DNA from: Microvirga soli
Lineage (GTDB): Bacteria; Pseudomonadota; Alphaproteobacteria; Rhizobiales; Beijerinckiaceae
DNA: 64,000 nt
Direction of reading: 5' to 3'
NCBI RefSeq assembly: GCF_016734765.1
Contig: NZ_JAERQE010000002.1
Coordinates: forward strand, 186,001 to 250,000
Shown: positions 1-64,000 of the stretch, piece by piece
How the letters are laid out: each line of letters begins with the position of its first letter
Numbering within the stretch: position 1 is the stretch's first letter
The notes under the pieces: model-generated
Seen by the model: the letters and a program-made list of their open reading frames with translations, nothing else
Database searches by the model: none
What the model was told of the DNA's origin: nothing
Translations under genes and position numbers: made by a program

Positions 1-279
1 GAGACCACGCAGGCGCTCACCCTGCAGGAGGCGAATTACCCGCCGGTTCAGTACATCCCCCGCGAGGATGTGCACATGGACCTGCTGGACTCGACCGATC
101 ACCACACCCATTGCCCCTTCAAGGGCGAGGCCTCCTATTTCACCGTCAACGGAGGTGGGCTCGTGCGGGAGAATGCGGCCTGGAGCTATAAGCAGCCGTT
201 TCCTTCGGTGGCCAGCATCAAGGAGCATCTCGCCTTTTACCCGAACAAGGTCGATGCCATCGAGGAGTTCAAGGATTAG
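1..279 (+). CDS. DUF427 domain protein, 3' part (5' end outside window)
   Basis: The reading frame is open from base 1 and ends with TAG at 277-279, so this is the C-terminal ~92 residues of a gene that starts before the window. The segments YPPVQYIPREDV, THCPFKGEASYF and a final SIKEHLAFYPNKVD are the conserved core of the DUF427 family, small proteins of unknown biochemical role that are widespread in actinobacteria and alphaproteobacteria. The family identification is firm and the function is not known. An internal ATG at 76 would leave out conserved residues, so it is not the start. Confidence 0.85.
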   Translation, partial: ETTQALTLQEANYPPVQYIPREDVHMDLLDSTDHHTHCPFKGEASYFTVNGGGLVRENAAWSYKQPFPSVASIKEHLAFYPNKVDAIEEFKD

Positions 280-359
280 GGCGTTCTCCTAAGGGTGTAA
301 GGGATCCGGGTTGCTGCCTCGGCAAGCACGGGGCATCTTCGGCGCCAGAGGAAACACCC

Positions 360-1508
360 ATGACGCCGTTCACCTTCAACACCGCTCCGTCCCTCGTCTT
401 CGGCTCCGGCAGCATCGCGCGCTTAGGGGAAATCGCCGCCCAGCGCCTCGGGCCCCGGGTGGCGCTCGTCACCGATGCGGGCCTCATGAAAGCCGGGCTT
501 ATCGCGTCCGCTCTTCGCGCCCTGGAGGAAGCAGGCGTCGCCGTCGACGTGTTCGACGCTGTCGTGGCCGATCCGCCGGAAGACGTGGTGCTGGCCGCCG
601 TCGAGAAAGCCAAGGCTTTTGATGCGAGAGCCGTCATCGGCTTCGGCGGGGGCTCGTCCATCGACGTGGCAAAACTTGTCGCGCTGCTAGCCGCCAGCGG
701 CGAGTCGCTGGCCGACATCTACGGCGTCGGTGTCGCCAAGGGGCCGCGCCTGCCGCTGCTCGCCATTCCCACCACGGCGGGGACAGGTTCGGAGGTGACG
801 CCGATCTCCATCGTCACCACCGGCGCGCACGAGAAGAAGGGCGTAGTCTCGCCGCTCATCATCCCGGACATCGCGCTGCTCGATCCCGATCTCACGCTCG
901 GTCTTCCGCCCCATGTGACAGCAGCCACCGGCATCGACGCGATGGTGCACGCCATCGAGGCCTATACCTCGACAAGCGCCAACAACAATCCGGTCTCGCA
1001 GGCGCTCGCCAAGGAGGCGCTGCGCCTGCTCGGCCGCAACATCGAGCGCGCGGTGCATCAGGGGCAGGATGTGGAAGCGCGCTCCGCCATGCTGCTGGGC
1101 TCCATGCTGGCCGGCCAGGCCTTTGCCAACTCGCCGGTCGCCGCCGTGCATGCGCTGGCCTATCCCATCGGCGGGCATTTCGGCATTCCGCACGGGCTCT
1201 CCAACGCCCTCGTGCTGCCGCATGTGCTGCGCTTCAACGCGAGCGCCTGCGAGAAAGCTTACGCGGAACTTGCCCCTCATGCCTTCCCGGAACTCGAAGA
1301 CCGCGCTACGGGTTCGGCCTTCGTCGAGGCGCTGGCCTCCCTGTGCACGAAGGTGGGCTTGCAGCCGCGCCTGCGCGACGTTGGCATCCCGCAGGAGGCA
1401 GTCCCGTTGATGGCCGAGGATGCCATGAAGCAGACGCGCCTTCTGGTGAACAATCCGCGCCCGCTCACTCTCGAGGATGCGCGCGCGATCTACGAAGCGG
1501 CCTGGTAA
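360..1508 (+). CDS. Iron-containing alcohol dehydrogenase (type III ADH)
   Basis: 382 residues, the usual length for the Fe-ADH family of NAD(P)-dependent cytosolic alcohol/aldehyde oxidoreductases. The nucleotide-binding segment GGGSSIDVAK lies near residues 95-104, followed by PTTAGTGSEVTP. Metal-binding residues are expected in TGIDAMVHAIEAY (Asp and His) and PIGGHFGIPHG (two His), all present. The ATG at 360 follows a GAGGAAACACC ribosome site. The thioesterase gene begins 8 bp after the stop, so the two are probably co-transcribed. The substrate cannot be read from sequence; maleylacetate reductase and butanol dehydrogenase-type enzymes are relatives. Confidence 0.88.
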   Translation: MTPFTFNTAPSLVFGSGSIARLGEIAAQRLGPRVALVTDAGLMKAGLIASALRALEEAGVAVDVFDAVVADPPEDVVLAAVEKAKAFDARAVIGFGGGSSIDVAKLVALLAASGESLADIYGVGVAKGPRLPLLAIPTTAGTGSEVTPISIVTTGAHEKKGVVSPLIIPDIALLDPDLTLGLPPHVTAATGIDAMVHAIEAYTSTSANNNPVSQALAKEALRLLGRNIERAVHQGQDVEARSAMLLGSMLAGQAFANSPVAAVHALAYPIGGHFGIPHGLSNALVLPHVLRFNASACEKAYAELAPHAFPELEDRATGSAFVEALASLCTKVGLQPRLRDVGIPQEAVPLMAEDAMKQTRLLVNNPRPLTLEDARAIYEAAW

Positions 1509-1516
1509 GACGCGCC

Positions 1517-1951
1517 ATGACGGATCGTCCTTCGCGTCCCGCCCGCTCGGAATTCAAGCTGTTTCGCCCCATCGCCACCCGCTGGATGGACAACGATGCT
1601 TATGGGCACGTGAACAACGTGCATTACTACTCGTATTTCGACTCGGCCGTGAATGGTTGGCTCGTCGAAAAGGGGCTGCTCACTATTACTGAGAGCCCGA
1701 CCATTGGCCTCGTGGTGGAGTCGGGCTGCACCTATTTCGAGAGCGTCGCCTTTCCGGACGCGCTGGAGGCCGGCATCGCGGTGGCGCATCTCGGGCGCTC
1801 ATCGGTGCGTTACCGGATCGCGATCTTCAAGCAGGGCGCTCAAGCGGCGGCCGCGCAGGGGCACTTCGTCCATGTCTATGTGGACCGTGAAACCCAGAAG
1901 CCCGTGGAGATCCCGCGCGAGACGCGCGCCATGCTCAGCGAGCTGACCTGA
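1517..1951 (+). CDS. Acyl-CoA thioesterase, 4-hydroxybenzoyl-CoA thioesterase family
   Basis: A 144-residue single hotdog domain. RWMDNDAYGHVNNVHYYSYFD near residues 20-40 carries the Asp and the GHVNN signature of the YbgC/4HBT group, which hydrolyse acyl-CoA thioesters in the cytosol. The frame is open further upstream into the dehydrogenase gene, but ATG 1517 gives the normal family length and starts 8 bp after the upstream stop. The 3' end overlaps the convergent EamA transporter gene by 17 bp. Which acyl-CoA is used is not visible. Confidence 0.88.
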   Translation: MTDRPSRPARSEFKLFRPIATRWMDNDAYGHVNNVHYYSYFDSAVNGWLVEKGLLTITESPTIGLVVESGCTYFESVAFPDALEAGIAVAHLGRSSVRYRIAIFKQGAQAAAAQGHFVHVYVDRETQKPVEIPRETRAMLSELT

Positions 1952-2861
1952 TCCGCCCGCTCAACGACACGAGCGCCACACCCGACAACACCACGGCGCC
2001 GCCGATCATCTCGCGCAGTCCGATGATCTCGTTGAGGAAGAGGACGGCAAGGATCGTCGTCCAGACCGGCTGGAGATAACCGACCATCGAAGCCCTGGTC
2101 GGACCTGCGCGGCGGATGAGCCGCATGAAGAGCAGGATCGGCAGAGCGGTGGAGACGATGCCGAGCGCCAGGAGTGAGGGCGCACTGCCCGGCACGGCTA
2201 CGAAGGCGGAAGGGCCTGCGACGACGAGTGCCAGCACGGTTGCCGGAATGGCCGAGCAGATCTGCTGACCGAGCGCGAGGCGGGCCGGGTCCGCCTGCTT
2301 GATGGAGCGAACATAGAGGTTCGCCATCGCATAGCTGAGAGCCGTCGCCACCATGGTCAGCACGCCCCAGGCGCTGATGCCGCTGTCCGGCAGGGCGGCG
2401 GGTCCGATGAGGATGCCCATCCCTGCAATGCCGACGATAACGCCCACAAAGCGCCGCGGGGTCAGCCGCTCGTCCGCGTAGAGCAGGTGCGACAGGACCG
2501 CGACGATAAGCGGCCCGGAGGCCTGGATCATGGCCGCCGGCGCGGTTCCGATCTGGGTCAGCGCATGCGCCACGAGCACGTTCGGGATCCAGCCGTTAAG
2601 CGCCCCGAGGATCACCCAATGGTGCCACTGTCCGTTGTCGGGGCGGATGCTCTTGGCCTGCACGGTGAACCACACGAGGAGGGCGGACGCACCGATAAGG
2701 CCACGGATCGAGGCCAGCACGAAGGGGTTGATGTTTCCGCTCAGCTTGATGAACAGGAACGAGGTGGACCACAGCATCGAGCAGACGAGAAGGTTCGCCG
2801 CCAGAAAGACCGGAGTCGGGGCTGCGGGAAGCGCGGCGGCTTCCCCGGGTGCGACGGACAT
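1935..2861 (-). CDS. EamA/DMT-family transporter
   Basis: 308 residues with about ten hydrophobic segments arranged as two EamA repeats, the layout of drug/metabolite exporters of the inner membrane. The second repeat has the typical SALSYAMANLYVRS and YLQPVWTTILAVLFLNE stretches. I chose ATG 2861 because a GAGG lies about 8 nt upstream; an in-frame TTG at 2873 overlaps the MutT stop and is the alternative. It follows the mutT-like gene directly, so the two form a short operon. The transported compound is unknown. Confidence 0.85.
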   Translation of the reverse strand: MSVAPGEAAALPAAPTPVFLAANLLVCSMLWSTSFLFIKLSGNINPFVLASIRGLIGASALLVWFTVQAKSIRPDNGQWHHWVILGALNGWIPNVLVAHALTQIGTAPAAMIQASGPLIVAVLSHLLYADERLTPRRFVGVIVGIAGMGILIGPAALPDSGISAWGVLTMVATALSYAMANLYVRSIKQADPARLALGQQICSAIPATVLALVVAGPSAFVAVPGSAPSLLALGIVSTALPILLFMRLIRRAGPTRASMVGYLQPVWTTILAVLFLNEIIGLREMIGGAVVLSGVALVSLSGRIRSAR

Positions 2862-2869
2862 GCGCGACC

Positions 2870-3292
2870 TCAACCCAGGAGATCGACGAGGAAGGGGATC
2901 AACGGCTCATCGGCCGGCGGCATGGGATAGGAGCGCAGCTCCTGCGGCTTGACCCACTTCAGCCCCTGTCCTTCCAGCGGCTGCACGAAGCCTTCCCAGC
3001 GGCGGCAGATATAAAGCGGCATGAGCAGGTGGAAGGTTTCATAAGGGTGGCTCGCGAAGGTCAGTGGCGCGAGGCATGCCTCTTTCACCGTAATTCCAAG
3101 CTCCTCCTCCAACTCCCGGATCAGGGTCTCCTCCGGTCGCTCGCCCGGCTCCACCTTGCCACCGGGAAACTCCCACAACCCCGCTAGCTGCTTCCCCTCC
3201 GGGCGCTGCGCCAGAAGGATGCGGTTGTCCGTGTCGATCAGGGCGACCGCAACGACGAGGGTGAGCTTGAGAGGAGGCGTGTTTGTTTTCAT
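2870..3292 (-). CDS. mutT: Nudix hydrolase, MutT type (8-oxo-dGTP diphosphatase)
   Basis: 140 residues. The Nudix box is complete and canonical: GGKVEPGERPEETLIRELEE followed by ELGI, matching Gx5Ex7REUxEExGU with all Mg-binding glutamates. The N-terminal VVAVALIDTDNRILLAQRP and the context are those of alphaproteobacterial MutT proteins that hydrolyse 8-oxo-dGTP to prevent transversions. It lies near argJ, a parvulin gene and secA, a neighbourhood I recall as conserved in Rhizobiales, which supports the orthology. Other Nudix substrates remain possible. Confidence 0.85.
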   Translation of the reverse strand: MKTNTPPLKLTLVVAVALIDTDNRILLAQRPEGKQLAGLWEFPGGKVEPGERPEETLIRELEEELGITVKEACLAPLTFASHPYETFHLLMPLYICRRWEGFVQPLEGQGLKWVKPQELRSYPMPPADEPLIPFLVDLLG

Positions 3293-3337
3293 AGCTAGCT
3301 TTCACTCAGCAGATTCCACAGCAGAAAACAATTCGCA

Positions 3338-3375
3338 TTGACCAATTAGATGTATGTGATGATATTTCGTATAAT
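3338..3375 (+). promoter_or_regulatory. Candidate promoter of the exported Ig-like protein gene
   Basis: TTGACC at 3338-3343 is separated by 17 bp from GATATT at 3361-3366. A second -10-like TATAAT sits at 3370-3375 but its spacing to TTGACC is too long. The block is clearly AT-richer than its surroundings and lies just upstream of the gene at 3395. Hexamer matching only. Confidence 0.4.
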
Positions 3376-3394
3376 ATTTGTGGGGGAGCAACGA

Positions 3395-3778
3395 ATGATT
3401 GGGCGTAAGAATATGCTGAGGGGAATGCTGATCGTTGTTGGGCTGGTATCCACCGGCGCAGCACACGCCGAATGCAAAGGACCTCCCTTCATTATCCCAG
3501 GAAACTTAGCCGAGCTTGAAGTCCCACTTACGGTCAAGGCAGGAACGGGTTGCGCCTTCGGAGTCAATGGTGTTCCTGGAGCCATCAAAGAGGTGCAGAT
3601 TACTCAGGCTCCGAAGAATGGTCGGGCAGGCGTTGAAAACCTCCGCCCGGTTTATGTGGCAAAGCCTGGCTACCAAGGCCCTGACGAGTTCACCTACACC
3701 TATATCGGCACGGACCAGTATGGCGGGCCGATGAGAGTTTCCGTTAAGCGCAAGGTGACTGTCGTTCCTAGTCTCTAA
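3395..3778 (+). CDS. Small exported protein with Ig-like (Big_9/cadherin-like) fold
   Basis: 127 residues from ATG 3395, which has GGGGAG 6 nt upstream. A signal peptide (RKNMLRGMLIVVGLVSTGAAHA) is followed by a mature region of about 100 residues. The stretch VYVAKPGYQGPDEFTYTYIG resembles the end of bacterial Ig-like domains, which usually read 'PGFTGTDSFTYTV'. One such domain seems to make up the whole mature protein, with two cysteines near its start. Base composition is lower in GC than the flanking genes, hinting at a different history. No enzymatic motif is seen. It would act in the periplasm or outside the cell. Confidence 0.65.
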   Translation: MIGRKNMLRGMLIVVGLVSTGAAHAECKGPPFIIPGNLAELEVPLTVKAGTGCAFGVNGVPGAIKEVQITQAPKNGRAGVENLRPVYVAKPGYQGPDEFTYTYIGTDQYGGPMRVSVKRKVTVVPSL

Positions 3779-5020
3779 TCAGCTCCGGTAATCGCCGTTG
3801 ATCTCCACATAGGCCTTGGTGAGGTCGCAGGTCCAGGCCGTGGCCTCGCCGCGGCCGAGGCCGAGATCCGCCCGGATCGTGATCTCGTCGCCCTGCATAT
3901 AGGCCGTAGTCTTGGCCTCGTCGTAGTCCGGATCGCGGGCGCCTTTGACGGCCACGCGGATGTCACCGAACCAGATCGCGAGCTTGTCGCGCTCGGCGGG
4001 TTCGCCCGCCTTGCCGACAGCCATGACCACGCGGCCCCAATTGGCGTCCTCGCCGGCCACCGCGGTCTTCACCAGGGGTGAGTTGGCGATGGCCATGGCG
4101 ATGCGCTTGGCCGAGGTCGCGCCCGTAGCGCCTGTCACCTTTACCGTCACGAACTTGCGCGCGCCCTCGCCATCGCGGGCGACCTGCTGGGCGAGGTCGC
4201 AAAGCAGGCTTTCAAGCGCTGCGCGGAACTCCTTGAGGCGCCGGTCGCTCGGCAGGGAAATCGTTGGCGCGCCCTTGGCGGCGGCGGTGCCTGTGGCGAA
4301 GAAGAGCAACGTGTCGGACGTGGAGGTGTCGCTGTCCACCGTCACGCAGTTGAAGCTCTTGTCGGCGCCCTTCTTCAGCAGGGCCTGCAGGGCGTTGGCC
4401 GCGATGGGCGCATCGGTGAAGATAAAGGACAGCATCGTCGCCATGTCGGGGGCGATCATGCCGGCACCCTTGGCCATGCCGTTGATGGTCACCTCGACGC
4501 CGCCGATTCTGGCCGTGCGGGTCGCCACCTTCGGAAAGGTGTCGGTGGTCATGATAGCCTTGGCCGCATCGGTCCAGCCGGTGAGCTTGGCCTTCTTCTC
4601 GCAGGCGCTCAGCACGCCCTGGAACTTGGTGGCGTCCAGCGGTTCACCGATGACGCCCGTGGAGGCGATGAACACCTGCGAGGCGCGGCAGCCTGCGGCC
4701 TCGGCGGCGATGTCGGCCGTGAGCTTCACCGCCTCTGCGCCCTTCTTGCCCGTGAAGGCGTTGGCGTTGCCCGAGTTCACCACCAGCGCCCGTGCTGTGC
4801 CCTTCGTCAAATTCTTGCGGCACCAGTCGACTGGGGCAGAGGGACATTTGGAGCGGGTGAACACGCCCGCGACGGTCGTATCCTTCGGCAGCGTCACGTA
4901 GAGCACGTCCGTCCGGTTCTTGTACCGGATGCCGGCCTCCGCGGTGGCGATCCTCACGCCCTCGAGGGCGGGGAGCGTCGGGACCGACTTGGGGGCGAGC
5001 GGAGACACGGTCTTGGACAT
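3779..5020 (-). CDS. argJ: Bifunctional ornithine acetyltransferase / N-acetylglutamate synthase
   Basis: 413 residues, typical of ArgJ. It transfers the acetyl group from N-acetylornithine to glutamate, running the cyclic arginine pathway in the cytosol. The precursor cleaves itself inside [16 protein letters not shown]; Thr195 in this motif becomes the N-terminal nucleophile of the beta chain. The oxyanion-hole motif STGVIGE is at 120-126. The stop codon lies directly against the end of the convergent Ig-like protein gene. Whether it accepts acetyl-CoA (true bifunctionality) cannot be read from sequence. Confidence 0.95.
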
Positions 5021-5191
5021 GAGGAATCCGGGAGAGGTGTTGAGATACGACGTTGCGAGCCGCGACCTGCGGTTTTTTAAGGCTTTTTGTCAAGTGCAAG
5101 GTTCACCGAGCGTCACCGTCACGACGCGCAACGACGCCTCGTGTCTGCCGTTGATCCGGGCTGGATGAATAAGCGACAGCGTCAACCAATG

Positions 5192-5215
5192 AAAAGGGCA
5201 GCCCGGAGGCCGCCC
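5192..5215 (-). terminator. Intrinsic terminator after the parvulin gene
   Basis: On the minus strand GGGCGGCC and GGGCTGCCC pair around a TCC loop and run into TTTTC. It lies 26 bp beyond the parvulin stop and upstream of argJ, separating the two genes. Confidence 0.7.
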
Positions 5216-5240
5216 TAAATCTTTGCCAAAGCCCTGACGC

Positions 5241-6140
5241 TTACGGCTGCTTCTGCTCGACGAGGTTGCCCTTGTCGTCCAGGCGCTCGACCTTGGCGTT
5301 CTTGCGCAGGCCGAGGATCAGGTCCTGCTGGGCCTTGCGGGCGAGGTAGGTTTCCACCTGGTCCTTGGTCTCCTCGAAGGTCGGAGCCGGCTTGTTGCGC
5401 TTCTCCTCGACCTTGATCACGTGCCAGCCGAACTGGCTCTTGACGGGATCGGAGATCTGACCGGCTTCCATCTTGAAGGCCGCCTCGGCAAAGGGCTCGA
5501 CCATACGGTCCTTGGTGAAGAAGCCGAGGTCGCCGCCGTCGGTCTTGGAGCCCGGGTCCTTGGAGAGTTCCCCGGCGACCTTGGCGAAATCCTCGCCGCC
5601 CTTCACGCGGGTGGCGGCCTTCTTGGCGTCGTCCTCGTTCTCCACCAGGATGTGGCGGGCGCGGACTTCCTGCTCGGACGGCACGCTCTTAACGGTCTCG
5701 TCATAGAGCTTGCGGGCGGCCTCCGGGGTCACGGCCTTCTTGGATTCCTGGTCGAGGTACTCGTCGAGGAGGGTCTTGTCCCGGTTATAGGCGAGCTTGC
5801 GGGCGAATTCGGCGCCGCTGCCAACCTTGGCGGCCTCGGCCGCCTTGGCGCCGAGCTTCAGGTCGATCAGGTAGCCGGTGAGAAGCTCGCGCTTCTGCTC
5901 GTCGGGCACGTTCGGCATCTGCAGGGCTGAGTCCTCGGCCGCAATGGCAAGATCACCTTCCGTGATCTCGATGCCGTTGACGCGGGCCACCACCTTGGCG
6001 GGGTCGACGGCCGGAACGGCAGCCGGCGAGGTCGCGGGGGCAGGCGGGGTCTGGGCGAGGGCAGCGCCGGCGCCGGCTAGGAGCGGCAGGGCGACGCCGA
6101 GGGTCAGAAGGCTCTTCCGGACGTTGAGTGAGCGATTCAT
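5241..6140 (-). CDS. Periplasmic parvulin-type peptidyl-prolyl isomerase
   Basis: 299 residues from ATG 6140, which has GAGGAAACACG just upstream. A signal peptide (SLLTLGVALPLLAGAGAALA) is followed by an Ala/Pro linker and an N-terminal chaperone-like helical part, then a PpiC rotamase domain at about residues 155-250. EQEVRARHILVENEDDAKKA, DPGSKTDGGDLGFF and SQFGWHVIKVEEKR are the domain's hallmarks. It should help fold exported proteins in the periplasm. A short Lys/Gln-rich tail follows. It is divergent from secA, which is functionally fitting. It is SurA/PrsA-like but shorter than SurA, with a single rotamase domain. Confidence 0.9.
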   Translation of the reverse strand: MNRSLNVRKSLLTLGVALPLLAGAGAALAQTPPAPATSPAAVPAVDPAKVVARVNGIEITEGDLAIAAEDSALQMPNVPDEQKRELLTGYLIDLKLGAKAAEAAKVGSGAEFARKLAYNRDKTLLDEYLDQESKKAVTPEAARKLYDETVKSVPSEQEVRARHILVENEDDAKKAATRVKGGEDFAKVAGELSKDPGSKTDGGDLGFFTKDRMVEPFAEAAFKMEAGQISDPVKSQFGWHVIKVEEKRNKPAPTFEETKDQVETYLARKAQQDLILGLRKNAKVERLDDKGNLVEQKQP

Positions 6141-6390
6141 TCGTGTTTCCTCTGGTGAGCGTGATCGCCCACGGACAGCGACGATCAGATGGCCGAATGT
6201 GTTTACGTTTGCAAGAGATGGCATATTTATGTCACAGCATCGCCGCTCGCGGGGTCTTGAACACCCCTCCGGGCACCCCCTGGGGCTGCGCCACTAAAGG
6301 CACGGCCTTTAAGATGCAATCTGGCATGATTAGGTCTATAAGGCGGCCCAAACGCCCCTTATCCCTTTACGGAATTTTCGAAGGCTCCCG

Positions 6391-9201
<2,811 letters not shown>

Positions 9202-9230
9202 AGCCGCGACGTCCTGAACCATATTCATGA

Positions 9231-9258
9231 AAAGCCCGGCCTCATGGCCGGGCTTTTT
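9231..9258 (+). terminator. Intrinsic terminator after secA
   Basis: AAGCCCGGCC and GGCCGGGCTT form a stem with a short CTCAT loop, followed by five T. The stem is nearly the same as those at 10945 and 12223. Confidence 0.9.
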
Positions 9259-9293
9259 CTGCGCCGCCCAACATCTTCAAGTTTCAAAGCCCC

Positions 9294-10916
9294 ATGATTC
9301 GCATCGAAAACGTCAGCAAGCAGAGCAGCCACCGGATCCTCTTCATCGAAGCCTCCGGGACCCTTCAGAAGGGCGAGAAGATCGGCCTCGTGGGCCCCAA
9401 CGGGGCGGGAAAGACCACGCTGTTCCGCATGGTCACCAAGGAGGAGCTGCCGGACGAAGGCCAGATCTCCGTCGATCGCGGCATCACCATCGGGTATTTC
9501 AGCCAGGATGTGGGCGAGATGGCGGGCCGCAGCGCCGCCGCCGAGGTGATGGAGGGCGCAGGCCCGGTGAGTGCCGTGGCGGCAGAGCTGCGCGAGCTCG
9601 AAGCCGCCATGGTGGATCCGGACAAGGCGGATGATCTCGACGCGGTCATCGAGCGCTACGGCGAGGTGCAGGCGCGCTACGAGGAACTCGATGGCTATTC
9701 CCTGGAGGGCCGCGCACGCGAGGTTCTTGCAGGCCTCGGCTTTTCCCAGGAAATGATGGACGGCGATGTCGGCGCTCTATCCGGTGGATGGAAGATGCGC
9801 GTCGCGCTCGGGCGGATTCTTCTCATGCGCCCCGACGTGATGCTCCTCGACGAACCGAGCAACCACCTCGATCTCGAGAGCCTGATCTGGCTGGAGGAGT
9901 TCCTGAAGGGGTATGATGGCGCACTGCTCATGACCTCGCACGACCGCGCCTTCATGAACCGCATCGTCAACAAGATCATGGAGATCGACGGCGGCTCGCT
10001 CACCACCTATTCGGGCAATTACGAGTTCTACGAGCAGCAGCGCGCACTGAACGAGCAGCAGCAGCAGGCGCAGTTCGAGCGGCAGCAGGCGATGCTTGCC
10101 AAAGAGATCAAGTTCATCGAGCGCTTCAAGGCGCGCGCCTCTCACGCCGCGCAGGTGCAGAGCCGGGTCAAGAAGCTGGAGAAGATCGACCGGGTGGAGC
10201 CGCCCAAGCGCCGACAATCGGTGGCGTTCGACTTCCTGCCCGCGCCGCGCTCGGGCGATGATGTGGTCAGCCTCAAGAACGTGCACAAGCGTTATGGTAG
10301 CCGCAGCATCTATGAGGGCTTCGACTTCGGGGTGCGCCGGAAGGAGCGCTGGTGCGTCATGGGCGTCAACGGCGCCGGCAAGTCGACGCTCCTGAAGCTG
10401 GTAGCGGGCGCCGCCGCGCCCGACGAGGGATCGGTGACCATCGGGGCGAGCGTCAAGATGGGCTACTTCGCCCAGCACGCCATGGAGGTGCTGGAAGGCG
10501 ACCGCACGGTGTTCGAGTTCCTTGAGGACTCATTCCCGCAGGCCGGGCAGGGATCGTTGCGCACGCTCGCCGGCTGCTTCGGCTTCTCAGGGGACGACGC
10601 GGAGAAGAAGTGCCGCGTGCTCTCGGGCGGCGAGAAAGCGCGCCTCGTGATGGCCAAGATGCTCTACGACCCGCCGAACTTCCTGGTGCTCGACGAGCCC
10701 ACGAACCATCTGGACATCGCCACCAAGGAAATGCTGATCGACGCGCTGTCGAAGTACGAGGGCACCATGCTCTTCGTCTCGCACGACCGCCACTTCCTGG
10801 CGGCCCTGTCCAACCGCCTCCTGGAAATCACCCCGGAGGGCGTTCATCAATATGGCGGCGGCTACACCGAATACGTGGAGCGCACCGGCCAGGAGGCGCC
10901 GGGCTTACGGCACTGA
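9294..10916 (+). CDS. ABC-F family ATPase (YbiT-like)
   Basis: 540 residues with two ABC ATPase domains on one chain and no membrane segment, so it is an ABC-F translation factor rather than a transporter. Domain 1 has GPNGAGKTT, LSGGWKMRVALGR and LLDEPSNHLDLESL; domain 2 has GVNGAGKST, LSGGEKARLVMAK and VLDEPTNHLD. A charged linker (P-site tRNA interaction motif) with a Gln-rich run lies at about 245-305. Length and the order of motifs fit the YbiT branch better than Uup or EttA. It would act at the ribosomal E site in stalled or early elongation complexes. It sits between its own terminator and that of secA, so it is probably monocistronic. Confidence 0.88.
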   Translation: MIRIENVSKQSSHRILFIEASGTLQKGEKIGLVGPNGAGKTTLFRMVTKEELPDEGQISVDRGITIGYFSQDVGEMAGRSAAAEVMEGAGPVSAVAAELRELEAAMVDPDKADDLDAVIERYGEVQARYEELDGYSLEGRAREVLAGLGFSQEMMDGDVGALSGGWKMRVALGRILLMRPDVMLLDEPSNHLDLESLIWLEEFLKGYDGALLMTSHDRAFMNRIVNKIMEIDGGSLTTYSGNYEFYEQQRALNEQQQQAQFERQQAMLAKEIKFIERFKARASHAAQVQSRVKKLEKIDRVEPPKRRQSVAFDFLPAPRSGDDVVSLKNVHKRYGSRSIYEGFDFGVRRKERWCVMGVNGAGKSTLLKLVAGAAAPDEGSVTIGASVKMGYFAQHAMEVLEGDRTVFEFLEDSFPQAGQGSLRTLAGCFGFSGDDAEKKCRVLSGGEKARLVMAKMLYDPPNFLVLDEPTNHLDIATKEMLIDALSKYEGTMLFVSHDRHFLAALSNRLLEITPEGVHQYGGGYTEYVERTGQEAPGLRH

Positions 10917-10944
10917 ACACTAAACACCATAAGATCAAACCTCG

Positions 10945-10972
10945 AAGCCCGGCCGAAAAGCCGGGCTTTTTG
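10945..10972 (+). terminator. Intrinsic terminator after the ABC-F gene
   Basis: AAGCCCGGC and GCCGGGCTT pair around CGAAAA and are followed by five T. It separates the ABC-F gene from the chemotaxis pair. Confidence 0.9.
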
Positions 10973-11100
10973 CTGCGTGACGCCAGCTTGAGGCAAGCAT
11001 CGTGAGGGATAAGGCAGGAACCCGAACAACCTTTTTTGAAGAAGCGTCCTTCAACGGTCTTTCTTCACATTTCCTTTCTCACTTTGCAGGCCGAACCATC

Positions 11101-11484
11101 ATGGCATTGAACACGTCTCTCCCGGTGCTCATCGTTGACGATTATCAGACGATGCTGCGCATCATCCGCAACCTGCTGAAGCAGATCGGCTTCAACGACG
11201 TCGACGAGGCGAAGGACGGCTCCGAGGCTCTGGGCAAGCTCAAGGAGAAGAAGTACGGGCTGGTGATCTCCGACTGGAACATGGCGCCCATGACCGGCTT
11301 CGAGCTTTTGCAGCAGGTGCGCGCCGATGCGGAGCTGGGCAGCCTGCCCTTCATCATGATCACCGCCGAGGCCAAGACCGAGAACGTGGTTGCGGCCAAG
11401 CAGGCTGGCGTCAACAACTACATCGTCAAGCCCTTCAATGCCGATACGTTGCGCTCGAAGATCGCCGCCGTGCTGGGTGAGTAG
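11101..11484 (+). CDS. cheY: Chemotaxis response regulator CheY
   Basis: A 127-residue stand-alone receiver domain. The acidic pocket Asp13/Asp14, phospho-acceptor Asp58 (VISDWNM), Thr88 (MITAEA) and Lys110 (IVKPF) match E. coli CheY positions shifted by one. The WNM context after the Asp is typical of CheY rather than of transcriptional regulators, and no output domain follows. When phosphorylated by CheA it would bind the flagellar switch. The frame is open further upstream, but ATG 11101 gives the exact CheY length. cheZ starts 5 bp after the stop. No cheA, cheW or receptor gene is in the window. Confidence 0.93.
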   Translation: MALNTSLPVLIVDDYQTMLRIIRNLLKQIGFNDVDEAKDGSEALGKLKEKKYGLVISDWNMAPMTGFELLQQVRADAELGSLPFIMITAEAKTENVVAAKQAGVNNYIVKPFNADTLRSKIAAVLGE

Positions 11485-11489
11485 CCGCC

Positions 11490-12197
11490 ATGCGTCTCCC
11501 ACCGCCTGTTTCCTTCGACCCCCTGAGCCTGGATCTCTTGGCCCAGTCCCGCGAGAGCATCGCCGCCCGTCGCCACGCCGAGATCATGCGGGGCATGGCG
11601 GCCATTCACGCCGCAATGGAACCGAGCAGCGGGGCCTCCAAAGCCCTTCTGGATCAGATCCGAACCGATCTGCGCGAGGCGCTCCACCTCAAGGATGAAC
11701 TCGACGCCATCACGGAGTCGATCCAGCGCACCAAGCGCGAGATCGCGACCCTGCACTCCCACAGTCCTGGCGGGCAGGTGACGAGCGTCACCGACGAACT
11801 CGGAGCCGTGGTGTGCGGCACGGAAGCTGCCACCAACAGCATCCTGGCGGCAGCCGAGGAGATCGACGAGATCACGGGCAAGCTTGCCACCCAGCTATCC
11901 GGCCCCGACGCCGAGATGGCGCGGCAGATCTCGGACCGGGTGATCACGATCTTCGAGGCTTGCAATTTCCAGGACATTACCGGCCAGCGCATCAGCAAGG
12001 TTGTGGGCTCCATGAAGTTCATCGAGGAGCGCGTGACCCAGATGGCGCAGATCTGGGGCGGCCTGGAAAGCTTCAACGACGTGGAAGCCTTCAAGATGCC
12101 GGAGCGGGAAGGGGACGAGGCTCTCCTGAACGGTCCGGCCCTGGACGGCGATCCGAACCGCACCTCCCAGGACGCCATCGACGCCCTGTTCGGGTGA
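11490..12197 (+). CDS. cheZ: CheY-P phosphatase CheZ
   Basis: 235 residues, mostly helical. The catalytic segment FQDITGQRI places Asp162 and Gln166 where E. coli CheZ has Asp143 and Gln147, the residues that orient water and complete the CheY active site. The last residues, SQDAIDALFG, resemble the C-terminal amphipathic tail by which CheZ grips CheY-P. A helical dimerisation hairpin fits residues 60-160. It is translationally linked to cheY upstream. CheZ is less common in alphaproteobacteria than in gammaproteobacteria, where phosphate-sink CheY proteins often replace it. Confidence 0.9.
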   Translation: MRLPPPVSFDPLSLDLLAQSRESIAARRHAEIMRGMAAIHAAMEPSSGASKALLDQIRTDLREALHLKDELDAITESIQRTKREIATLHSHSPGGQVTSVTDELGAVVCGTEAATNSILAAAEEIDEITGKLATQLSGPDAEMARQISDRVITIFEACNFQDITGQRISKVVGSMKFIEERVTQMAQIWGGLESFNDVEAFKMPEREGDEALLNGPALDGDPNRTSQDAIDALFG

Positions 12198-12221
12198 TTG
12201 GACCTGAAGCGGCGATCGAGG

Positions 12222-12252
12222 AAAAGCCCGGCGCGACAGCCGGGCTTTTTGC
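12222..12252 (+). terminator. Intrinsic terminator after cheYZ
   Basis: AAAGCCCGGC and GCCGGGCTTT pair around GCGACA and run into five T. It is almost a copy of the stems after secA and the ABC-F gene. Confidence 0.9.
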
Positions 12253-12263
12253 TGTACGACACG

Positions 12264-12782
12264 CTAGCGTCGGAGCAGCGTCAGGTCCGTCGTCGCCCGC
12301 ACAGGGCCATTCACACCGATGCGATCCGTGACAACGATCCGAAAGCGGTCGGGATCGAAGCTGACAACTTTCATCTCAGCGGCCATGTCCCCATACAGAG
12401 GTCTTGGCCATTGAATCGTTAGATCGAAGTCGGTTCCTACTTGTCGACCCGAGAGCTGGGCCATCCCGACCCGCGAACCGCTATAGGTGCCGGTCACCTG
12501 GCCGGAACGGGGATCCCAGGACAGACGCGCGCTAACGGATCGCGCCACGATCAGGTAAGCCCAGCATGTGCCCTGAAGCGACAAGTCTGTCGTCCCCTGT
12601 TGCAGAATCGTGAAGCTGCAGCGGACCTTATGGGGGCTGGCCTCCGGCCCCTCCAATATGGTTCCAGAGCCGGAGAACGAGCCGGCATAGCGGCCGAGGA
12701 CCTCGGGAGCTGCACTCACGCTGCCGGCTGCGGCACAAGCCAAGAGAATGACGCAGACGAACCGGTGCGAAGGGCAGTGCAT
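12264..12782 (-). CDS. Exported protein of unknown function
   Basis: 172 residues with a clear signal peptide (FVCVILLACAAAGSVSAAP). The start ATG 12782 has GGGAGG 6 nt upstream. The mature part of about 147 residues looks beta-rich and contains two cysteines (VRCSFTIL and GTCWAYL) that may form a disulphide. I do not recognise a family. It is convergent with cheZ, whose terminator lies immediately beyond the stop. Location would be periplasmic. Confidence 0.6.
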   Translation of the reverse strand: MHCPSHRFVCVILLACAAAGSVSAAPEVLGRYAGSFSGSGTILEGPEASPHKVRCSFTILQQGTTDLSLQGTCWAYLIVARSVSARLSWDPRSGQVTGTYSGSRVGMAQLSGRQVGTDFDLTIQWPRPLYGDMAAEMKVVSFDPDRFRIVVTDRIGVNGPVRATTDLTLLRR

Positions 12783-13059
12783 GGATGCCTCCCTCGGGAA
12801 TCGTGTAAACCGGGCCTTTGCCGTACGTCCTCGATGACAAGGGCCCTTGAGATTTGGCTGCGCTCAGCCTGATCTCATTATACCTGTATCGGGCGTCCTT
12901 CCATGAGCGAGGGCTGAAAGCGCTGCCGAATTGCTGAGCTTAAGTCTGAATCGTCATCGGGTTGGAATGCAAGGCCGGGGCGGAGTCTCGGTGCTTTACC
13001 TGCTGCGGAGCCAGGGGGCTGGCAGGCCGGATCATGGCGGGGCTGAACGGCGGGACATG
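12783..13059. other. Intergenic stretch without a recognised gene
   Basis: Together with the terminator at 13060-13088 this makes 328 bp between an exported-protein gene and the L,D-transpeptidase gene, both on the minus strand. It should hold the promoter of the exported protein. I see no convincing -35/-10 pair, no coding frame with a ribosome site and no RNA structure apart from the terminator. Confidence 0.5.
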
Positions 13060-13088
13060 AAAAAAGCCCGCCGATGAGGCGGGCTTTT
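13060..13088 (-). terminator. Intrinsic terminator after the L,D-transpeptidase gene
   Basis: AAAAGCCCGCC and GGCGGGCTTTT are perfect complements around GATGA. The minus strand ends the stem in six T, so it serves the gene ending at 13111. Confidence 0.88.
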
Positions 13089-13110
13089 GAATGCTCATTG
13101 TGGTTCCTGC

Positions 13111-14373
13111 TCAGTTCGCAGCGGCCACATTGACCTTCGTCGGAGCCTGAGCCCGCTTCTGCGGCACGGGCTTCATGACCGGTGCAGCCTTGTCCGGGGT
13201 GGCAGGCGCCACCTGAACCGTCTCAGCCACCGGCTGCGACGAGGTGCTGAAGAGATCGGCGACGCCGCCGAACATCTTCTTGTAGAACGGGGTCTCTCCA
13301 GACGCTGCGGCAGCCGCCACCGGAGCCGTCTGCTGGGTCACGGCCGCGCGGGTCTCGGCCTGCGGGACGGGAACTTCCTTCATGGACGCGAAGGCCAGGG
13401 CGGTCGGCGGCGCCTCCGGAGCTTCCTTACCGGTGTCGTTGAGAGCAACGACCCGCGGGCCGGATGAGATGCCCTCGGTGCGGCTCACGTAGCCGAGCTT
13501 GGTGTCGGTCACGCCCGTGACATTGGCCAGGGCCGTGCGGAAGGATTCGTGCGTATCGCCATCGTGGTAGACGAGCTTGATCGGCTTCTCGCCCTTGGCG
13601 ACCAGTTCCGCCACTTCCTGCTCGTCCTGGGCGCGCTTCTGCGCCACGACGGAGGCTGCGTCGGGATCGATGTTGAACTCGTAACGCCCACGGCCGACGG
13701 CCACCCGGACTTCGTCCTTGGTCACCTCGAATGTGTCGGCGCCTTCCTTCAGGTTTTTCCAGAAGGCGATGTTCGGGTCGAGGCGGTGCTTGGCCAGGTT
13801 CTCGGCCGTCATCCGGAACGGATAGGACTGGAACTGGAAGCCGCGCTGTCCGGCGCCGAGCGCCTCGCGGGCGATGGCGTAGATCTCGGCCACGTTCTGG
13901 TCGGTCATGGCGAAGCAGCCGCGCGACGAGCACGAGCCGTGGACCATGATGTCGCCGCCGCTGCGGCCCATCGAACGGTCAAGCGCGTTCGGATAGCCGG
14001 TGTCGAACGAGAGGTAGAAATTCGAGTTGGGGTTCATCTGCGCCGGGGTGACCGTGTAGAAGCCTTCCGGCACCTGACGGTCGCCCTCGCGGTTCTTGGG
14101 GCCGAGCTGGCCAGACCAGCGGCAGACCGGATAGCTCTTGAGGAGCGCGTACTTCCCGTTGGAGCCGCGCTTCCAGATCTCCAGCTCCGATTCCTTCTTG
14201 TAGGCCCGGATCAGAATCGGGTCTTCCTTGGACATGCCCTTGGTCGACATCAACGCCATGGTGGCGGACGGAATCGGCACAAGGTGGCGCGTGGAGCCAC
14301 GGGAGAGATTATCGTCCTGGCAGGCAGCAAGCGCGAGCACCAGACTCGCGGCCAATGCGATACGCTTCATCAT
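13111..14373 (-). CDS. L,D-transpeptidase lipoprotein (YafK/ErfK group)
   Basis: 420 residues. The N-terminus is a lipoprotein signal with lipobox LALAAC (Cys18), so the protein should be lipid-anchored facing the periplasm. The catalytic signature HGSCSSRGCFAM has His145 and nucleophile Cys153, as in L,D-transpeptidases that make 3-3 peptidoglycan cross-links or attach proteins to murein. The preceding IRAYKKESELEIWK and EGFYTVTPAQMNP match the YafK-like branch. A long Ala/Pro-rich C-terminal half (after ~300) has no recognisable domain and looks disordered. The alternative start Met2 differs by one codon. A terminator follows. Confidence 0.88.
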   Translation of the reverse strand: MMKRIALAASLVLALAACQDDNLSRGSTRHLVPIPSATMALMSTKGMSKEDPILIRAYKKESELEIWKRGSNGKYALLKSYPVCRWSGQLGPKNREGDRQVPEGFYTVTPAQMNPNSNFYLSFDTGYPNALDRSMGRSGGDIMVHGSCSSRGCFAMTDQNVAEIYAIAREALGAGQRGFQFQSYPFRMTAENLAKHRLDPNIAFWKNLKEGADTFEVTKDEVRVAVGRGRYEFNIDPDAASVVAQKRAQDEQEVAELVAKGEKPIKLVYHDGDTHESFRTALANVTGVTDTKLGYVSRTEGISSGPRVVALNDTGKEAPEAPPTALAFASMKEVPVPQAETRAAVTQQTAPVAAAAASGETPFYKKMFGGVADLFSTSSQPVAETVQVAPATPDKAAPVMKPVPQKRAQAPTKVNVAAAN

Positions 14374-14633
14374 GGGGACCCCGCATTTGTTGATCTGCCC
14401 AGCGCCTTTGCCAAACAGTTCCCCTTTACCCCTAAATCGTTAGCCTTAACCCGCCCTTACTGCAAGCGGGGCCATGATGGAGTCGTGGTGAACAGAAGGT
14501 AAAAAATCCGCCTTTGGCAGCTTTTGGGCCTGTCTCTTTGGAGATCAGGGCTCCCTTTGGAGGTAAAGCCGGGCCCAAGGGCGCCGGAGCCCACTCGGAT
14601 CGCGCGGGTTCCGTCTGTCACGAGGGGGCAGGA

Positions 14634-15587
14634 TCAGAGCTTGCGGCCGATGGCCAGGAACTTGTCGGCCCGGTGGTCGCGGATCTCAGCCGGTCCCATG
14701 TTGCCGAGGTCGTGCAGGGCTTCCTCGATGGCGTTTCCGGCGGCTTGAATCGTCGCCTGTGGATCGCGGTGGGCGCCGCCCACGGGCTCCGTCACGATGC
14801 CGTCGATGATGCCGAGCCGCAGGAGGTCCTGGGCCGTGATCTTCATGTTGGTGGCGGCATCCTGGGCCCGGGCCGCGTCGCGCCAGAGGATCGAGGCCGC
14901 GCCTTCCGGCGAGATCACGCTGTAGATCGCGTGCTCCAGCATCAGCACCTTGTTGGCGGTAGCGATCGCGATGGCGCCACCGGATCCGCCCTCGCCGATC
15001 ACGAGAGCGACGTTGGGAACGCCGAGCGAGAGCTGCATCTCGGTCGAGCGGGCGATGGCCTCGGCCTGCCCGCGCTCCTCCGCCTCGATGCCCGGATAGG
15101 CGCCGGCGGTGTCCACGAATGTGAGCACCGGCAGGTTGAAGCGGTTGGCCATTTCCATCAGGCGCACGGCCTTGCGGTAGCCCTCGGGGCGGGCCATGCC
15201 GAAATTGTGCCGGATGCGGGTCTCGGTGTTGTGGCCCTTCTCCTGGCCCATCACGCAGACCGGCTGGCCGCGGAAACGCCCGAAGCCGCCGACGATGGCC
15301 TCGTCCTCGGCGAACTTGCGGTCGCCGGCGAGCGGGGTGAACTCGGTGATAAGCCCGGCGCAGTAATCGATGAAATGAGGCCGCTGGGGATGCCGGGCCA
15401 CAAGGGTCTTCTGCCAGGGCGTGAGCCTGCCATAGAGATCCTTCAGGGCGTCGGCGGCCTTGACCTCCAGACGGGAGATGTCGTCGGCAATGGAGACGGC
15501 GTCACGGTTCTCACCGAGCGCCCGAAGCTCCTCGACCTTGGCTTCCAGCTCCGCGACGGGCTTTTCGAAATCGAGATAACTGCGCAT
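14634..15587 (-). CDS. accA: Acetyl-CoA carboxylase carboxyltransferase subunit alpha
   Basis: 317 residues, standard for AccA. Paired with AccD it transfers the carboxyl group from biotin to acetyl-CoA, the first step of fatty acid synthesis in the cytosol. The N-terminal LDFEKPVAELEAKVEEL helix, the GYRKAVRLMEMANRF segment, VDTAGAYPG and the oxyanion-hole GEGGSGGAIAIA are all present. accD is not nearby, as is usual. No partner gene overlaps it, and the 260 bp between it and the L,D-transpeptidase start shows no obvious terminator. Confidence 0.96.
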   Translation of the reverse strand: MRSYLDFEKPVAELEAKVEELRALGENRDAVSIADDISRLEVKAADALKDLYGRLTPWQKTLVARHPQRPHFIDYCAGLITEFTPLAGDRKFAEDEAIVGGFGRFRGQPVCVMGQEKGHNTETRIRHNFGMARPEGYRKAVRLMEMANRFNLPVLTFVDTAGAYPGIEAEERGQAEAIARSTEMQLSLGVPNVALVIGEGGSGGAIAIATANKVLMLEHAIYSVISPEGAASILWRDAARAQDAATNMKITAQDLLRLGIIDGIVTEPVGGAHRDPQATIQAAGNAIEEALHDLGNMGPAEIRDHRADKFLAIGRKL

Positions 15588-15722
15588 CAGACTCTATGGG
15601 AAAATGAAGACCGGCGTGACCCTATAGCCCTGCCGAAGCGGGGCGGACACTGGCGTTTCGGGGCTTCCAAGTCAAGTTGAGCCCTGGCTTAGTCACCTGA
15701 AACGCGGCGGAATCAAGGATAA

Positions 15723-16457
15723 TCAGCCTAGATGCGAGGCGGGAGCCGGTACGAAAACCGGCGAGAGGCGGCGCGAGCGCCGCACGGCTCGCACGGCGCC
15801 AGGCCGGTAGAGCTGCTTGGTCGCCTCGACGATATGGAGGCCTGCGAAGGGCAGGGAGAAGCCGGCGCCGACCTGCTCCCAGGCCTGAGCGGTCTGGAGC
15901 AGGAAGCGGTTGCGGAGAGGCGGCACGTAAAGGGTTTCGGCCCAGCCCTCCGGGGAGAACCAGGTCTGGCGCATCAGGCTTTTGAGCTGCGAGCGGCTAT
16001 AGGGCTGCCCGTAGCCGAAGGGCGTGGTGTCCATCCGGGCCCACAGGCCGCGCCGGTTGGGCGCCACCAGGATGATCCGCCCACCCGGGGTGAGAATGCG
16101 CCAGATCTCGTGCAGGAGCTCGCTCGGGCTCTCCACCGTCTCCAGGGCATGGACCACGAGAACCCGGTCGATGGAGGCGTCGGGCAAGGGCATCATTAGA
16201 GGATCGACGAGAGCCGAGGCCGACGCCCCGCTCCGGGGCCAGTTCACCACCCCCTGGTTCGCCGGCATGAAGGCGAGCGTGCGCTCGCTCTCGTTCTTCA
16301 CGGCCGAGAGGTAGGGCGGGGCATAGCCGAGGCCGAGCACGCGCAGACCCGTCAGCGGGCCCCAGAACCGGTCGACGGCTCGGCCCACGAAGCGGCGCGT
16401 CACCGCCCCGAGGGGGCTGGCATAGAAGCCGCGCAGATCGGTGATGTCGATGCTCAT
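15723..16457 (-). CDS. Class I SAM-dependent methyltransferase
   Basis: 244 residues from ATG 16457 (MSIDITDLRGFYASPLG); an upstream ATG at 16517 would add 20 low-complexity residues and leave only 34 bp to gloB, so I prefer the shorter form. The SAM-binding motif I is LRVLGLGYAPP, followed by IDRVLVVHALETVE and GGRIILVAPNRRGLWAR, the pattern of Methyltransf_11 proteins. It is divergent from gloB, an arrangement I recall in other Rhizobiales. The substrate is unknown. Confidence 0.8.
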   Translation of the reverse strand: MSIDITDLRGFYASPLGAVTRRFVGRAVDRFWGPLTGLRVLGLGYAPPYLSAVKNESERTLAFMPANQGVVNWPRSGASASALVDPLMMPLPDASIDRVLVVHALETVESPSELLHEIWRILTPGGRIILVAPNRRGLWARMDTTPFGYGQPYSRSQLKSLMRQTWFSPEGWAETLYVPPLRNRFLLQTAQAWEQVGAGFSLPFAGLHIVEATKQLYRPGAVRAVRRSRRLSPVFVPAPASHLG

Positions 16458-16551
16458 GACCTCAACAGGTTGGTTCTCGGCCCGATCGGGTCTGGTTTCA
16501 CGGGCCGACTGTCCCATGATAGCTCAGAGCACATCAAGACAAGGTTCCCCG

Positions 16552-17319
16552 ATGTCAGCCCAGATCCACGCCTTTCTCTGCCTGCAGGACAATATCGGTG
16601 TTCTGATCCACGATCCCAATACGGGCGCCTGCGCGGCCATTGACGCGCCTGACGAGGGCGCGATCCTGGCAGCTCTGGCCGAGACAGGATGGCAGCTCAC
16701 CGACATCCTCGTCACCCATCGTCATGGCGACCATGTTCAGGGCGTCGACGGCCTGAAACGCCGCACGGGCTGCCGGGTGGTGGCGCCGGTCAAGGCGCGC
16801 GAGGCGGTTCCTCATGCCGATGCCTATGTGTGCGAGGGCGACACGGTGCATGTGGGCGGCCTGCAGGCGCATGTGTGGGAGACGCCGGGCCATTGCGTCG
16901 ATCACGTGTCCTACTGGTTTGCGGCGGATCGCGCGCTCTTTGCGGGCGATACCCTGTTCACTCTCGGCTGCGGGCGCATGTTCGAGGGCACCTACGCGGA
17001 GTTCTGGCATTCGCTGCAGCGCTTGGCGGCCCTGCCGGACGAGGCGCGGGTCTATTGCGGGCACGACTACACGCTCTCGAACGCACGCTTCGCACTCGCG
17101 GCCGATCCGGACAACGCAGCGCTGAAGGCTCGGGCCAAGGAGGCGGAGGAGGCCAAGGCGCAAGGCCGCTTCCTGGTGCCGTCGACGATCGGGCAGGAGA
17201 AGGCGACCAATCCTTTCCTGCGCGCCGGGGAGCCAGCGCTCGCGAAATCCGTTGATAAGCAGGGAGCCAGTCCGGCAGAGGTGTTCCAGGCCTTGCGCGA
17301 ATGGAAGAACCGGTTCTGA
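16552..17319 (+). CDS. gloB: Hydroxyacylglutathione hydrolase (glyoxalase II)
   Basis: 255 residues, the usual glyoxalase II length. THRHGDHVQG supplies the metal ligands of the metallo-beta-lactamase fold, with further ligands in TPGHCVDH, FAGDTLF and YCGHDYT. The C-terminal DNAALKARAKEA and KATNPFLR motifs are the glutathione-binding part that separates GloB from other MBL hydrolases. It releases lactate and glutathione from S-lactoylglutathione. ATG 16552 was chosen because the longer frame runs into the divergent methyltransferase. Confidence 0.93.
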   Translation: MSAQIHAFLCLQDNIGVLIHDPNTGACAAIDAPDEGAILAALAETGWQLTDILVTHRHGDHVQGVDGLKRRTGCRVVAPVKAREAVPHADAYVCEGDTVHVGGLQAHVWETPGHCVDHVSYWFAADRALFAGDTLFTLGCGRMFEGTYAEFWHSLQRLAALPDEARVYCGHDYTLSNARFALAADPDNAALKARAKEAEEAKAQGRFLVPSTIGQEKATNPFLRAGEPALAKSVDKQGASPAEVFQALREWKNRF

Positions 17320-17320
17320 C

Positions 17321-17370
17321 CTAGAGCATCGAACGCAAAAGTGGGCACCGGTTTTGCGTAAAAAGATGCG
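17321..17370 (+). repeat. Dispersed intergenic hairpin repeat, copy A
   Basis: Starts with CTAGAGCATC and holds the inverted repeat CGCAAAA...TTTTGCG around GTGGGCACCGG, ending in GATGC. It shares the head and the AAAAGTGG core with the repeats at 22641-22693 and 34271-34316. It lies right after gloB. Confidence 0.75.
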
Positions 17371-17419
17371 TCGAACCAAAAAACTCAAAGCACGGGATCC
17401 TGCAGGAGCGGACAGCCTC

Positions 17420-18184
17420 ATGAACGATCACAGCCTCATCATCGGACTCGAGAGCCGCCTCGTGAATGCCTGGCCCTCATTCGATTACCAGATCTATGAC
17501 GGCTGGGTTCTGCGCCTTGCGGATGGCTATTCGAAGCGCGCCAATTCCTCGACGCCGTTCCGGTCGGACGTCACCCTCGACGACGAGCTCATCGACTACA
17601 TGGTCGCCCGCTTCGTCGAGGCCAATGTGCGCCCGACCTTCCGCCTCAACGGGGTGGAAGCCTCCGATGTTGACAAGCGGCTGAAGCTGCGCGGCTTCAA
17701 GGAGATCGAAGCGACGCATGTGCTCACCGCGTCCATCAGCAGCGAGGATTGCGAGCGCGATCCCGAGGTGATTCTCGAGCCGCAGGTCTCCAAGCGCTGG
17801 GTGCGGGAGGCCGCGGGATCCTATGGCGGCGACAAGGCCGACGACGAGACCCTGATGAGGATCGTCTCACGCATCCGCCAGAAGGCGGCTTTCGCCACGC
17901 TCAGCCTCGACGACAGGCCCGTCGCCTGGGGCTTGGGGGTGGTGGAGCGGGGTTATGTCGGCCTCTACGACATCGTCGTCGCGCCGGACCTGCGCGGCAT
18001 CGGCCTCGGCCGCCGCGTGGTCTCAAGCCTGATGGCCTGGGGCTGCGGGGAGGGGGCGCACACGGCCTACCTCCAGGTGCGGGAGGAGAACGAGATCGCC
18101 CGCTCGCTTTACGGGGCGCTCGGTTTTGGCACCGCCTATCGCTACACCCACCGGGTCATGCCGGGACGCTCTTCTTCGGCGTGA
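17420..18184 (+). CDS. GNAT-family N-acetyltransferase
   Basis: 254 residues from ATG 17420 with GGAG upstream. The GNAT fold is in the C-terminal half: YVGLYDIVVAPDLRGIGLGR contains the acetyl-CoA pyrophosphate loop (R/QxxGxG/A), followed by AYLQVREENEIARSLYGALG and FGTAYRYTHRV. The N-terminal ~120 residues look like a degenerate partner domain, as in two-domain GNATs. The substrate is unknown. Its 3' end overlaps the convergent YddG-like exporter by 29 bp. Confidence 0.85.
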   Translation: MNDHSLIIGLESRLVNAWPSFDYQIYDGWVLRLADGYSKRANSSTPFRSDVTLDDELIDYMVARFVEANVRPTFRLNGVEASDVDKRLKLRGFKEIEATHVLTASISSEDCERDPEVILEPQVSKRWVREAAGSYGGDKADDETLMRIVSRIRQKAAFATLSLDDRPVAWGLGVVERGYVGLYDIVVAPDLRGIGLGRRVVSSLMAWGCGEGAHTAYLQVREENEIARSLYGALGFGTAYRYTHRVMPGRSSSA

Positions 18185-19031
18185 GCGTCGCCACCAGCGC
18201 TCCCGCCACGATGAGGCCGCAGGCCGCCGCGAGCGAGACGGTCAGCGCCGCATAGCCGGCCACCACCAGCAGCAGGGTCGAGAGCACCGGCGTCGCGTAG
18301 GAGGCAACGCCGAGGAAGCGGATGTCGCCCTGCTTCATGCCGATGTCCCACACATAGAAGGCCGCACCCACTGGACCGATGCCGAGCGCCACAAGGGCGA
18401 GCCACTGCGTGGTCGTCTCGGGCCATACGGTGGTCTCGAAGGCGAGATGACAGACGAGGCTGAGCAGCGAGGTCACCAGACAGAAGCCCGCCACTGCGTC
18501 GGTCGGCACCTGGCCGAAGCGGCGCGAGAGCACCGAATAGCCGGCCCACACGAAGGCTGCCACGAAGGCGCAGATGTAGCCCGGCATGTATTCCGCCCGC
18601 GCGTCGAAAGCGCCGCGGCCGGCGATCAGCACGATCACCCCGGCAAAGCCCAGCAGCGCCCCGACGAGATGCGCCCGCCGCAGATGCTCACCCGGCAGGA
18701 AGGACGAGAAGAGCACGATCAGGAGCGGCCAGAGATAATTGATCAGCCCAGATTCCGCCGGTGGCGCCCAGCGCAAAGCCGCGAAATAAAGGGCGTGATA
18801 ACCGAACAAACCGCCGACACCCAGCGCCCAGACGACCGGCTTCTGGCGGAGCGCTTTAAGGCCCTGGGGTCGCGCAATCCAGCTCGCCACACCCACCAGC
18901 CCACCGACTAGGAAGGTCATGCCATTGAGCTGAAACGGCGGGATCGTGCCGGTTGCCGCCGTGAACAGGGCGAGCATGGACCAGAGGAGAATGGCGATCA
19001 GGCCGATGGTGGTGGCGGTGCGAGTCTTCAT
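18156..19031 (-). CDS. EamA/DMT transporter, YddG-like
   Basis: 291 residues with ten predicted membrane helices. Segments IGLIAILLWS, GLINYLWPLLIVLF, FVAAFVWAGYSVLSRRF and YATPVLSTLLLV recall E. coli YddG, the aromatic amino acid and paraquat exporter, and separate it from the other EamA gene at 1935. Start ATG 19031 matches the YddG N-terminus; ATG 19049 (6 codons longer, GGGA upstream) is also possible. It would work in the inner membrane as an exporter of amino acids or metabolites. Confidence 0.8.
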   Translation of the reverse strand: MKTRTATTIGLIAILLWSMLALFTAATGTIPPFQLNGMTFLVGGLVGVASWIARPQGLKALRQKPVVWALGVGGLFGYHALYFAALRWAPPAESGLINYLWPLLIVLFSSFLPGEHLRRAHLVGALLGFAGVIVLIAGRGAFDARAEYMPGYICAFVAAFVWAGYSVLSRRFGQVPTDAVAGFCLVTSLLSLVCHLAFETTVWPETTTQWLALVALGIGPVGAAFYVWDIGMKQGDIRFLGVASYATPVLSTLLLVVAGYAALTVSLAAACGLIVAGALVATLTPKKSVPA

Positions 19032-19187
19032 GGTGCTGGCACCTAGCATGGCATCCCGGTCGAAGCGAAGTTTAGATTTGATCGGTGTCGGATGAGATTT
19101 GTTGGCGTGAGCTTTTGATGAAAGGCTCTGTCATGATTAAGAGGAGGAAAGGGATGCAGGTGCGCACTGATATAAAGGGACGGCTTC

Positions 19188-19706
19188 TTGAGTAAATTCA
19201 ATGCAGGAATTCACCGGGATTTCCTGGTGGCTCAGGAACTCATCTACGGACAAGGCGGGTTTGAAGCTTCCAAACCGCAAGTCGAACCGGAGAGTGCTGA
19301 ATACGGGGCCTGCGCCGTCGATATGAATGGGAAGGCTTTGATATTCCGGGTTTCTAAGATTACGCCGACGAAAGTCGGGCAGTTCGTCACTTTTTGGAAG
19401 CGAACTGGAAATGGGCCGATTCAGCCTTTCGATGCAGCTGACCGTATCGATTTCCTGGTGGTCAGCTGTCGCAAGGGTCAGCTTCTGGGACAGTTCGTTT
19501 TTCCACAATCCGTCCTGTGCGAGCGCGATGTTCTCTCGCTCAGAGGAGAAGGTGGCAAGCGAGCCATCCGCGTCTATCCACCTTGGGATCGGCCCACGAG
19601 CCACCAAGCGTTGAAAACGCAGACTTGGCAGCTCCCTTATTTTCTTGAAACGCCAGAAGACAGGCCAATCGACTTGGCCAGAGCACGACAGCTCTATCAT
19701 TTGTAA
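19188..19706 (+). CDS. MepB-like protein
   Basis: 172 residues. The segment FRVSKITPTKVGQFVTFWKR is close to the conserved core of the MepB family, named from the S. aureus mepRAB locus, whose function is unknown. The only in-frame start before the conserved part is TTG 19188, with AAAGGGA about 7 nt upstream; an in-frame TAA at 19173 rules out anything longer. GC content is visibly lower than in neighbours, and no mepA or mepR gene is adjacent, so it may have been acquired. No signal peptide or membrane segment is seen. Confidence 0.75.
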   Translation: MSKFNAGIHRDFLVAQELIYGQGGFEASKPQVEPESAEYGACAVDMNGKALIFRVSKITPTKVGQFVTFWKRTGNGPIQPFDAADRIDFLVVSCRKGQLLGQFVFPQSVLCERDVLSLRGEGGKRAIRVYPPWDRPTSHQALKTQTWQLPYFLETPEDRPIDLARARQLYHL

Positions 19707-19752
19707 GTCTGGAAGCGTTTTCCGATTCCAGACTTCGACTAAGGGGCGTTCA

Positions 19753-20478
19753 TCACGCCATGTACTGGCCGCCGTTCACCGACAGGGTCGAGCCGGTGAC
19801 GAAGCCGGCGTCGTCGGCAGCCAGGAAGAGCACGGTGCGGGCGATCTCTTCCGCCTCGCCGAGACGGCCCACCGGAATGAGCGGCAGGATCTTGGCTTTC
19901 AGCACCTCTTCCGGCACGGCCTTCACCATCTCGGTGGCGATGTAGCCCGGTGCGATCACGTTGACGGTGACGCCCTTGTTGGCGTTTTCCTGCGCCAGCG
20001 CCTTGGCGAAGCCGATCACGCCGGCTTTTGCCGCGGAGTAGTTTGCCTGTCCCATCTGGCCCTTCTGGCCGTTGATGGACGAGATGATGACGATGCGGCC
20101 GAAATTGCGCGAGCGCATGCCGTCGATGACGGGGCGCGTGCAGGTGAACATGGAATCGAGATTGGTGCGGATGACGGCCGACCACTGATCGAAGGTCATC
20201 TTGTGGAACATGCCGTCGCGGGTGATGCCCGCATTGTTCACCAGAATGTCGACGGGGCCGAGTTCGGCTTCGACCGCCTTGATCCCCGCCTCGCAGGCGG
20301 CGGCATCGGACACGTCGAACTTGAAGACCGGGATGCCGGTCTCGCCCTTGAACTGGTTTGCGGCCTCATCGTTGCCGCCGTAATTCGCCGCAACCTTGTA
20401 GCCTGCCTGCTTCAGGGCTGTTGAAATCGCGGCACCGATGCCGCGAGTGCCGCCGGTGACCAATGCAACGCGCGCCAT
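19753..20478 (-). CDS. phbB: Acetoacetyl-CoA reductase
   Basis: 241 residues, a short-chain dehydrogenase. It has the Rossmann motif TGGTRGIG, NNAG (ILVNNAGITRD) and the catalytic Ser-Tyr-Lys set in ISSINGQKGQMGQANYSAAK. The sequence around GQKGQMGQANYSAAKAG and the length fit PhaB/PhbB, which reduces acetoacetyl-CoA to (R)-3-hydroxybutyryl-CoA with NADPH for polyhydroxybutyrate. It lies downstream of phbA on the same strand with a 157 bp gap holding a hairpin. FabG is the main alternative, but the gene context favours PhbB. Confidence 0.93.
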   Translation of the reverse strand: MARVALVTGGTRGIGAAISTALKQAGYKVAANYGGNDEAANQFKGETGIPVFKFDVSDAAACEAGIKAVEAELGPVDILVNNAGITRDGMFHKMTFDQWSAVIRTNLDSMFTCTRPVIDGMRSRNFGRIVIISSINGQKGQMGQANYSAAKAGVIGFAKALAQENANKGVTVNVIAPGYIATEMVKAVPEEVLKAKILPLIPVGRLGEAEEIARTVLFLAADDAGFVTGSTLSVNGGQYMA

Positions 20479-20593
20479 GCTGTTTCCTTCCCAGGACAGT
20501 TCTGCGGATCTCTCAAGGATCCATTCGTTGTAAGGCGGGTCGATTCAGCCCGCCCCACAACATAGCTTACGATATGTGGCAGAACGTGGAAGG

Positions 20594-20627
20594 GTGAAGC
20601 TCCGTAATTTCCCAAACGGAGCTTCAC
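20594..20627. repeat. Perfect 12-bp inverted repeat between phbA and phbB
   Basis: GTGAAGCTCCGT and ACGGAGCTTCAC are exact complements with a 10-nt loop. It has no T-tract on the minus strand, so it is more likely an mRNA-stabilising or attenuating hairpin within a phbA-phbB transcript than a strong terminator. Confidence 0.6.
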
Positions 20628-20635
20628 AGAGGTTT

Positions 20636-21814
20636 TCAGCGCTCAAGGCACATGGCAACGCCCATGCCGCCGCCGATGCACAGGGTGGCCAGACCCTTCT
20701 TCGCGTTGCGGCGGCCCATCTCGTGTAGCAGGGTCACGAGCACGCGGGCTCCCGATGCGCCGATGGGGTGGCCGATGGCGATGGCACCGCCGTTCACGTT
20801 CACGATGGACGGATCCCAGCCCATGTCTTTGTTGACGGCGAGCGCCTGCGCGGCGAAGGCCTCGTTGGCCTCGACGAGCTCGAGGTCCTGAACCTTCCAG
20901 CCGGCCTTTTCCAGGGCCTTGCGGGAGGAGGGAATCGGGCCCGTGCCCATGATGGCCGGATCCACGCCGGCGGTTGCCCAGGAGGCGATACGGGCAAGCG
21001 GGGTGAGGCCGCGCTTCTGGGCCTCGGCTTCCGTCATCAGCACCAGGGCAGCGGCGCCGTCATTGATGCCTGAGGCGTTGCCGGCTGTGACCGTGCCGTC
21101 CTTCGAGAAGGCAGGCCGCAGCTTGCCGAGCGCTTCCACCGTAGTGCCGGCGCGGATGTACTCGTCCTGGTCCACCACGATGTCGCCCTTGCGAGAGGAG
21201 ATGGTGACGGGCGTGATCTCGTCCTTGAAGCGGCCTTCCTTCTGGGCGGCTTCCGCCTTGTTCTGGGAGGCGGTGGCGAACTGGTCCTGCTCCTCACGGG
21301 TGAGCTGCCAGCGCTGGGCCACGTTCTCGGCGGTGTTGCCCATGTGATAGCCGTTGAAGGCATCCATCAGGCCATCTTTCAGCATGGTGTCCACGAGCTT
21401 GAAGTCGCCCATTTTGGTGCCGCTGCGCATGTAGGCTGCGTGCGGAGCAAGGGACATGGATTCCTGACCGCCCGCCACAATGACCTTGGCATCCCCGTTG
21501 GCGATCTGCTGCATGCCGATGGCGACAGTGCGAAGGCCCGAGCCGCAGAGCTGGTTCAGCGCCCAGGCGGTCTTCTCCTGCGGCACGCCGGCCGCCATGG
21601 CGGCCTGACGGGCCGGGTTCTGGCCCTGGGCCGCGGTGAGGATCTGGCCGAGGATCACCTCGTCCACGTCCGAGCCGTCGACCTTGGCGCGCTCGAGAGC
21701 CGCCTTGATCGCAATGGCGCCGAGATCATGGGCCGGGGTGTTGGCGAAGGCCCCGTTGAACGAGCCGACGGGGGTGCGCGCCGCTCCGACGATGACGATG
21801 CTGTCTCCGGCCAT
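20636..21814 (-). CDS. phbA: Acetyl-CoA C-acetyltransferase (beta-ketothiolase)
   Basis: 392 residues, typical for thiolase II. Nucleophile Cys90 is in [12 protein letters not shown]; the C-terminal [10 protein letters not shown] and [14 protein letters not shown] supply the catalytic His and second Cys. It condenses two acetyl-CoA to acetoacetyl-CoA for polyhydroxybutyrate or breaks it down. The gene is followed by phbB and is divergent from phaR, the usual alphaproteobacterial PHB locus; the synthase phaC is not in the window. Confidence 0.95.
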
Positions 21815-22038
21815 GCCTGTCTCCTGTGCTGATCCGTGTGATGCTGGAATCTATGTAGTGCTTGCTCGATGAAAGCCCCAGAGGGTGGGATGTCAAGGAT
21901 AGGATCATCCGACCCACTCTCAAGAAGCCTTAGACTTTTGGCGCTTTGCACCTCTGTTATAAGGCCTATAATCAAAGGAGGCCGACATCCTGAAGGGTGC
22001 CGGGCCCGGTGGATTTCCCAGGAGCGTATCGGGACAAC

Positions 22039-22614
22039 ATGGCGACGGACAAACAACCGACGGTCATCAAGAAATATGCCAACCGCCGCCTCTATCACAC
22101 CGGCACCTCGACCTACGTGACGCTGGAAGATCTGGCCGGCATGGTGCGCAAGGGCGAGGACTTCGTGGTCTTTGACGCGAAGTCCGGCGAGGAGATCACC
22201 CGCTCGGTTCTGGCCCAGATCATCTTCGAGCAGGAGAACAAGGAAGGGCCGAACCTTCTACCTGTGACGGTGCTGCGCCAGCTGATCCGCTTCTACGGCG
22301 ACAGCATGCAGGCTCTTGTGCCGAGCTATCTCGAGTTCTCGATGAACAACCTGTCCCAGGAGCAGCAGAAGCTCCGGGAGCAGATGGCGCAGGCCTTCGG
22401 CCCCTCGGCCTTCCAGGCCATGGAGGAGCAGGTGCGCAAGAACATGGGCTTCTTCAGCGAGGCCATGCGCATGTTCTCGCCCTTCCCGCCGGCGAACGGG
22501 GGCTCACCCGAGGCGAAGTCCGCTCCCAAGGGGGAGGGGCCTGATGACCTCAACACCTTGAAGCAGCAGATGGCCGACATGCAGGCCAAGCTCGACAAGC
22601 TGGCGAGCAAGTGA
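22039..22614 (+). CDS. phaR: Polyhydroxyalkanoate synthesis repressor PhaR
   Basis: 191 residues from ATG 22039. The N-terminal KKYANRRLYHTGTSTYVTLE is the signature of the PHB/PHA accumulation regulator DNA-binding domain, followed by the ITRSVLAQIIFEQE part of the second conserved domain. The C-terminal third is low in conservation and ends in a helical DLNTLKQQMADMQAKLDKLA. PhaR binds both DNA and PHB granules and represses phasin genes until granules form. It is divergent from phbA, so the shared 224-bp region could carry its operator, though I see no clear site. Confidence 0.93.
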   Translation: MATDKQPTVIKKYANRRLYHTGTSTYVTLEDLAGMVRKGEDFVVFDAKSGEEITRSVLAQIIFEQENKEGPNLLPVTVLRQLIRFYGDSMQALVPSYLEFSMNNLSQEQQKLREQMAQAFGPSAFQAMEEQVRKNMGFFSEAMRMFSPFPPANGGSPEAKSAPKGEGPDDLNTLKQQMADMQAKLDKLASK

Positions 22615-22640
22615 CCTGACGTCTATCATCCAAGAAGAAC

Positions 22641-22693
22641 GCATCGGGTTCGACCCCAAAAGTGCAAATCCACTTTTGGGCCCGATGCTCTAG
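22641..22693 (-). repeat. Dispersed intergenic hairpin repeat, copy B (nested palindrome)
   Basis: Read on the minus strand it begins CTAGAGCATCGGGCCCAAAA. CCCAAAAGTG and CACTTTTGGG form an inner 10-bp stem around 6 nt, and GCATCGGG/CCCGATGC forms an outer stem. It lies between the convergent phaR and EAL genes and includes the EAL stop codon, so it may double as their terminator. Confidence 0.8.
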
Positions 22694-24324
22694 CCCCGCG
22701 CCTTCTTCAGCATCTGCCGGAGCGCGGACGGCTGCACGACGGCCTCGGGCTCCCCGAACAACCCGCCCTGCAGGTAATCCACGCCCCAGGCGGCGAGAAG
22801 CCGCGCGATGGCTTCGTCGTCGACCCATTCGGCCGCGGTGGCGATGCCCATGTGCTGGGCACGGTCGACAAGGGTGCGGACATGAAGCCGGTCGTCCGTG
22901 GAGCGCTTGAGCGGCTGGATGAAGGCGCCGTCGATCTTGAGGAGATCGATCGGAAGCACCCGCAGGTGTTCTGGCGGCACATGGCCTGCCCCATAGCCTG
23001 TCAGCGCAATTCCGACGCCGAGCGCCTTCATGGCATGAAGGCGGCCGACATTGCGCCGGCATTCCACAAGGGCGATCTCGGGGATCTCGAGAACAAGCCG
23101 AGACTCGATGCCGGGGCGGGCACCCAGATGGGCTGCCAGCATCGACGGCCATTCGGCATCCTGAAGGGTCTTGCCCGAAACCGGCAGGGCCAGACGCTGA
23201 TCCCGATTCCGGGCCAGGTGATCGGCGGCCAATTCCAGCATGCGCCCATCGATGAGCAGGGGAAGATTTGCCTCCGGCAAAACGGGTGCAGGGCCCAAGG
23301 GAGTGATGCGTCCGTCGCGTCCTGCCACGGCGGCACAGGCGTGAACCAGCGTCGGCGCACGGGTCTGCGCGTCCACCATGGGCTGGCATGCCAGGATCAG
23401 GCTTCGGTCGTTGAGCGCTGCAACCCAATCGAACGGGGACTGTTCGGCCACAGGCGTCGCCTTGGCGGAGCGGGGCTTGTAGAGGGCCGTGGCTTCATCC
23501 CGCTTCATGGCGGCAGCCAGCGCCTGCTCGGCAAAGCGCAGCAGCTTGGTGGCCTTGAAGGTGTGGTCCGGCGCGAAAGCCGCGCCCAGGCGCAGCGAGG
23601 ATCCGACCGGATGATCCTGCAGGAGCCCTGACAGGCGCTTCATGGCGCCTGCGGCTTCCACGGCCGGGCAGTAGGCCAGAGCCAGCACGAAACGGTTTGG
23701 CCCAAGCGTTGCGAACAGGTCGTGGCGGCGCATCATCGGCCGGATCCGGCGGGCGATCTCCGCCATCTCGTCGGCTTCGCCCGGGTCGAATGCAGCAACG
23801 ATGAGAGTGCAGGTCTGGGAGACGCGCACAGCCTCGTTGATGGCGTCCTGAATGCCGCAGAGAAGCGCCGAGCGCTCCTTCAGCCGGGCAGGCAGAAGCT
23901 CCCGCGCGCCGGAGGCAGGATCGACGCGCAGCTGGCCCCTGGCGAAAGCGGGACGGCCCTGCACGTCCGGCTGCCAGCGGCCGGCCTCTTCGATCATCAC
24001 CACCTGGTCCGGTTCAAGCCGGAGGGCGTAGCGAGTCTCGTAGGCATGGATGGGGTTTTCCGCGGCCGCGATGGCATCGGGGCGGGCGAGGCCGCAGCCC
24101 GGCTCGACAAGCTGCGCGAAGGCGTGGCCGGTCTTGGGCAGGTCTCTGGACGAAAGCCCAAGGGCCTCGGCGGCGCCGGGTCCCCAGGCGAGGGCGTCGG
24201 TGATCATATCCCAGGCATAGAGAACGCTGGCGCCAGACGGGCGAGAGGTCGCAGCTTGGCTCTTGCGCGGCGGCCGGGAGGCTCCCTTGAACAAACCCAT
24301 CGGGCCTTGCCGCTTCGCTGCCAT
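22690..24324 (-). CDS. Degenerate GGDEF-EAL domain signalling protein
   Basis: 544 residues from ATG 24324 with AAGGGTGAGAG upstream. A PAS-like N-terminal part (~30-130) is followed by a GGDEF-like region (~150-300) that lacks a GGDEF signature, and by an EAL-like region (~310-540). In the EAL part the usual EAL triplet is missing (after ACQPMVDAQTRAPT), the DDFG-type metal site reads LTGYGAG, while LLKIDGAFI and YLQGGLFGEP remain. So c-di-GMP hydrolysis is unlikely and a binding or scaffold role is more plausible. No membrane helix is seen. The start could also be ATG 24390. Confidence 0.8.
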   Translation of the reverse strand: MAAKRQGPMGLFKGASRPPRKSQAATSRPSGASVLYAWDMITDALAWGPGAAEALGLSSRDLPKTGHAFAQLVEPGCGLARPDAIAAAENPIHAYETRYALRLEPDQVVMIEEAGRWQPDVQGRPAFARGQLRVDPASGARELLPARLKERSALLCGIQDAINEAVRVSQTCTLIVAAFDPGEADEMAEIARRIRPMMRRHDLFATLGPNRFVLALAYCPAVEAAGAMKRLSGLLQDHPVGSSLRLGAAFAPDHTFKATKLLRFAEQALAAAMKRDEATALYKPRSAKATPVAEQSPFDWVAALNDRSLILACQPMVDAQTRAPTLVHACAAVAGRDGRITPLGPAPVLPEANLPLLIDGRMLELAADHLARNRDQRLALPVSGKTLQDAEWPSMLAAHLGARPGIESRLVLEIPEIALVECRRNVGRLHAMKALGVGIALTGYGAGHVPPEHLRVLPIDLLKIDGAFIQPLKRSTDDRLHVRTLVDRAQHMGIATAAEWVDDEAIARLLAAWGVDYLQGGLFGEPEAVVQPSALRQMLKKARG

Positions 24325-24484
24325 CACTCTCACCCTTGGGAATACGCAACAGATCCAGGATGGCGACGCATGGGTCGCAGATCGGGCCAATCCTGGAGAA
24401 CAAGGGTGCAGGATCGGCCTTCAGGCTTAATGAAGGGTAAAAAGCGTTGGAAAATCAGCAAACTGGGGATTGCGGGCATAAAAA

Positions 24485-24507
24485 AACCGGCGCTCGAAGC
24501 GCCGGTT
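24485..24507 (-). terminator. Intrinsic terminator after rpmF
   Basis: AACCGGCGCT and AGCGCCGGTT pair perfectly around a 3-nt loop; the minus strand continues with a run of T. It ends the rpmF transcript 26 bp beyond the stop. Confidence 0.9.
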
Positions 24508-24532
24508 TGTTATACTCGCATGTCGCGTAGAA

Positions 24533-24718
24533 TTACGCGTCAGCCTTCACCTTCAGGACCTGACGGCCGCGGTACATGCCGGTCTTCAGGTCAACGTGGT
24601 GAGGACGGCGCAGCTCGCCGGAATCCTTGTCCTCGATATAGGTCGGGGCCTTCAAGGCATCGGCGGAGCGACGCATGCCACGCCGCGAGGGCGACGTTTT
24701 TCTCTTAGGAACGGCCAT
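24533..24718 (-). CDS. rpmF: 50S ribosomal protein L32
   Basis: 61 residues beginning [20 protein letters not shown], the unmistakable L32 N-terminus. The rest, [19 protein letters not shown], fits alphaproteobacterial L32, which lacks the zinc-binding cysteines found in other lineages. It is a component of the large ribosomal subunit. A GGAGACGAG ribosome site precedes the ATG. It lies downstream of mtgA on the same strand's opposite side of a 148-bp gap and has its own terminator. Confidence 0.97.
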
Positions 24719-24866
24719 TTCTCGTCTCCGGTAAAAAAGCGGAGCGCCCGCTCAACCGGGGAACGCTCACATCTCAAACTTGATGAGGTTGCGCCTCATA
24801 CAAGGTCTTCGGGCAAATATCTAGCCCCCTGGCGCATTCGGGGTGTTTTTCATTGCCGCAGGGGGC

Positions 24867-25562
24867 TCAGGAGGCATCAAGTTTCAGGCAATCGGTGAAG
24901 GGCGCGGCCCTTGCCATCCGGACCTGCAGCTGCCCGGCGAGCGCCCGATGCCCTGGCCTCGGGTTGGCCGGATTGCGGACCAGGGGATTGGGCAGGGCCC
25001 GGGCCAGGAGGGCCGCCTCACGGGCGTTCAGATTCCTGGCTGACTTGCGGAAGTATTTTTGTGCGGCGGCTTCGGCCCCGAACACCCCGTCACCCCACTC
25101 GGCGATGTTGAGATAGACCTCCATCATCCGGCGCTTGGACCAGATCATGTTGAGATAGAGCGCCACCGGGATCTCGAGGCCCTTGCGGATGTAGGAGCGG
25201 CTCGGCCACAGGAAGAGGTTCTTGGCCACCTGCATGGGAATGGTCGAGGCGCCGCGGGCGGGCCCGTCCCCGTCGGCTGCCTCCACCACGTCCCGGAGGG
25301 CGTCCCAGTCGACGCCGTTATGCTCGCAGAAGCGGCTGTCCTCGGCGGTCAGGACTGCCAGGGGAAGGCTCGGCGCGATCTCATCGAGGCTGACGAAGGT
25401 CCGCTCCACCGGCTGCAAGGTGAGCCAGCGGCCGAGCATGAGGGTCGAGGCCGGCGGCACGGCCCAGTACAAAAGGCCTAGCCAAAAGACCGCGCCGACC
25501 CATAAGAGAACGAGACCGAGGCCGATCTGGACGATGCGGCGGAGAAAGCGGGCAGCCGTCAT
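24867..25562 (-). CDS. mtgA: Monofunctional peptidoglycan glycosyltransferase
   Basis: 231 residues from ATG 25562. One N-terminal membrane helix (~10-35) anchors a GT51 transglycosylase domain: AEDSRFCEHNGVDWDALR carries the catalytic Glu, then GASTIPMQVAKNLFLW, RKGLEIPVALYLNMIWSKRRMMEVYLN and the second Glu in NIAEWGDGVFG. It polymerises lipid II into glycan strands in the periplasm. No penicillin-binding transpeptidase domain follows. The frame is open upstream to 25802, but starts beyond 25665 would collide with the divergent ispA start. Confidence 0.92.
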   Translation of the reverse strand: MTAARFLRRIVQIGLGLVLLWVGAVFWLGLLYWAVPPASTLMLGRWLTLQPVERTFVSLDEIAPSLPLAVLTAEDSRFCEHNGVDWDALRDVVEAADGDGPARGASTIPMQVAKNLFLWPSRSYIRKGLEIPVALYLNMIWSKRRMMEVYLNIAEWGDGVFGAEAAAQKYFRKSARNLNAREAALLARALPNPLVRNPANPRPGHRALAGQLQVRMARAAPFTDCLKLDAS

Positions 25563-25665
25563 CGGCTTACCCGACCGTCCCGACCGCAACGCCCATTCCG
25601 GCTTCGATCGTTCACCCACGTTCCCCTCGGGCGGAGCGGCGGCCCCACCCGAATCCAGGCTCATC

Positions 25666-26592
25666 ATGATGCCATTCACCCCTGCTTTTACGACGCGGCT
25701 CTCCGAGGCGGCCAGAACGGTCGAAGCCAGTCTCGAAGCCTTGCTATCAGACAAAGCCACTTCCGGCGAGATTGCCCGGCCGCCCCGGCTCATGGCTGCC
25801 ATGCGTCATGCCGCCCTAGGCGGCGGCAAGCGCCTTCGCCCCTTCCTGACCATCGAGACGGCGCGCCTCCTCGGAGTGGAGGGGCAGGGGGCCTTGCGCG
25901 CGGGCTGCGCGGTCGAGCTCCTGCACTGCTATTCCCTGGTGCATGACGATCTGCCCTCAATGGACGACGATGAACTGCGCCGGGGCCGTCCCACCGTGCA
26001 CAAGGCCTATGACGAGGCCACGGCCATTCTCGTGGGCGATGCTCTCCAGACCCTGGCCTTCGAGGTGCTGGCCGACCCGGCGACAGACTCGGATTCCGCC
26101 ATCCGCTCCGACCTCGTGCTCGGCCTTGCCCGCGCCTCGGGCCTCGGCGGCATGGTGGGCGGCCAACTCCTCGATCTCTCGGCGGAAGGCCGCTACGGGC
26201 CGGCGGAGTTGGGAGAGGCGGACGTGCGCCTGCTCCAGATGATGAAGACCGGTGCCATCCTGGCTTTCTCGGTGGAGGCGGGAGCGATCCTCGGCAAGGC
26301 GGATGCTGCGGCGCGCCGCAGCCTCGTTGATTACGGACGGGCGCTGGGCGCTGCCTTCCAGGTGGCCGACGACATCCTCGACCGGGAGGCATCAGTGGAA
26401 GCGCTCGGCAAGCGCACCGGCAAGGACCAGGAGAAGGGCAAGGCCACCCTCGTCGACCTGCTCGGCATGGACGGCGCCCGCCGTGAATGCCGCCAGCTGG
26501 TGGAGAAGGCACACACCTCTCTCGAGAGGTTCGGCGCAAAGGCGGACACGTTGCGCGAAGCGGTGCGCTTCGTGGTCGAGCGGCAGACGTAG
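25666..26592 (+). CDS. ispA: Farnesyl/geranyl diphosphate synthase (polyprenyl synthetase)
   Basis: 308 residues. The first Asp-rich motif is HDDLPSMDDDELRRGRPTVH and the second DDILD near residue 235; GGGKRLRP, used for isopentenyl diphosphate binding, is near 50. The DDxxxxD spacing and length are those of IspA, which makes C15 farnesyl diphosphate from IPP and DMAPP in the cytosol. Tandem ATGs at 25666 and 25669 are both possible starts. It is divergent from mtgA. ispG of the same isoprenoid pathway lies about 8 kb away. Confidence 0.9.
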   Translation: MMPFTPAFTTRLSEAARTVEASLEALLSDKATSGEIARPPRLMAAMRHAALGGGKRLRPFLTIETARLLGVEGQGALRAGCAVELLHCYSLVHDDLPSMDDDELRRGRPTVHKAYDEATAILVGDALQTLAFEVLADPATDSDSAIRSDLVLGLARASGLGGMVGGQLLDLSAEGRYGPAELGEADVRLLQMMKTGAILAFSVEAGAILGKADAAARRSLVDYGRALGAAFQVADDILDREASVEALGKRTGKDQEKGKATLVDLLGMDGARRECRQLVEKAHTSLERFGAKADTLREAVRFVVERQT

Positions 26593-26617
26593 CGCGGTCT
26601 GGTGCCCTTCGTGGCGC

Positions 26618-28045
26618 TCAGCCTCTTATCGCGACCTGTGGCCGCGCATCCAAGGTCTGATCCTGTTGCAGGCCGACTGTCTCCTTGAGGTGGGGCAGCG
26701 GCTCGCGGCAGAGTCGGATCTCGAACGAGATGCGGCAGCGTCCGTTGCCGTCGATCTCGGCTCTCGTGTCGTATTCGGCGAGGATGTCCTCCACGATGCC
26801 GAGGCCGAGGCCACTGGACGAAGGGTCGGAGCGCTCCGTAATGCCCCGCTCCGGCCGCGCGCCATGGGTTCCGCTGAAACCAGCTCCATCATCCTCAATG
26901 ACAATCCGGGCCTTCTCGCCGATAGGCTCCGCACGAACCGTGATCCGTGTGTCCGCCCATTTCCGGGCATTGTCGAGAAGGTTGCCCATGACCTCGCCGA
27001 AATCGTGAGGATCCATGTCCACGGCGAAACCCACCGGGATCTCGATCTGCCAGACGAGCTCCTCGCCTCTCGGCAGATGCTGCATGAGACGAAGCAGGCG
27101 GGCGACTGTCTCGTCCACCTGGGTGTAAGCACCGCAGCCGACCGATGCGCCGCTGGTGCGGGCTCGCGCCACTTCGCGCTCCACATGGGTGCGGATGATC
27201 TCCAGCTGCTCCTGCATGCGCTCTGCTGCGTCGGGCCGGCCTGTCTGGTCGAGGCGCCGCACTTCGCCGCCGAGAATGGTCAGGGGCGTCTTCAACCCGT
27301 GAGCCAGGGCGCCGGCCCGATCACGGGCCTTTCGAACCAGGTTTTCCTGCCGATCGAGCAGCTTGTTGATGCTCTCGACCAGAGGGGCGACCTCGTCGGG
27401 GAAACGGCGCGTCATGCGCCGGATATGACCGGTCTGAACCCTGTTCAGATCGTGCCCGACGGCGCGCAAGGGCCGGAGACCGAGCGAGAGCTGGAGCCAC
27501 GCAAAGAGGACAAGGACTGCCGCAATCGGAATGAGCACGCGGGTGACATCCCATCCAAATGCCTGGCGCAACTCCACCACCTGCGCATGATCGAGCGCGA
27601 CCGCGAGGCTTAAGGTGCGTGAACCCTGCTCGCCGTCGATCGTGACCTCGCGCTCGATCACATAGAGTTCCGAGCCATCCGGTCCCTCGACTTCGAAAGC
27701 TTTGTCGCGTTCGGCGCCCGCGCGCGGCTCGCCTGGGGGAAGTGTCTGGTCCCAGAGTGAGCGGGAGCGCAGGATCGGCCGCCCTCCCTCGGATACCTGC
27801 CAATAAGCGCCGCCATAGGGCTGGTGATAGCGCGGATCCGTCAGCTTCTGGCTCAGGCCTGCTTCACCCTCCGTGCCGAAGGCGGTGGCGAGCTCGGTCC
27901 AGTGGATGTTGAGATCCTGCTCGACATAGCGAAGCACCTGACGTTCGAAGAACACCACCAGGGAGGCTCCGGCCACAGCGATCGTCACAACGATCGACGT
28001 GATGGCGACGACCAGAAGCCGTAACCGTATGGAGTTGCATATCAT
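26618..28045 (-). CDS. Two-component sensor histidine kinase (PhoQ-like)
   Basis: 475 residues. Two membrane helices (~8-32 and ~165-187) enclose a periplasmic sensor of about 130 residues, followed by a HAMP region, a HisKA dimerisation helix with phospho-acceptor His in ALAHGLKTPLTIL, and a HATPase with N box LLDNARKWAD, G1 DDGAGF and G2 SSGLGLGIV. The AxAHxLKTPL form of the H box is that of the PhoQ group. Its start overlaps the regulator stop (ATGA), so the two are translationally coupled. Confidence 0.92.
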   Translation of the reverse strand: MICNSIRLRLLVVAITSIVVTIAVAGASLVVFFERQVLRYVEQDLNIHWTELATAFGTEGEAGLSQKLTDPRYHQPYGGAYWQVSEGGRPILRSRSLWDQTLPPGEPRAGAERDKAFEVEGPDGSELYVIEREVTIDGEQGSRTLSLAVALDHAQVVELRQAFGWDVTRVLIPIAAVLVLFAWLQLSLGLRPLRAVGHDLNRVQTGHIRRMTRRFPDEVAPLVESINKLLDRQENLVRKARDRAGALAHGLKTPLTILGGEVRRLDQTGRPDAAERMQEQLEIIRTHVEREVARARTSGASVGCGAYTQVDETVARLLRLMQHLPRGEELVWQIEIPVGFAVDMDPHDFGEVMGNLLDNARKWADTRITVRAEPIGEKARIVIEDDGAGFSGTHGARPERGITERSDPSSSGLGLGIVEDILAEYDTRAEIDGNGRCRISFEIRLCREPLPHLKETVGLQQDQTLDARPQVAIRG

Positions 28046-28704
28046 GGCGCAGGCGTCTCCATGATGTAGCCATGGCCACGGCGGGTGCCGATCGTCTCCG
28101 AGCCGATCTTGCGCCGCAGGCGCGCCACCAAGGCCTCGACCGTGTTGCTTCCGGGCTCGTCCGATCCGTAGACATGCTCGACCAGTTCGCTTTGGGCGAC
28201 GACGCGGTCGCGGTTATGGGCGAGATAACGCAGCAGGCGAAACTCCAGAGGGGAGAGCTCGATTGCACGGCCGCCGATCATCACCCGCAACCGCCGCGTA
28301 TCGATGCGCAGCGCGCCGACTTCGATCAGAGGCGTCACATGGCGTCCAACGCGGCGCAGGAGAGCGGCGAGGCGGGCGAGCAGTTCCTCCATCTCGAAGG
28401 GCTTGGTCAGGTAGTCGTCGGCGCCGGCATCGATCCCTTCGACCCGCTGCAGCCACGAGCCGCGGGCCGTGAGCACGAGGATGGGAATGGTGCTAGCCTC
28501 CTCGCGCAAACGACGCACCACGGACAAACCATCGAGCTTCGGCAAGCCCAAGTCCAGGATGATGGCGTCGTAGTCCTCGGTCGAGGCCCGGAACCAGCCT
28601 TCCTCGCCGTCCCTGGCGATGTCCACCACATAGCCCGTCTCGCCCAGGGCGCCCGCGACATCCCGGGCGATAGCTGGTTCATCCTCGACGAGAAGGATCC
28701 TCAT
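28042..28704 (-). CDS. OmpR/PhoB-type response regulator
   Basis: 220 residues. Receiver domain with acidic VEDEP, phospho-acceptor Asp in AIILDLGLP (~51), LTARG and YLTKPF, then a winged-helix DNA-binding domain (~125-218) with LSPLEFRLLRYLA, SNTVEALVARLRRKI and RRGHGYIM. The start ATG 28704 overlaps the stop of the Gly-rich PepSY gene (TGATG), and its stop overlaps the kinase start, so the three form one operon. A gene order PepSY protein-PhoP-PhoQ suggests metal or envelope sensing, but the signal is not visible. Confidence 0.93.
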   Translation of the reverse strand: MRILLVEDEPAIARDVAGALGETGYVVDIARDGEEGWFRASTEDYDAIILDLGLPKLDGLSVVRRLREEASTIPILVLTARGSWLQRVEGIDAGADDYLTKPFEMEELLARLAALLRRVGRHVTPLIEVGALRIDTRRLRVMIGGRAIELSPLEFRLLRYLAHNRDRVVAQSELVEHVYGSDEPGSNTVEALVARLRRKIGSETIGTRRGHGYIMETPAP

Positions 28705-29267
28705 CAACGGCTCCTGATCTGCAGAATGCGATTGCGGCGTGCATCCACGACGACCTCCTGGTAGCGGCGGTCCCGGCTGAGGACGAGAAATTCATAGCGC
28801 CATTCGCCGCTCCAGGATTGGCGCAGGTCGACCTCGAGCACCTGTCCCGGAACAGCCTTCGTGACGGTGGGGAGAATGGTGCTCAAGGCGAGGGCCCAAC
28901 CTTCGGAGACGGCTTGACGGGCATGATCGGAGGACGTGCTGCCCCAGCCTCCGCCATAGGCTCCGGCCGGTGCATCGTCGCCCCCGCGGCCACGCCCTCG
29001 TCCCTGGCCACCGTCGTCATCGCCGCCGCGGCCCCGACCGCGGCCGCCATCGTCTCCGCGACCGCTGTCATCCCCTCCGCCCCGGCCGGAATTGTCACTG
29101 CCGCGCCCGCTGTTGTCGCCGCCCCCACGGCCGCCGCCGTCCCCGCCATGGCCCCCTCCACCTCCGCTGTCGCCATCCTTGGCGATGGCGGCGGTCGGGC
29201 AGAAGTGGTCCAACGTGACGAGGGTCAGGGGAAGCAGAAGCAGAACGATGAGGCGACGCCGTGTCAT
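28704..29267 (-). CDS. Exported Gly/Asp/Arg-rich protein with C-terminal PepSY-like domain
   Basis: 187 residues from ATG 29267, preceded by GGAAAG. A signal peptide (RRRLIVLLLLPLTLVTL...AIA) is followed by about 70 residues made almost only of Gly, Asp, Arg and Ser in GGGDNSGRG/GRGRGRGGDD-type units, then by a folded C-terminal part in which VLEVDLRQSWSGEWRYEFLV and RRYQEVVVDARRNRILQI resemble a PepSY repeat. PepSY proteins are often inhibitors or sensors paired with two-component systems. It is the first gene of the operon with the regulator and kinase. Confidence 0.78.
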   Translation of the reverse strand: MTRRRLIVLLLLPLTLVTLDHFCPTAAIAKDGDSGGGGGHGGDGGGRGGGDNSGRGSDNSGRGGGDDSGRGDDGGRGRGRGGDDDGGQGRGRGRGGDDAPAGAYGGGWGSTSSDHARQAVSEGWALALSTILPTVTKAVPGQVLEVDLRQSWSGEWRYEFLVLSRDRRYQEVVVDARRNRILQIRSR

Positions 29268-29410
29268 GAAGCTTTCCAACGCAACCCAGCATAGCACGCC
29301 CAAACTGATATTTCGCTGACATCTCCCGTCAGGTTGAGGTGCCGGTCTTCATTCAGATTGCTCGGGCATCGGCGCCGATTGAGCCTGCGCCGGATGAATG
29401 GAGAAAGACG

Positions 29411-30106
29411 ATGCTGAAGTCGATCAAGAATGGTCCGAGTGTTCTGGTCCTGGGCGCCATGGTGGCCTCGCTGACGGCGGCCACGATTCCGGCAATGGTT
29501 GCAAGTGCGGTCCTGTCGCCGGTCCTGGCCCGTGGCGGTGGCGACGACGGCGGCAGTGGCCGTGGAGGAGGAGATCGCGGCGGCAGCGACGACAATGGTG
29601 GAGGCCGCGGTGATCATGGCGGCGGAGGCCGTGGCGACCACGGTGGTGGACGAGGTGGCGGTGACGACCGAGGCGGCCGTTCCGACGACAGCGGTGGCCG
29701 CGGCGGACGGGGCGGCGACGACAATGGCCGGGACAATGACGGCGGCCGTGGGCGCGGGCGCGGCGGCGACCATGCCGAACGTGGCGATGATCATGGTCGC
29801 GACAGGACGGACGATCATGGTCGTGGACGCGGCCGGGGTGCCGATGATGGAATGGCGCGCGCCGATGACCACCGGCGGGGCCGCGGAGCGGACGATGCCC
29901 TGATGCAGGGCCAGACGCGAACCCAGACCCGGGATCAGCACCAGACCCGCACCCGGACGCGAGGCGCCGATCATGTGGCGGATGTGCGCAGATCCCGCAC
30001 CCGCGGCGCGGATGATCCCGTCTCTGCGCGGGACGACAACGGCGGCCGCCTCGATCGTGACAAGCGCTTCGAGCCGGGCGACGACCGTCGGGTCAACGGG
30101 CAATAG
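29411..30106 (+). CDS. Exported glycine/arginine/aspartate-rich low-complexity protein
   Basis: 231 residues from ATG 29411, with GGAGAAAGACG upstream. An N-terminal signal-like hydrophobic stretch (VLVLGAMVASLTAATIPAMVA) leads into ~160 residues of repeats such as RGGGD, RGDHGGG, DDHGRGRGRGADD, then a Thr/Arg/Gln section (TRTQTRDQHQTRTRTRG). Acidic and basic residues alternate. The antisense frame is also open, but only this strand has a ribosome site and a signal peptide. It is divergent from the PepSY-two-component operon, whose Gly-rich protein has similar composition. Function unknown; metal binding or wall association are guesses. Confidence 0.65.
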   Translation: MLKSIKNGPSVLVLGAMVASLTAATIPAMVASAVLSPVLARGGGDDGGSGRGGGDRGGSDDNGGGRGDHGGGGRGDHGGGRGGGDDRGGRSDDSGGRGGRGGDDNGRDNDGGRGRGRGGDHAERGDDHGRDRTDDHGRGRGRGADDGMARADDHRRGRGADDALMQGQTRTQTRDQHQTRTRTRGADHVADVRRSRTRGADDPVSARDDNGGRLDRDKRFEPGDDRRVNGQ

Positions 30107-30191
30107 CAAGAATTGCGAGCATGCCGGGTGCGGGATCGGCCCCCTCCTTTCGCATCCGGTTTCGCGCGACGGGCTGAGGCGCCCCCCTGCT

Positions 30192-30737
30192 TCAGTCCGT
30201 CGGCACCCAGAATTGGAGCTTCACGTGTCCGAGCCGGGCATTGTGCCGGACCGCCCCGGAGGCCACGCCGCCATTGGCAAGAATCACCTTACGCGAGGCC
30301 TCATTGTCGTCGTCGCAGGTGATCAGGACCCGCGAAAACCCTTCCTCACGGCAGACGGGCAGGATCATGCGAAGCGCCTGGGTGGCATAGCCGCGCCGCT
30401 GCTTCCACGGCACGATGGTATAGCCGATATGGCCATAGGCGCTGGGCGGCAGCTCTTCCGTGCCACGCTGGAAGCGAAAGCCGATCCGGCCGCAGAATTC
30501 TCCGTCGCTGATCCAGAAGTCGTGCGCGGGCAGGCGGGGAACCTCCCGCCCGTCGGCCAGCCGGATCATCGGGCTGTTGTAGAGATCGTGCAGGAAGCGC
30601 TCAGGGTTGCGGCGCAATTGCCGGAGCTGCTCGCGGCTGACATCCTGGTCGGTGTTGGGCGACCAGCCGCGGGCGAGAGCGTCTTCGTAAGCAGGCAACC
30701 AGGCAAGGCTTGGACGCAGGAGGGTAATGTCGGTCAT
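30192..30737 (-). CDS. GNAT-family N-acetyltransferase
   Basis: 181 residues from ATG 30737; ATG 30755 is an alternative. The GNAT core is visible in SAYGHIGYTIVPWKQRRGYATQ, where QRRGYAT binds acetyl-CoA pyrophosphate, followed by VLITCDDDNEASRKVILANGG, the common RimJ/RimL-like end. The N-terminal region LRPSLAWLPAYEDALARGWSP is shared with a group of uncharacterised bacterial acetyltransferases. It stands between the Gly-rich gene and kup with no clear functional link. Confidence 0.85.
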   Translation of the reverse strand: MTDITLLRPSLAWLPAYEDALARGWSPNTDQDVSREQLRQLRRNPERFLHDLYNSPMIRLADGREVPRLPAHDFWISDGEFCGRIGFRFQRGTEELPPSAYGHIGYTIVPWKQRRGYATQALRMILPVCREEGFSRVLITCDDDNEASRKVILANGGVASGAVRHNARLGHVKLQFWVPTD

Positions 30738-30779
30738 GGCGCCCGAAGGTGACATCAGGCTGCCATGACGGCAACAGGC

Positions 30780-32726
30780 TTACACCGTCACCTGGGTTCC
30801 CACCTCGACCACGCGCCCAGTGGGAATCTGGAAGAAGTCCGTAGCGTCGCTGGCCGATTTCGCGAGGCTGATGAACAGCTTGTCCTGCCAGAGCGGCATG
30901 CCCGACTGGCTCGCCGGCCGGATCGAGCGCCGCGACAGGAAGAACGACGTCGCCATGATGTCGAACTTGAAGCCCTGCTTGCGCAGGATCGCCAGCCCGC
31001 GCGGGATGTTGGGCGTCTCCATGTAGCCGTAGCTCAGGCGGATCCGCCAGAACGAATCGCCCACATGCTCGATGGAGACGCGGTCCTCGTCCTCCACGCG
31101 GGGAATGTCCGCGCTGTTGACGGTCAGGATCACGTTCTTTTCGTGCAGCACCTTGTTGTGCTTGAGATTGTGCAGGAGGGCGGCGGGCGCAGTGTCCGGA
31201 TCGCTCGTGAGGAACACGGCCGTGCCCTTCACCCGGTGCGGCGGGCTCTTCTCGAGCATCTGCACCAGCTCGACGAAGGGCACGTCGACCTTGCGGGTTT
31301 TCTCGAACAGGATCCGGGTTCCCTTCACCCAGGTGAACATGACCAGGAAGAACGTGCCGGCAATCAGCAGGGGCACGTAGCCGCCGTCCAGGAGTTTCAC
31401 GAGGTTCGAGGACAGGAAGGTGAGGTCGATGAGCAGAAGGGGGATCATCACCAGCCCGGTCTTCACCGGACCCCAGCCCCAGCTCCGGCTCATCACGACG
31501 CAGGCAAGCAGGGTGGTCACGACCATGGTGCCGAACACCGCGATGCCATAGGCGCTGGCAAGGCTGCTCGACGAGCCGAACAGCACCACGAGGGTCACAA
31601 CCGCAGCAAGCAGCAGCCAGTTCACACGCGGCAGATAGATCTGCCCCTGGTGCGTCTCCGATGTGAAACGCACTTCGAGGCGCGGCAGGATGCCGAGCTG
31701 GATCGCCTGCCGGGTCAGCGAGAAGGCTCCGGTGATGACAGCCTGGCTCGCCACGATGGTGGCGAGCGTCGCAAGGATGACCAGCGGCAGAAGCAGCCAC
31801 GGAGGCGCCAGCAGGAAGAACGGGTTCGCGATGGTCTCAGGGTTCGACAGGACAAGGGCGCCCTGGCCGAGATAGTTCAAGGCAAGGGCCGGAAAGACCA
31901 CCGTTCCCCAGGCCATGCGGATCGGCTTGCGGCCGAAATGGCCCAGATCCGCATAGAGGGCCTCGGCTCCCGTCACCGCAAGGCAGACGCTGCCCAGGAT
32001 CGCGAAGGCGGTTCCTGGATGCGTGACCAGGAAGGACACCCCGTAATACGGGTTGAAGGCGAGCAGCACCTCCCAGTCGTCGGCGATATGCAGGACGCCA
32101 AGACCCGCCATGGTCACAAACCACAGAAGGGTGAGCGGCCCGAAGAAGGCCGCTACCTTGCCGGTGCCGCGGCTCTGGACGGCAAACAGGCCGACGAGGA
32201 TCACCAGGGCGCCCGGCAGAACATAGCTCTCGAACGAGGGGGCGACGAGCTTCAGGCCTTCCAGGGCGGAGAGCACGGAGATGGCCGGGGTGATGGCGGC
32301 GTCACCATAGAACAGGGCCGCTCCGGCCATGCCCATCACGAGCACGGGCAGGCTCCGGCGGCCGAGGGCGAGCTGCGTCAGGGCGACCAGGGTCAGAGAG
32401 CCGCCCTCGCCCTTGTTGTCAGCCCGCAGCAGCAGAATAACGTATTTGACCGTGACCGTGAGGATCAGCGCCCAGAGCAGCAGCGACAGGATGCTGATCA
32501 CCAGTTCGCGGGTCAGGTCGACCGGGACACCATGATGGCCTCCGGTGGCGGCTGCCACCGTCTCACGCATGGCATAGAGCGGGCTGGTGCCGATATCGCC
32601 ATAGACGACGCCGATGGCGCCAAGAGTCAGGGTCCAGAAGCTCGCCTTGTGGTGGCTTTCGGGAAGAGTCGCCTCTGGGACTGCGGAATCCGCATGTCCG
32701 GGAACGACGGCGTGCTGTTCTGCCAT
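30780..32726 (-). CDS. kup: Potassium uptake protein Kup
   Basis: 648 residues from ATG 32726; the frame is open further upstream but without a good start. About twelve membrane helices occupy residues ~25-430, with the K+ transporter signature [18 protein letters not shown] at the first helix, and a cytosolic C-terminal domain follows. Kup proteins import K+ with protons across the inner membrane and work at low pH or low turgor. No riboswitch-like element was recognised upstream. Confidence 0.95.
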
Positions 32727-32908
32727 GGGTGTTTTTCTTTGCGGACGTGTCCGCGGACGGCCCTTGTTCAAGTCATTTTGCAATCGACGAAGGGCGCCCT
32801 TTTCAAAGAGCGCGGCGGCCGTCATTGCCGGCGCGGCAGGCTTCTAGCATATCGTGCCTGAGCTTAAAACGGAATTTCTCTCAAGGTTCCATGGTCAAGC
32901 TTGCGGCT

Positions 32909-34195
32909 TCATTCGGCAGCGTCGCGACCGGGCTGGCCGTAGTTCCTGTCGATGTAGTCGATGACGATCTTCTGAAAGTCCTGGGCCAGCGTCGGCCCGC
33001 GCAGGGTCATGGCCTTCTTGCCGTCGATGAAGACCGGGGCCGCCGGCTGCTCGCCGGTGCCGGGAAGCGAGATGCCAATATTGGCATGCTTCGACTCGCC
33101 CGGCCCGTTCACGATGCAGCCCATCACGGCCACGTTCAGGTTCTCGACGCCCGGATGGGTGCGGCGCCATTCCGGCATCGAGGTGGAGATCCAGGTCTGG
33201 ATGTCGCGCGCCAGCTCCTGGAACACCGACGAGGTGGTGCGCCCGCAACCCGGGCAGGCGGCCACCAGGGGCACGAAGGTGCGGAACCCCATGGTCTGAA
33301 GCAGTTCCTGGGCTGTTTTCACCTCCACGGTCCGGTCGCCGCCGGGCTCCGGCGTCAGGGAGAAGCGGATCGTGTCGCCGATGCCCTGCTGGAGCAGGAT
33401 GCCGATGGCGGCGGAAGAAGCCACGATGCCCTTCGAGCCCATGCCGGCCTCGGTCAGGCCGAGATGGATAGCGTAGTCGGAGCGGCGGGCGAGATCCTGA
33501 TACACGGCGATCAGGTCCTGCACGGCCGAAACCTTGGCCGAGAGAATGATCCGGTCGCGTGCGAGGCCGATCTCCTCCGCGCGGGCGGCCGACAGCAGCG
33601 CTGACTGGATCATCGCCTCGCGGGTGACCCAACGCATGTCTCGCGGGCGGGCCGAGGCCGCGTTCTGGTTCATCAGATGGGTGAGCAGCTCCTGATCGAG
33701 GGAGCCCCAATTGGCCCCGATGCGCACGGCCTTATCGTGCCGGATCGCCTGTTCGACGATCGCGCCGAACTGCCGGTCCTTCTTTTCCTTGAAGCCCACA
33801 TTGCCGGGGTTGATCCGGTACTTGGCCAGCGCCTCGGCGCAGGCCGGGTGATCGGCGAGAAGCTGGTGGCCGATATAGTGGAAGTCGCCCACGAGGGGCA
33901 CGTCGACGCCGAGCCGGTCGAGCCGTTCGCGGATCCTCGGCACGGCGGCTGCCGCCTCGTCGCGGTCGACCGTGATGCGCACGATCTCGGAGCCAGCCTG
34001 GGCGAGCGCCGCCACCTGGGCGACGGTGGCGTCCACATCCGCCGTGTCCGTGTTGGTCATCGACTGGACCACGATGGGCGCGCCGCCGCCGACCATCACG
34101 GAGCCCACACGCACGCCCACCGTGCGGTGGCGCGGCGCGGGACCTGCCGAGCTCTCGGAGGCGGGATCGGTCTCAGGAGACGAGATGAAGGACAT
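32909..34195 (-). CDS. ispG: 4-hydroxy-3-methylbut-2-en-1-yl diphosphate synthase (flavodoxin)
   Basis: 428 residues from ATG 34195; a longer form would need TTG 34246. It converts MEcPP to HMBPP in the non-mevalonate isoprenoid pathway using a 4Fe-4S cluster. Cluster cysteines are in ACPGCGRTT and GCIVNGPGE. The N-terminal [19 protein letters not shown] and RINPGNVG are family hallmarks. With ispA at 25666 this window has two steps of the same pathway, though far apart. Confidence 0.96.
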
Positions 34196-34270
34196 GCTGC
34201 AACCCACGACGGCAGCTCCGGGCTGCCGCCGTTTAGCTGATGCCAAAAGCCCCCGTCGTCAAGCGCGGCT

Positions 34271-34316
34271 TAGAGCATCAGACCCAAAAGTGGATCTGCG
34301 CTTTTAGGATTCATCC
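34271..34316 (+). repeat. Dispersed intergenic hairpin repeat, copy C
   Basis: Begins TAGAGCATCAGACCCAAAAG, with AAAAG and CTTTT arms around TGGATCTGCG. It is nearly the same as copy B read on its minus strand and overlaps the end of the Fur-family gene. Confidence 0.75.
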
Positions 34317-34817
34317 GAGAACATCCTGGCAGTGCTGGCACCGCCCGGTGATCTCAAGGGCGCGGCTCAGGGGCTGATAGCCCTGCTCCGTCAGCACCTT
34401 GCGGACGGTCTCGGCCACGTCGGAGCAGGTGATCTCGGTTGCTTCGCCGCAGCCCTCGCAAATCAGGAAGGCTGGGATCCTGTGGCTGCCGGTGCTGGCG
34501 ATGTAGGCGTTCCGGCTAGCCAAGCGATGGGCCAGCCCCTGCTCGATCAGGAAGTCGAGAGCGCGGTAGACGGTAATGGGGGCCATCCTCCGCCCCTGGG
34601 ATGCCAGAACATCCGCAAGGTCGTAAGCGCCGAGCGGCTTGGGGGCGCCGAGAAGCACCTCGAGCACGCGCCGGCGGATCGGCGTCAGCCGCACGCCCTT
34701 GGCCCGGCACAGAGCCTCGGATTCCGCCAGGGCTTTCCCGGTGCTGGAAGCTTGGGACACCTGGAAGCGAGCATTGTCGCCGGGAAGGGGGTGCTGCAGA
34801 GACGGAGCGTGGACCAT
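34311..34817 (-). CDS. zur: Fur-family regulator, Zur-like
   Basis: 168 residues from ATG 34817, which has AGAGGGA upstream. The winged helix spans about 40-110 (RLTPIRRRVLEVLLGAPKPL, APITVYRALDFLIEQG). Zinc-binding cysteine pairs are in ICEGCGEATE and the C-terminal RCQHCQDV. The absence of a His-rich iron site and the RLASRNAYIAS segment favour Zur, the zinc-responsive repressor of zinc uptake genes, over Fur. Two inverted repeats just upstream may be its own operators. No znuABC genes are in the window. Confidence 0.82.
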   Translation of the reverse strand: MVHAPSLQHPLPGDNARFQVSQASSTGKALAESEALCRAKGVRLTPIRRRVLEVLLGAPKPLGAYDLADVLASQGRRMAPITVYRALDFLIEQGLAHRLASRNAYIASTGSHRIPAFLICEGCGEATEITCSDVAETVRKVLTEQGYQPLSRALEITGRCQHCQDVLG

Positions 34818-34859
34818 CGGGATCCCTCTTCGAATAAGGCTGAAAGCGGTACGGCGCCA

Positions 34860-34876
34860 CACCTGCAAATCAGGTG
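34860..34876. promoter_or_regulatory. Inverted repeat upstream of the Zur-like gene
   Basis: CACCTG and CAGGTG are exact complements with a 5-nt spacer (CAAAT), 43 bp before the start codon. It could be an operator or part of the leader hairpin. Confidence 0.35.
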
Positions 34877-34892
34877 CATCCACCTCGTTCAT

Positions 34893-34913
34893 ATAGGTTA
34901 TAACACTACCTAT
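34893..34913. promoter_or_regulatory. Candidate Zur box upstream of the Zur-like gene
   Basis: The 21-bp AT-rich element has arms ATAGGT and ACCTAT and contains GTTATAAC, itself a palindrome. Zur sites in proteobacteria are AT-rich palindromes built on GTTATAntATAAC. The position fits autoregulation. Confidence 0.45.
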
Positions 34914-34979
34914 TTTGAGGGGTAAACAGCAAACTCGATGGTCAGGGCGATAAAATGCCGGCCTATCTCTGAAGCCGGA

Positions 34980-35630
34980 TCACGGCTGCCTGAAACGCCA
35001 GACGCTCGATTTCTTGATATCGGAATCCTCAAGGGTGCGGGTCACCGGCACCTCAAAGGCGGCTAAGTTCTCAAGCCTGTCCTTCGGCAGGTAGCTGCGC
35101 CCAGGGTCGCCGATCAGGACCGTCGCACCCCGGTTGCTCAAGGCCAGCAGCCACTCGATCACGCGGGCGGCGAGATCCTGCTCGTAGCAGATGTCGCCGG
35201 CGAGCACCGTATCCCATCCCCCGTCCTGCCCGACGATGTCGGCGGCCAATGGAGTGACGGCAACGCCGTTGGCCTGCGCATTCACGCCGATGGCCGCGAC
35301 GGCGAAGGGGTCGATGTCGCAGGCGGTCACCTCGGCGGCGCCTGCCTTCATGGCCGCGATGGCCACAAGCCCTGAGCCGGAGGCGAAATCGAGCACGCGC
35401 CGGCCACGCACCGTCTCGGGTTGATCGAGGATATAGCGCGCCAGCGCCTGCCCTCCGGCCCAGGCGAAGGCCCAGAAGGGGGGAGGAAGGCCGATCTCGC
35501 CCAGTTCCTCCTCGGTCTTCTGCCACAGCTCCGTGGCTTCATCCGCCACGTGCAGCATGATCTCCGGTGCATGGGGCACCGGACGGAGCCGGGTCTCGGC
35601 GAGGATGAAGGCGACCGGATCGGCGATCAT
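34980..35630 (-). CDS. SAM-dependent lysine methyltransferase, METTL20/ETF-beta type
   Basis: 216 residues. PPPFWAFAWAGGQALARYIL followed by VLDFASGSGLVAIAAM, CDIDPFA and VLAGDICYEQDLA is the pattern of METTL20-like methyltransferases, including a bacterial homologue reported in Agrobacterium that methylates the beta subunit of electron transfer flavoprotein. GDPGRSYLPKDRL is also typical. Its start overlaps the stop of the upstream glycosyltransferase (ATGA), so the two are coupled. Target assignment rests on family knowledge only; no ETF genes are near. Confidence 0.82.
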   Translation of the reverse strand: MIADPVAFILAETRLRPVPHAPEIMLHVADEATELWQKTEEELGEIGLPPPFWAFAWAGGQALARYILDQPETVRGRRVLDFASGSGLVAIAAMKAGAAEVTACDIDPFAVAAIGVNAQANGVAVTPLAADIVGQDGGWDTVLAGDICYEQDLAARVIEWLLALSNRGATVLIGDPGRSYLPKDRLENLAAFEVPVTRTLEDSDIKKSSVWRFRQP

Positions 35631-36799
35631 GAGGCCAGCATGGAGCGGTACAGCTCTTTGACGCTCTCCATGACGTCCCGTTCCGTGAAACCGTCGAGAA
35701 CCCGGGCGCGGGCGGCCTGGCCCGTGAGGGCGAGGCGATCCGGCTCTTGAGCCAGGGTGATCAAGGCCTCGGACAAGGCTGCGGCATCGCCGGGCGGCAC
35801 GAGCAGCCCCTCGACATCGTGCCGCACGAGGGTCCGGCAGCCGGGCACGTCCGTGGTGACGATGGCACGACCGCAGGCGGCCGCCTCCAGCAGCGTGCGC
35901 GGCAGGCCTTCGCCGCCGCGGGAGGGCAGGCAGGCCACATGGTGCTCACGCCAAACACCCGCGATGTCCCGCGTCGCGCCATGCCAGGCGATGCCAGGCT
36001 CCGCGCTCCAGGCCTTCAGGGTCGCTTCGGGAATCGCCTTCGGATTCGACGGGTCAGGAGCCCCATAGAGGGAGAGCTCGATGGGCGCGCCATTCGCCCG
36101 CGCCATGCGAACCGCCTCCACGGCCACGTCGATGCCCTTGGACCAGAGCATGCGGGCAACCACGGCGACCTTGAGCGGCGGCTGAACCGGCAGAGGCTCA
36201 GGCTTGAGGGCCTCGGGATCGACGCCGGCGCCACCCAGGATGGTGACGCGGGCCTCGGCCGGATCGAGGCCAAGAAGCTTCGGATCGTCGGTGTTCTCGA
36301 ACACGTACCGGGTCCGGCCCGTCTGGAGGCCGCGCATCAGCAGGCGGATCGCCCGCTGCGACAGGCGCCCGACCGTGTCGGTACGGGTGCCGATGAACCC
36401 AAGGCCCGTGAGCGCATAGACCCGTCGCCCGACACCGGCGAGCGTAGCGGCAAAACCACCGAGCAGGATGCCCTTGATGGCAATGCAGTGGACGATATCG
36501 GCCTTTTCGGCCTTGAGGATCGCGGCCAGCTGGCCGGAGGCATCGCCCATGGTGATGGGGTTGAGGCTGCGGCGCTCGATGTCGAGCGGCACGACCTTCG
36601 CGCCCAGAGCCTCGATCACCTCCCGGTGCGCCCGCACCCGTGTGACTACCGTCACGGCAAGCCCCAGCTCGCGGGCGGCTCTCACCATCGGCAGGAAGTG
36701 GGAGGCGAAGAACCAGTCCTCGGTGACGACGAAGACGAGCTTGCGGCCTTGAATGTCAGGAGAAGGAATGGAGGGCAAAGGACGATCCGGGTGAAGCAA
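35627..36799 (-). CDS. Glycosyltransferase family 4
   Basis: 390 residues. A GT-B fold: the N-terminal part has VVTEDWFFASHFLPMVRAAR and ALTGLGFIGT, the C-terminal part VVARMLWSKGIDVAVEAVR, LPSRGGEGLPRTLLEAAACG with the EX7E motif, and GLLVPPGD. The start is inferred as TTG 36799, because it has AAGGA 5 nt upstream and no Met codon occurs between the conserved part and 36922, which would overlap the divergent SemiSWEET gene. The N-terminus reads like WbpX/PglA-type exopolysaccharide or LPS sugar transferases. Donor and acceptor unknown. Confidence 0.85.
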   Translation of the reverse strand: MLHPDRPLPSIPSPDIQGRKLVFVVTEDWFFASHFLPMVRAARELGLAVTVVTRVRAHREVIEALGAKVVPLDIERRSLNPITMGDASGQLAAILKAEKADIVHCIAIKGILLGGFAATLAGVGRRVYALTGLGFIGTRTDTVGRLSQRAIRLLMRGLQTGRTRYVFENTDDPKLLGLDPAEARVTILGGAGVDPEALKPEPLPVQPPLKVAVVARMLWSKGIDVAVEAVRMARANGAPIELSLYGAPDPSNPKAIPEATLKAWSAEPGIAWHGATRDIAGVWREHHVACLPSRGGEGLPRTLLEAAACGRAIVTTDVPGCRTLVRHDVEGLLVPPGDAAALSEALITLAQEPDRLALTGQAARARVLDGFTERDVMESVKELYRSMLAS

Positions 36800-36887
36800 G
36801 GCGTCCTTGTAACCCCCCCGCGCGGGGAAAGGGAACTCCCCCTGGCGGCACCCGTTGCCGTTGTCTTGATGAACGGGAGCGTCGCAG

Positions 36888-37205
36888 ATGGAGGGCTGGC
36901 TGCCAACGATCCTGGCAACCATTGCTGGAATCCTTTCAACCTCAAGCTTCGTGCCTCAGGTGCTGAAAGCGTGGCGGGAGCGCGACACGCGGGCGATCTC
37001 CAAGCACATGTATATGGTTACCGTCACGGCCTTCGTCCTGTGGACGGTTTATGGATTCCTGATCGGCAGCTGGCCCATCATGATCTTCAACCTGCTCAGC
37101 CTGGGATTGAGCGCCACCATTCTCATCCTCAAGATCCGCAATGATCGAAGCCAGCCCCGCGCGTCAGGAACACGCAGGGAACCCGAAGTGGCGCGACCCG
37201 GTTGA
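36888..37205 (+). CDS. SemiSWEET sugar transporter
   Basis: 105 residues with three membrane helices: TILATIAGILSTSSFVPQV, MYMVTVTAFVLWTVYGFLIG and MIFNLLSLGLSATILILKI. The PQ motif in FVPQVLKAWRERDTRAIS is the family hinge. SemiSWEETs dimerise to form a facilitative sugar pore in the inner membrane. A polar C-terminal tail follows. It is divergent from the glycosyltransferase and lies 27 bp before topoisomerase IB. Confidence 0.9.
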   Translation: MEGWLPTILATIAGILSTSSFVPQVLKAWRERDTRAISKHMYMVTVTAFVLWTVYGFLIGSWPIMIFNLLSLGLSATILILKIRNDRSQPRASGTRREPEVARPG

Positions 37206-37232
37206 CGTTCTGCTCTTCAGACAAGGCGCGCC

Positions 37233-38405
37233 ATGCTGCTGGAACCCAACGCCACCACCGAGAATATCGTCGACCCGCGGGATGCCGCCGAGACGGCGGG
37301 CCTTCGTTACGTCTCGGATGAGGAGCCCGGCATCCGGCGCAAGAAATCCGGCAAGGGCTTCACCTATACGAAGCCCGACGGCGCGAAGGTTGCAGATGAG
37401 GCGACATTGGAGCGCATCAAGTCACTGGCCATTCCGCCCGCCTATACGGACGTGTGGATCTGCGCCAAAGCCAATGGCCATATCCAGGCCACCGGGCGCG
37501 ATGCCAAGGGCCGCAAGCAGTACCGCTACCATCCGGCCTTCCGGGAGGTTCGCGAGAGCACGAAATACGAGCACATGCTCGAATTCGCCCGAGGCCTTCC
37601 GGCGATCCGCAAGACCATCGACGAGCATATGAGCCTGCGCGGGCTGCCGCGTGAGAAGGTTCTGGCGACTGTGGTGCATCTGCTCGAGAACACCCTGATC
37701 CGCGTCGGCAATGCCGACTACGTGAAGCAGAACAAGAGCTATGGCCTCACCACCCTGCGCGACCCGCATGTGAAGGTGGAGGGCGGCGAACTGCGCTTTC
37801 AGTTCAAGGGCAAGAGCGGCAAGACCTGGAAGCTTCAAGTGAAAGACCGGCGCATCGCCAGGATCGTGAAGGCCTGCCAGGACCTGCCGGGGCAGGATCT
37901 GTTCCAGTACCTCGATGAGAACGGTGCGCAGCAATCGATCACCTCCGCCGACGTGAACGCCTATCTCAAGGAGATCACCGGCCGAGACATCACGGCCAAG
38001 GATTTCCGTACCTGGGCCGGAACGGTGCTCGCCGCGCTTGCCCTCAAAGAATTCGAAGAGTTCGACAGCGAGGCCAAGGCCAAGAAGAACATCCGCGCCG
38101 CCATCGAGAAGGTTTCCGGACGGCTCGGCAACACCCCGAGCATCTGCCGCAAGTGCTATGTGCACCCGGAGGTCTTCACCTCCTACATGGACGGCGAGCT
38201 TCTACTCGATATCAAAGAAGAGATCGAAACGGAGCTGCGCGAGGATCTGCCATCCCTCAAACCCGAAGAGGCTGCCGTTCTCACACTGCTGCAGGAGCGC
38301 CTGTCCCGCGAGGTGAAGAAGCAGGAGGAGGCGAAGCCTTCGAAGAAGCGTCGCTCCCCGGTGCGCAAGGCGCAGGGCAAAGTTCAAGCCGAGATGCGGG
38401 CTTAA
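37233..38405 (+). CDS. DNA topoisomerase IB (poxvirus type)
   Basis: 390 residues. The N-terminal domain (SGKGFTYTKPDGAKV, IPPAYTDVWIC, GHIQATGRDAKGRKQYRYH) and catalytic domain (LIRVGNADYVKQNKSYGLTT, DFRTWAGTVLA) match bacterial relatives of vaccinia topoisomerase. The catalytic Tyr is Tyr309 in CRKCYVHP, with Arg157 and Arg259 as helpers. It relaxes supercoils by transient 3'-phosphotyrosine nicking without ATP. A Lys-rich tail of ~40 residues follows. Present in many Rhizobiales, with no known essential role. Confidence 0.92.
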   Translation: MLLEPNATTENIVDPRDAAETAGLRYVSDEEPGIRRKKSGKGFTYTKPDGAKVADEATLERIKSLAIPPAYTDVWICAKANGHIQATGRDAKGRKQYRYHPAFREVRESTKYEHMLEFARGLPAIRKTIDEHMSLRGLPREKVLATVVHLLENTLIRVGNADYVKQNKSYGLTTLRDPHVKVEGGELRFQFKGKSGKTWKLQVKDRRIARIVKACQDLPGQDLFQYLDENGAQQSITSADVNAYLKEITGRDITAKDFRTWAGTVLAALALKEFEEFDSEAKAKKNIRAAIEKVSGRLGNTPSICRKCYVHPEVFTSYMDGELLLDIKEEIETELREDLPSLKPEEAAVLTLLQERLSREVKKQEEAKPSKKRRSPVRKAQGKVQAEMRA

Positions 38406-38412
38406 ACCTTAT

Positions 38413-38635
38413 CGTCATCCCGGATGAAGCGCAGCGAAGATCCGGGATCGTGAGACGAGAATGCGCTGGAGCCCTCCTCCCCCTTGTGGGGAGGAGTTGG
38501 AGGTGGGGGTGTGGGCGCTACACTGGTTCAGTTCCACGTCGGCACCCCCACCCTTAGTCCTCCCCACAAGGGGGAGGGAAACCCGCGCTTGATCCTGCGT
38601 GCGATCCCGGATCGCCTGCAGCGTCCGGGATGACC
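38413..38635. repeat. Nested inverted repeat block A-B-B'-A'
   Basis: Outer arms at 38413-38450 and 38601-38635 both contain CATCCCGGA...ATCCGGGAT when read in opposite directions. Inner arms at 38472-38514 and 38542-38579 share CTCCCCCTTGTGGGGAGGA and a following GGTGGGGGTG, also inverted. The ~325 bp between the topoisomerase stop and the next gene consist almost entirely of this block; no coding frame is credible. Both units are of kinds seen as dispersed intergenic repeats in Rhizobiales. Confidence 0.85.
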
Positions 38636-38730
38636 ACCTGTATACCCGCCCATATTCATAGGCAGTGGGTTGACCCTTGGCATCTTGCATGATCCATCGC
38701 GCTCCTTCGGTGGCTTGGGGGGATCCCGCG

Positions 38731-39063
38731 ATGAGAGTAACGGCGGCTGTTGCGCTTGCGTGCTTGATGGCGGGCGCATTCTCACCTGCTTTGGCTCAGA
38801 ATACGCCGCCAAAGTCCTGGCCCGAGGTGAAATGCGAGCGCTACGGGAAGGCCTGGACAGAAGCGCTTGCCCGGCGGGGGAGGCAGGGCCTGAGCCCGGA
38901 ATTCGTCGAGCGTCACGAGGCCTTCCTTGCATCAGGCTGCACGGCACGGGCCGATGTCTGCCCACGATCCACAGAGGAGCTCGACTTGGCCAACGTCATG
39001 GTGGTCGCGGCCATGAATGCCGGCACGGCGAGCACCTTCCCGCCTTTCGCCTGCCGCAAGTGA
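38731..39063 (+). CDS. Small exported protein of unknown function
   Basis: 110 residues from ATG 38731, preceded by GGGGGGATCCC. A signal peptide (VTAAVALACLMAGAFSPALAQ) is followed by ~90 residues with four cysteines (VKCERYG, ASGCTARADVCPR, FACRK) that could form two disulphides in the periplasm. I do not recognise a family. The MBL hydrolase gene starts 84 bp downstream. Confidence 0.6.
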   Translation: MRVTAAVALACLMAGAFSPALAQNTPPKSWPEVKCERYGKAWTEALARRGRQGLSPEFVERHEAFLASGCTARADVCPRSTEELDLANVMVVAAMNAGTASTFPPFACRK

Positions 39064-39147
39064 TCGGCGACTCGGAATTTCAGCTGCTCGAACATTTTCC
39101 TCCCTCCTCGCGTTAGGCCTTCGCTCCCTTCGGTCAGCGAGGCTCCC

Positions 39148-40026
39148 ATGCGCATCCACCACCTCAATTGCGGCTGCATGTGTCCGGTGGGCGGACGGCT
39201 CTGGGATGGGGTGAGCCGCGGGCTGACCGCTCATCTGGTCTGCCACTGCCAGCTGATCGAGACAGATCGCAACGGGCTTGTGCTCGTCGATACGGGCATC
39301 GGCGCCCGTGACGTGGAGGATCCCTACGAGCGCCTCAGCCCGCTCTTCGTCCACGTCAATCGGATCCAGCTGGAGCACCGCTATACGGCGCTCGAACATG
39401 TGAAGAGCCTCGGCTTCTCCCCGCGCGACGTGCGCCACATCGTGCTGACGCATCTCGATTTCGATCACGCGGGCGGCCTGGAGGATTTCCCGGATGCGAC
39501 GGTGCATGTCCTGCGCGCCGAGCTGGAGGAGGCCGAGGTTCGTCAGGGCTTCATCCATCGCCGCCGCTACCGCCCGGAGCAATGGGACGGCGTTCGCGAC
39601 TGGCGCTTCTACGATCCGACCGGCGAGCGCTGGTTCGGCTTCGGCTCCGTGCGCGACCTCGACGGCCTGCCCCCCGAGATCCTGATGATTCCCCTGCCGG
39701 GCCATACGATGGGGCATGCGGGCATCGCCATCGACACGCCGGAGGGCTGGCTGCTCAATGCGGGCGACGCCTATTTCCACCGGCACGAGATGGACGAGGA
39801 TCCGTCCTGCACGCCGGGGCTCGCCGCCTACCAGAAGCTGATGGAGGAAAACCGGCCGCTGCGCCTCCACAACCAGGAGCGCCTGCGGGACCTGGCGAAC
39901 GATCCTCGTGCCGATGTCAGGATCTTCTGCAGCCATGACCCAGTCGAACTTGAGGCGCTGCAGCGCCTGAGCACCGGATGGCGTCCGCTGCGCTCGGAGC
40001 CTATGTCAGGAATGCAGACCTACTAG
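39148..40026 (+). CDS. Metallo-beta-lactamase-fold hydrolase (AHL-lactonase-like)
   Basis: 292 residues. Metal ligands sit in LTHLDFDHAGG (HxDH), PGHTMGHAG, NAGDAYFHR and CSHDPVELE, the pattern of lactonase-like MBL proteins. The opening HHLNCGCMCPVGGRLWDG and INTGIG-like VDTGIGARDVEDP segments fit a group annotated as N-acyl homoserine lactonase-like. Quorum quenching is possible but unproven, as this family also contains other hydrolases. GAGG precedes the ATG. It is followed by cydA after 73 bp. Confidence 0.85.
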   Translation: MRIHHLNCGCMCPVGGRLWDGVSRGLTAHLVCHCQLIETDRNGLVLVDTGIGARDVEDPYERLSPLFVHVNRIQLEHRYTALEHVKSLGFSPRDVRHIVLTHLDFDHAGGLEDFPDATVHVLRAELEEAEVRQGFIHRRRYRPEQWDGVRDWRFYDPTGERWFGFGSVRDLDGLPPEILMIPLPGHTMGHAGIAIDTPEGWLLNAGDAYFHRHEMDEDPSCTPGLAAYQKLMEENRPLRLHNQERLRDLANDPRADVRIFCSHDPVELEALQRLSTGWRPLRSEPMSGMQTY

Positions 40027-40099
40027 CCCGCCGAACCCCTGGTCCTGGCCTGCCGCCGCCCTAAAAGCAGGCAGGTACGTCGACAAGGGGAAAGCGGAT

Positions 40100-41536
40100 A
40101 TGGAATTTGATGCCCTTCTGCTCTCGCGCATCCAGTTCGCGTTCACGATTGCCTTCCATATCATCTTTCCGGCTTTCACCATCGGGCTTGCCAGCTGGCT
40201 CGCGGCGCTGGAGTTCAACTGGCTGCGCACGGGCAACCCGCTCTACCGCAATCTCTTCCGCTTCTGGGTGAAGGTTTTCGCGGTTTCCTTCGGCCTCGGC
40301 GTCGTGTCCGGCATCGTCATGAGCTATCAGTTCGGCACGAACTGGTCGCGCTTCTCCGAGTTCACCGGCAACGTCCTCGGGCCCGTCATCGCCTACGAGG
40401 TCATCACGGCGTTTTTCCTGGAGGCGGCGTTTCTCGGCATCATGCTTTTCGGCTGGGAGCGCGTCGGCGACCGTCTGCATTTCTTTGCCACCTGCATGGT
40501 GGCCTTGGGCACGCTCATTTCCGCCTTTTGGATTCTCTCCGCCAATTCCTGGATGCAGACGCCGGATGGTTTTGCCATCGAGAACGGCAAGGCGGTTCCG
40601 GTCGATTGGTTCAAGGTCGTGTTCAATCCATCCTTCCCCTTGCGCTATGCGCATATGGTGATGGGCTGCTACCTGACGACGGCCTTTGCGGTCGCCGGCA
40701 TGTCCGCCTGGATGCTGCTGCGCCATCCGCACGATGCGCCGGAGGCGAAGCTCGCCGCCTCGCGGCGCTCGATGTCCATGGCGCTGTGGTTTGCCACCAT
40801 CTTCGTGCCGGTCCAGATCATCATCGGCGATCTTCACGGCCTCGGCGTGCTGAAATATCAGCCGACAAAGCTGGCAGCCATCGAAGGCAACTGGGACCGC
40901 ATGGCCAACATGCCGCTGCGCCTCTTCGCGATTCCCGACGAGGTAGCGGAGACCAACCATTACGAGATCGGCATTCCGAAGATCGGCAGCTGGGTTCTCA
41001 CCCATGCGTTCGATGGTGTCGTGCCCGGGCTGAAGGAAGTGCCGCCCGAGGATCGTCCTCCGGTCTGGCCCGTCTTCTTCTCGTTCCGCATCATGGTGGC
41101 CATCGGCTTTGCGATGTTAGGGATAGGCCTCTGGAGCCTTTACCTGCGCTGGAAAGGCACGCTGTTCACCAACAGAACCTTCCTGACAGCTGCCATGATC
41201 ATGACGCCCTCGGGCTTCGGCGCGGTGCTCTTCGGCTGGTTCACCGCCGAGATCGGCCGCCAGCCCTGGGTGGTCTACGGTCACCTGCGCACGGCGGATG
41301 CGGTCTCGCCGATCACGGCAGGAGCCGTCACCGCATCGCTCCTCACCTTCGTCGTCGTCTATGCCTTCGTGTTCGGCTTCGGCTCGTACTACCTCGCCAA
41401 GCTCCTGCGGCGCGGCCCCGACCCGATCGAGGATATTCGCGGCGAGGATCTCGGCAAGAAGCCGAAGCGTCCGTTCTCCGTGCCGGATGAAGGCCTCGAA
41501 GGACGCCCCGGCGACAAAGCCCTGCCTGCGCGATAG
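40100..41536 (+). CDS. cydA: Cytochrome bd quinol oxidase subunit I
   Basis: 478 residues with about nine membrane helices. The first, LSRIQFAFTIAFHIIFPAFTIG, contains the heme ligand His20; YAHMVMGCYLTTAFAVAG holds a second His. The sequence EIGRQPWVVYGHLRT and the short loop between helices 6 and 7 fit the short-Q-loop, CioA-like (cyanide-insensitive) branch. It oxidises ubiquinol and reduces O2 to water without pumping protons, in the inner membrane. AAGGGGAAAG precedes the ATG. cydB follows after 11 bp. Confidence 0.95.
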   Translation: MEFDALLLSRIQFAFTIAFHIIFPAFTIGLASWLAALEFNWLRTGNPLYRNLFRFWVKVFAVSFGLGVVSGIVMSYQFGTNWSRFSEFTGNVLGPVIAYEVITAFFLEAAFLGIMLFGWERVGDRLHFFATCMVALGTLISAFWILSANSWMQTPDGFAIENGKAVPVDWFKVVFNPSFPLRYAHMVMGCYLTTAFAVAGMSAWMLLRHPHDAPEAKLAASRRSMSMALWFATIFVPVQIIIGDLHGLGVLKYQPTKLAAIEGNWDRMANMPLRLFAIPDEVAETNHYEIGIPKIGSWVLTHAFDGVVPGLKEVPPEDRPPVWPVFFSFRIMVAIGFAMLGIGLWSLYLRWKGTLFTNRTFLTAAMIMTPSGFGAVLFGWFTAEIGRQPWVVYGHLRTADAVSPITAGAVTASLLTFVVVYAFVFGFGSYYLAKLLRRGPDPIEDIRGEDLGKKPKRPFSVPDEGLEGRPGDKALPAR

Positions 41537-41547
41537 GAGACGGCACC

Positions 41548-42597
41548 ATGTTCGGTTTTGGCACGGAATACGAAGGACTGGCCTTCTGGCTGCCGCTGAT
41601 CTGGTCGGGCCTCATCGCGGTGGCGGTGGCCATGTACGTGATCGTCGACGGCTTCGATCTCGGCGTCGGCATCCTGTTCAAGGCCGCCCACACGGAGAAC
41701 TGGCGTGACCGCATGATGTTCTCCGTCGCGCCCATCTGGGACGGCAACGAGACCTGGCTCATCCTCGGCGGCGGCGGGCTCTTTGCCGTGTTCCATGTGG
41801 CCTATGCGGTTCTGATGCCGGCGCTCTATGTGCCGATCATCCTGATGCTCATCGCGCTCATTTTCCGTGGCGTGGCGTTCGAGTTCCGCTTCAAGGCGGA
41901 TCGTTCGAAATTCCTGTGGGACAATGCCTTCTTCTTCGGCTCTCTGCTTGCGACCTTCTTTCAGGGCATGGTGCTCGGCGCCTTCGTGCAGGGTTTTGCC
42001 AATGACGGGCGCCAGTTCACCGGAGGCACCTTCGACTTCCTGACGCCGTTCAGCGTGCTCACCGGCATCAGCCTGATCTTCGGCTATGCCCTTCTGGGCG
42101 CCACCTGGTGCGTGATGAAGACCACGGGCGAGCTGGAAATCTGGGCGCGGCGCATGGCGGTGCGCTTCCTTCTGCTCACCATCGTGGCCATGGCGGCGGT
42201 GTCGGTGTGGGTGCCGTTCCTCGGCCGCCAGATCGAGACGCGCTGGTTTACCTGGCCCAACATCGCCTTCCTGGCGCCGATTCCCCTGATCACGGCCTAT
42301 GTGGCCTACCGTCTTTTCCGCGATCTGGAGGAGGGGCGTCATTATCGCCCGTTCTTCCTGACGATCGGCCTGTTCCTGCTTGGTTACCTGGGATTGGGCA
42401 TCAGCCTCTTTCCCTACAACGTGCCGCCGAACCTCACGATCTGGGACACGTCCAACACGGTCAGTTCGCAGCTCTTCGCCCTGGTGGGCTTTGCCATCGT
42501 GCTGCCGATCACTTTTGCCTACACGGCCTATGCCTATTGGGTCTTCCGCGGCAAGGTGGCGGAAGAGATCTCGGGCGGCGGCTACGGATATCACTGA
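41548..42597 (+). CDS. cydB: Cytochrome bd quinol oxidase subunit II
   Basis: 349 residues with eight predicted membrane helices. LIWSGLIAVAVAMYVIVDGFDLGVGIL and WDGNETWLILGGGGLFAVF are the family signatures. It forms the heterodimer with CydA. AGGAGA lies 8 nt before the ATG. Its TGA overlaps the ATG of the small third gene (TGATG), so the three are one operon. Confidence 0.95.
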   Translation: MFGFGTEYEGLAFWLPLIWSGLIAVAVAMYVIVDGFDLGVGILFKAAHTENWRDRMMFSVAPIWDGNETWLILGGGGLFAVFHVAYAVLMPALYVPIILMLIALIFRGVAFEFRFKADRSKFLWDNAFFFGSLLATFFQGMVLGAFVQGFANDGRQFTGGTFDFLTPFSVLTGISLIFGYALLGATWCVMKTTGELEIWARRMAVRFLLLTIVAMAAVSVWVPFLGRQIETRWFTWPNIAFLAPIPLITAYVAYRLFRDLEEGRHYRPFFLTIGLFLLGYLGLGISLFPYNVPPNLTIWDTSNTVSSQLFALVGFAIVLPITFAYTAYAYWVFRGKVAEEISGGGYGYH

Positions 42598-42737
42598 TGC
42601 CGGACGATACGCATCGGTCTGGGGAGCGGCGCGGGAAGCGCCTGCTCTGGTTCGTCTTTCTCTACGTGGCGAGCCTCGCGGTCTTCGCGGGGCTCGTCTA
42701 CAGCCTGCGGAGTTTGGTGGCTGATGTTTACCGATAG
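42597..42737 (+). CDS. Small membrane subunit of cytochrome bd (DUF2474/CydX-like)
   Basis: 46 residues: a polar, Arg-rich N-terminus (MPDDTHRSGERRGKR) and one membrane helix (LLWFVFLYVASLAVFAGLVY). ATG 42597 overlaps the cydB stop. Small single-helix proteins encoded right after cydAB (CydX, or DUF2474 in CioAB-type operons) stabilise the hemes. Length, helix position and coupling fit. The assignment to DUF2474 is by pattern, not search. The 3' end overlaps the convergent coiled-coil gene by 10 bp. Confidence 0.8.
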   Translation: MPDDTHRSGERRGKRLLWFVFLYVASLAVFAGLVYSLRSLVADVYR

Positions 42738-43594
42738 GTGCCGATGAAGCCCTTATCGGTGAGCACGACCCAGCGGGCGCCGCGGCGTTCGATGGCCTCG
42801 ACCTTGCCGACGCCGGGTAGGATGCCGCCCGGCATGACCTCGTACAGACGACGGTTGCGGCTCTCGACGAGCGCCGCGCCTTTGTAAACCTCGCGCAGCA
42901 CCCAGCCGTCCACGGGCTCGTTCCTGACCGGCTTCGGCGCGGGCGTCTCTTCGCGAGCTGCCGCCTCAGTGACCGGGGGAGCCGGAGGAGGAGCAGGCGT
43001 GGCAGGAGCGGTCGGCGTGGCGGGCTTCGTGTTCAGGCCGGCCAGGGTGGTCATGATCTGGCTTTCCATCTTGTCCAGCCGGCCCTCGAGCGAAGAGAGC
43101 TTCTTGGCAGGCTCCTGGAGGCTGATCGCGAGCCGCTCGACCTTGTCGGTGAGCTTCGCCTGGTCCGACTTCGCAGTGGTGGACGAGGTGTGCTCGATCT
43201 CCTTGAAGGCCGCAGCCGTGTTCTTGAGGGTTTCGAGGTCGCTGCTCAGGCGGGCCAGGATCTCCTGGCTGCGAGCCGTTTCGGCTTCGAGCTTCTCGAT
43301 TGCGCCGCGGTTGGCAAGTGTTCCCAGGTAGGAGGCGGACCAGCCGGCCCCGAGCAGCAGGAGGACGATGGCTGCCTGGGCGGCGAAGCGGGAGGCGCCA
43401 GGCCGGCGGCCGGCAGCGTCTGAAGCCTTCGCCTCGGAAACTGGGGGCGTGAGCTTGGCGCTCTCACGGGCGCTCTTGATGGCCTCGGCCAGGGCGGCGC
43501 TGGCCGGAGAGTCGATCCGGACGATTCCCTCGGACGCCGCGCTGGTCTCTGCCTTGGCTTGGCTGCAGTCCTGAAGACGTTTGTTGATGTCCAT
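42728..43594 (-). CDS. Membrane-anchored coiled-coil protein of unknown function
   Basis: 288 residues from ATG 43594 with GAGG upstream. A cytosolic ~70-residue N-terminus, one membrane helix (AAQAAIVLLLLGAGWSASYL), a coiled coil of ~110 residues (EKLEAETARSQEILARLS...LEGRLDKMES), a Pro/Ala/Thr linker, and a C-terminal folded piece (VDGWVLREVYKGAALVESRN, YEVMPGGILPGVGKVEAIER) of ~60 residues. The last part looks like a small beta domain found at the end of other rhizobial envelope proteins. No enzymatic motif. It is convergent with the cyd operon. Confidence 0.7.
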   Translation of the reverse strand: MDINKRLQDCSQAKAETSAASEGIVRIDSPASAALAEAIKSARESAKLTPPVSEAKASDAAGRRPGASRFAAQAAIVLLLLGAGWSASYLGTLANRGAIEKLEAETARSQEILARLSSDLETLKNTAAAFKEIEHTSSTTAKSDQAKLTDKVERLAISLQEPAKKLSSLEGRLDKMESQIMTTLAGLNTKPATPTAPATPAPPPAPPVTEAAAREETPAPKPVRNEPVDGWVLREVYKGAALVESRNRRLYEVMPGGILPGVGKVEAIERRGARWVVLTDKGFIGTYR

Positions 43595-44000
43595 ATTGCG
43601 ACCTCATTTGCAGGTCACAGACGGTTAACCACGAATGTTTACCAAAGCGTTATGGTTAAGGTTTTGTCCGCATTGGCAGTCCCCTCTAAACAAAGAGGGA
43701 AGGTAACTTTGCGCACACCAGCATATATTTACTAAGAACTTTTTATTGACATAGTTACATATAATAGGGTTACAACAGGTGGCGTAACGGAAAGCGACAC
43801 CTTAGGGGCATTTCAATACCCATAAGAGTAAGAGCAACGCAGGCCGCTAGGCCTAACTATGAAGAGATACTCTTGTGGGGCCAAAACCCCGATAATGGCT
43901 GCCATCGCCAAATGGCCACCGCTGTGCTAGGTAATAACCTTGCGGAGCGGCATTGCAATCAAGCTGGCGCCGGTCACGCGTGCGCTGATGGAAAGAAGAC
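43595..44000. other. 406-bp AT-rich intergenic region upstream of the type I secretion genes
   Basis: No coding frame with a ribosome site was found. The middle (43720-43770) is very AT-rich and includes TTGACA at 43746-43751 and TATAAT at 43760-43765, only 8 bp apart, so not a standard promoter pair. GGGG-CCAAAA-CCCC near 43875 can form a small hairpin. The region should hold the divergent promoters for the coiled-coil gene and the secretion operon, and a long leader for the latter. Confidence 0.55.
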
Positions 44001-45773
44001 ATGAAGCAGGCATCGAGAAATCGGGAAGAGAGCACAGAGGTCCAGGACGCTCTGAAATCCTGCCTTCCCTCATTCACGGGGGTTGCCGTCTTTTCGGCGG
44101 TGGTCAACCTTCTGGCTCTGACGGGCTCCATTTACATGCTCCAGGTCTATGACCGGGTGCTGTCGAGCCAGAACATCGCGACCCTCATCGGTCTCTCGTT
44201 GATTACACTCGCGGCCTATGCGCTTTCGGGCGGCCTCGACATGCTGCGCAGCCGGATGCTGGCGCGCATCGGCGCCCGCTTCGACGAGCTCCTCTCTCAC
44301 CGCGTCTTCGACCTCGTGGCCACGATGCCGCTGAAGGGCGCCAAGCAGGCCGAGAGCATGCAGCCGATCCGCGACGTCGACACGATCCGGGGCTTCCTCT
44401 CCAGCCTGGGTCCCACGGCCCTGTTCGACATGCCCTTCATGCCGATCTTCCTCATCGGCTGCTTCATGATCCATCCGGGCATCGGCGTCATGTCGGTGGT
44501 GGGCGGCATCATCATCATCGGCCTGACCATCTACACGGACTCCAAGAGCAAGGGCCCGTCCTACGAGGTGACCAAGAGCGGCGCCGAGCGTCATGCGATT
44601 GCGGAAACCAGCCGCCGCAACGCCGAGTCCATCCGGGCCAACGGCATGCTGGGCTTCCTGTCCAAGCGCTACGACGAGGTGCATGTGCGCCACGTCAATG
44701 ACGGCCTGATGGCCAGCGAATCGTCTGCCGGCATCAGCGCCTTCGCCAAGGTGTTCCGCATGGTCCTGCAGTCGGCCGTCCTGGGCCTGGGCGCCTACTA
44801 CGTGATCAAGGGCCAGATGTCGGGCGGTCTCATGATCGCCGGCTCGATCCTCATGTCCCGTGCCCTCGCGCCCATCGAAATTGCGGTCGCGCACTGGAAG
44901 GGCTTCACTGCCTCCCGCCAGGCCTATCGCCGCCTCGCGCACATCATGTCGATCGTGCCGGCCCAGGGTCAGCGCATGCCGCTGCCCGCGCCCAAGTCGA
45001 CCCTGCTGGTGGACGAGGTCTATGTCGGTGCGCCCGGCGCCTCCCTGCCGATCGTGCAGGCCGCCACCATCCAGCTTCAGGCCGGCCAGGGTCTCGGCCT
45101 CATCGGCCCCAGCGCCTCCGGCAAGTCGACCCTTGCCCGCGCTCTCGTCGGCGTGTGGCCGACCCTGCGCGGCGAGATCCGCCTGGACGGCGCCGCCCTC
45201 GACCAGTGGGAAGCCGATCCCCTCGGCCGCAACATCGGCTACCTGCCGCAGGACGTGGAATTGTTCGAAGGCACCATTGCCGAGAACATCGCCCGCTTCC
45301 AGCCCGACGCGAAGCCGGACGACGTCATCGCGGCGGCGCAGACGGCCGGCGCCCATGAGCTCATCCTCAACCTGCCCGACGGCTACGACACCCGCATCGG
45401 CGAAGGCGGCGCATCGCTCTCGGGCGGTCAGCGCCAGCGCGTGGCGCTCGCCCGTGCCCTTTACGGCAACCCGTTCCTGGTGGTGCTCGACGAGCCGAAT
45501 GCCAGCCTCGACGGCGCCGGCGACGAAGCCCTGAACCAGGCGATCCTGGCTGTGCGCAAGCGCGGCGGCATCGTGGTGGTCATCACGCACCGCCCGGCCG
45601 CTCTCGGCCAGGTCGATCAGGTCGCCATCATGGAAGAAGGCCGGATCAAAGCCGTTGGCCCGCGGGACGAGGTCCTGCAATCCGTCATGAAACGCAATGC
45701 GGCGCCGGCTCCTGCCGTCCGCCCGCAGCAGGCGCCGGCCGCCCAGGCTGCTAACCTGCGAGAGGTTGGTTAA
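44001..45773 (+). CDS. Type I secretion system permease/ATPase (PrtD family)
   Basis: 590 residues. About six membrane helices (residues ~30-300; MLQVYDRVLSSQN is a hallmark), then an ABC ATPase with Walker A GPSASGKSTLARAL, signature LSGGQRQRVALARALYG and Walker B FLVVLDEPNASLDG. There is no C39 peptidase domain, so it is of the PrtD/RTX-exporter type that takes substrates with a C-terminal signal. It would span the inner membrane, driving one-step export. GGAAAGAAG precedes the ATG. The adaptor gene starts right at its stop. Confidence 0.93.
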   Translation: MKQASRNREESTEVQDALKSCLPSFTGVAVFSAVVNLLALTGSIYMLQVYDRVLSSQNIATLIGLSLITLAAYALSGGLDMLRSRMLARIGARFDELLSHRVFDLVATMPLKGAKQAESMQPIRDVDTIRGFLSSLGPTALFDMPFMPIFLIGCFMIHPGIGVMSVVGGIIIIGLTIYTDSKSKGPSYEVTKSGAERHAIAETSRRNAESIRANGMLGFLSKRYDEVHVRHVNDGLMASESSAGISAFAKVFRMVLQSAVLGLGAYYVIKGQMSGGLMIAGSILMSRALAPIEIAVAHWKGFTASRQAYRRLAHIMSIVPAQGQRMPLPAPKSTLLVDEVYVGAPGASLPIVQAATIQLQAGQGLGLIGPSASGKSTLARALVGVWPTLRGEIRLDGAALDQWEADPLGRNIGYLPQDVELFEGTIAENIARFQPDAKPDDVIAAAQTAGAHELILNLPDGYDTRIGEGGASLSGGQRQRVALARALYGNPFLVVLDEPNASLDGAGDEALNQAILAVRKRGGIVVVITHRPAALGQVDQVAIMEEGRIKAVGPRDEVLQSVMKRNAAPAPAVRPQQAPAAQAANLREVG

Positions 45774-47099
45774 ATGTTGGTCCTTCAAGCTCCCGAGAAA
45801 AAGCCTTCCACCCACCAGCGGATCCTGCGCCAGTCCACCATCGGCGGCATCGCCATGATCGCCCTGTTCGGCGGCACGATCGGCCTGTGGGCGGCGACAT
45901 CGACCCTGTCCGGCGCCGTCGTGGCCGGCGGTCAGTTCGTGGTCGATACCAGCGTCAAGAAGATACAGCACTCGACCGGCGGCATCGTTGGCGAGCTGAA
46001 GGTCAAGGAAGGCGACCGTGTCTCCCAAGGCGACCTTCTGGTCCGCCTCGACGAGACCGTGACCCGCGCAAACATGCAGGTCGTGTCAAAGCAGCTCGAT
46101 GAGTATCTCGGCCGTCAGGCCCGCCTTGAGGCGGAGCGCGACGGTGCGTCCGAGATCGTGATGCCGGTCGAGTTCGCCAGCCGCCTCAACGAACCGGCGG
46201 TTCAGAAGATCATGTCGTCCGAGAAGACCCTGTTCACGGCACGTCGCGCCTCGCGTGACGCGCAGAAGGATCAGCTCCGGAAGCGCATCACCCAGTCCCG
46301 GGATGAGATCGTGGGTTTGAAGGCGCAGCAGAACGCCAAGACCCGCGAAGCCGAGCTGATCGTCGACGAGCTGAAGGGCGTGCGGGATCTCTACCAGAAG
46401 AACCTGGTTCCGATCACCCGCCTCAATGCTCTCGAGCGTGACGCCGCCAGCATCGAAGGCCAGCGCGGCCAGCTCATCGCAGCGGTCGCCCAGGCCGAGA
46501 GCCGGATCGCCGAAACCGAGTTCCAGATCATCCAGATCGACGAGCAGATGCTCGCCGAGGCCGTGCAGGAACTGCGCGAGATCCAGGGCAAGGTGGCGGA
46601 ATATACCGAGCGCCGCGTGGCCGCCGAGGACCAGCTCAAGCGCATCGATATCCGGGCGCCGAGCGACGGCTTCGTCCACCAGCTCAATGTCCACACCATC
46701 GGGGGCGTGATCTCGCCTGCCGAACCGGTGATGAACATCGTTCCGGTGAACGACAAGATCGAGCTCGAGGCCCGTGTTCTCCCGAACGAGATCGACCAGG
46801 TGAAGATCGGCCAAAAGGCGAATGTGCGGGTTCATGCCTCCAATGCCCGCAACACGCCGGAACTGCACGGCAAGGTCAGTCGGATCTCGGCGGACGTGTC
46901 AAAGGACCAGCAGACCGGCATGACCTTCTATACCATCCGGGTCGACTTGCCTCAGGATGAGATCAAGAAGCTTGAGAAGGTGCAACTCATCGCCGGCATG
47001 CAGGCGGAAGTCTTCGTCGAGGTGAACGAGCGCACCCCGCTGCAATACTTCTTCAAGCCCATGCAGGAGCAGATCACCCGCGCCTTCCGCGAGCACTGA
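45774..47099 (+). CDS. HlyD-family membrane fusion protein of type I secretion
   Basis: 441 residues. One N-terminal membrane helix (IGGIAMIALFGGTIGLWAA), a split lipoyl/barrel-sandwich domain (FVVDTSVKKIQHSTGGIVGE and RAPSDGFVHQLNVHTIGGVI), long alpha-helical hairpin (~100-270) and a beta-barrel end (VNERTPLQYFFKPMQEQI), the PrtE/HlyD form. It links the ABC exporter to an outer-membrane TolC-like channel, which is not encoded in this window. A strong terminator follows, so the operon has only these two genes and no substrate gene. Confidence 0.93.
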   Translation: MLVLQAPEKKPSTHQRILRQSTIGGIAMIALFGGTIGLWAATSTLSGAVVAGGQFVVDTSVKKIQHSTGGIVGELKVKEGDRVSQGDLLVRLDETVTRANMQVVSKQLDEYLGRQARLEAERDGASEIVMPVEFASRLNEPAVQKIMSSEKTLFTARRASRDAQKDQLRKRITQSRDEIVGLKAQQNAKTREAELIVDELKGVRDLYQKNLVPITRLNALERDAASIEGQRGQLIAAVAQAESRIAETEFQIIQIDEQMLAEAVQELREIQGKVAEYTERRVAAEDQLKRIDIRAPSDGFVHQLNVHTIGGVISPAEPVMNIVPVNDKIELEARVLPNEIDQVKIGQKANVRVHASNARNTPELHGKVSRISADVSKDQQTGMTFYTIRVDLPQDEIKKLEKVQLIAGMQAEVFVEVNERTPLQYFFKPMQEQITRAFREH

Positions 47100-47124
47100 T
47101 CGCCCTCATCACTCCGAGATGAAG

Positions 47125-47157
47125 CGCGGCCGGACCAACAGTCCGGCCGCGTTTTTT
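47125..47157 (+). terminator. Intrinsic terminator after the type I secretion operon
   Basis: CGCGGCCGGAC and GTCCGGCCGCG are perfect 11-bp complements around CAACA, followed by six T. Confidence 0.95.
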
Positions 47158-47340
47158 GTTGGAAGTCCAGGCTGAAGCCGTCTCAAGCTCCACCCAAGTC
47201 TGGAAAGTTCCGCCCAAGAACCCATAAACAGGGGCGAAGGCCGCATCCCCGTGGCTCTCCATCGAAGGCATGTCGAAGGCTCTTCCGAGGCCAGGCCTCC
47301 CCTTCGATGATGGTGCTGGTTTCTTGAGGAACTAAGTGTT

Positions 47341-49575
47341 TTGAGGATCATCTTCCGCTTTGGCGGCATCGCATTGCTCGTGGCGGCCATCGTCATCCTG
47401 GCGGTGCTGCCCTTTGCGACATCCTTCGTGGAACAATGGTCGCGCCGCGACGTCGAGCTGCGGTCCCGCCTGGTGTTCAATTCCGCCCGCGACCAGGTCA
47501 CGGGCCTTCTTGCCCGCAACGATGCCCAGCAGGTGGCGGGCCTGTTCGAGCGAATCGCCTCCGACGAGCGCGTGCTCGCCATCGGCTATTGCGACGGACA
47601 GGATCTGCGCTTTCCCACCGTCAACATGCCCAAATCCTTTTCCTGCGCGGAGGCGGCCCGCTCCGATGCGGAGAGCTTCTCCACGGTCAGGAACCAGGAT
47701 CACAACGTCCTGGTCAGTTCCTTCCCCTTGAATGCCGGCGGACGCCCGGGCCACCTCATCGTCCTGCACGATCTGAGCTATGCCGACGAGCGGGGCGGGG
47801 AGGCGAGAAACTATCTCTTCCTGGCCCTTGCCGGTGTCGCCTTCGGGGCGGCGGCGCTTGCCGCCATGATCGCCGCCCTCATCATGCGGCGATGGCTCGC
47901 CTCCATCCGGCAGGCGCTGGAGAGCGCCCGCGCGGGCAATGCGCAGCCGGCCACGGAGGAGAACATCATCCCGCTCGGCAAGGAAATCCGAGACGTGCTC
48001 CAGGAGCTGGAATCCTCCCGGCGGACCATCGATGCCGCTCATACGGATTGGAGCCCGGATACGCTGAGGGCGGCGCTCGCCAACGAGCTGTCCGGCTCCG
48101 AGGTCATCGTGGTGTCGAACCGCGAGCCCTATATCCACAACCGCACCGACGCAGGGGAGATCTCGCTGCAGATCCCCGCAAGCGGCCTCGTGTCGGCTCT
48201 GGAGCCCGTGGTGCGCGCCTGCGGCGGCACCTGGGTGGCCCATGGCAGCGGCACAGCAGATCGCGACGTGGTCGACGCCAACGACCGGGTGCCCGTCCCG
48301 CCGAATCACCCGTCCTACACCCTGCGCCGGGTCTGGCTCTCGGAAGAGGAGCAGGACGGTTATTATTACGGCGCCGCCAACGAGGGTCTCTGGCCGCTCT
48401 GCCACATCGCCTTCGTGCGGCCGATCTTCCGTGAAGCCGACTGGCAGCTCTACCGCTCGGTGAACGAGAAATTCGCCGACGCCATCGTGGCCGAGGCCAA
48501 GCGCGAGGACCCGATCATCCTGGTGCAGGACTACCACTTCGCCCTGCTGCCGCGCATGATCCGCGACAGGCTGCCCAAGGCCACCATCGTGACCTTCTGG
48601 CATATCCCCTGGCCCAATGCCGAGACCTTCGGCATCTGCCCTTGGCGCGAGGAGATCGTCGACGGGCTGCTCGGTTCGTCGATCCTCGGCTTCCACACCC
48701 AGGCCCATTGCAACAACTTCCTGGACTCGGTCGATTCCTTCGTGGAAAGCCGCATCGACCGGGAGAAGGATTCCGTGTTCTTCGGCGGTGAGGAAACCCT
48801 GATCCGCCCCTATCCGATCTCCATCGAATGGCCGCCCACCGCTATGGAAGGCCAGAAGCCCGTGGAGGAGTGCCGCCGCATCGTGCGCGAGCGCTTAGGA
48901 TTGTCGCCGGACATGCGCATCGGCGTCGGCATCGAGCGGTTCGATTACACCAAGGGCATTCTCGACCGCATGCAGGCCATCGATGCCCTCATCGGGGAGA
49001 ATCCGGAGTGGAGGGGCAATTTCACCTTCGTGCAGGTTGCGGCGCCGACGCGGAGCAAGCTCGCCAATTATCGCCTGCTCCAAGAGGAGGCGGAAGCTCT
49101 CGCCCGTGACATCAACGAGCGTCACGGCGGCGACGGATACCAGCCCATCAGGCTTCTCATTCGCCACCACGAGCCCGACGAGGTGTTCGAACTGTTCCGC
49201 GCGGCGGATCTGTGCATCGTGTCGAGCCTGCACGACGGCATGAACCTCGTGGCCAAGGAGTTCGTGGCCGCCCGCGACGACGAGCAGGGCGTGCTTATTC
49301 TCTCGGCCTTCGCCGGCGCCTCGCGCGAATTGTCGGAGGCGTTGATCGTCAATCCCTACAACGCCCATGCCATGGGCCAGGCCATCAACCGTGCCCTGAC
49401 CATGCCCGAACCCGAGCAGCGCGAGCGCATGCGGCTGATGCGCGATCAGGTCAAGGAGCGCAATGTCTATCGCTGGGCCGGGCAGATGCTGCTTGCGGCG
49501 TCGCGCCTGCGCAAGCAGCAGCGGATCAGACAGCTGATCGCCAGGGGACGCAGGCAGGCAGCGGCCAATGCGTGA
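47341..49575 (+). CDS. otsA: Trehalose-6-phosphate synthase fused to an N-terminal membrane sensor-like module
   Basis: 744 residues, about 270 more than plain OtsA. Helix 1 (~8-27), a ~130-residue periplasmic segment, helix 2 (~157-183) and a HAMP-like stretch (~184-235) precede the GT20 domain (~254-725). The latter has [46 protein letters not shown] and [18 protein letters not shown]. It joins UDP-glucose (or another NDP-glucose) to glucose-6-phosphate. The start is read as TTG 47341 with GAGGA 10 nt upstream; no ATG gives the first helix. otsB follows closely. Confidence 0.9.
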
Positions 49576-49597
49576 CGCTTCTGCAGGATACAAGGCA

Positions 49598-50350
49598 ATG
49601 ACCAAGACAAACGAGGATTATGCCCTCTTTCTCGATTTCGACGGGACCCTCGTCGACATCGTTGAGCGGCCCGACGCGGTTGCAGTGGATCCGGCCCTGC
49701 CGAAGGTGCTCACGGATCTGCAGACCCGGCTCGGCGGTGCACTCGCCATCATCAGCGGACGTCCCGTCGAGTTTCTCGATGGTCGCTTCGTGCCCCATGA
49801 ATTCGACATGGCGGGGCTTCACGGGCTCGAGCATCGCATCGCCGGCCGGCTCTCCATGTGCGATCCGGACGAGCATCCGGCCCTGCGCGAGATGGTCGAG
49901 CGTCTGAACGCGATCGTCGCGGATAAGGAAGGCATCCTGATCGAGGACAAGGGTTGCTCGGTGGCGATCCATTGGCGGCTCGCCCCGCACGAGAAGGACT
50001 TCGCGTTGGCCACGGCGCATGCAGCCATCGAGGCCTTGGGCAACGATTACCGTGTTCAGCACGGCAAAGCTGTGGCAGAAATCCTTCCCTCGGCGGCAGG
50101 GAAGGGCAAGGTGATCGAGCGGTTTCTTCACGAAGCCCCCTATAAGGGGCGGCGCCCGATCTTCATCGGCGATGACCTGACCGACGAGAACGGCTTCAAG
50201 GCCGTGAACGCCCATGGCGGCCTGTCCGTGCGCATCGGTGGCGGCGAGACCATCGCCAAGATGCGCCTCGGAACGCCCGCGGATCTGCGGCACCGCCTGT
50301 CCGTATGGGCGTCCGATGGATCCTGTCCCTTCAATGAGGATGATTGTTGA
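49598..50350 (+). CDS. otsB: Trehalose-6-phosphate phosphatase
   Basis: 250 residues from ATG 49598, which has AGGA and AAGG upstream; ATG 49568, overlapping the otsA end, is an alternative. HAD motif I is FLDFDGTLVDI with the nucleophile Asp, motif II AIISGRP, and motif IV GDDLTDENGF. It removes phosphate from trehalose-6-phosphate to give trehalose. It lies between otsA and the GH15 gene, in the same operon. Confidence 0.94.
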   Translation: MTKTNEDYALFLDFDGTLVDIVERPDAVAVDPALPKVLTDLQTRLGGALAIISGRPVEFLDGRFVPHEFDMAGLHGLEHRIAGRLSMCDPDEHPALREMVERLNAIVADKEGILIEDKGCSVAIHWRLAPHEKDFALATAHAAIEALGNDYRVQHGKAVAEILPSAAGKGKVIERFLHEAPYKGRRPIFIGDDLTDENGFKAVNAHGGLSVRIGGGETIAKMRLGTPADLRHRLSVWASDGSCPFNEDDC

Positions 50351-50351
50351 T

Positions 50352-52160
50352 ATGAGTTCGCTGGATCTTGCCGTCATCGGCAATTGCATGATCTCGGCCC
50401 TGGTCGATCGCCGCGCGCAGATCGTCTGGAGCTGCTTTCCGCGCTTCGATGGCGACCCCGTCTTCTCGGCCCTGCTCGATTGCCCCGAGGGCCAGAGCGA
50501 TGCGGACCAGAAGGGCGTCTTCGCCATCGACATGGCCGGCATGGTGAGCTGCGAGCAAAGCTATCTCCAGAACACGGCCGTGCTCGTGTCGCGCATGACG
50601 GATTCCTCCGGCAACATCGTGGAGGTCACGGACTTCGCGCCGCGCTTCAAGCATTTCGACCGCACCTTCCGCCCGCCCATGCTGATCCGCCGGGTCACGC
50701 CCGTCAAAGGGCGCCCGCGCATCCGCGTCCGGCTGCGGCCGCATTTCGAATGGGGCGAGCATCAGCCAGGCCTGACGCGGGGCAGCAATCACCTGCGCTT
50801 CGTCGGCCCCGACACATCCCTTCGCCTGACCACCGATGCGTCGATCTCCTATGTCCAGGACGAACGCTTCTTCGTGGCGGACCGGCCCATCTCGTTCTTC
50901 TTCGGCGAGGACGAGCCCCTGCGCTCTGAGGCCGACACCACGGCCCGCGCGTTCCTCGACAGCACGGTCGATTTCTGGCGCGACTGGGTGCGCTCGCTCT
51001 CCATCCCGTTCGACTGGCAGGAGGCGGTGATCCGCGCCGCCATCACCCTCAAGCTGTGCAACTTCGAGGAGACGGGCGCCATCGTGGCGGCGCTCACCAC
51101 CTCCGTGCCGGAGGCGCCCCACACGCAGCGCAACTGGGATTACCGCTATTGCTGGCTGCGGGACGCGTATTTCGTGATCCAGGCGCTCAACCGGCTCGGC
51201 ACCACGAAGACCATGGAGGAATACCTCACCTACATCACCAACATCGTCGACGACATGGATGCCGTCCCTGACCAGAAGGACATGCCGCCGCTCTTCAGCA
51301 TCACCCGCTCGCCCGATCTCGATGAGCGCGAGGCCACGGCGCTCGCGGGCTATCGCGGCATGGGGCCGGTGCGCGTCGGCAACGCGGCCTATACGCAGAT
51401 CCAGAACGATGCCTATGGCAGCGTCGTGCTCGCCTCCGTTCACGCCTTCCTCGACAAGCGCCTGATCCGCTCCGGCAACAACGCCCTGTTCGCGCATCTG
51501 GAAAAGCTGGGACACAGGGCCATCGAGGTGTTCGACCAGCCCGATGCCGGCCCCTGGGAGCTGCGCACCAAGGCTGCCGTCCATACCTTTCCGAGCGTGA
51601 TGTGCTGGGCCGCCTGCGACCGGCTCATCAAGATCGCCGAAGCCATGGGGCGCGAGGACCGCGCCGCGTTCTGGCGCGAGAATGCCGAGCGCATGCACCG
51701 GGTCATCGACGAGCGCGCCTACAACGCCCACAAGGGCACCTTCGTGTCCTCCTTCGAAGGCGAGGATCTCGACGCGACGCTGCTGCTCCTGGCCGAGCTC
51801 GACTTCGTGAAGCCGGATGATCCGCGCTTCATCGCCACCGTGGATGCCGTCGGCACCAAGCTGCGGCGCGGCGACCTTCTTCTGCGTTATGATGTGGAAG
51901 ACGATTTCGGCCTCATGCACACGGCTTTCATGATCTGTGGCTTCTGGTACGTGGATGCCCTGAGCGCCATCGGGCGCAAGGAAGAAGCGAAGGAACTGTT
52001 CGAGCACATCCTGAGTTTGCGCAATTCCTTCGGTCTCTTCTCCGAGGACGCGGATTTCACCACCGGGGAGCTGTGGGGCAATTTCCCCCAGACCTACTCC
52101 ATGGTCGGTCTCATCAACTCGGCCGTGCGCCTGAGCCGAAGCTGGGAGGAGGCGTTCTGA
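50352..52160 (+). CDS. Glycoside hydrolase family 15 (glucoamylase/trehalase-like)
   Basis: 602 residues from ATG 50352, one base after the otsB stop; in-frame ATGs at 50334 and 50340 are alternatives. The N-terminal beta-sandwich (SSLDLAVIGNCMISALVDRR, VWSCFPRFDGDPVFSALL) precedes an (alpha/alpha)6 barrel with NWDYRYCWLRDAYFVIQALN and the second half YDVEDDFG..HTAFMICGFWYVDAL. There is no signal peptide, so it acts in the cytosol. Bacterial GH15 enzymes of this type include trehalases, and the position within ots genes suggests trehalose as substrate. Confidence 0.9.
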   Translation: MSSLDLAVIGNCMISALVDRRAQIVWSCFPRFDGDPVFSALLDCPEGQSDADQKGVFAIDMAGMVSCEQSYLQNTAVLVSRMTDSSGNIVEVTDFAPRFKHFDRTFRPPMLIRRVTPVKGRPRIRVRLRPHFEWGEHQPGLTRGSNHLRFVGPDTSLRLTTDASISYVQDERFFVADRPISFFFGEDEPLRSEADTTARAFLDSTVDFWRDWVRSLSIPFDWQEAVIRAAITLKLCNFEETGAIVAALTTSVPEAPHTQRNWDYRYCWLRDAYFVIQALNRLGTTKTMEEYLTYITNIVDDMDAVPDQKDMPPLFSITRSPDLDEREATALAGYRGMGPVRVGNAAYTQIQNDAYGSVVLASVHAFLDKRLIRSGNNALFAHLEKLGHRAIEVFDQPDAGPWELRTKAAVHTFPSVMCWAACDRLIKIAEAMGREDRAAFWRENAERMHRVIDERAYNAHKGTFVSSFEGEDLDATLLLLAELDFVKPDDPRFIATVDAVGTKLRRGDLLLRYDVEDDFGLMHTAFMICGFWYVDALSAIGRKEEAKELFEHILSLRNSFGLFSEDADFTTGELWGNFPQTYSMVGLINSAVRLSRSWEEAF

Positions 52161-52204
52161 TCATTCTGATCGAACGCTAAAGGCAAAAAGGACGATAGGC
52201 TTCG

Positions 52205-53203
52205 ATGTTCGCATTTCCCGTTCTGCTCGGCGATATCGGCGGCACCAATGCCCGCTTCGCCGTTCTGCCTGCGCCCGGCGAGCCCGTTCAGCTCCTGCCA
52301 CGCGCTCTGACGGCGCAGACGCCGGATCCGGTCGGGGCCATTAGGATCGCGCTCGAAGCCTATGAGGGATCGGCGCCACGCTCTGCCATCATCGCCGTGG
52401 CGACCAGGGTGGACGCGCCCGCGATCCGGCTGACCAATGCTCACTGGCTCATCGATGCCGAAGCCATCGGAACGGCGCTCAACCTCGAACGCGTGACCCT
52501 CGTCAACGATTATACCCCGGTCGCAGCCTCCGTGACGGTGCTCGACGAGGCGAAAGGCGATCTCGCGGCTCTCGGGAGCTTCCCACCGGCCGGATCGGGC
52601 GCGCGCGTGGTGCTGGGGCCGGGCACGGGCCTTGGCGCCGGTGCCCTGGTGCCGGTGGAGGACCGCTTCGCCATTCTGGCGACGGAAGCGGGCCACATGG
52701 AATTCGGGCCGATCACCGACGAGGAAACAGCTCTCTGGCCGCATCTGGAGCGGGTCGGCGGGCGCGTCTCCGGAGAGGTCGTGCTGTCGGGTCCGGGGCT
52801 CTTCCGCATCGCCAGGGCGCTCGCCGCCCATCGCTGCGTGGACTGTCCCTTCACCATGCCCAACGATGTTCTGGCGGCGGCTCGCGAGGGCGACAGCTTG
52901 GCCAAGGATGCCCTAGACCTGTTCGCCCGCTTCCTCGGGCGCTTCGCCGGCGATTTGGCGCTTACCTTCGAATCCTCCGGCGGCGTCTTCATCGCGGGCG
53001 GCATCGCGCCCCGGATGATTGACATCCTCCAGGCCGGCGGCTTCCGCGAGGCCTTCGACCGCAAGGCGCCGCATGACGACTGGGCCCGGAAGGTGCCGGT
53101 CTACGCCATCGTCAATCCGGAGCCGGCCCTGCAGGGCTTGGCCGCCATCGTGACGAATCCCGAGCGCTTCGTCTTCCCATCGCAGGGGTGGCAGGCTACC
53201 TGA
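52205..53203 (+). CDS. glk: Glucokinase (ROK-unrelated Glk type)
   Basis: 332 residues. The ATP-binding start LLGDIGGTNARFAVLP, the substrate loop VNDYTPVAASV, GPGTGLGAGALV, the GHMEFGPITDEE segment and VFIAGGIAPRM match E. coli-type Glk. It phosphorylates glucose with ATP. Placed 44 bp behind the GH15 gene, it would take up the glucose released from trehalose or oligosaccharides. AAGGACGATAGG precedes the ATG. Confidence 0.93.
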   Translation: MFAFPVLLGDIGGTNARFAVLPAPGEPVQLLPRALTAQTPDPVGAIRIALEAYEGSAPRSAIIAVATRVDAPAIRLTNAHWLIDAEAIGTALNLERVTLVNDYTPVAASVTVLDEAKGDLAALGSFPPAGSGARVVLGPGTGLGAGALVPVEDRFAILATEAGHMEFGPITDEETALWPHLERVGGRVSGEVVLSGPGLFRIARALAAHRCVDCPFTMPNDVLAAAREGDSLAKDALDLFARFLGRFAGDLALTFESSGGVFIAGGIAPRMIDILQAGGFREAFDRKAPHDDWARKVPVYAIVNPEPALQGLAAIVTNPERFVFPSQGWQAT

Positions 53204-53233
53204 GGGGCCGCCTGCTCTCCAACCTGCAGATGG

Positions 53234-54352
53234 ATGATGAAAACCGAACAGATCGCTCTTGCTCCGCTGGCTCCCGGAGCCGACCTCTCTCTGACCGTTC
53301 AACGCTTCGGCCCCGAAGGCGCCCGTCCGCGCATCTATGTCCAGGCCTCGCTCCATGCGGACGAGATCCCCGGCATGATCGCAGCGCACCACCTGCGCGA
53401 GCGCCTTGTCGCGCTTGAGAACGAGGGCCGGATCAAGGGCGAGATCGTGCTCGTGCCCTCGGCCAATCCCATCGGCCTGGCGCAAAGGGTGCTGGGCGAC
53501 CATATCGGCCGCTTCAACCTGAGCGATGGCATCAACTTCAACCGGGGCTATCCCGACTTCGTGCCCAAGGTGGCAGAGCGTATCGACGGCAAGCTGACCG
53601 GCGACGGAGAGGCGAATGTACGCCTGATCCGCGAGGCTCTGCGGGCGGAATGTGAGGCCTGGCAGCCCGCCAACCCGGCCGAGGCGATGAAGAAGGCTCT
53701 GCTGGGCCTGGCGCAAGAGGCCGACATCGTGCTCGACATGCATTGCGACTCGGAAGCCGTCGTGCATCTCTACACCCATACCCGTTCGGATGAGGCGTTC
53801 GCGTCCCTCTCTGCGCTGATCGGCGCCCATGCCTATCTGCTTGCGGATATCTCGGGCGACGAGCCCTTCGACGAGGCCTGCAGCCGCCCCTGGGCGGAAC
53901 TGGCCGACCGCTTCCCGGATCACCCGATCCCCTTCGGCTGCCATTCCACGACCCTGGAGTTCCGGGGCGAGCGGGACGTGAGCCACGAGACGGGGCGGGC
54001 CGATGCGGCGGCCATGATCGATTATCTGATCCTGCGCGACGCCATCGCCGGTGAGGCTCCGCAGGTGCCGGAGGCCCTCTGTCGGGCCACGCCGCTGGCC
54101 GCCTCCGAGCCGGTTCAGGCGCCGGCCTACGGTATCCTGGTGTTCAAGGCAGATATCGGTGCGCGGGTGAAGGCTGGCGATGTGATCGCCGAGGTCATCG
54201 ATCCGCTGACGGGCGCCACCGTCGAGGCAAAGGCGCCCTGCGACGGCGTGATGTTCGCCCGGATCGCTCAGCGCTTTGTCACCAAAGGCATGCGGCTGGC
54301 CAAGATCGCCGGCACTGAAGCCAAGCGGACCGGCAAGCTGCTCAGCGCCTAA
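53234..54352 (+). CDS. Succinylglutamate desuccinylase/aspartoacylase-family metallohydrolase
   Basis: 372 residues. The zinc-binding HADEIPG (His...Glu), VLDMHCDSEAVVHLY with a further ligand and the catalytic Glu in TLEFRGERDVSH make it an M14-like deacylase. The last ~75 residues (GILVFKADIGARVKAGDVIA, APCDGVMFARIAQRFV) resemble a biotinyl/lipoyl-type hairpin that caps such enzymes. Substrates of relatives are N-acyl amino acids, ectoine derivatives or similar; the exact one is unknown. Either of two ATG codons at 53234/53237 may start it. Confidence 0.85.
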   Translation: MMKTEQIALAPLAPGADLSLTVQRFGPEGARPRIYVQASLHADEIPGMIAAHHLRERLVALENEGRIKGEIVLVPSANPIGLAQRVLGDHIGRFNLSDGINFNRGYPDFVPKVAERIDGKLTGDGEANVRLIREALRAECEAWQPANPAEAMKKALLGLAQEADIVLDMHCDSEAVVHLYTHTRSDEAFASLSALIGAHAYLLADISGDEPFDEACSRPWAELADRFPDHPIPFGCHSTTLEFRGERDVSHETGRADAAAMIDYLILRDAIAGEAPQVPEALCRATPLAASEPVQAPAYGILVFKADIGARVKAGDVIAEVIDPLTGATVEAKAPCDGVMFARIAQRFVTKGMRLAKIAGTEAKRTGKLLSA

Positions 54353-54360
54353 AAACAAGA

Positions 54361-54384
54361 AAGGCCGCCCTGGAGGGCGGCCTT
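54361..54384. terminator. Bidirectional terminator between the M14-like gene and the 24-codon ORF
   Basis: AAGGCCGCCC and GGGCGGCCTT pair around a 4-nt loop. On the minus strand it is followed by TCTTGTTTTT, a good tract; on the plus strand the T-run is short. It serves both the M14-like gene (plus) and the small ORF at 54431-54505 (minus). Confidence 0.85.
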
Positions 54385-54430
54385 TCCATTGTCGGTTCCA
54401 CGGCCCCGAAGAGCCGCCCTTAAAGGTGCG

Positions 54431-54505
54431 TTACGCACAAATCTCAGCAGAGGCCAAGATCCAGGTCGCGGCAACCGGGGAACGTAGGGTATGACAATGA
54501 GACAC
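54431..54505 (-). CDS. 24-residue ORF with an extended perfect Shine-Dalgarno (uncharacterised small gene)
   Basis: On the minus strand GAAAGGAGGTGATCCA precedes a GTG start at 54505, with 7 nt from AGGAGG to the GTG. The frame encodes MSHCHTLRSPVAATWILASA plus EICA and ends in TAA at 54431. A terminator follows 47 bp later, so it appears to be monocistronic. 17 nt (54505-54521) are perfectly complementary to the conserved 3' end of 16S rRNA, far more than an ordinary ribosome site. I do not recognise the peptide. It could be a leader-type peptide, a small regulatory RNA or a ribosome-binding RNA. No clear promoter was found upstream. Confidence 0.6.
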   Translation of the reverse strand: MSHCHTLRSPVAATWILASAEICA

Positions 54506-54521
54506 TGGATCACCTCCTTTC
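54505..54521 (+). other. Copy of the 16S rRNA 3'-terminal sequence
   Basis: CTGGATCACCTCCTTTC on the plus strand equals the conserved end of bacterial 16S rRNA, including the anti-Shine-Dalgarno. The bases before it do not match 16S rRNA, so it is not an rRNA gene. It lies about 105 bp upstream of prfC, and is the complement of the small ORF's ribosome site. Confidence 0.8.
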
Positions 54522-54537
54522 GTTGTTGACGGGAAAG

Positions 54538-54549
54538 CCCCATATGGGG
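54538..54549. promoter_or_regulatory. Perfect 12-bp palindrome upstream of prfC
   Basis: CCCCATATGGGG is self-complementary. It lies between the small minus-strand ORF and prfC and could be an operator for either. No regulator is evident. Confidence 0.35.
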
Positions 54550-54626
54550 TGAGAAGAGCCCAGCGAAAGGGCAGGGCGCTGCGGCGTTCTGTCTCCCACT
54601 TCGATCCCAGAGAATTTTTGAAACCC

Positions 54627-56210
54627 ATGACCGATCTTCCGGCCCCGGTGGGCCGCCGCCGAACCTTTGCGATCATCTCCCACCCGGACGCGGGCAAGAC
54701 CACGCTGACCGAGAAGCTGCTGCTTTTCGGAGGCGCGATCCAGCTTGCCGGCGAGGTGAAGGCCAAGAAGAACCGCGTCTCGACCCGGTCCGACTGGATG
54801 GGCATCGAGAAGGAGCGCGGCATCTCCGTGGTGACCTCGGTCATGACCTTCGAGTATGGCGACTGCGTCTTCAACTTGCTCGACACGCCGGGCCACGAGG
54901 ACTTCTCGGAAGACACCTATCGCACGCTGACCGCCGTCGATTCCGCCATCATGGTGATCGACGCGGCCAAGGGCATCGAGGCGCGCACCCGCAAGCTGTT
55001 CGAGGTGTGCCGCATGCGCGACATCCCGATCGTCACCTTCATCAACAAGATGGACCGCGAGGCGCGCAGCCCCTTCGACCTGCTCGACGAGATCGAGAAG
55101 ACGCTGGCGCTGGACACCGCACCCGTCACCTGGCCGATCAGCCAGGGCCGGAGCTTTGCCGGCACGTTTGACCTGCGCCGCAACGTCGTGCGCCGCATCG
55201 ACACCGACGAGGAGCCGACGCCCGTCTCCGGTCCCGAGGATCCGAAGCTGATGAGCCTGCTGCCGCCGGAAGAGGCGGATGCTTGGCAGGAGGAGGTGAT
55301 GCTCGCGCAGGAGGCCTGCAAGCCGTTCGATCTGGAGTCCTTCCGCGAAGGTCATCTCACGCCCGTGTTCTTCGGCTCGGCTTTGCGCAATTTCGGCGTG
55401 CGCGATCTTATCGATGCGCTGGCTGCTTACGCGCCGCCGCCGCGCGGCCAGGAGGCCGACAAGCGCCTTGTCGAGGCGGGCGAGCCCAAGATGTCGGGCT
55501 TCGTGTTCAAGATCCAGGCCAACATGGATCCGAACCACCGCGACCGCATCGCGTTCATGCGCATCTGCTCGGGCAAGCTCCAGCGCGGCATGAAGGCGAA
55601 GCTCGTGCGCACGGGCAAGCCCATGAGCCTGAACTCGCCGCAATTCTTCTTCGCGCAGGATCGTGCCATTGCGGACGAGGCATGGGCCGGCGACGTGGTG
55701 GGCATTCCCAACCACGGCACCTTGCGCATCGGCGATACGCTCACCGAGGGCGAGGACCTCGTGTTCCGCGGCGTGCCGAGCTTCGCGCCGGAAATCCTGC
55801 GCCGCATCAAGCTGCAGGATGCCATGAAGGCCAAGAAGCTGCGTGAGGCCCTGCAGCAGATGGCCGAGGAAGGCGTCGTGCAGCTCTTCGTGCCGCAGGA
55901 CGGCTCCGGCGCTATCGTGGGCGTCGTGGGCGCGCTGCAGCTCGACGTGCTGAAGGAGCGCTTGGCCGCCGAATACGGCCTGCCGATCGACTACGAGCCG
56001 ACGCGCTTCTCCATCTGCCGCTGGATCACGGCGGACGATCCGCGGGAGCTCGACAAGTTCATCGAGAGCCACCTGTCGTCCATGGCGCGGGATCTCGACG
56101 AAGCGCCCGTGTTCATGGCGGCAAACCAGTTCAACCTTCAATACGAGGTTGATCGCTACAAGGCGATCCAGTTCTCGGACGTGAAGGATTATCAGAAGAA
56201 GGCGGCTTAA
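54627..56210 (+). CDS. prfC: Peptide chain release factor 3
   Basis: 527 residues from ATG 54627, matching RF3 length. GTPase motifs: G1 SHPDAGKTTLTEKLL, G3 DTPGHEDFSEDTYR, G4 NKMDRE, with the switch segment VKAKKNRVSTRSDWMGIEKE. C-terminal domains II and III follow (GFVFKIQANMDPNHRDRIAF, VGALQLDVLKERLAAEYG). RF3 recycles RF1/RF2 from the ribosome after termination. The upstream leader contains the 16S 3'-end copy. A terminator overlaps the stop. Confidence 0.96.
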   Translation: MTDLPAPVGRRRTFAIISHPDAGKTTLTEKLLLFGGAIQLAGEVKAKKNRVSTRSDWMGIEKERGISVVTSVMTFEYGDCVFNLLDTPGHEDFSEDTYRTLTAVDSAIMVIDAAKGIEARTRKLFEVCRMRDIPIVTFINKMDREARSPFDLLDEIEKTLALDTAPVTWPISQGRSFAGTFDLRRNVVRRIDTDEEPTPVSGPEDPKLMSLLPPEEADAWQEEVMLAQEACKPFDLESFREGHLTPVFFGSALRNFGVRDLIDALAAYAPPPRGQEADKRLVEAGEPKMSGFVFKIQANMDPNHRDRIAFMRICSGKLQRGMKAKLVRTGKPMSLNSPQFFFAQDRAIADEAWAGDVVGIPNHGTLRIGDTLTEGEDLVFRGVPSFAPEILRRIKLQDAMKAKKLREALQQMAEEGVVQLFVPQDGSGAIVGVVGALQLDVLKERLAAEYGLPIDYEPTRFSICRWITADDPRELDKFIESHLSSMARDLDEAPVFMAANQFNLQYEVDRYKAIQFSDVKDYQKKAA

Positions 56211-56226
56211 CAGCCGCCTTTCTTTT
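56199..56226. terminator. Terminator overlapping the prfC stop
   Basis: AAGGCGGCT and AGCCGCCTT pair around a short loop containing the prfC TAA, followed by TTCTTTTT. It may also end the convergent HWE kinase transcript, whose stop is just beyond, though the minus-strand T-tract is weak. Confidence 0.8.
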
Positions 56227-56229
56227 TGC

Positions 56230-57696
56230 TCAGGCCTTGAGCTGGTTCAGGGGCAGGTCGATGCGCACCTGCAGGCCTTCCGCGCGCCAGTCGTACGCGA
56301 TGGCGCCGCCGAGCTGGTCCGTTACGCTCCGGTGCACGAGCTTCGAGCCGAAGCCTTCCGTGCTCGGTACGCCCTGCGTCGCCGGCCCGTTTTCTTCCTG
56401 CCATGTGAGTGTGAGCATCACGCCCCGTATCCAGGCGATCCTCAGGCGACCTTCGGGAACCGACAGGGCGCCGTATTTCAACGCGTTGGTGGCCAGTTCG
56501 TGCAGCACCAGGGTGAGGATCGTTGCAGCCTTCGGGCCGATCCGCACCGGCGGCCCCTCAAGGGTGATCGGGGACGGCGCGTCCTGGTTGACGTGCGGCG
56601 CCAGGATGGCCTCCACGATCTTCTCGACCGTGGTCTCCTCATCGGTCGGCTCACTGCCCGTGATGGCCGGACGGATCAGCTCATGCGCACGGGCGAGGGC
56701 GTCGATGCGCCCGCGCAGGGCGGCAGCCATCTGCTTGGGCGTCTCAGCCGTCCGTGCCGTCATGGCAATCATGCCGCTCGTCATGGCGAACAGGTTTTTG
56801 ACCCGGTGGTTGAGCTCCTGCACCAGGAGTTGGCGGATCTCTTCGTTCCTGCGGCGCTCCGTGATGTCGATGATCGTTCCGAGAACCCGGGCGGGTTTCA
56901 GCTCGCCATTGATGATCTCGTAGAGCATGCGGCCACGGCTGAGGATCCAGCGGATCTCACCGTCAGGGCGCACAACCCGGTGCTCGATCTGGATCTGCCC
57001 CCCCGAGCGGGGATCGCTCAAGGACCCGACGCTGCTCGCCACATGCTCGCGATCGTCCGGGTGAATGGCCGAGTACCAGAACTCATAAGTCGCGGGCTCG
57101 CTCCGCGGCAGGCCGAAGATGTCCTTCTGCCGGTCCGACCAGAAGGTCTCGCCCGTCTGGACGTTCCACTCCCACAGGCCCATCTCGGTGGCTTCGACGG
57201 CAAGCGCCAGACGCTCGTTGTGAAGCGCAACCTCGCGGGCCTTGAGCTCAGCCTCGCCACGCGCCTTGACCCGCTCGGTTACATGGGCGGCGAGAGCAAG
57301 GATCCCGCTGATCTCATCGCCCCCGTCGCGGACCGGCAGAAACTTGATATCCCAATAGGTGGTGGTGCCGGGCGTAAGGACGAGGGGATGGTCCTTCAGC
57401 TCCTGCGGCTCGCCGGTTTGGAACACCTTTCCCCGCAAGGTCCAAAGCTCATGGGTGTATTTTTCACCCATGACCTCGGACACGGTTCGGCCGACGATGT
57501 CCTCGTCGGGGACGGACAGGGCGGACCGGAACAGGCGGTTCGCAAAGGCGAATTGCTGGTGCGGCCCAAGGGTCACCGAGATGGCCAGCGGCACATTCTC
57601 GAGAAGCTCGGACAAAGCCTCCCGGCTGAACCCTTCCGCTCCCCCCTGGAGACGGATCTCATCGAGACCATAGGCCCAGGGCTGAGAGGGACTCAC
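56230..57696 (-). CDS. PAS-domain HWE-family histidine kinase
   Basis: 488 residues from a GTG at 57696 with AAAGGATG upstream. Two PAS domains (~25-145, ~165-290, the second with WNVQTGETFWSDRQKDIFGL, a PAS_3 type) precede an HWE kinase: ELNHRVKNLFAMTSGMIAM with the phospho-His, LVLHELATNALKYGALS (N box) and LTWQEENGP, GFGSKLV. No membrane helix, so it is soluble. HWE kinases are frequent in Rhizobiales and often act in light, redox or general stress signalling. No response regulator is adjacent, making it an orphan. Confidence 0.9.
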   Translation of the reverse strand: MSPSQPWAYGLDEIRLQGGAEGFSREALSELLENVPLAISVTLGPHQQFAFANRLFRSALSVPDEDIVGRTVSEVMGEKYTHELWTLRGKVFQTGEPQELKDHPLVLTPGTTTYWDIKFLPVRDGGDEISGILALAAHVTERVKARGEAELKAREVALHNERLALAVEATEMGLWEWNVQTGETFWSDRQKDIFGLPRSEPATYEFWYSAIHPDDREHVASSVGSLSDPRSGGQIQIEHRVVRPDGEIRWILSRGRMLYEIINGELKPARVLGTIIDITERRRNEEIRQLLVQELNHRVKNLFAMTSGMIAMTARTAETPKQMAAALRGRIDALARAHELIRPAITGSEPTDEETTVEKIVEAILAPHVNQDAPSPITLEGPPVRIGPKAATILTLVLHELATNALKYGALSVPEGRLRIAWIRGVMLTLTWQEENGPATQGVPSTEGFGSKLVHRSVTDQLGGAIAYDWRAEGLQVRIDLPLNQLKA

Positions 57697-57767
57697 GCTG
57701 ACATCCTTTGCGAAAGCACATGAACGGGAGGGGTCATGCCACGCTGATCTTGTTTTGCAATCTTGTT

Positions 57768-58718
57768 CTAGGCTGTCAGCTTGCTTTGTCCAGCGGTATC
57801 CGGAGCCTCCAGAAGAGCGCGGGACGGGGCTTTCTCTGAAAACTGCACCTGCGCCTGCACGATGTCGGCGATGGTCGGCAGGCTCGCCTCGTTGCCGAGA
57901 TGCTGGATGGCATGGGACGAAGCCCCGCGGGCGAAGATGAAATGCTCGCGCCAGGGCAGCTCAGGCCGGGCCATGGCGGAATAGACATAGGCGCCGTGGA
58001 AGATGTCGCCCGCGCCGTTCGTGTCCACCACCTTGTCGCCCGGAACGTCCAGGGCGGGCAGAACCCCTTCCTGGCCGGTCTCGTCGTACCAGACAAGGCC
58101 GCGCTCGCCCAAGGTCACGCCGCCGATCTTGCAGCCGCGGCTCTTGAGATAGCCCAGCATTCCGGCAGGCGTCAGGTCCATCTGCTCGCACAGGCGCTCG
58201 GCCACGATGGCGACATCGATGAATTCCAGGAGTTCATGGGTGTTGGAGCGCAGGCCGCCGCCGTCGAGGGAGGTGAGGATCCCGGCCTCGCGGCAGGCCT
58301 TGGCGTAGTGCATGGCCGCATCGGCCTGGTGGCCGTCGAGGTGGAGGGCCTTGCAGCCCTGCAGGTTCAGCGGCGGAACGGGGTGCAGGTAATGGTCGTC
58401 GCGGCAGCGCACGATGGCGCGCTTGCCGCCGCGGGGCATGATGAAGGACAGGGAGGATTCATGGACCTTCCGGTGGTGGACCGAAATGCCGTATTTCGCC
58501 GCCATGTCGATGAACATGCGGCCGAGCCAGTCGTCGGCAATCGAGGTGAGCAGGTCGGGCGGCAGTCCCAGCTTGGCGCAGGCAAAAGCCGCCGTGACCG
58601 CATTGCCGCCGAACGAGATCGCATAATCCCGCGCCACGGTCTTCTCGTCCCCGGTCGGCAACTCGTCCGCCAGGAAAGTCACGTCGATATAGGTCTGTCC
58701 GACAAAGAGAGCATGCAT
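57768..58718 (-). CDS. PfkB-family sugar kinase
   Basis: 316 residues. The second PfkB signature VDTNGAGDIFHGAYVYSAMA contains the catalytic Asp and anion hole; the N-terminal side has TYIDVTFLADELPTGDEKTV and ISFGGNAVTAAFACAKLG (first signature). It is most like ribokinase/sulfofructose kinase-type enzymes. Last gene of the minus-strand cluster with the BadF kinase, murQ, serine hydrolase and anmK, so its substrate may be a sugar from cell-wall turnover, but this is inferred. Confidence 0.87.
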   Translation of the reverse strand: MHALFVGQTYIDVTFLADELPTGDEKTVARDYAISFGGNAVTAAFACAKLGLPPDLLTSIADDWLGRMFIDMAAKYGISVHHRKVHESSLSFIMPRGGKRAIVRCRDDHYLHPVPPLNLQGCKALHLDGHQADAAMHYAKACREAGILTSLDGGGLRSNTHELLEFIDVAIVAERLCEQMDLTPAGMLGYLKSRGCKIGGVTLGERGLVWYDETGQEGVLPALDVPGDKVVDTNGAGDIFHGAYVYSAMARPELPWREHFIFARGASSHAIQHLGNEASLPTIADIVQAQVQFSEKAPSRALLEAPDTAGQSKLTA

Positions 58719-58815
58719 CGCTAGTCATCGTCCTGCTGAATTCGCCGCCCGAGTCTTGGACGAGCGGGCATGAATAGGCAAGCCGTGCGGGCTTGGCCTT
58801 TGGACTTGGCGGTTT

Positions 58816-59724
58816 TCAGGCCCTGTTGAGGGTCGCGGCCAGGCGGGCTGCCGTCAGGGCCGCGTCCAGATCGGTGGCAATGAACTCGACGGGAGCGACA
58901 AGCCCCTTGCGGAAGGCGCTGGCCACGATCGGGTGGAGACGCGCGCTGCCGCCCACGAGAGCGACGGGCCGGGGCCCAAGGCGCTTGATCAGGGCATTGG
59001 CCAGGCGAGCCAGTTCCTCGCCGGCCTCCCTTAGAATGTGAAGGGCCGTGGCGTCATCGGCGGAGGCGGCCTCGCCGACAGCGCGGGCCAGCGACCCAAT
59101 CTTGCCCCGGTCGCCGCCATAGACGAAGGAGCGGACGATGTTCCAGTCGGTGCCGCCGAGCGCCCGGGCAAGACAGGTGCCCAATGTCGAGGTCCAGCCT
59201 GCGCCGGGGCTCTCTTCCTCGGTGCGCAGAATGGCTTTCAACGCCTCGCGGGCGATCCAGAAGCCGGAGCCGCCATCGTCGATGAGGTTTCCGCGACCGC
59301 CGACCCGCATCACCTGCTTGTCCTCGGACAGGTAGTAGCCGATGGAGCCGGTGCCGCTATAGACCAGGATGCCTTCGCCCAGGGCGAAATAGGACAGGTA
59401 GGCGATCCACATGTCCTCGGCGACGAAGACCCTGTCGGGCGGCAGCTCGAAGGTTTCCGCGAACATCGCCCGCATGGTGGCCTCGGCGGGCGTGTCGCGG
59501 GTGAGGCCGGTGATGCCCGCGATGATGCCGAGCGGCTTGCCGACTTCCAGCACGGCTTGAGCCATGTCGAGGACGATCTGGCGCGCTCGCTCTTCCGCGG
59601 CACTCGAAAAGAGATGGCCGGTCAGGGGCGCAACGGAGCCCTTGGCGACGCATTGGCCGGCCATATCCGCCAGCCGCCAGCGCGTGGCGGTTCCACCCGC
59701 ATCGATGCCCAGCCCCAGCCCCAT
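58816..59724 (-). CDS. BadF/BadG-type N-acetylglucosamine kinase
   Basis: 302 residues, ASKHA fold. Phosphate 1 motif LGLGIDAGGTATRWRLAD, phosphate 2 YSGTGSIGYYLSED and adenosine motif VALVGGSARLHPIV are in order, as in bacterial and eukaryotic GlcNAc kinases and MurK. IDDGGSGFWIAREAL is another family segment. It would phosphorylate GlcNAc (perhaps also MurNAc) released from peptidoglycan. It starts 35 bp after murQ, supporting the cell-wall recycling role. Confidence 0.87.
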   Translation of the reverse strand: MGLGLGIDAGGTATRWRLADMAGQCVAKGSVAPLTGHLFSSAAEERARQIVLDMAQAVLEVGKPLGIIAGITGLTRDTPAEATMRAMFAETFELPPDRVFVAEDMWIAYLSYFALGEGILVYSGTGSIGYYLSEDKQVMRVGGRGNLIDDGGSGFWIAREALKAILRTEEESPGAGWTSTLGTCLARALGGTDWNIVRSFVYGGDRGKIGSLARAVGEAASADDATALHILREAGEELARLANALIKRLGPRPVALVGGSARLHPIVASAFRKGLVAPVEFIATDLDAALTAARLAATLNRA

Positions 59725-59759
59725 GCGCCCGCAGCCTTCTTGTCAGTGCCAGCTTTCTG

Positions 59760-60650
59760 TTAGGACGTCTTGGGCACATCCGCCAGGGCTTTGCGCAGAT
59801 TGCCGTCGTGGCGCTCAAGCGCGCCCTGCGCGTCCGCCGGGCTGGCGCCCATGGCGATGAGAACGGCGGTCTTCAGGTCGCCGCCGGCCTCCAAGATGGC
59901 ATCCGTTGCCGTGGCCTCGTCGCAATCGGTGATCTGCATGACCATGATCTCGCTGCGGCGGCGCAGCTTGGCGTTCGTCGCGCGCATGTTGACCATGAGG
60001 CCGCGATAGACCCGGTCCATCCTGACCATGATCAGGGTGGAGAGCAGGTTGAGAATGACCTTCTGCGCCGTGCCGGCCTTCATGCGCGTCGAGCCGGCCA
60101 CCACCTCCTCGCCCGTATCGGCCAGGATCGGATGGGAGCAGACCTCGAGCAACGGCGTGTCGGGATTGTTGGAAATGCCGATGGTCTGGGCCCCGCGTGC
60201 CGCCGCTTCTTTAAGGACCGCGATGGTGAACGGCGTCCGGCCGCTGGCCGCCACGCCGATCACCACATCGTCCGGCCCGATGTTATTGTCGCGAATGCCC
60301 GCGATGCCGTCCTCGACCGAATCCTCGGCATTCTCGACTGCCTGCATGATGGCGCCTTCGCCGCCGGCGATCAGGTAGACGATGCGGTCGTCGGGCCAGT
60401 TGAAGGTCGGCGGCAGCTCGGTGCCGTCCTGAACGCCGATCCGGCCCGAGGTTCCGGCACCGGCATAAACAAGCCGTCCGCCGCGACGCAGACGCGGCAC
60501 GGCCTCTTCCGCAGCGGAGGCGATGGCAGGCAGGGATGGCCTGACGGCTGCGACGGCGGAGAGTTGCCCCTCAAGAAAGGCCGAGAGCACATCGAGGCTC
60601 GGCCAAGTGTCAAGGTCCTGGTAGCGGGTACTGAAATGTTCTGTCGCCAT
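59760..60650 (-). CDS. murQ: N-acetylmuramic acid 6-phosphate etherase
   Basis: 296 residues from ATG 60650, with GAAAG upstream. SIS-domain lyase with RLVYAGAGTSGRIGVQDGTE, VENAEDSVEDG carrying the catalytic Glu, GVAASGRTPF and STRMKAGTAQKVILNLLST. It splits the lactyl ether of MurNAc-6-phosphate to give GlcNAc-6-phosphate and lactate in the cytosol. Its substrate would be supplied by AnmK, encoded two genes upstream. Confidence 0.95.
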   Translation of the reverse strand: MATEHFSTRYQDLDTWPSLDVLSAFLEGQLSAVAAVRPSLPAIASAAEEAVPRLRRGGRLVYAGAGTSGRIGVQDGTELPPTFNWPDDRIVYLIAGGEGAIMQAVENAEDSVEDGIAGIRDNNIGPDDVVIGVAASGRTPFTIAVLKEAAARGAQTIGISNNPDTPLLEVCSHPILADTGEEVVAGSTRMKAGTAQKVILNLLSTLIMVRMDRVYRGLMVNMRATNAKLRRRSEIMVMQITDCDEATATDAILEAGGDLKTAVLIAMGASPADAQGALERHDGNLRKALADVPKTS

Positions 60651-60758
60651 GATGCCAACTTTCTTCCAGACCAATATAGGACCAGTTGAGACCCGCAACA
60701 ATCGCCCGAAGAGGATTGAGGGGCGCTGGCCTTCAAGTTTCTGTTGGCATCCTTAAAG

Positions 60759-61778
60759 TCAGGCGAGCCGATCGAACAACGCGATCACCCGCTCGCCTGT
60801 TGCACGGCGAAGGGGAAGGATCCCGCTGTCCTTGTGCCGGCTCGGATGAACCCGGTTGGTCAGGAGCGACCAGGCAAGCCCGCGCTCGAAATCGATCCAG
60901 AGACCCGTGCCCGTGAAGCCTGTGTGCCCGATGGTGTCGGGCGAACAGGAATCGCCGCCGTGCCAGCCGGGATAGAAGCCTTCCCAGCCCACGGTCCGCT
61001 TCTCCGATTCCCGCGTGCGGATGGCCTTGATGGAGGCGGGCGACAGCCCTGTGCCCTCGAGGAGTGAGTGGGCAAAATCGAGCACACCGTCGACGGTGCC
61101 GAACAGACCCGCATGGCCCGAGGCGCCGCCGAGCGCGAAAGCGTTCTCGTCATGCACCTCGCCACGGATCACGCGCCCGCGCCATGTATCCTTCTCGGTC
61201 GCCGCGCAAAGCTTCGGATCGGGCCTGAACGAGAAGCGTTCGGGAAGCGGCTGATCGATCAGTGCCTCGCCTGTGATGCGCTCGATGGCGATGCCGAGCA
61301 GCATGTAATTAATGTCGGAATAGACGGGCGGCCCCGGCTGCCAGACCCGCTGCAGGATGAAGGCACGCAGCGTGTTCGGATCCTGCCCGTAGGTGTAGAG
61401 CGGCTCCACGGCTGGCAGATGAGTCTGATGCGCGAGGCACTGGCGGAAGGTGAGCCGCCGCTCGGCCGCGTTCATGTCGTATTGGCGAAGATCCGGGATA
61501 ACCGTCACCAACGGATCGTCGAGCGCAATGCGGCCTTCCTCGACCAGTTGCAGGATGCGTGTCGTCGTGAAGATCACCTTCGTGAGCGACGCGAGGTCGA
61601 ACCATGTTTCACGGGAAACATTTTCGTGCTCCGGCTCGATCTGCGAATGGCCTTCCCATTGCACGGCGCGTTCGCCATGTGCAGTCACGATCCCAAGAAC
61701 CGCGCCTGGAATGTTGCCGCTCCGTATCGAGGCGGCGGCAGGCGCAAAGGCTTGGTCAATCAGATCCGTCAGGGCCAT
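60759..61778 (-). CDS. Serine hydrolase of the beta-lactamase/class C fold
   Basis: 339 residues. The nucleophile is Ser64 in DLASLTK (SxxK), and PVYSDINYMLLG gives the Tyr-containing second motif. The third motif is HTGFTGTG (HTG). There is no signal peptide, so it is probably cytosolic, unlike AmpC. In a cluster with anmK (7 bp apart) and murQ it could act on muropeptide-derived amides or esters, but the substrate is unknown. Confidence 0.85.
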   Translation of the reverse strand: MALTDLIDQAFAPAAASIRSGNIPGAVLGIVTAHGERAVQWEGHSQIEPEHENVSRETWFDLASLTKVIFTTTRILQLVEEGRIALDDPLVTVIPDLRQYDMNAAERRLTFRQCLAHQTHLPAVEPLYTYGQDPNTLRAFILQRVWQPGPPVYSDINYMLLGIAIERITGEALIDQPLPERFSFRPDPKLCAATEKDTWRGRVIRGEVHDENAFALGGASGHAGLFGTVDGVLDFAHSLLEGTGLSPASIKAIRTRESEKRTVGWEGFYPGWHGGDSCSPDTIGHTGFTGTGLWIDFERGLAWSLLTNRVHPSRHKDSGILPLRRATGERVIALFDRLA

Positions 61779-61785
61779 GATTGCC

Positions 61786-62883
61786 TCACGCGGCCCGGTG
61801 GAGTTCGCCTCCGGGCATGGGATGCGGCACGCCGGTTGTGGTCGGCAGGCTCAAGGGAAGGCCGAGGGTGGAGCGCACGGCGAGGTAGCCGAAGGCCTGC
61901 GCCTCAAGGAAGTCGCCGTTCCACCCCACGGTTTCCACCGGATCGACCGCAACGCCGAGTTCCTCATGCAGACGTTTCATGAAGTGCGCGTTTTGCCGCC
62001 CGCCGCCGGTGACAAGCCATCGCTGCGGGGCACGCGGCACATGCCGCAAGGCTGCGATCACGGATTGTACGGTGAATTCCGCCAGGGTCGCCGCGCCGTC
62101 CTCATCCGAGAGCGCTTCCACGCCTTTGGCGCGGGCGTGAAAATCCTGGCGGTCGAGGGATTTCGGCGCGGGCCGATCGAAGAACGGGTTCTGCATGAAC
62201 GCGGAGACGAGTGTCTCGTCGGCTGTGCCGGAGGCCGCCAACTGTCCATTCTCGTCATAGCTCAGGCCCCGACGGCGCAGCACGAAATCGTCGAGCAGCG
62301 CGCTTGCCGGGCCCGTATCGAAGGCGATCACCACATCGCCGTCGATATAGGTGACGTTCCCGACCCCACCGAGATTGAGGATCATGATCGGCTGCTGAAG
62401 GTCGCTGGCGAGCGCGCGGTGGTAGAGAGGCACGAAGGGAGCGCCTTCCCCGCCTGACGCGACATCCGCATGACGGAAGCGATAGACCGTATCGATGCCG
62501 AGCGCCTCGGCGACCTTGTTGCCGAGCCCCAGCTGACGCGTGAAGCGGATCTCCGGCCGGTGATAAACCGTCTGGCCGTGAAAGCCGATGAGCTTCACTT
62601 CCGTGCCGGCAATCCCCGCTTCGTCCATGAAGCGCCGGATGGCGGCGACATGCGCGTCCGTCACTGCCTGTTCAAGTTCCTCCAGCGGCTCGCTCTGCGC
62701 CCGCGCCGGCTCGGCGATCAACGCTTGGAGGGTTTTTCTCAAATCGTCCGGATACGAGAAGGTGCGGCCGGGCCCCGGCTTCACGACAGTGTCTCCATCG
62801 GTTTCGACGATAGAGACGTCGATGCCATCCATCGATGTGCCGCTGATCACCCCGATGGCTTTGACAATGGAACGATCCGACAT
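61786..62883 (-). CDS. anmK: Anhydro-N-acetylmuramic acid kinase
   Basis: 365 residues from ATG 62883, with GGAGACAC upstream; the longer frame crosses the divergent promoter region. GVISGTSMDGIDVSIVE, LIGFHGQTVYHRP, NLGGVGNVTYID and FDTGPASALLDDFV are the AnmK hallmarks. It opens the 1,6-anhydro ring of anhydro-MurNAc and phosphorylates it to MurNAc-6-phosphate. First gene of the five-gene minus-strand cluster. Confidence 0.95.
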   Translation of the reverse strand: MSDRSIVKAIGVISGTSMDGIDVSIVETDGDTVVKPGPGRTFSYPDDLRKTLQALIAEPARAQSEPLEELEQAVTDAHVAAIRRFMDEAGIAGTEVKLIGFHGQTVYHRPEIRFTRQLGLGNKVAEALGIDTVYRFRHADVASGGEGAPFVPLYHRALASDLQQPIMILNLGGVGNVTYIDGDVVIAFDTGPASALLDDFVLRRRGLSYDENGQLAASGTADETLVSAFMQNPFFDRPAPKSLDRQDFHARAKGVEALSDEDGAATLAEFTVQSVIAALRHVPRAPQRWLVTGGGRQNAHFMKRLHEELGVAVDPVETVGWNGDFLEAQAFGYLAVRSTLGLPLSLPTTTGVPHPMPGGELHRAA

Positions 62884-62917
62884 CTGTGTCTCCGACTGCG
62901 CGTGGTTGGTCGCGACC

Positions 62918-62962
62918 ATAGCACAGCGCGCGAACCGGTCCAGAGTGGTATGATATTGGACC
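62918..62962. promoter_or_regulatory. Candidate operator between anmK and the binding-protein gene
   Basis: GGTCGCGACC (62918-62927) is a palindrome, and GGTCCA (62937-62942) is repeated inverted as TGGACC (62957-62962); a further AGGTCC lies at 62968-62973. Clustered GGTC/GACC half-sites in a divergent promoter suit a shared repressor site. No regulator gene is in the window. Confidence 0.4.
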
Positions 62963-63024
62963 ATGACAGGTCCGCGCCAATGACCTATAAATTACCCTGT
63001 GGCTTCCAAGGGAGGAATAAACGT

Positions 63025-64000
63025 ATGGTCAGGTCAGCTCTGCGCGGCGCGCTCGGCGCAGGTTTCATGGTGGCGGCAATGGCCTCCGCCTCGGCTCAGG
63101 TTCTGGAAATCGGCGCGGATGCAGGCCCGACGGGCCTCGACCCGCATCTCATCACCGCATTTCCGAGCTTCATGGTGGTGAACGGCAACATCTATGAGGG
63201 CCTCACGGCCATCGACAAGGATCTGAAGACCGTCCCGGGTCTTGCCGAGTCCTGGACCGCCGCGCCGGACGGCAAGGGCTACACGTTCAAGCTGCGCTCA
63301 GGCGTGAAATTCCACGACGGCTCCGACATGAACGCTGAGGACGTGGTCGCCTCCATCAAGCGGGTGCAGAGCAAGGACATCGCCTCGCCTCTGGCGAGCC
63401 GCTTGGCAGCGATTGAGAGCGCCAATGCGGTCGATCCCCAGACGGTCGAGTTGAAGCTGAAGGAACCGTCCGCGGCGCTCCTGTCGTCGCTTGCCACCAT
63501 CGCAATCGTGCCGAGCGCCATGGAGGCCAATAAGGACGCCCTGCAGAAGGCACCGGTCGGCACGGGGCCGTTCAAGTTCCAGGAATGGCAGCCCAATGGC
63601 TTTATCCTTCTCGCCAAGAACGACGCCTATTGGGAGAAGGGCCTGCCGAAGCTCGCCGGGCTCAAGTTCAACATCGTGCCTGAATCGGCCACCCGTCAGG
63701 TGGGCCTGAGCAACGGGCAATATGCGCTCCTGCCCAACATCGATGCGGCGACCGCGCTGCAGCTCAAAGGCAAGCCGAACGTGAAGCTCGCCGAGACCAT
63801 GGATCTCGCCTACACGCTTATCGGCATGAACGTATCCAAGCCGCCCTTCGACAACCCGAAGGTGCGCGAGGCGGTGAACTACGCGATCAACCGCCAGGAG
63901 ATCGTGGACGCGGCTCTCTTCGGTGCAGGCGTTCCGGGTGGACCGTTGTCGCCGGCCCTGAAATCCTGGGCGCTCAATGTGAACCAGTTCGCCTGCTACA
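63025..64000 (+). CDS. ABC transporter solute-binding protein, family 5 (5' part)
   Basis: The first 325 residues of a larger protein (family length ~520); the frame is open to the window end. GGAGGA precedes ATG 63025. A signal peptide (LGAGFMVAAMASASAQ) leads into the SBP_bac_5 fold: ADAGPTGLDPHLITAF, NIYEGLTAIDKDLKTVPGLAESW, GYTFKLRSGVKFHDGSDM, APVGTGPFKFQEW and PFDNPKVREAVNYAINRQEI. Such periplasmic proteins capture peptides, nickel or muropeptides. The divergent anhydro-MurNAc genes suggest a muropeptide or cell-wall sugar role. Confidence 0.92.
   Translation, partial: MVRSALRGALGAGFMVAAMASASAQVLEIGADAGPTGLDPHLITAFPSFMVVNGNIYEGLTAIDKDLKTVPGLAESWTAAPDGKGYTFKLRSGVKFHDGSDMNAEDVVASIKRVQSKDIASPLASRLAAIESANAVDPQTVELKLKEPSAALLSSLATIAIVPSAMEANKDALQKAPVGTGPFKFQEWQPNGFILLAKNDAYWEKGLPKLAGLKFNIVPESATRQVGLSNGQYALLPNIDAATALQLKGKPNVKLAETMDLAYTLIGMNVSKPPFDNPKVREAVNYAINRQEIVDAALFGAGVPGGPLSPALKSWALNVNQFACY

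Follow-up and report, generated by a model that had tools for sequence, protein, structure and literature searches.

A CC2171-family small RNA of Microvirga soli with an extended Shine-Dalgarno sequence and a conserved short reading frame: a possible self-masked small mRNA

When the whole window, i.e. the 64,000 nucleotides of Microvirga soli DNA analysed here, was searched with cmscan, a single Rfam match was obtained, to the small RNA family CC2171 (RF01867), which lies on the minus strand at positions 54361–54528. The match covers the full length of the model (positions 1–159 of 159) and exceeds the gathering cut-off (80.5 bits versus 75; E 6.6e-15). The element is flanked by prfC (release factor 3), which is located upstream and is divergent, with its start at 54627 on the plus strand, and by an AstE/AspA-like gene, which is downstream and convergent (53234–54352, plus strand). 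Based upon the match search and comparison with other family loci, it contains an extended Shine-Dalgarno sequence, GAAAGGAGGUGAUCCAG, which is the complement of the 3' tail of 16S rRNA (54505–54521, minus strand), and this is followed by a short ORF made up of GTG, 23 further codons and TAA (VSHCHTLRSPVAATWILASAEICA; 54505 down to 54431) and by an intrinsic terminator, a hairpin of 13 pairs and then TGTTTTT (54387–54358), which begins 43 nt past the stop codon. An initial annotation, made from the letters of this stretch, had proposed a complementarity of 17 nt to the 16S 3' end, a 24-codon minus-strand frame from GTG to TAA and a strong terminator within ~50 bp, all three of which were borne out. 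No sigma-70-type promoter was found for the element by a simple scan. In an alignment of the upstream regions of 28 loci, however, the hexamer CATATG (54541–54546, minus strand) is kept in most of the genus and it is a candidate -10 element. Since the element carries a terminator of its own and the stretch upstream of it is kept in the genus, it has the appearance of an independent gene. A block GACAGAACGCCGCAGCG at 54577–54593, between the element and the divergent prfC, is also kept in most of the aligned loci of the genus, and it is possibly a regulator site or a part of the prfC promoter.

The family itself is already known and is said to originate in the work of Landt et al. in 2008. It is catalogued as an sRNA gene, whereas the element described here looks like a small mRNA; the two share the 5' motif, the terminal hairpin and the closing helix CAUUGUC/GACAAUG. 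In the main texts of open-licence papers, no description of the function of CC2171, of a conserved ORF or of complementarity to 16S rRNA was found. RF01867 is among the families that were given one additional covarying pair in Rfam 15 (PMC11701678, excerpt), and a homologue from Mesorhizobium huakuii appears in a table as a sequencing product of 215 nt (PMC5596092, excerpt). In the ribosome profiling of Caulobacter, the intergenic ncRNAs were untranslated apart from two exceptions from an earlier list (Schrader et al., 2014; PMC4117421), which counts against the mRNA reading proposed below unless CC2171 is one of the two.

The 17-mer GAAAGGAGGTGATCCAG at 54505–54521 (minus strand) is the sole match in the window even when three mismatches are allowed; at this threshold, shuffled sequences contained a mean of 0.13 matches and at least one match was present in 13 of 100 shuffles. 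The genome from which the window is derived has three occurrences of AAAGGAGGTGATC; one belongs to the element, another (L060) is the antisense of the 3' end of 16S, and the third (L061) is embedded in other sequence. The element and the 16S 3' end are identical over 17 nt, after which the two sequences diverge. Depending on where the mature 16S rRNA of this species ends, the outermost pairs of the predicted 17-nt pairing may not exist in vivo. The GTG codon at 54505 lies seven bases past GGAGG. Among aligned family members the invariant core of the site is approximately AAAGGAGGTGNTC, and the last two or three of the 17 bases vary, tending to follow the internal partner of the site that is considered below. 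The sequence AGGAGGTG[AG]TC is present in all 59 family loci that were the best-scoring covariance-model matches, and the predicted pairing of 75 sites with the 16S tail of this genome ranges from -24.8 to -31.0 kcal/mol. At the level of sequence, the element has a Shine-Dalgarno sequence that is complementary to the 16S tail over about 14–17 nt. The motif is identical to the 16S tail read in antisense, as would also be the case for a chance occurrence or a fragment of a 16S gene. However, the match stops at 17 nt, the element belongs to a curated RNA family and it is conserved across the class with compensatory changes; this explanation, which in our view has virtually no likelihood, is ruled out. 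The remaining site, on contig 55, is the only further AAAGGAGGTGATC outside 16S; it lies within an apparent coding region and overlaps a perfect GGAGGTGATCACCTCC palindrome.

Covariance-model searches of genomes, in which stricter filters were used and weak matches are lost, detected CC2171 at E≤0.001 in 48 of 61 genomes in the search of relatives (the source genome included) and in 61 of 289 class genomes, with the match over the cut-off in 24 and 10 genomes, respectively; among 14 control genomes, Caulobacter vibrioides alone gave a match. When a pattern consisting of the site plus the start, GAAAGGAGGTGRTCNNRTGTC, was used, 70 of the 385 genomes searched in the class and 71 of the 398 searched in the phylum had a match, usually one per genome. 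Among the genomes listed in the phylum search (by hand count, 135 of the class and 263 others), all 71 with the pattern were members of the class, and the reversed control pattern gave no match among those listed. In one genome, G072, the pattern occurs twice, its spacer bases differing between the two occurrences, which may point to duplication of the element in that lineage. The named pattern loci number at least 120, and among those listed 114 are from Alphaproteobacteria, three are from Pseudomonadota with no class given and the rest are one unranked Bosea record, one Paenibacillus and one Gemmatimonadota. Because the pattern demands RTGTC after the site, these loci provide no evidence for the start codon, for which the 59 covariance-model loci serve. 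A BLAST search of plasmids yielded only three records, with 60–80% identity. Up to 179 loci were available for comparison, and 176 were kept after three were left out as unrelated (L079, Paenibacillus; L099, Gemmatimonadota; L162, Azospirillum, with a 59-codon frame).

Based upon these comparisons, the ribosome site is predicted to pair with an internal segment that resembles the 16S tail. In the window this putative internal anti-Shine-Dalgarno, or partial copy of the 16S tail, is CCUGGAUCUUGGCCUCUG, at 54448–54465 (minus strand) within the ORF. The helix was examined in 41 thinned GTG-type sequences, using one alignment (A1) of 36 of them, from which L030, L076, L095, L150 and L181 were left out as poorly alignable, and a second (A2) of all 41, which covers both of the main helices and agrees with the first. 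In the 41 sequences 82.4% of cells were paired, versus 32–51% when the helix was slid, and there were eight compensatory cells; neither these cells nor the covariation score was reached by any of 500 shuffles. Pairs changed on both sides, which are the measure least inflated by relatedness, numbered three and were reached by 26 of 500 shuffles. With the 36 sequences, 84.8% of cells were paired, six cells were compensatory and the number of pairs changed on both sides was reached by 88 of 500 shuffles. A clear compensatory example is provided by L027, where GAUCCAG has become GAUCAAG and its partner CUGGAUC has become CUUGAUC. RNAalifold also picks this helix, unprompted, on 36 of the 41 sequences. 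In an alignment-free test, in which 145 elements were thinned to 67 and their sites were swapped, the pairing became worse (z -4.9; 0 of 5000); relative to the median swap, 38 of the 67 elements paired better with their own site and 12 paired worse. In 64 of the 140 elements with a recognised terminator, the internal segment outdid 95 or more of 100 shuffles. By group, five or fewer of 100 shuffles paired as well in 24/26 elements of the genus set, 14/28 of the other family loci, 10/30 from Hyphomicrobiales, 9/15 from Rhodobacterales, 3/3 from Rhodospirillales, 2/3 from Acetobacterales, 1/23 from Sphingomonadales, 0/3 from Caulobacterales, 0/1 from Hyphomonadales and 1/8 unplaced elements. In view of these counts, and of the 64 of 140 overall, the helix appears to hold in many members, with support in the GTG-type group, and is not established for the class as a whole.

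The sRNAs with anti-Shine-Dalgarno loops containing CCUCCUCCC are those of the alpha-r14/CcsR type; membership of the element among them was rejected, as CCUCCUCCC is absent from 54358–54560 on the minus strand. A related explanation is that the element is a dual-function or base-pairing sRNA, whose exposed GGAGG or internal anti-Shine-Dalgarno would pair in trans, e.g. with such anti-Shine-Dalgarno-loop sRNAs or with the ribosome sites of mRNAs, and whose translation would control its availability. The cataloguing of the family as an sRNA, the presence of a Shine-Dalgarno and in many members also of an anti-Shine-Dalgarno segment, and the existence of Rhizobiales sRNAs with CCUCCUCCC loops (PMC3927594, excerpt) are consistent with it. 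However, GAAA and GAUCC are part of the conserved stretch of the site, a feature in keeping with the 16S tail and not with CCUCCUCCC, and we consider this explanation to be unlikely.

The short ORF provides a different kind of evidence. In all 59 covariance-model loci a start codon is present at the same spacing from the site (GTG in 44, ATG in 15); 58 of them have a TCN codon next, and the ORF is 14–26 codons long. Since the frame of the element, according to the list of ORFs, is open much further upstream of the GTG, this start has been assigned by comparison and not from an upstream stop. The position of the stop was examined in 172 elements with 200 nt downstream, thinned to 75 that are mutually less than 70% similar, a step which lowers relatedness but does not remove it. 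The first in-frame stop was at codon 14–31 in all 75 elements, compared with a mean of 18.8 and a maximum of 29 of 75 by chance (300 dinucleotide shuffles); in the two other frames the corresponding numbers were 18 and 13. Where the stop is at a fixed codon its identity varies, being TGA in six, TAG in five and TAA in four of 15 elements of the Rhodobacterales-type group and TAA in 13 and TGA in 12 of 25 of the Sphingomonadales-type group. Additionally, of the 54 GTG-type elements (out of 88) that passed a pairing filter (z < -1.2, offset 25–60), 51 have the internal anti-Shine-Dalgarno in one phase relative to the start. The in-phase offsets were 32, 38, 41, 44, and 47, with 37 elements, mostly of one genus, at one distance. 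For the ATG-type elements no single phase was seen, the 12 of 52 that passed the filter being split 7, 4, and 1 over the three phases. As judged from these sequence comparisons, the start and the stop of the short ORF are kept in the family and the phase is kept in its GTG-type members, and on these evolutionary grounds the ORF is predicted, with strong support, to be translated. One outcome that the initial annotation had named as speaking against its proposal, a frame broken in close relatives together with a 17-nt segment that is not conserved, is contradicted. Its suggestion of a strongly translated small protein is upheld in part, in that a translated ORF is indicated by the retention of start, stop and GTG-type phase; the part concerning a protein was not supported, as is seen from the peptide.

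The selection on the peptide was estimated in five groups, which were chosen by regular expressions and from which only sequences of modal length were used. If the strong site served to drive an ordinary small protein gene, with a functional peptide of 24 residues and an RNA structure that merely tunes its expression, the conserved start and stop would be accounted for, and the pN/pS values of 0.61 in the genus (14 distinct sequences) and 0.69 in the Rhodobacterales-type group (15) point in the same direction. However, values of 1.31, 2.55, and 1.00 were obtained in the remaining groups, which have 23, 7, and 4 distinct sequences, respectively, and the value for the genus hardly differs from that of frame +1 (0.67); in comparison with the other frames, pN/pS of the coding frame is slightly lower in two groups and higher in three. 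Neither the two peptides that were tried against Pfam nor the three tried against NCBIfam gave a match, and where residues are conserved in a clade their codons are often those that form the RNA partner of the ribosome site (e.g. TGG ATC, TGT CAC CTC). By these estimates the peptide does not appear to be clearly conserved, lacking the purifying selection and the protein-family match that mark a small protein family. A functional peptide as the main constraint was rejected on the pN/pS of the five groups, and we regard the small protein gene as an improbable account of the element. A separate observation concerns the Rhodobacterales-type loci (e.g. L104 and L123), in which AGA and ATA codons are kept in many species (AGA GTG ATA TTG GAG AGA); such codons are expected to be rare in these GC-rich genomes.

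A second helix, also predicted by comparison, connects codons 2–5 with the bases just 5' of the terminator. In the window its 5' arm, UCAUUGUC, extends from the last base of codon 2 to the first base of codon 5 (54493–54500, minus strand) and its 3' arm is GACAAUGG (54386–54393, minus strand), immediately 5' of the terminator. In the 41 sequences 85.4% of cells in this long-range helix were paired, versus 20–58% when it was slid, and its 13 compensatory cells were reached by none of 500 shuffles; four of its eight pairs were changed on both sides, a number reached by 131 of 500. When the helix was taken together with its eight-pair extension, which was counted on the alignment of 36 sequences alone, 80.2% of cells were paired and there were 31 compensatory cells and 11 pairs changed on both sides (2 of 500). 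The swap test gave z -9.6 (0 of 5000), with an element's own arms better in 60 of 67. The clade-specific forms of the helix include CAUGGUU/GACCAUG, GUGAUU/AAUCAC, and UUGUCUC/GAGACAA. RNAalifold did not choose this helix. The structure line of the CC2171 Rfam model contains it and is without the SD:anti-SD helix.

The location of this helix directly 3' of the start codon, together with a conserved complementarity to the 16S tail of unusual length, would suit a non-coding decoy. Such an RNA would hold the 30S subunit by its extensive pairing with little translation taking place, and the helix at codons 2–5 would block accommodation. However, the position of the stop and the GTG-type phase would not be kept without translation, and a pure decoy would not be predicted to contain an internal masking partner, due to which this explanation also seems to have little probability. 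The initial annotation had also put forward a ribosome-titrating RNA, which the element may be.

The SD:anti-SD helix and the long-range helix, as predicted, cross each other, which suggests either a pseudoknot or a switch between two states. When folding was limited to pseudoknot-free structures, the state with the long-range helix was a median of 2.7 kcal/mol above the MFE and that with the SD:anti-SD helix was 10.8 kcal/mol above it; the latter value implies that masking of the site would be transient, pseudoknotted or dependent upon a factor. The rpsO/S15 leader and the SAM-II and preQ1-II riboswitches are Shine-Dalgarno-masking pseudoknots that act as cis regulators of a downstream gene. 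As in these, the ribosome site here is paired with a distal segment and crossing helices are possible; the element differs from them in ending in its own terminator. This resemblance, and a linker from the ribosome site to the second helix that is free of gaps in the alignments, could indicate an orphan riboswitch-like element, in which a ligand or a ribosomal protein binds the pseudoknot and controls the short ORF. However, there is no downstream gene to regulate here, and the anti-Shine-Dalgarno segment is better than shuffles in only 1 of 23 Sphingomonadales elements, and we view this explanation as highly improbable.

The genes surrounding the element differ between clades. After neighbouring ORFs that were found to be antisense frames were left out, prfC was a divergent neighbour in 26 of 179 loci, of which 25 were from the genus search and one was from Microvirga arabica (L180), which has the same neighbours as the window and a prfC that is 98.7% identical. 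Even within the genus, three loci (L006, L018, and L019) are without prfC in the flank that was fetched. The initial annotation had proposed examining synteny beside prfC, and the linkage was found in these 26 loci, all of the same genus, but other clades have different neighbours; a function linked to prfC in general was rejected on this basis. A Vut_1 transporter is upstream in 23 of 179 loci, the named ones mostly from Rhodobacterales, and an aminotransferase class IV gene lies 0.24–3 kb downstream in 13 of 179, the named ones from Sphingomonadales. A role as a leader of a neighbouring gene was likewise rejected, because the neighbours change between clades; moreover, the window contains no gene on the same strand directly 3' of the element, such as a leader or an attenuator would have, and the view of the initial annotation that the element does not lead the downstream gene, which is on the opposite strand, holds. 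As the neighbours differ from clade to clade, the element probably acts on its own.

The reading that we favor, at a probability of roughly 0.45, is that CC2171 is a self-masked, free-standing small mRNA which acts as a self-gated device for sensing or buffering free 30S subunits and in which the act of translating, rather than the peptide, is what matters. In such a scheme, the ribosome site of the nascent RNA would at first be masked by the internal 16S-tail copy. Once the 3' part is complete, codons 2–5 would pair downstream, giving either a pseudoknot or another fold in which the site is free. Strand displacement, beginning from the often unpaired GAAAG end, would then allow a 30S subunit to occupy the site, so that the real 16S tail would displace the internal copy and translation would disrupt both helices. 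Each successful initiation would be spent on a peptide of 14–31 codons with no fixed sequence, and the RNA would thereby respond to, and occupy, free initiation-competent 30S subunits. As the peptide is free to vary, we infer that the useful output would be ribosome occupancy, refolding of the RNA or its stability, rather than a protein; the sensing or buffering of free 30S subunits is likewise inferred. The main rivals of this self-masked mRNA are the plain small protein, the non-translated decoy and the base-pairing dual-function RNA. A bolder form of the proposal, that CC2171, with its full complement and its partial copy of the 16S tail, is a widespread alphaproteobacterial gauge of free ribosomes in which the internal copy and the real 16S tail are competitors for one site and translation of an ORF of irrelevant sequence is the read-out, is doubtful at present. 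It would give these bacteria a free-standing RNA device for sensing or buffering the pool of initiation-competent 30S subunits. A catalogued 'non-coding' RNA from many orders of the class looks like an mRNA with a kept ORF and an unkept peptide. If this is right, it offers a concrete RNA with which the reading of ribosome availability can be tested, and both the structure model of the family and its annotation would be corrected.

Two other systems may be compared with the element. Like it, rnTrpL-peTrpL of Sinorhizobium is an alphaproteobacterial small RNA with a short ORF, of 14 codons in that case, but rnTrpL is a leaderless trpE attenuator with a functional peptide, whereas the element has an extended Shine-Dalgarno sequence, no downstream gene on the same strand in the window and a peptide that does not appear conserved (PMC10117765, excerpt). 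The extended Shine-Dalgarno of Staphylococcus aureus shares with it a start-proximal pairing with the 16S tail beyond the core Shine-Dalgarno; it is found, however, in many mRNAs and involves two extra pairs in the solved structure, in contrast to the about 14–17 nt, usually once per genome, seen here (PMC13009471, excerpt). With regard to the layout of the RNA in other members, three loci of the same genus (L019, L022, and L028) have family matches of 215–278 nt instead of about 168, the extra sequence being located between the ORF and the terminator. A palindrome, CCCAAAAGTG...CACTTTTGGG, is present in the extra stretch of L019 and L028 and is suggestive of a repeat element inserted into the RNA gene.
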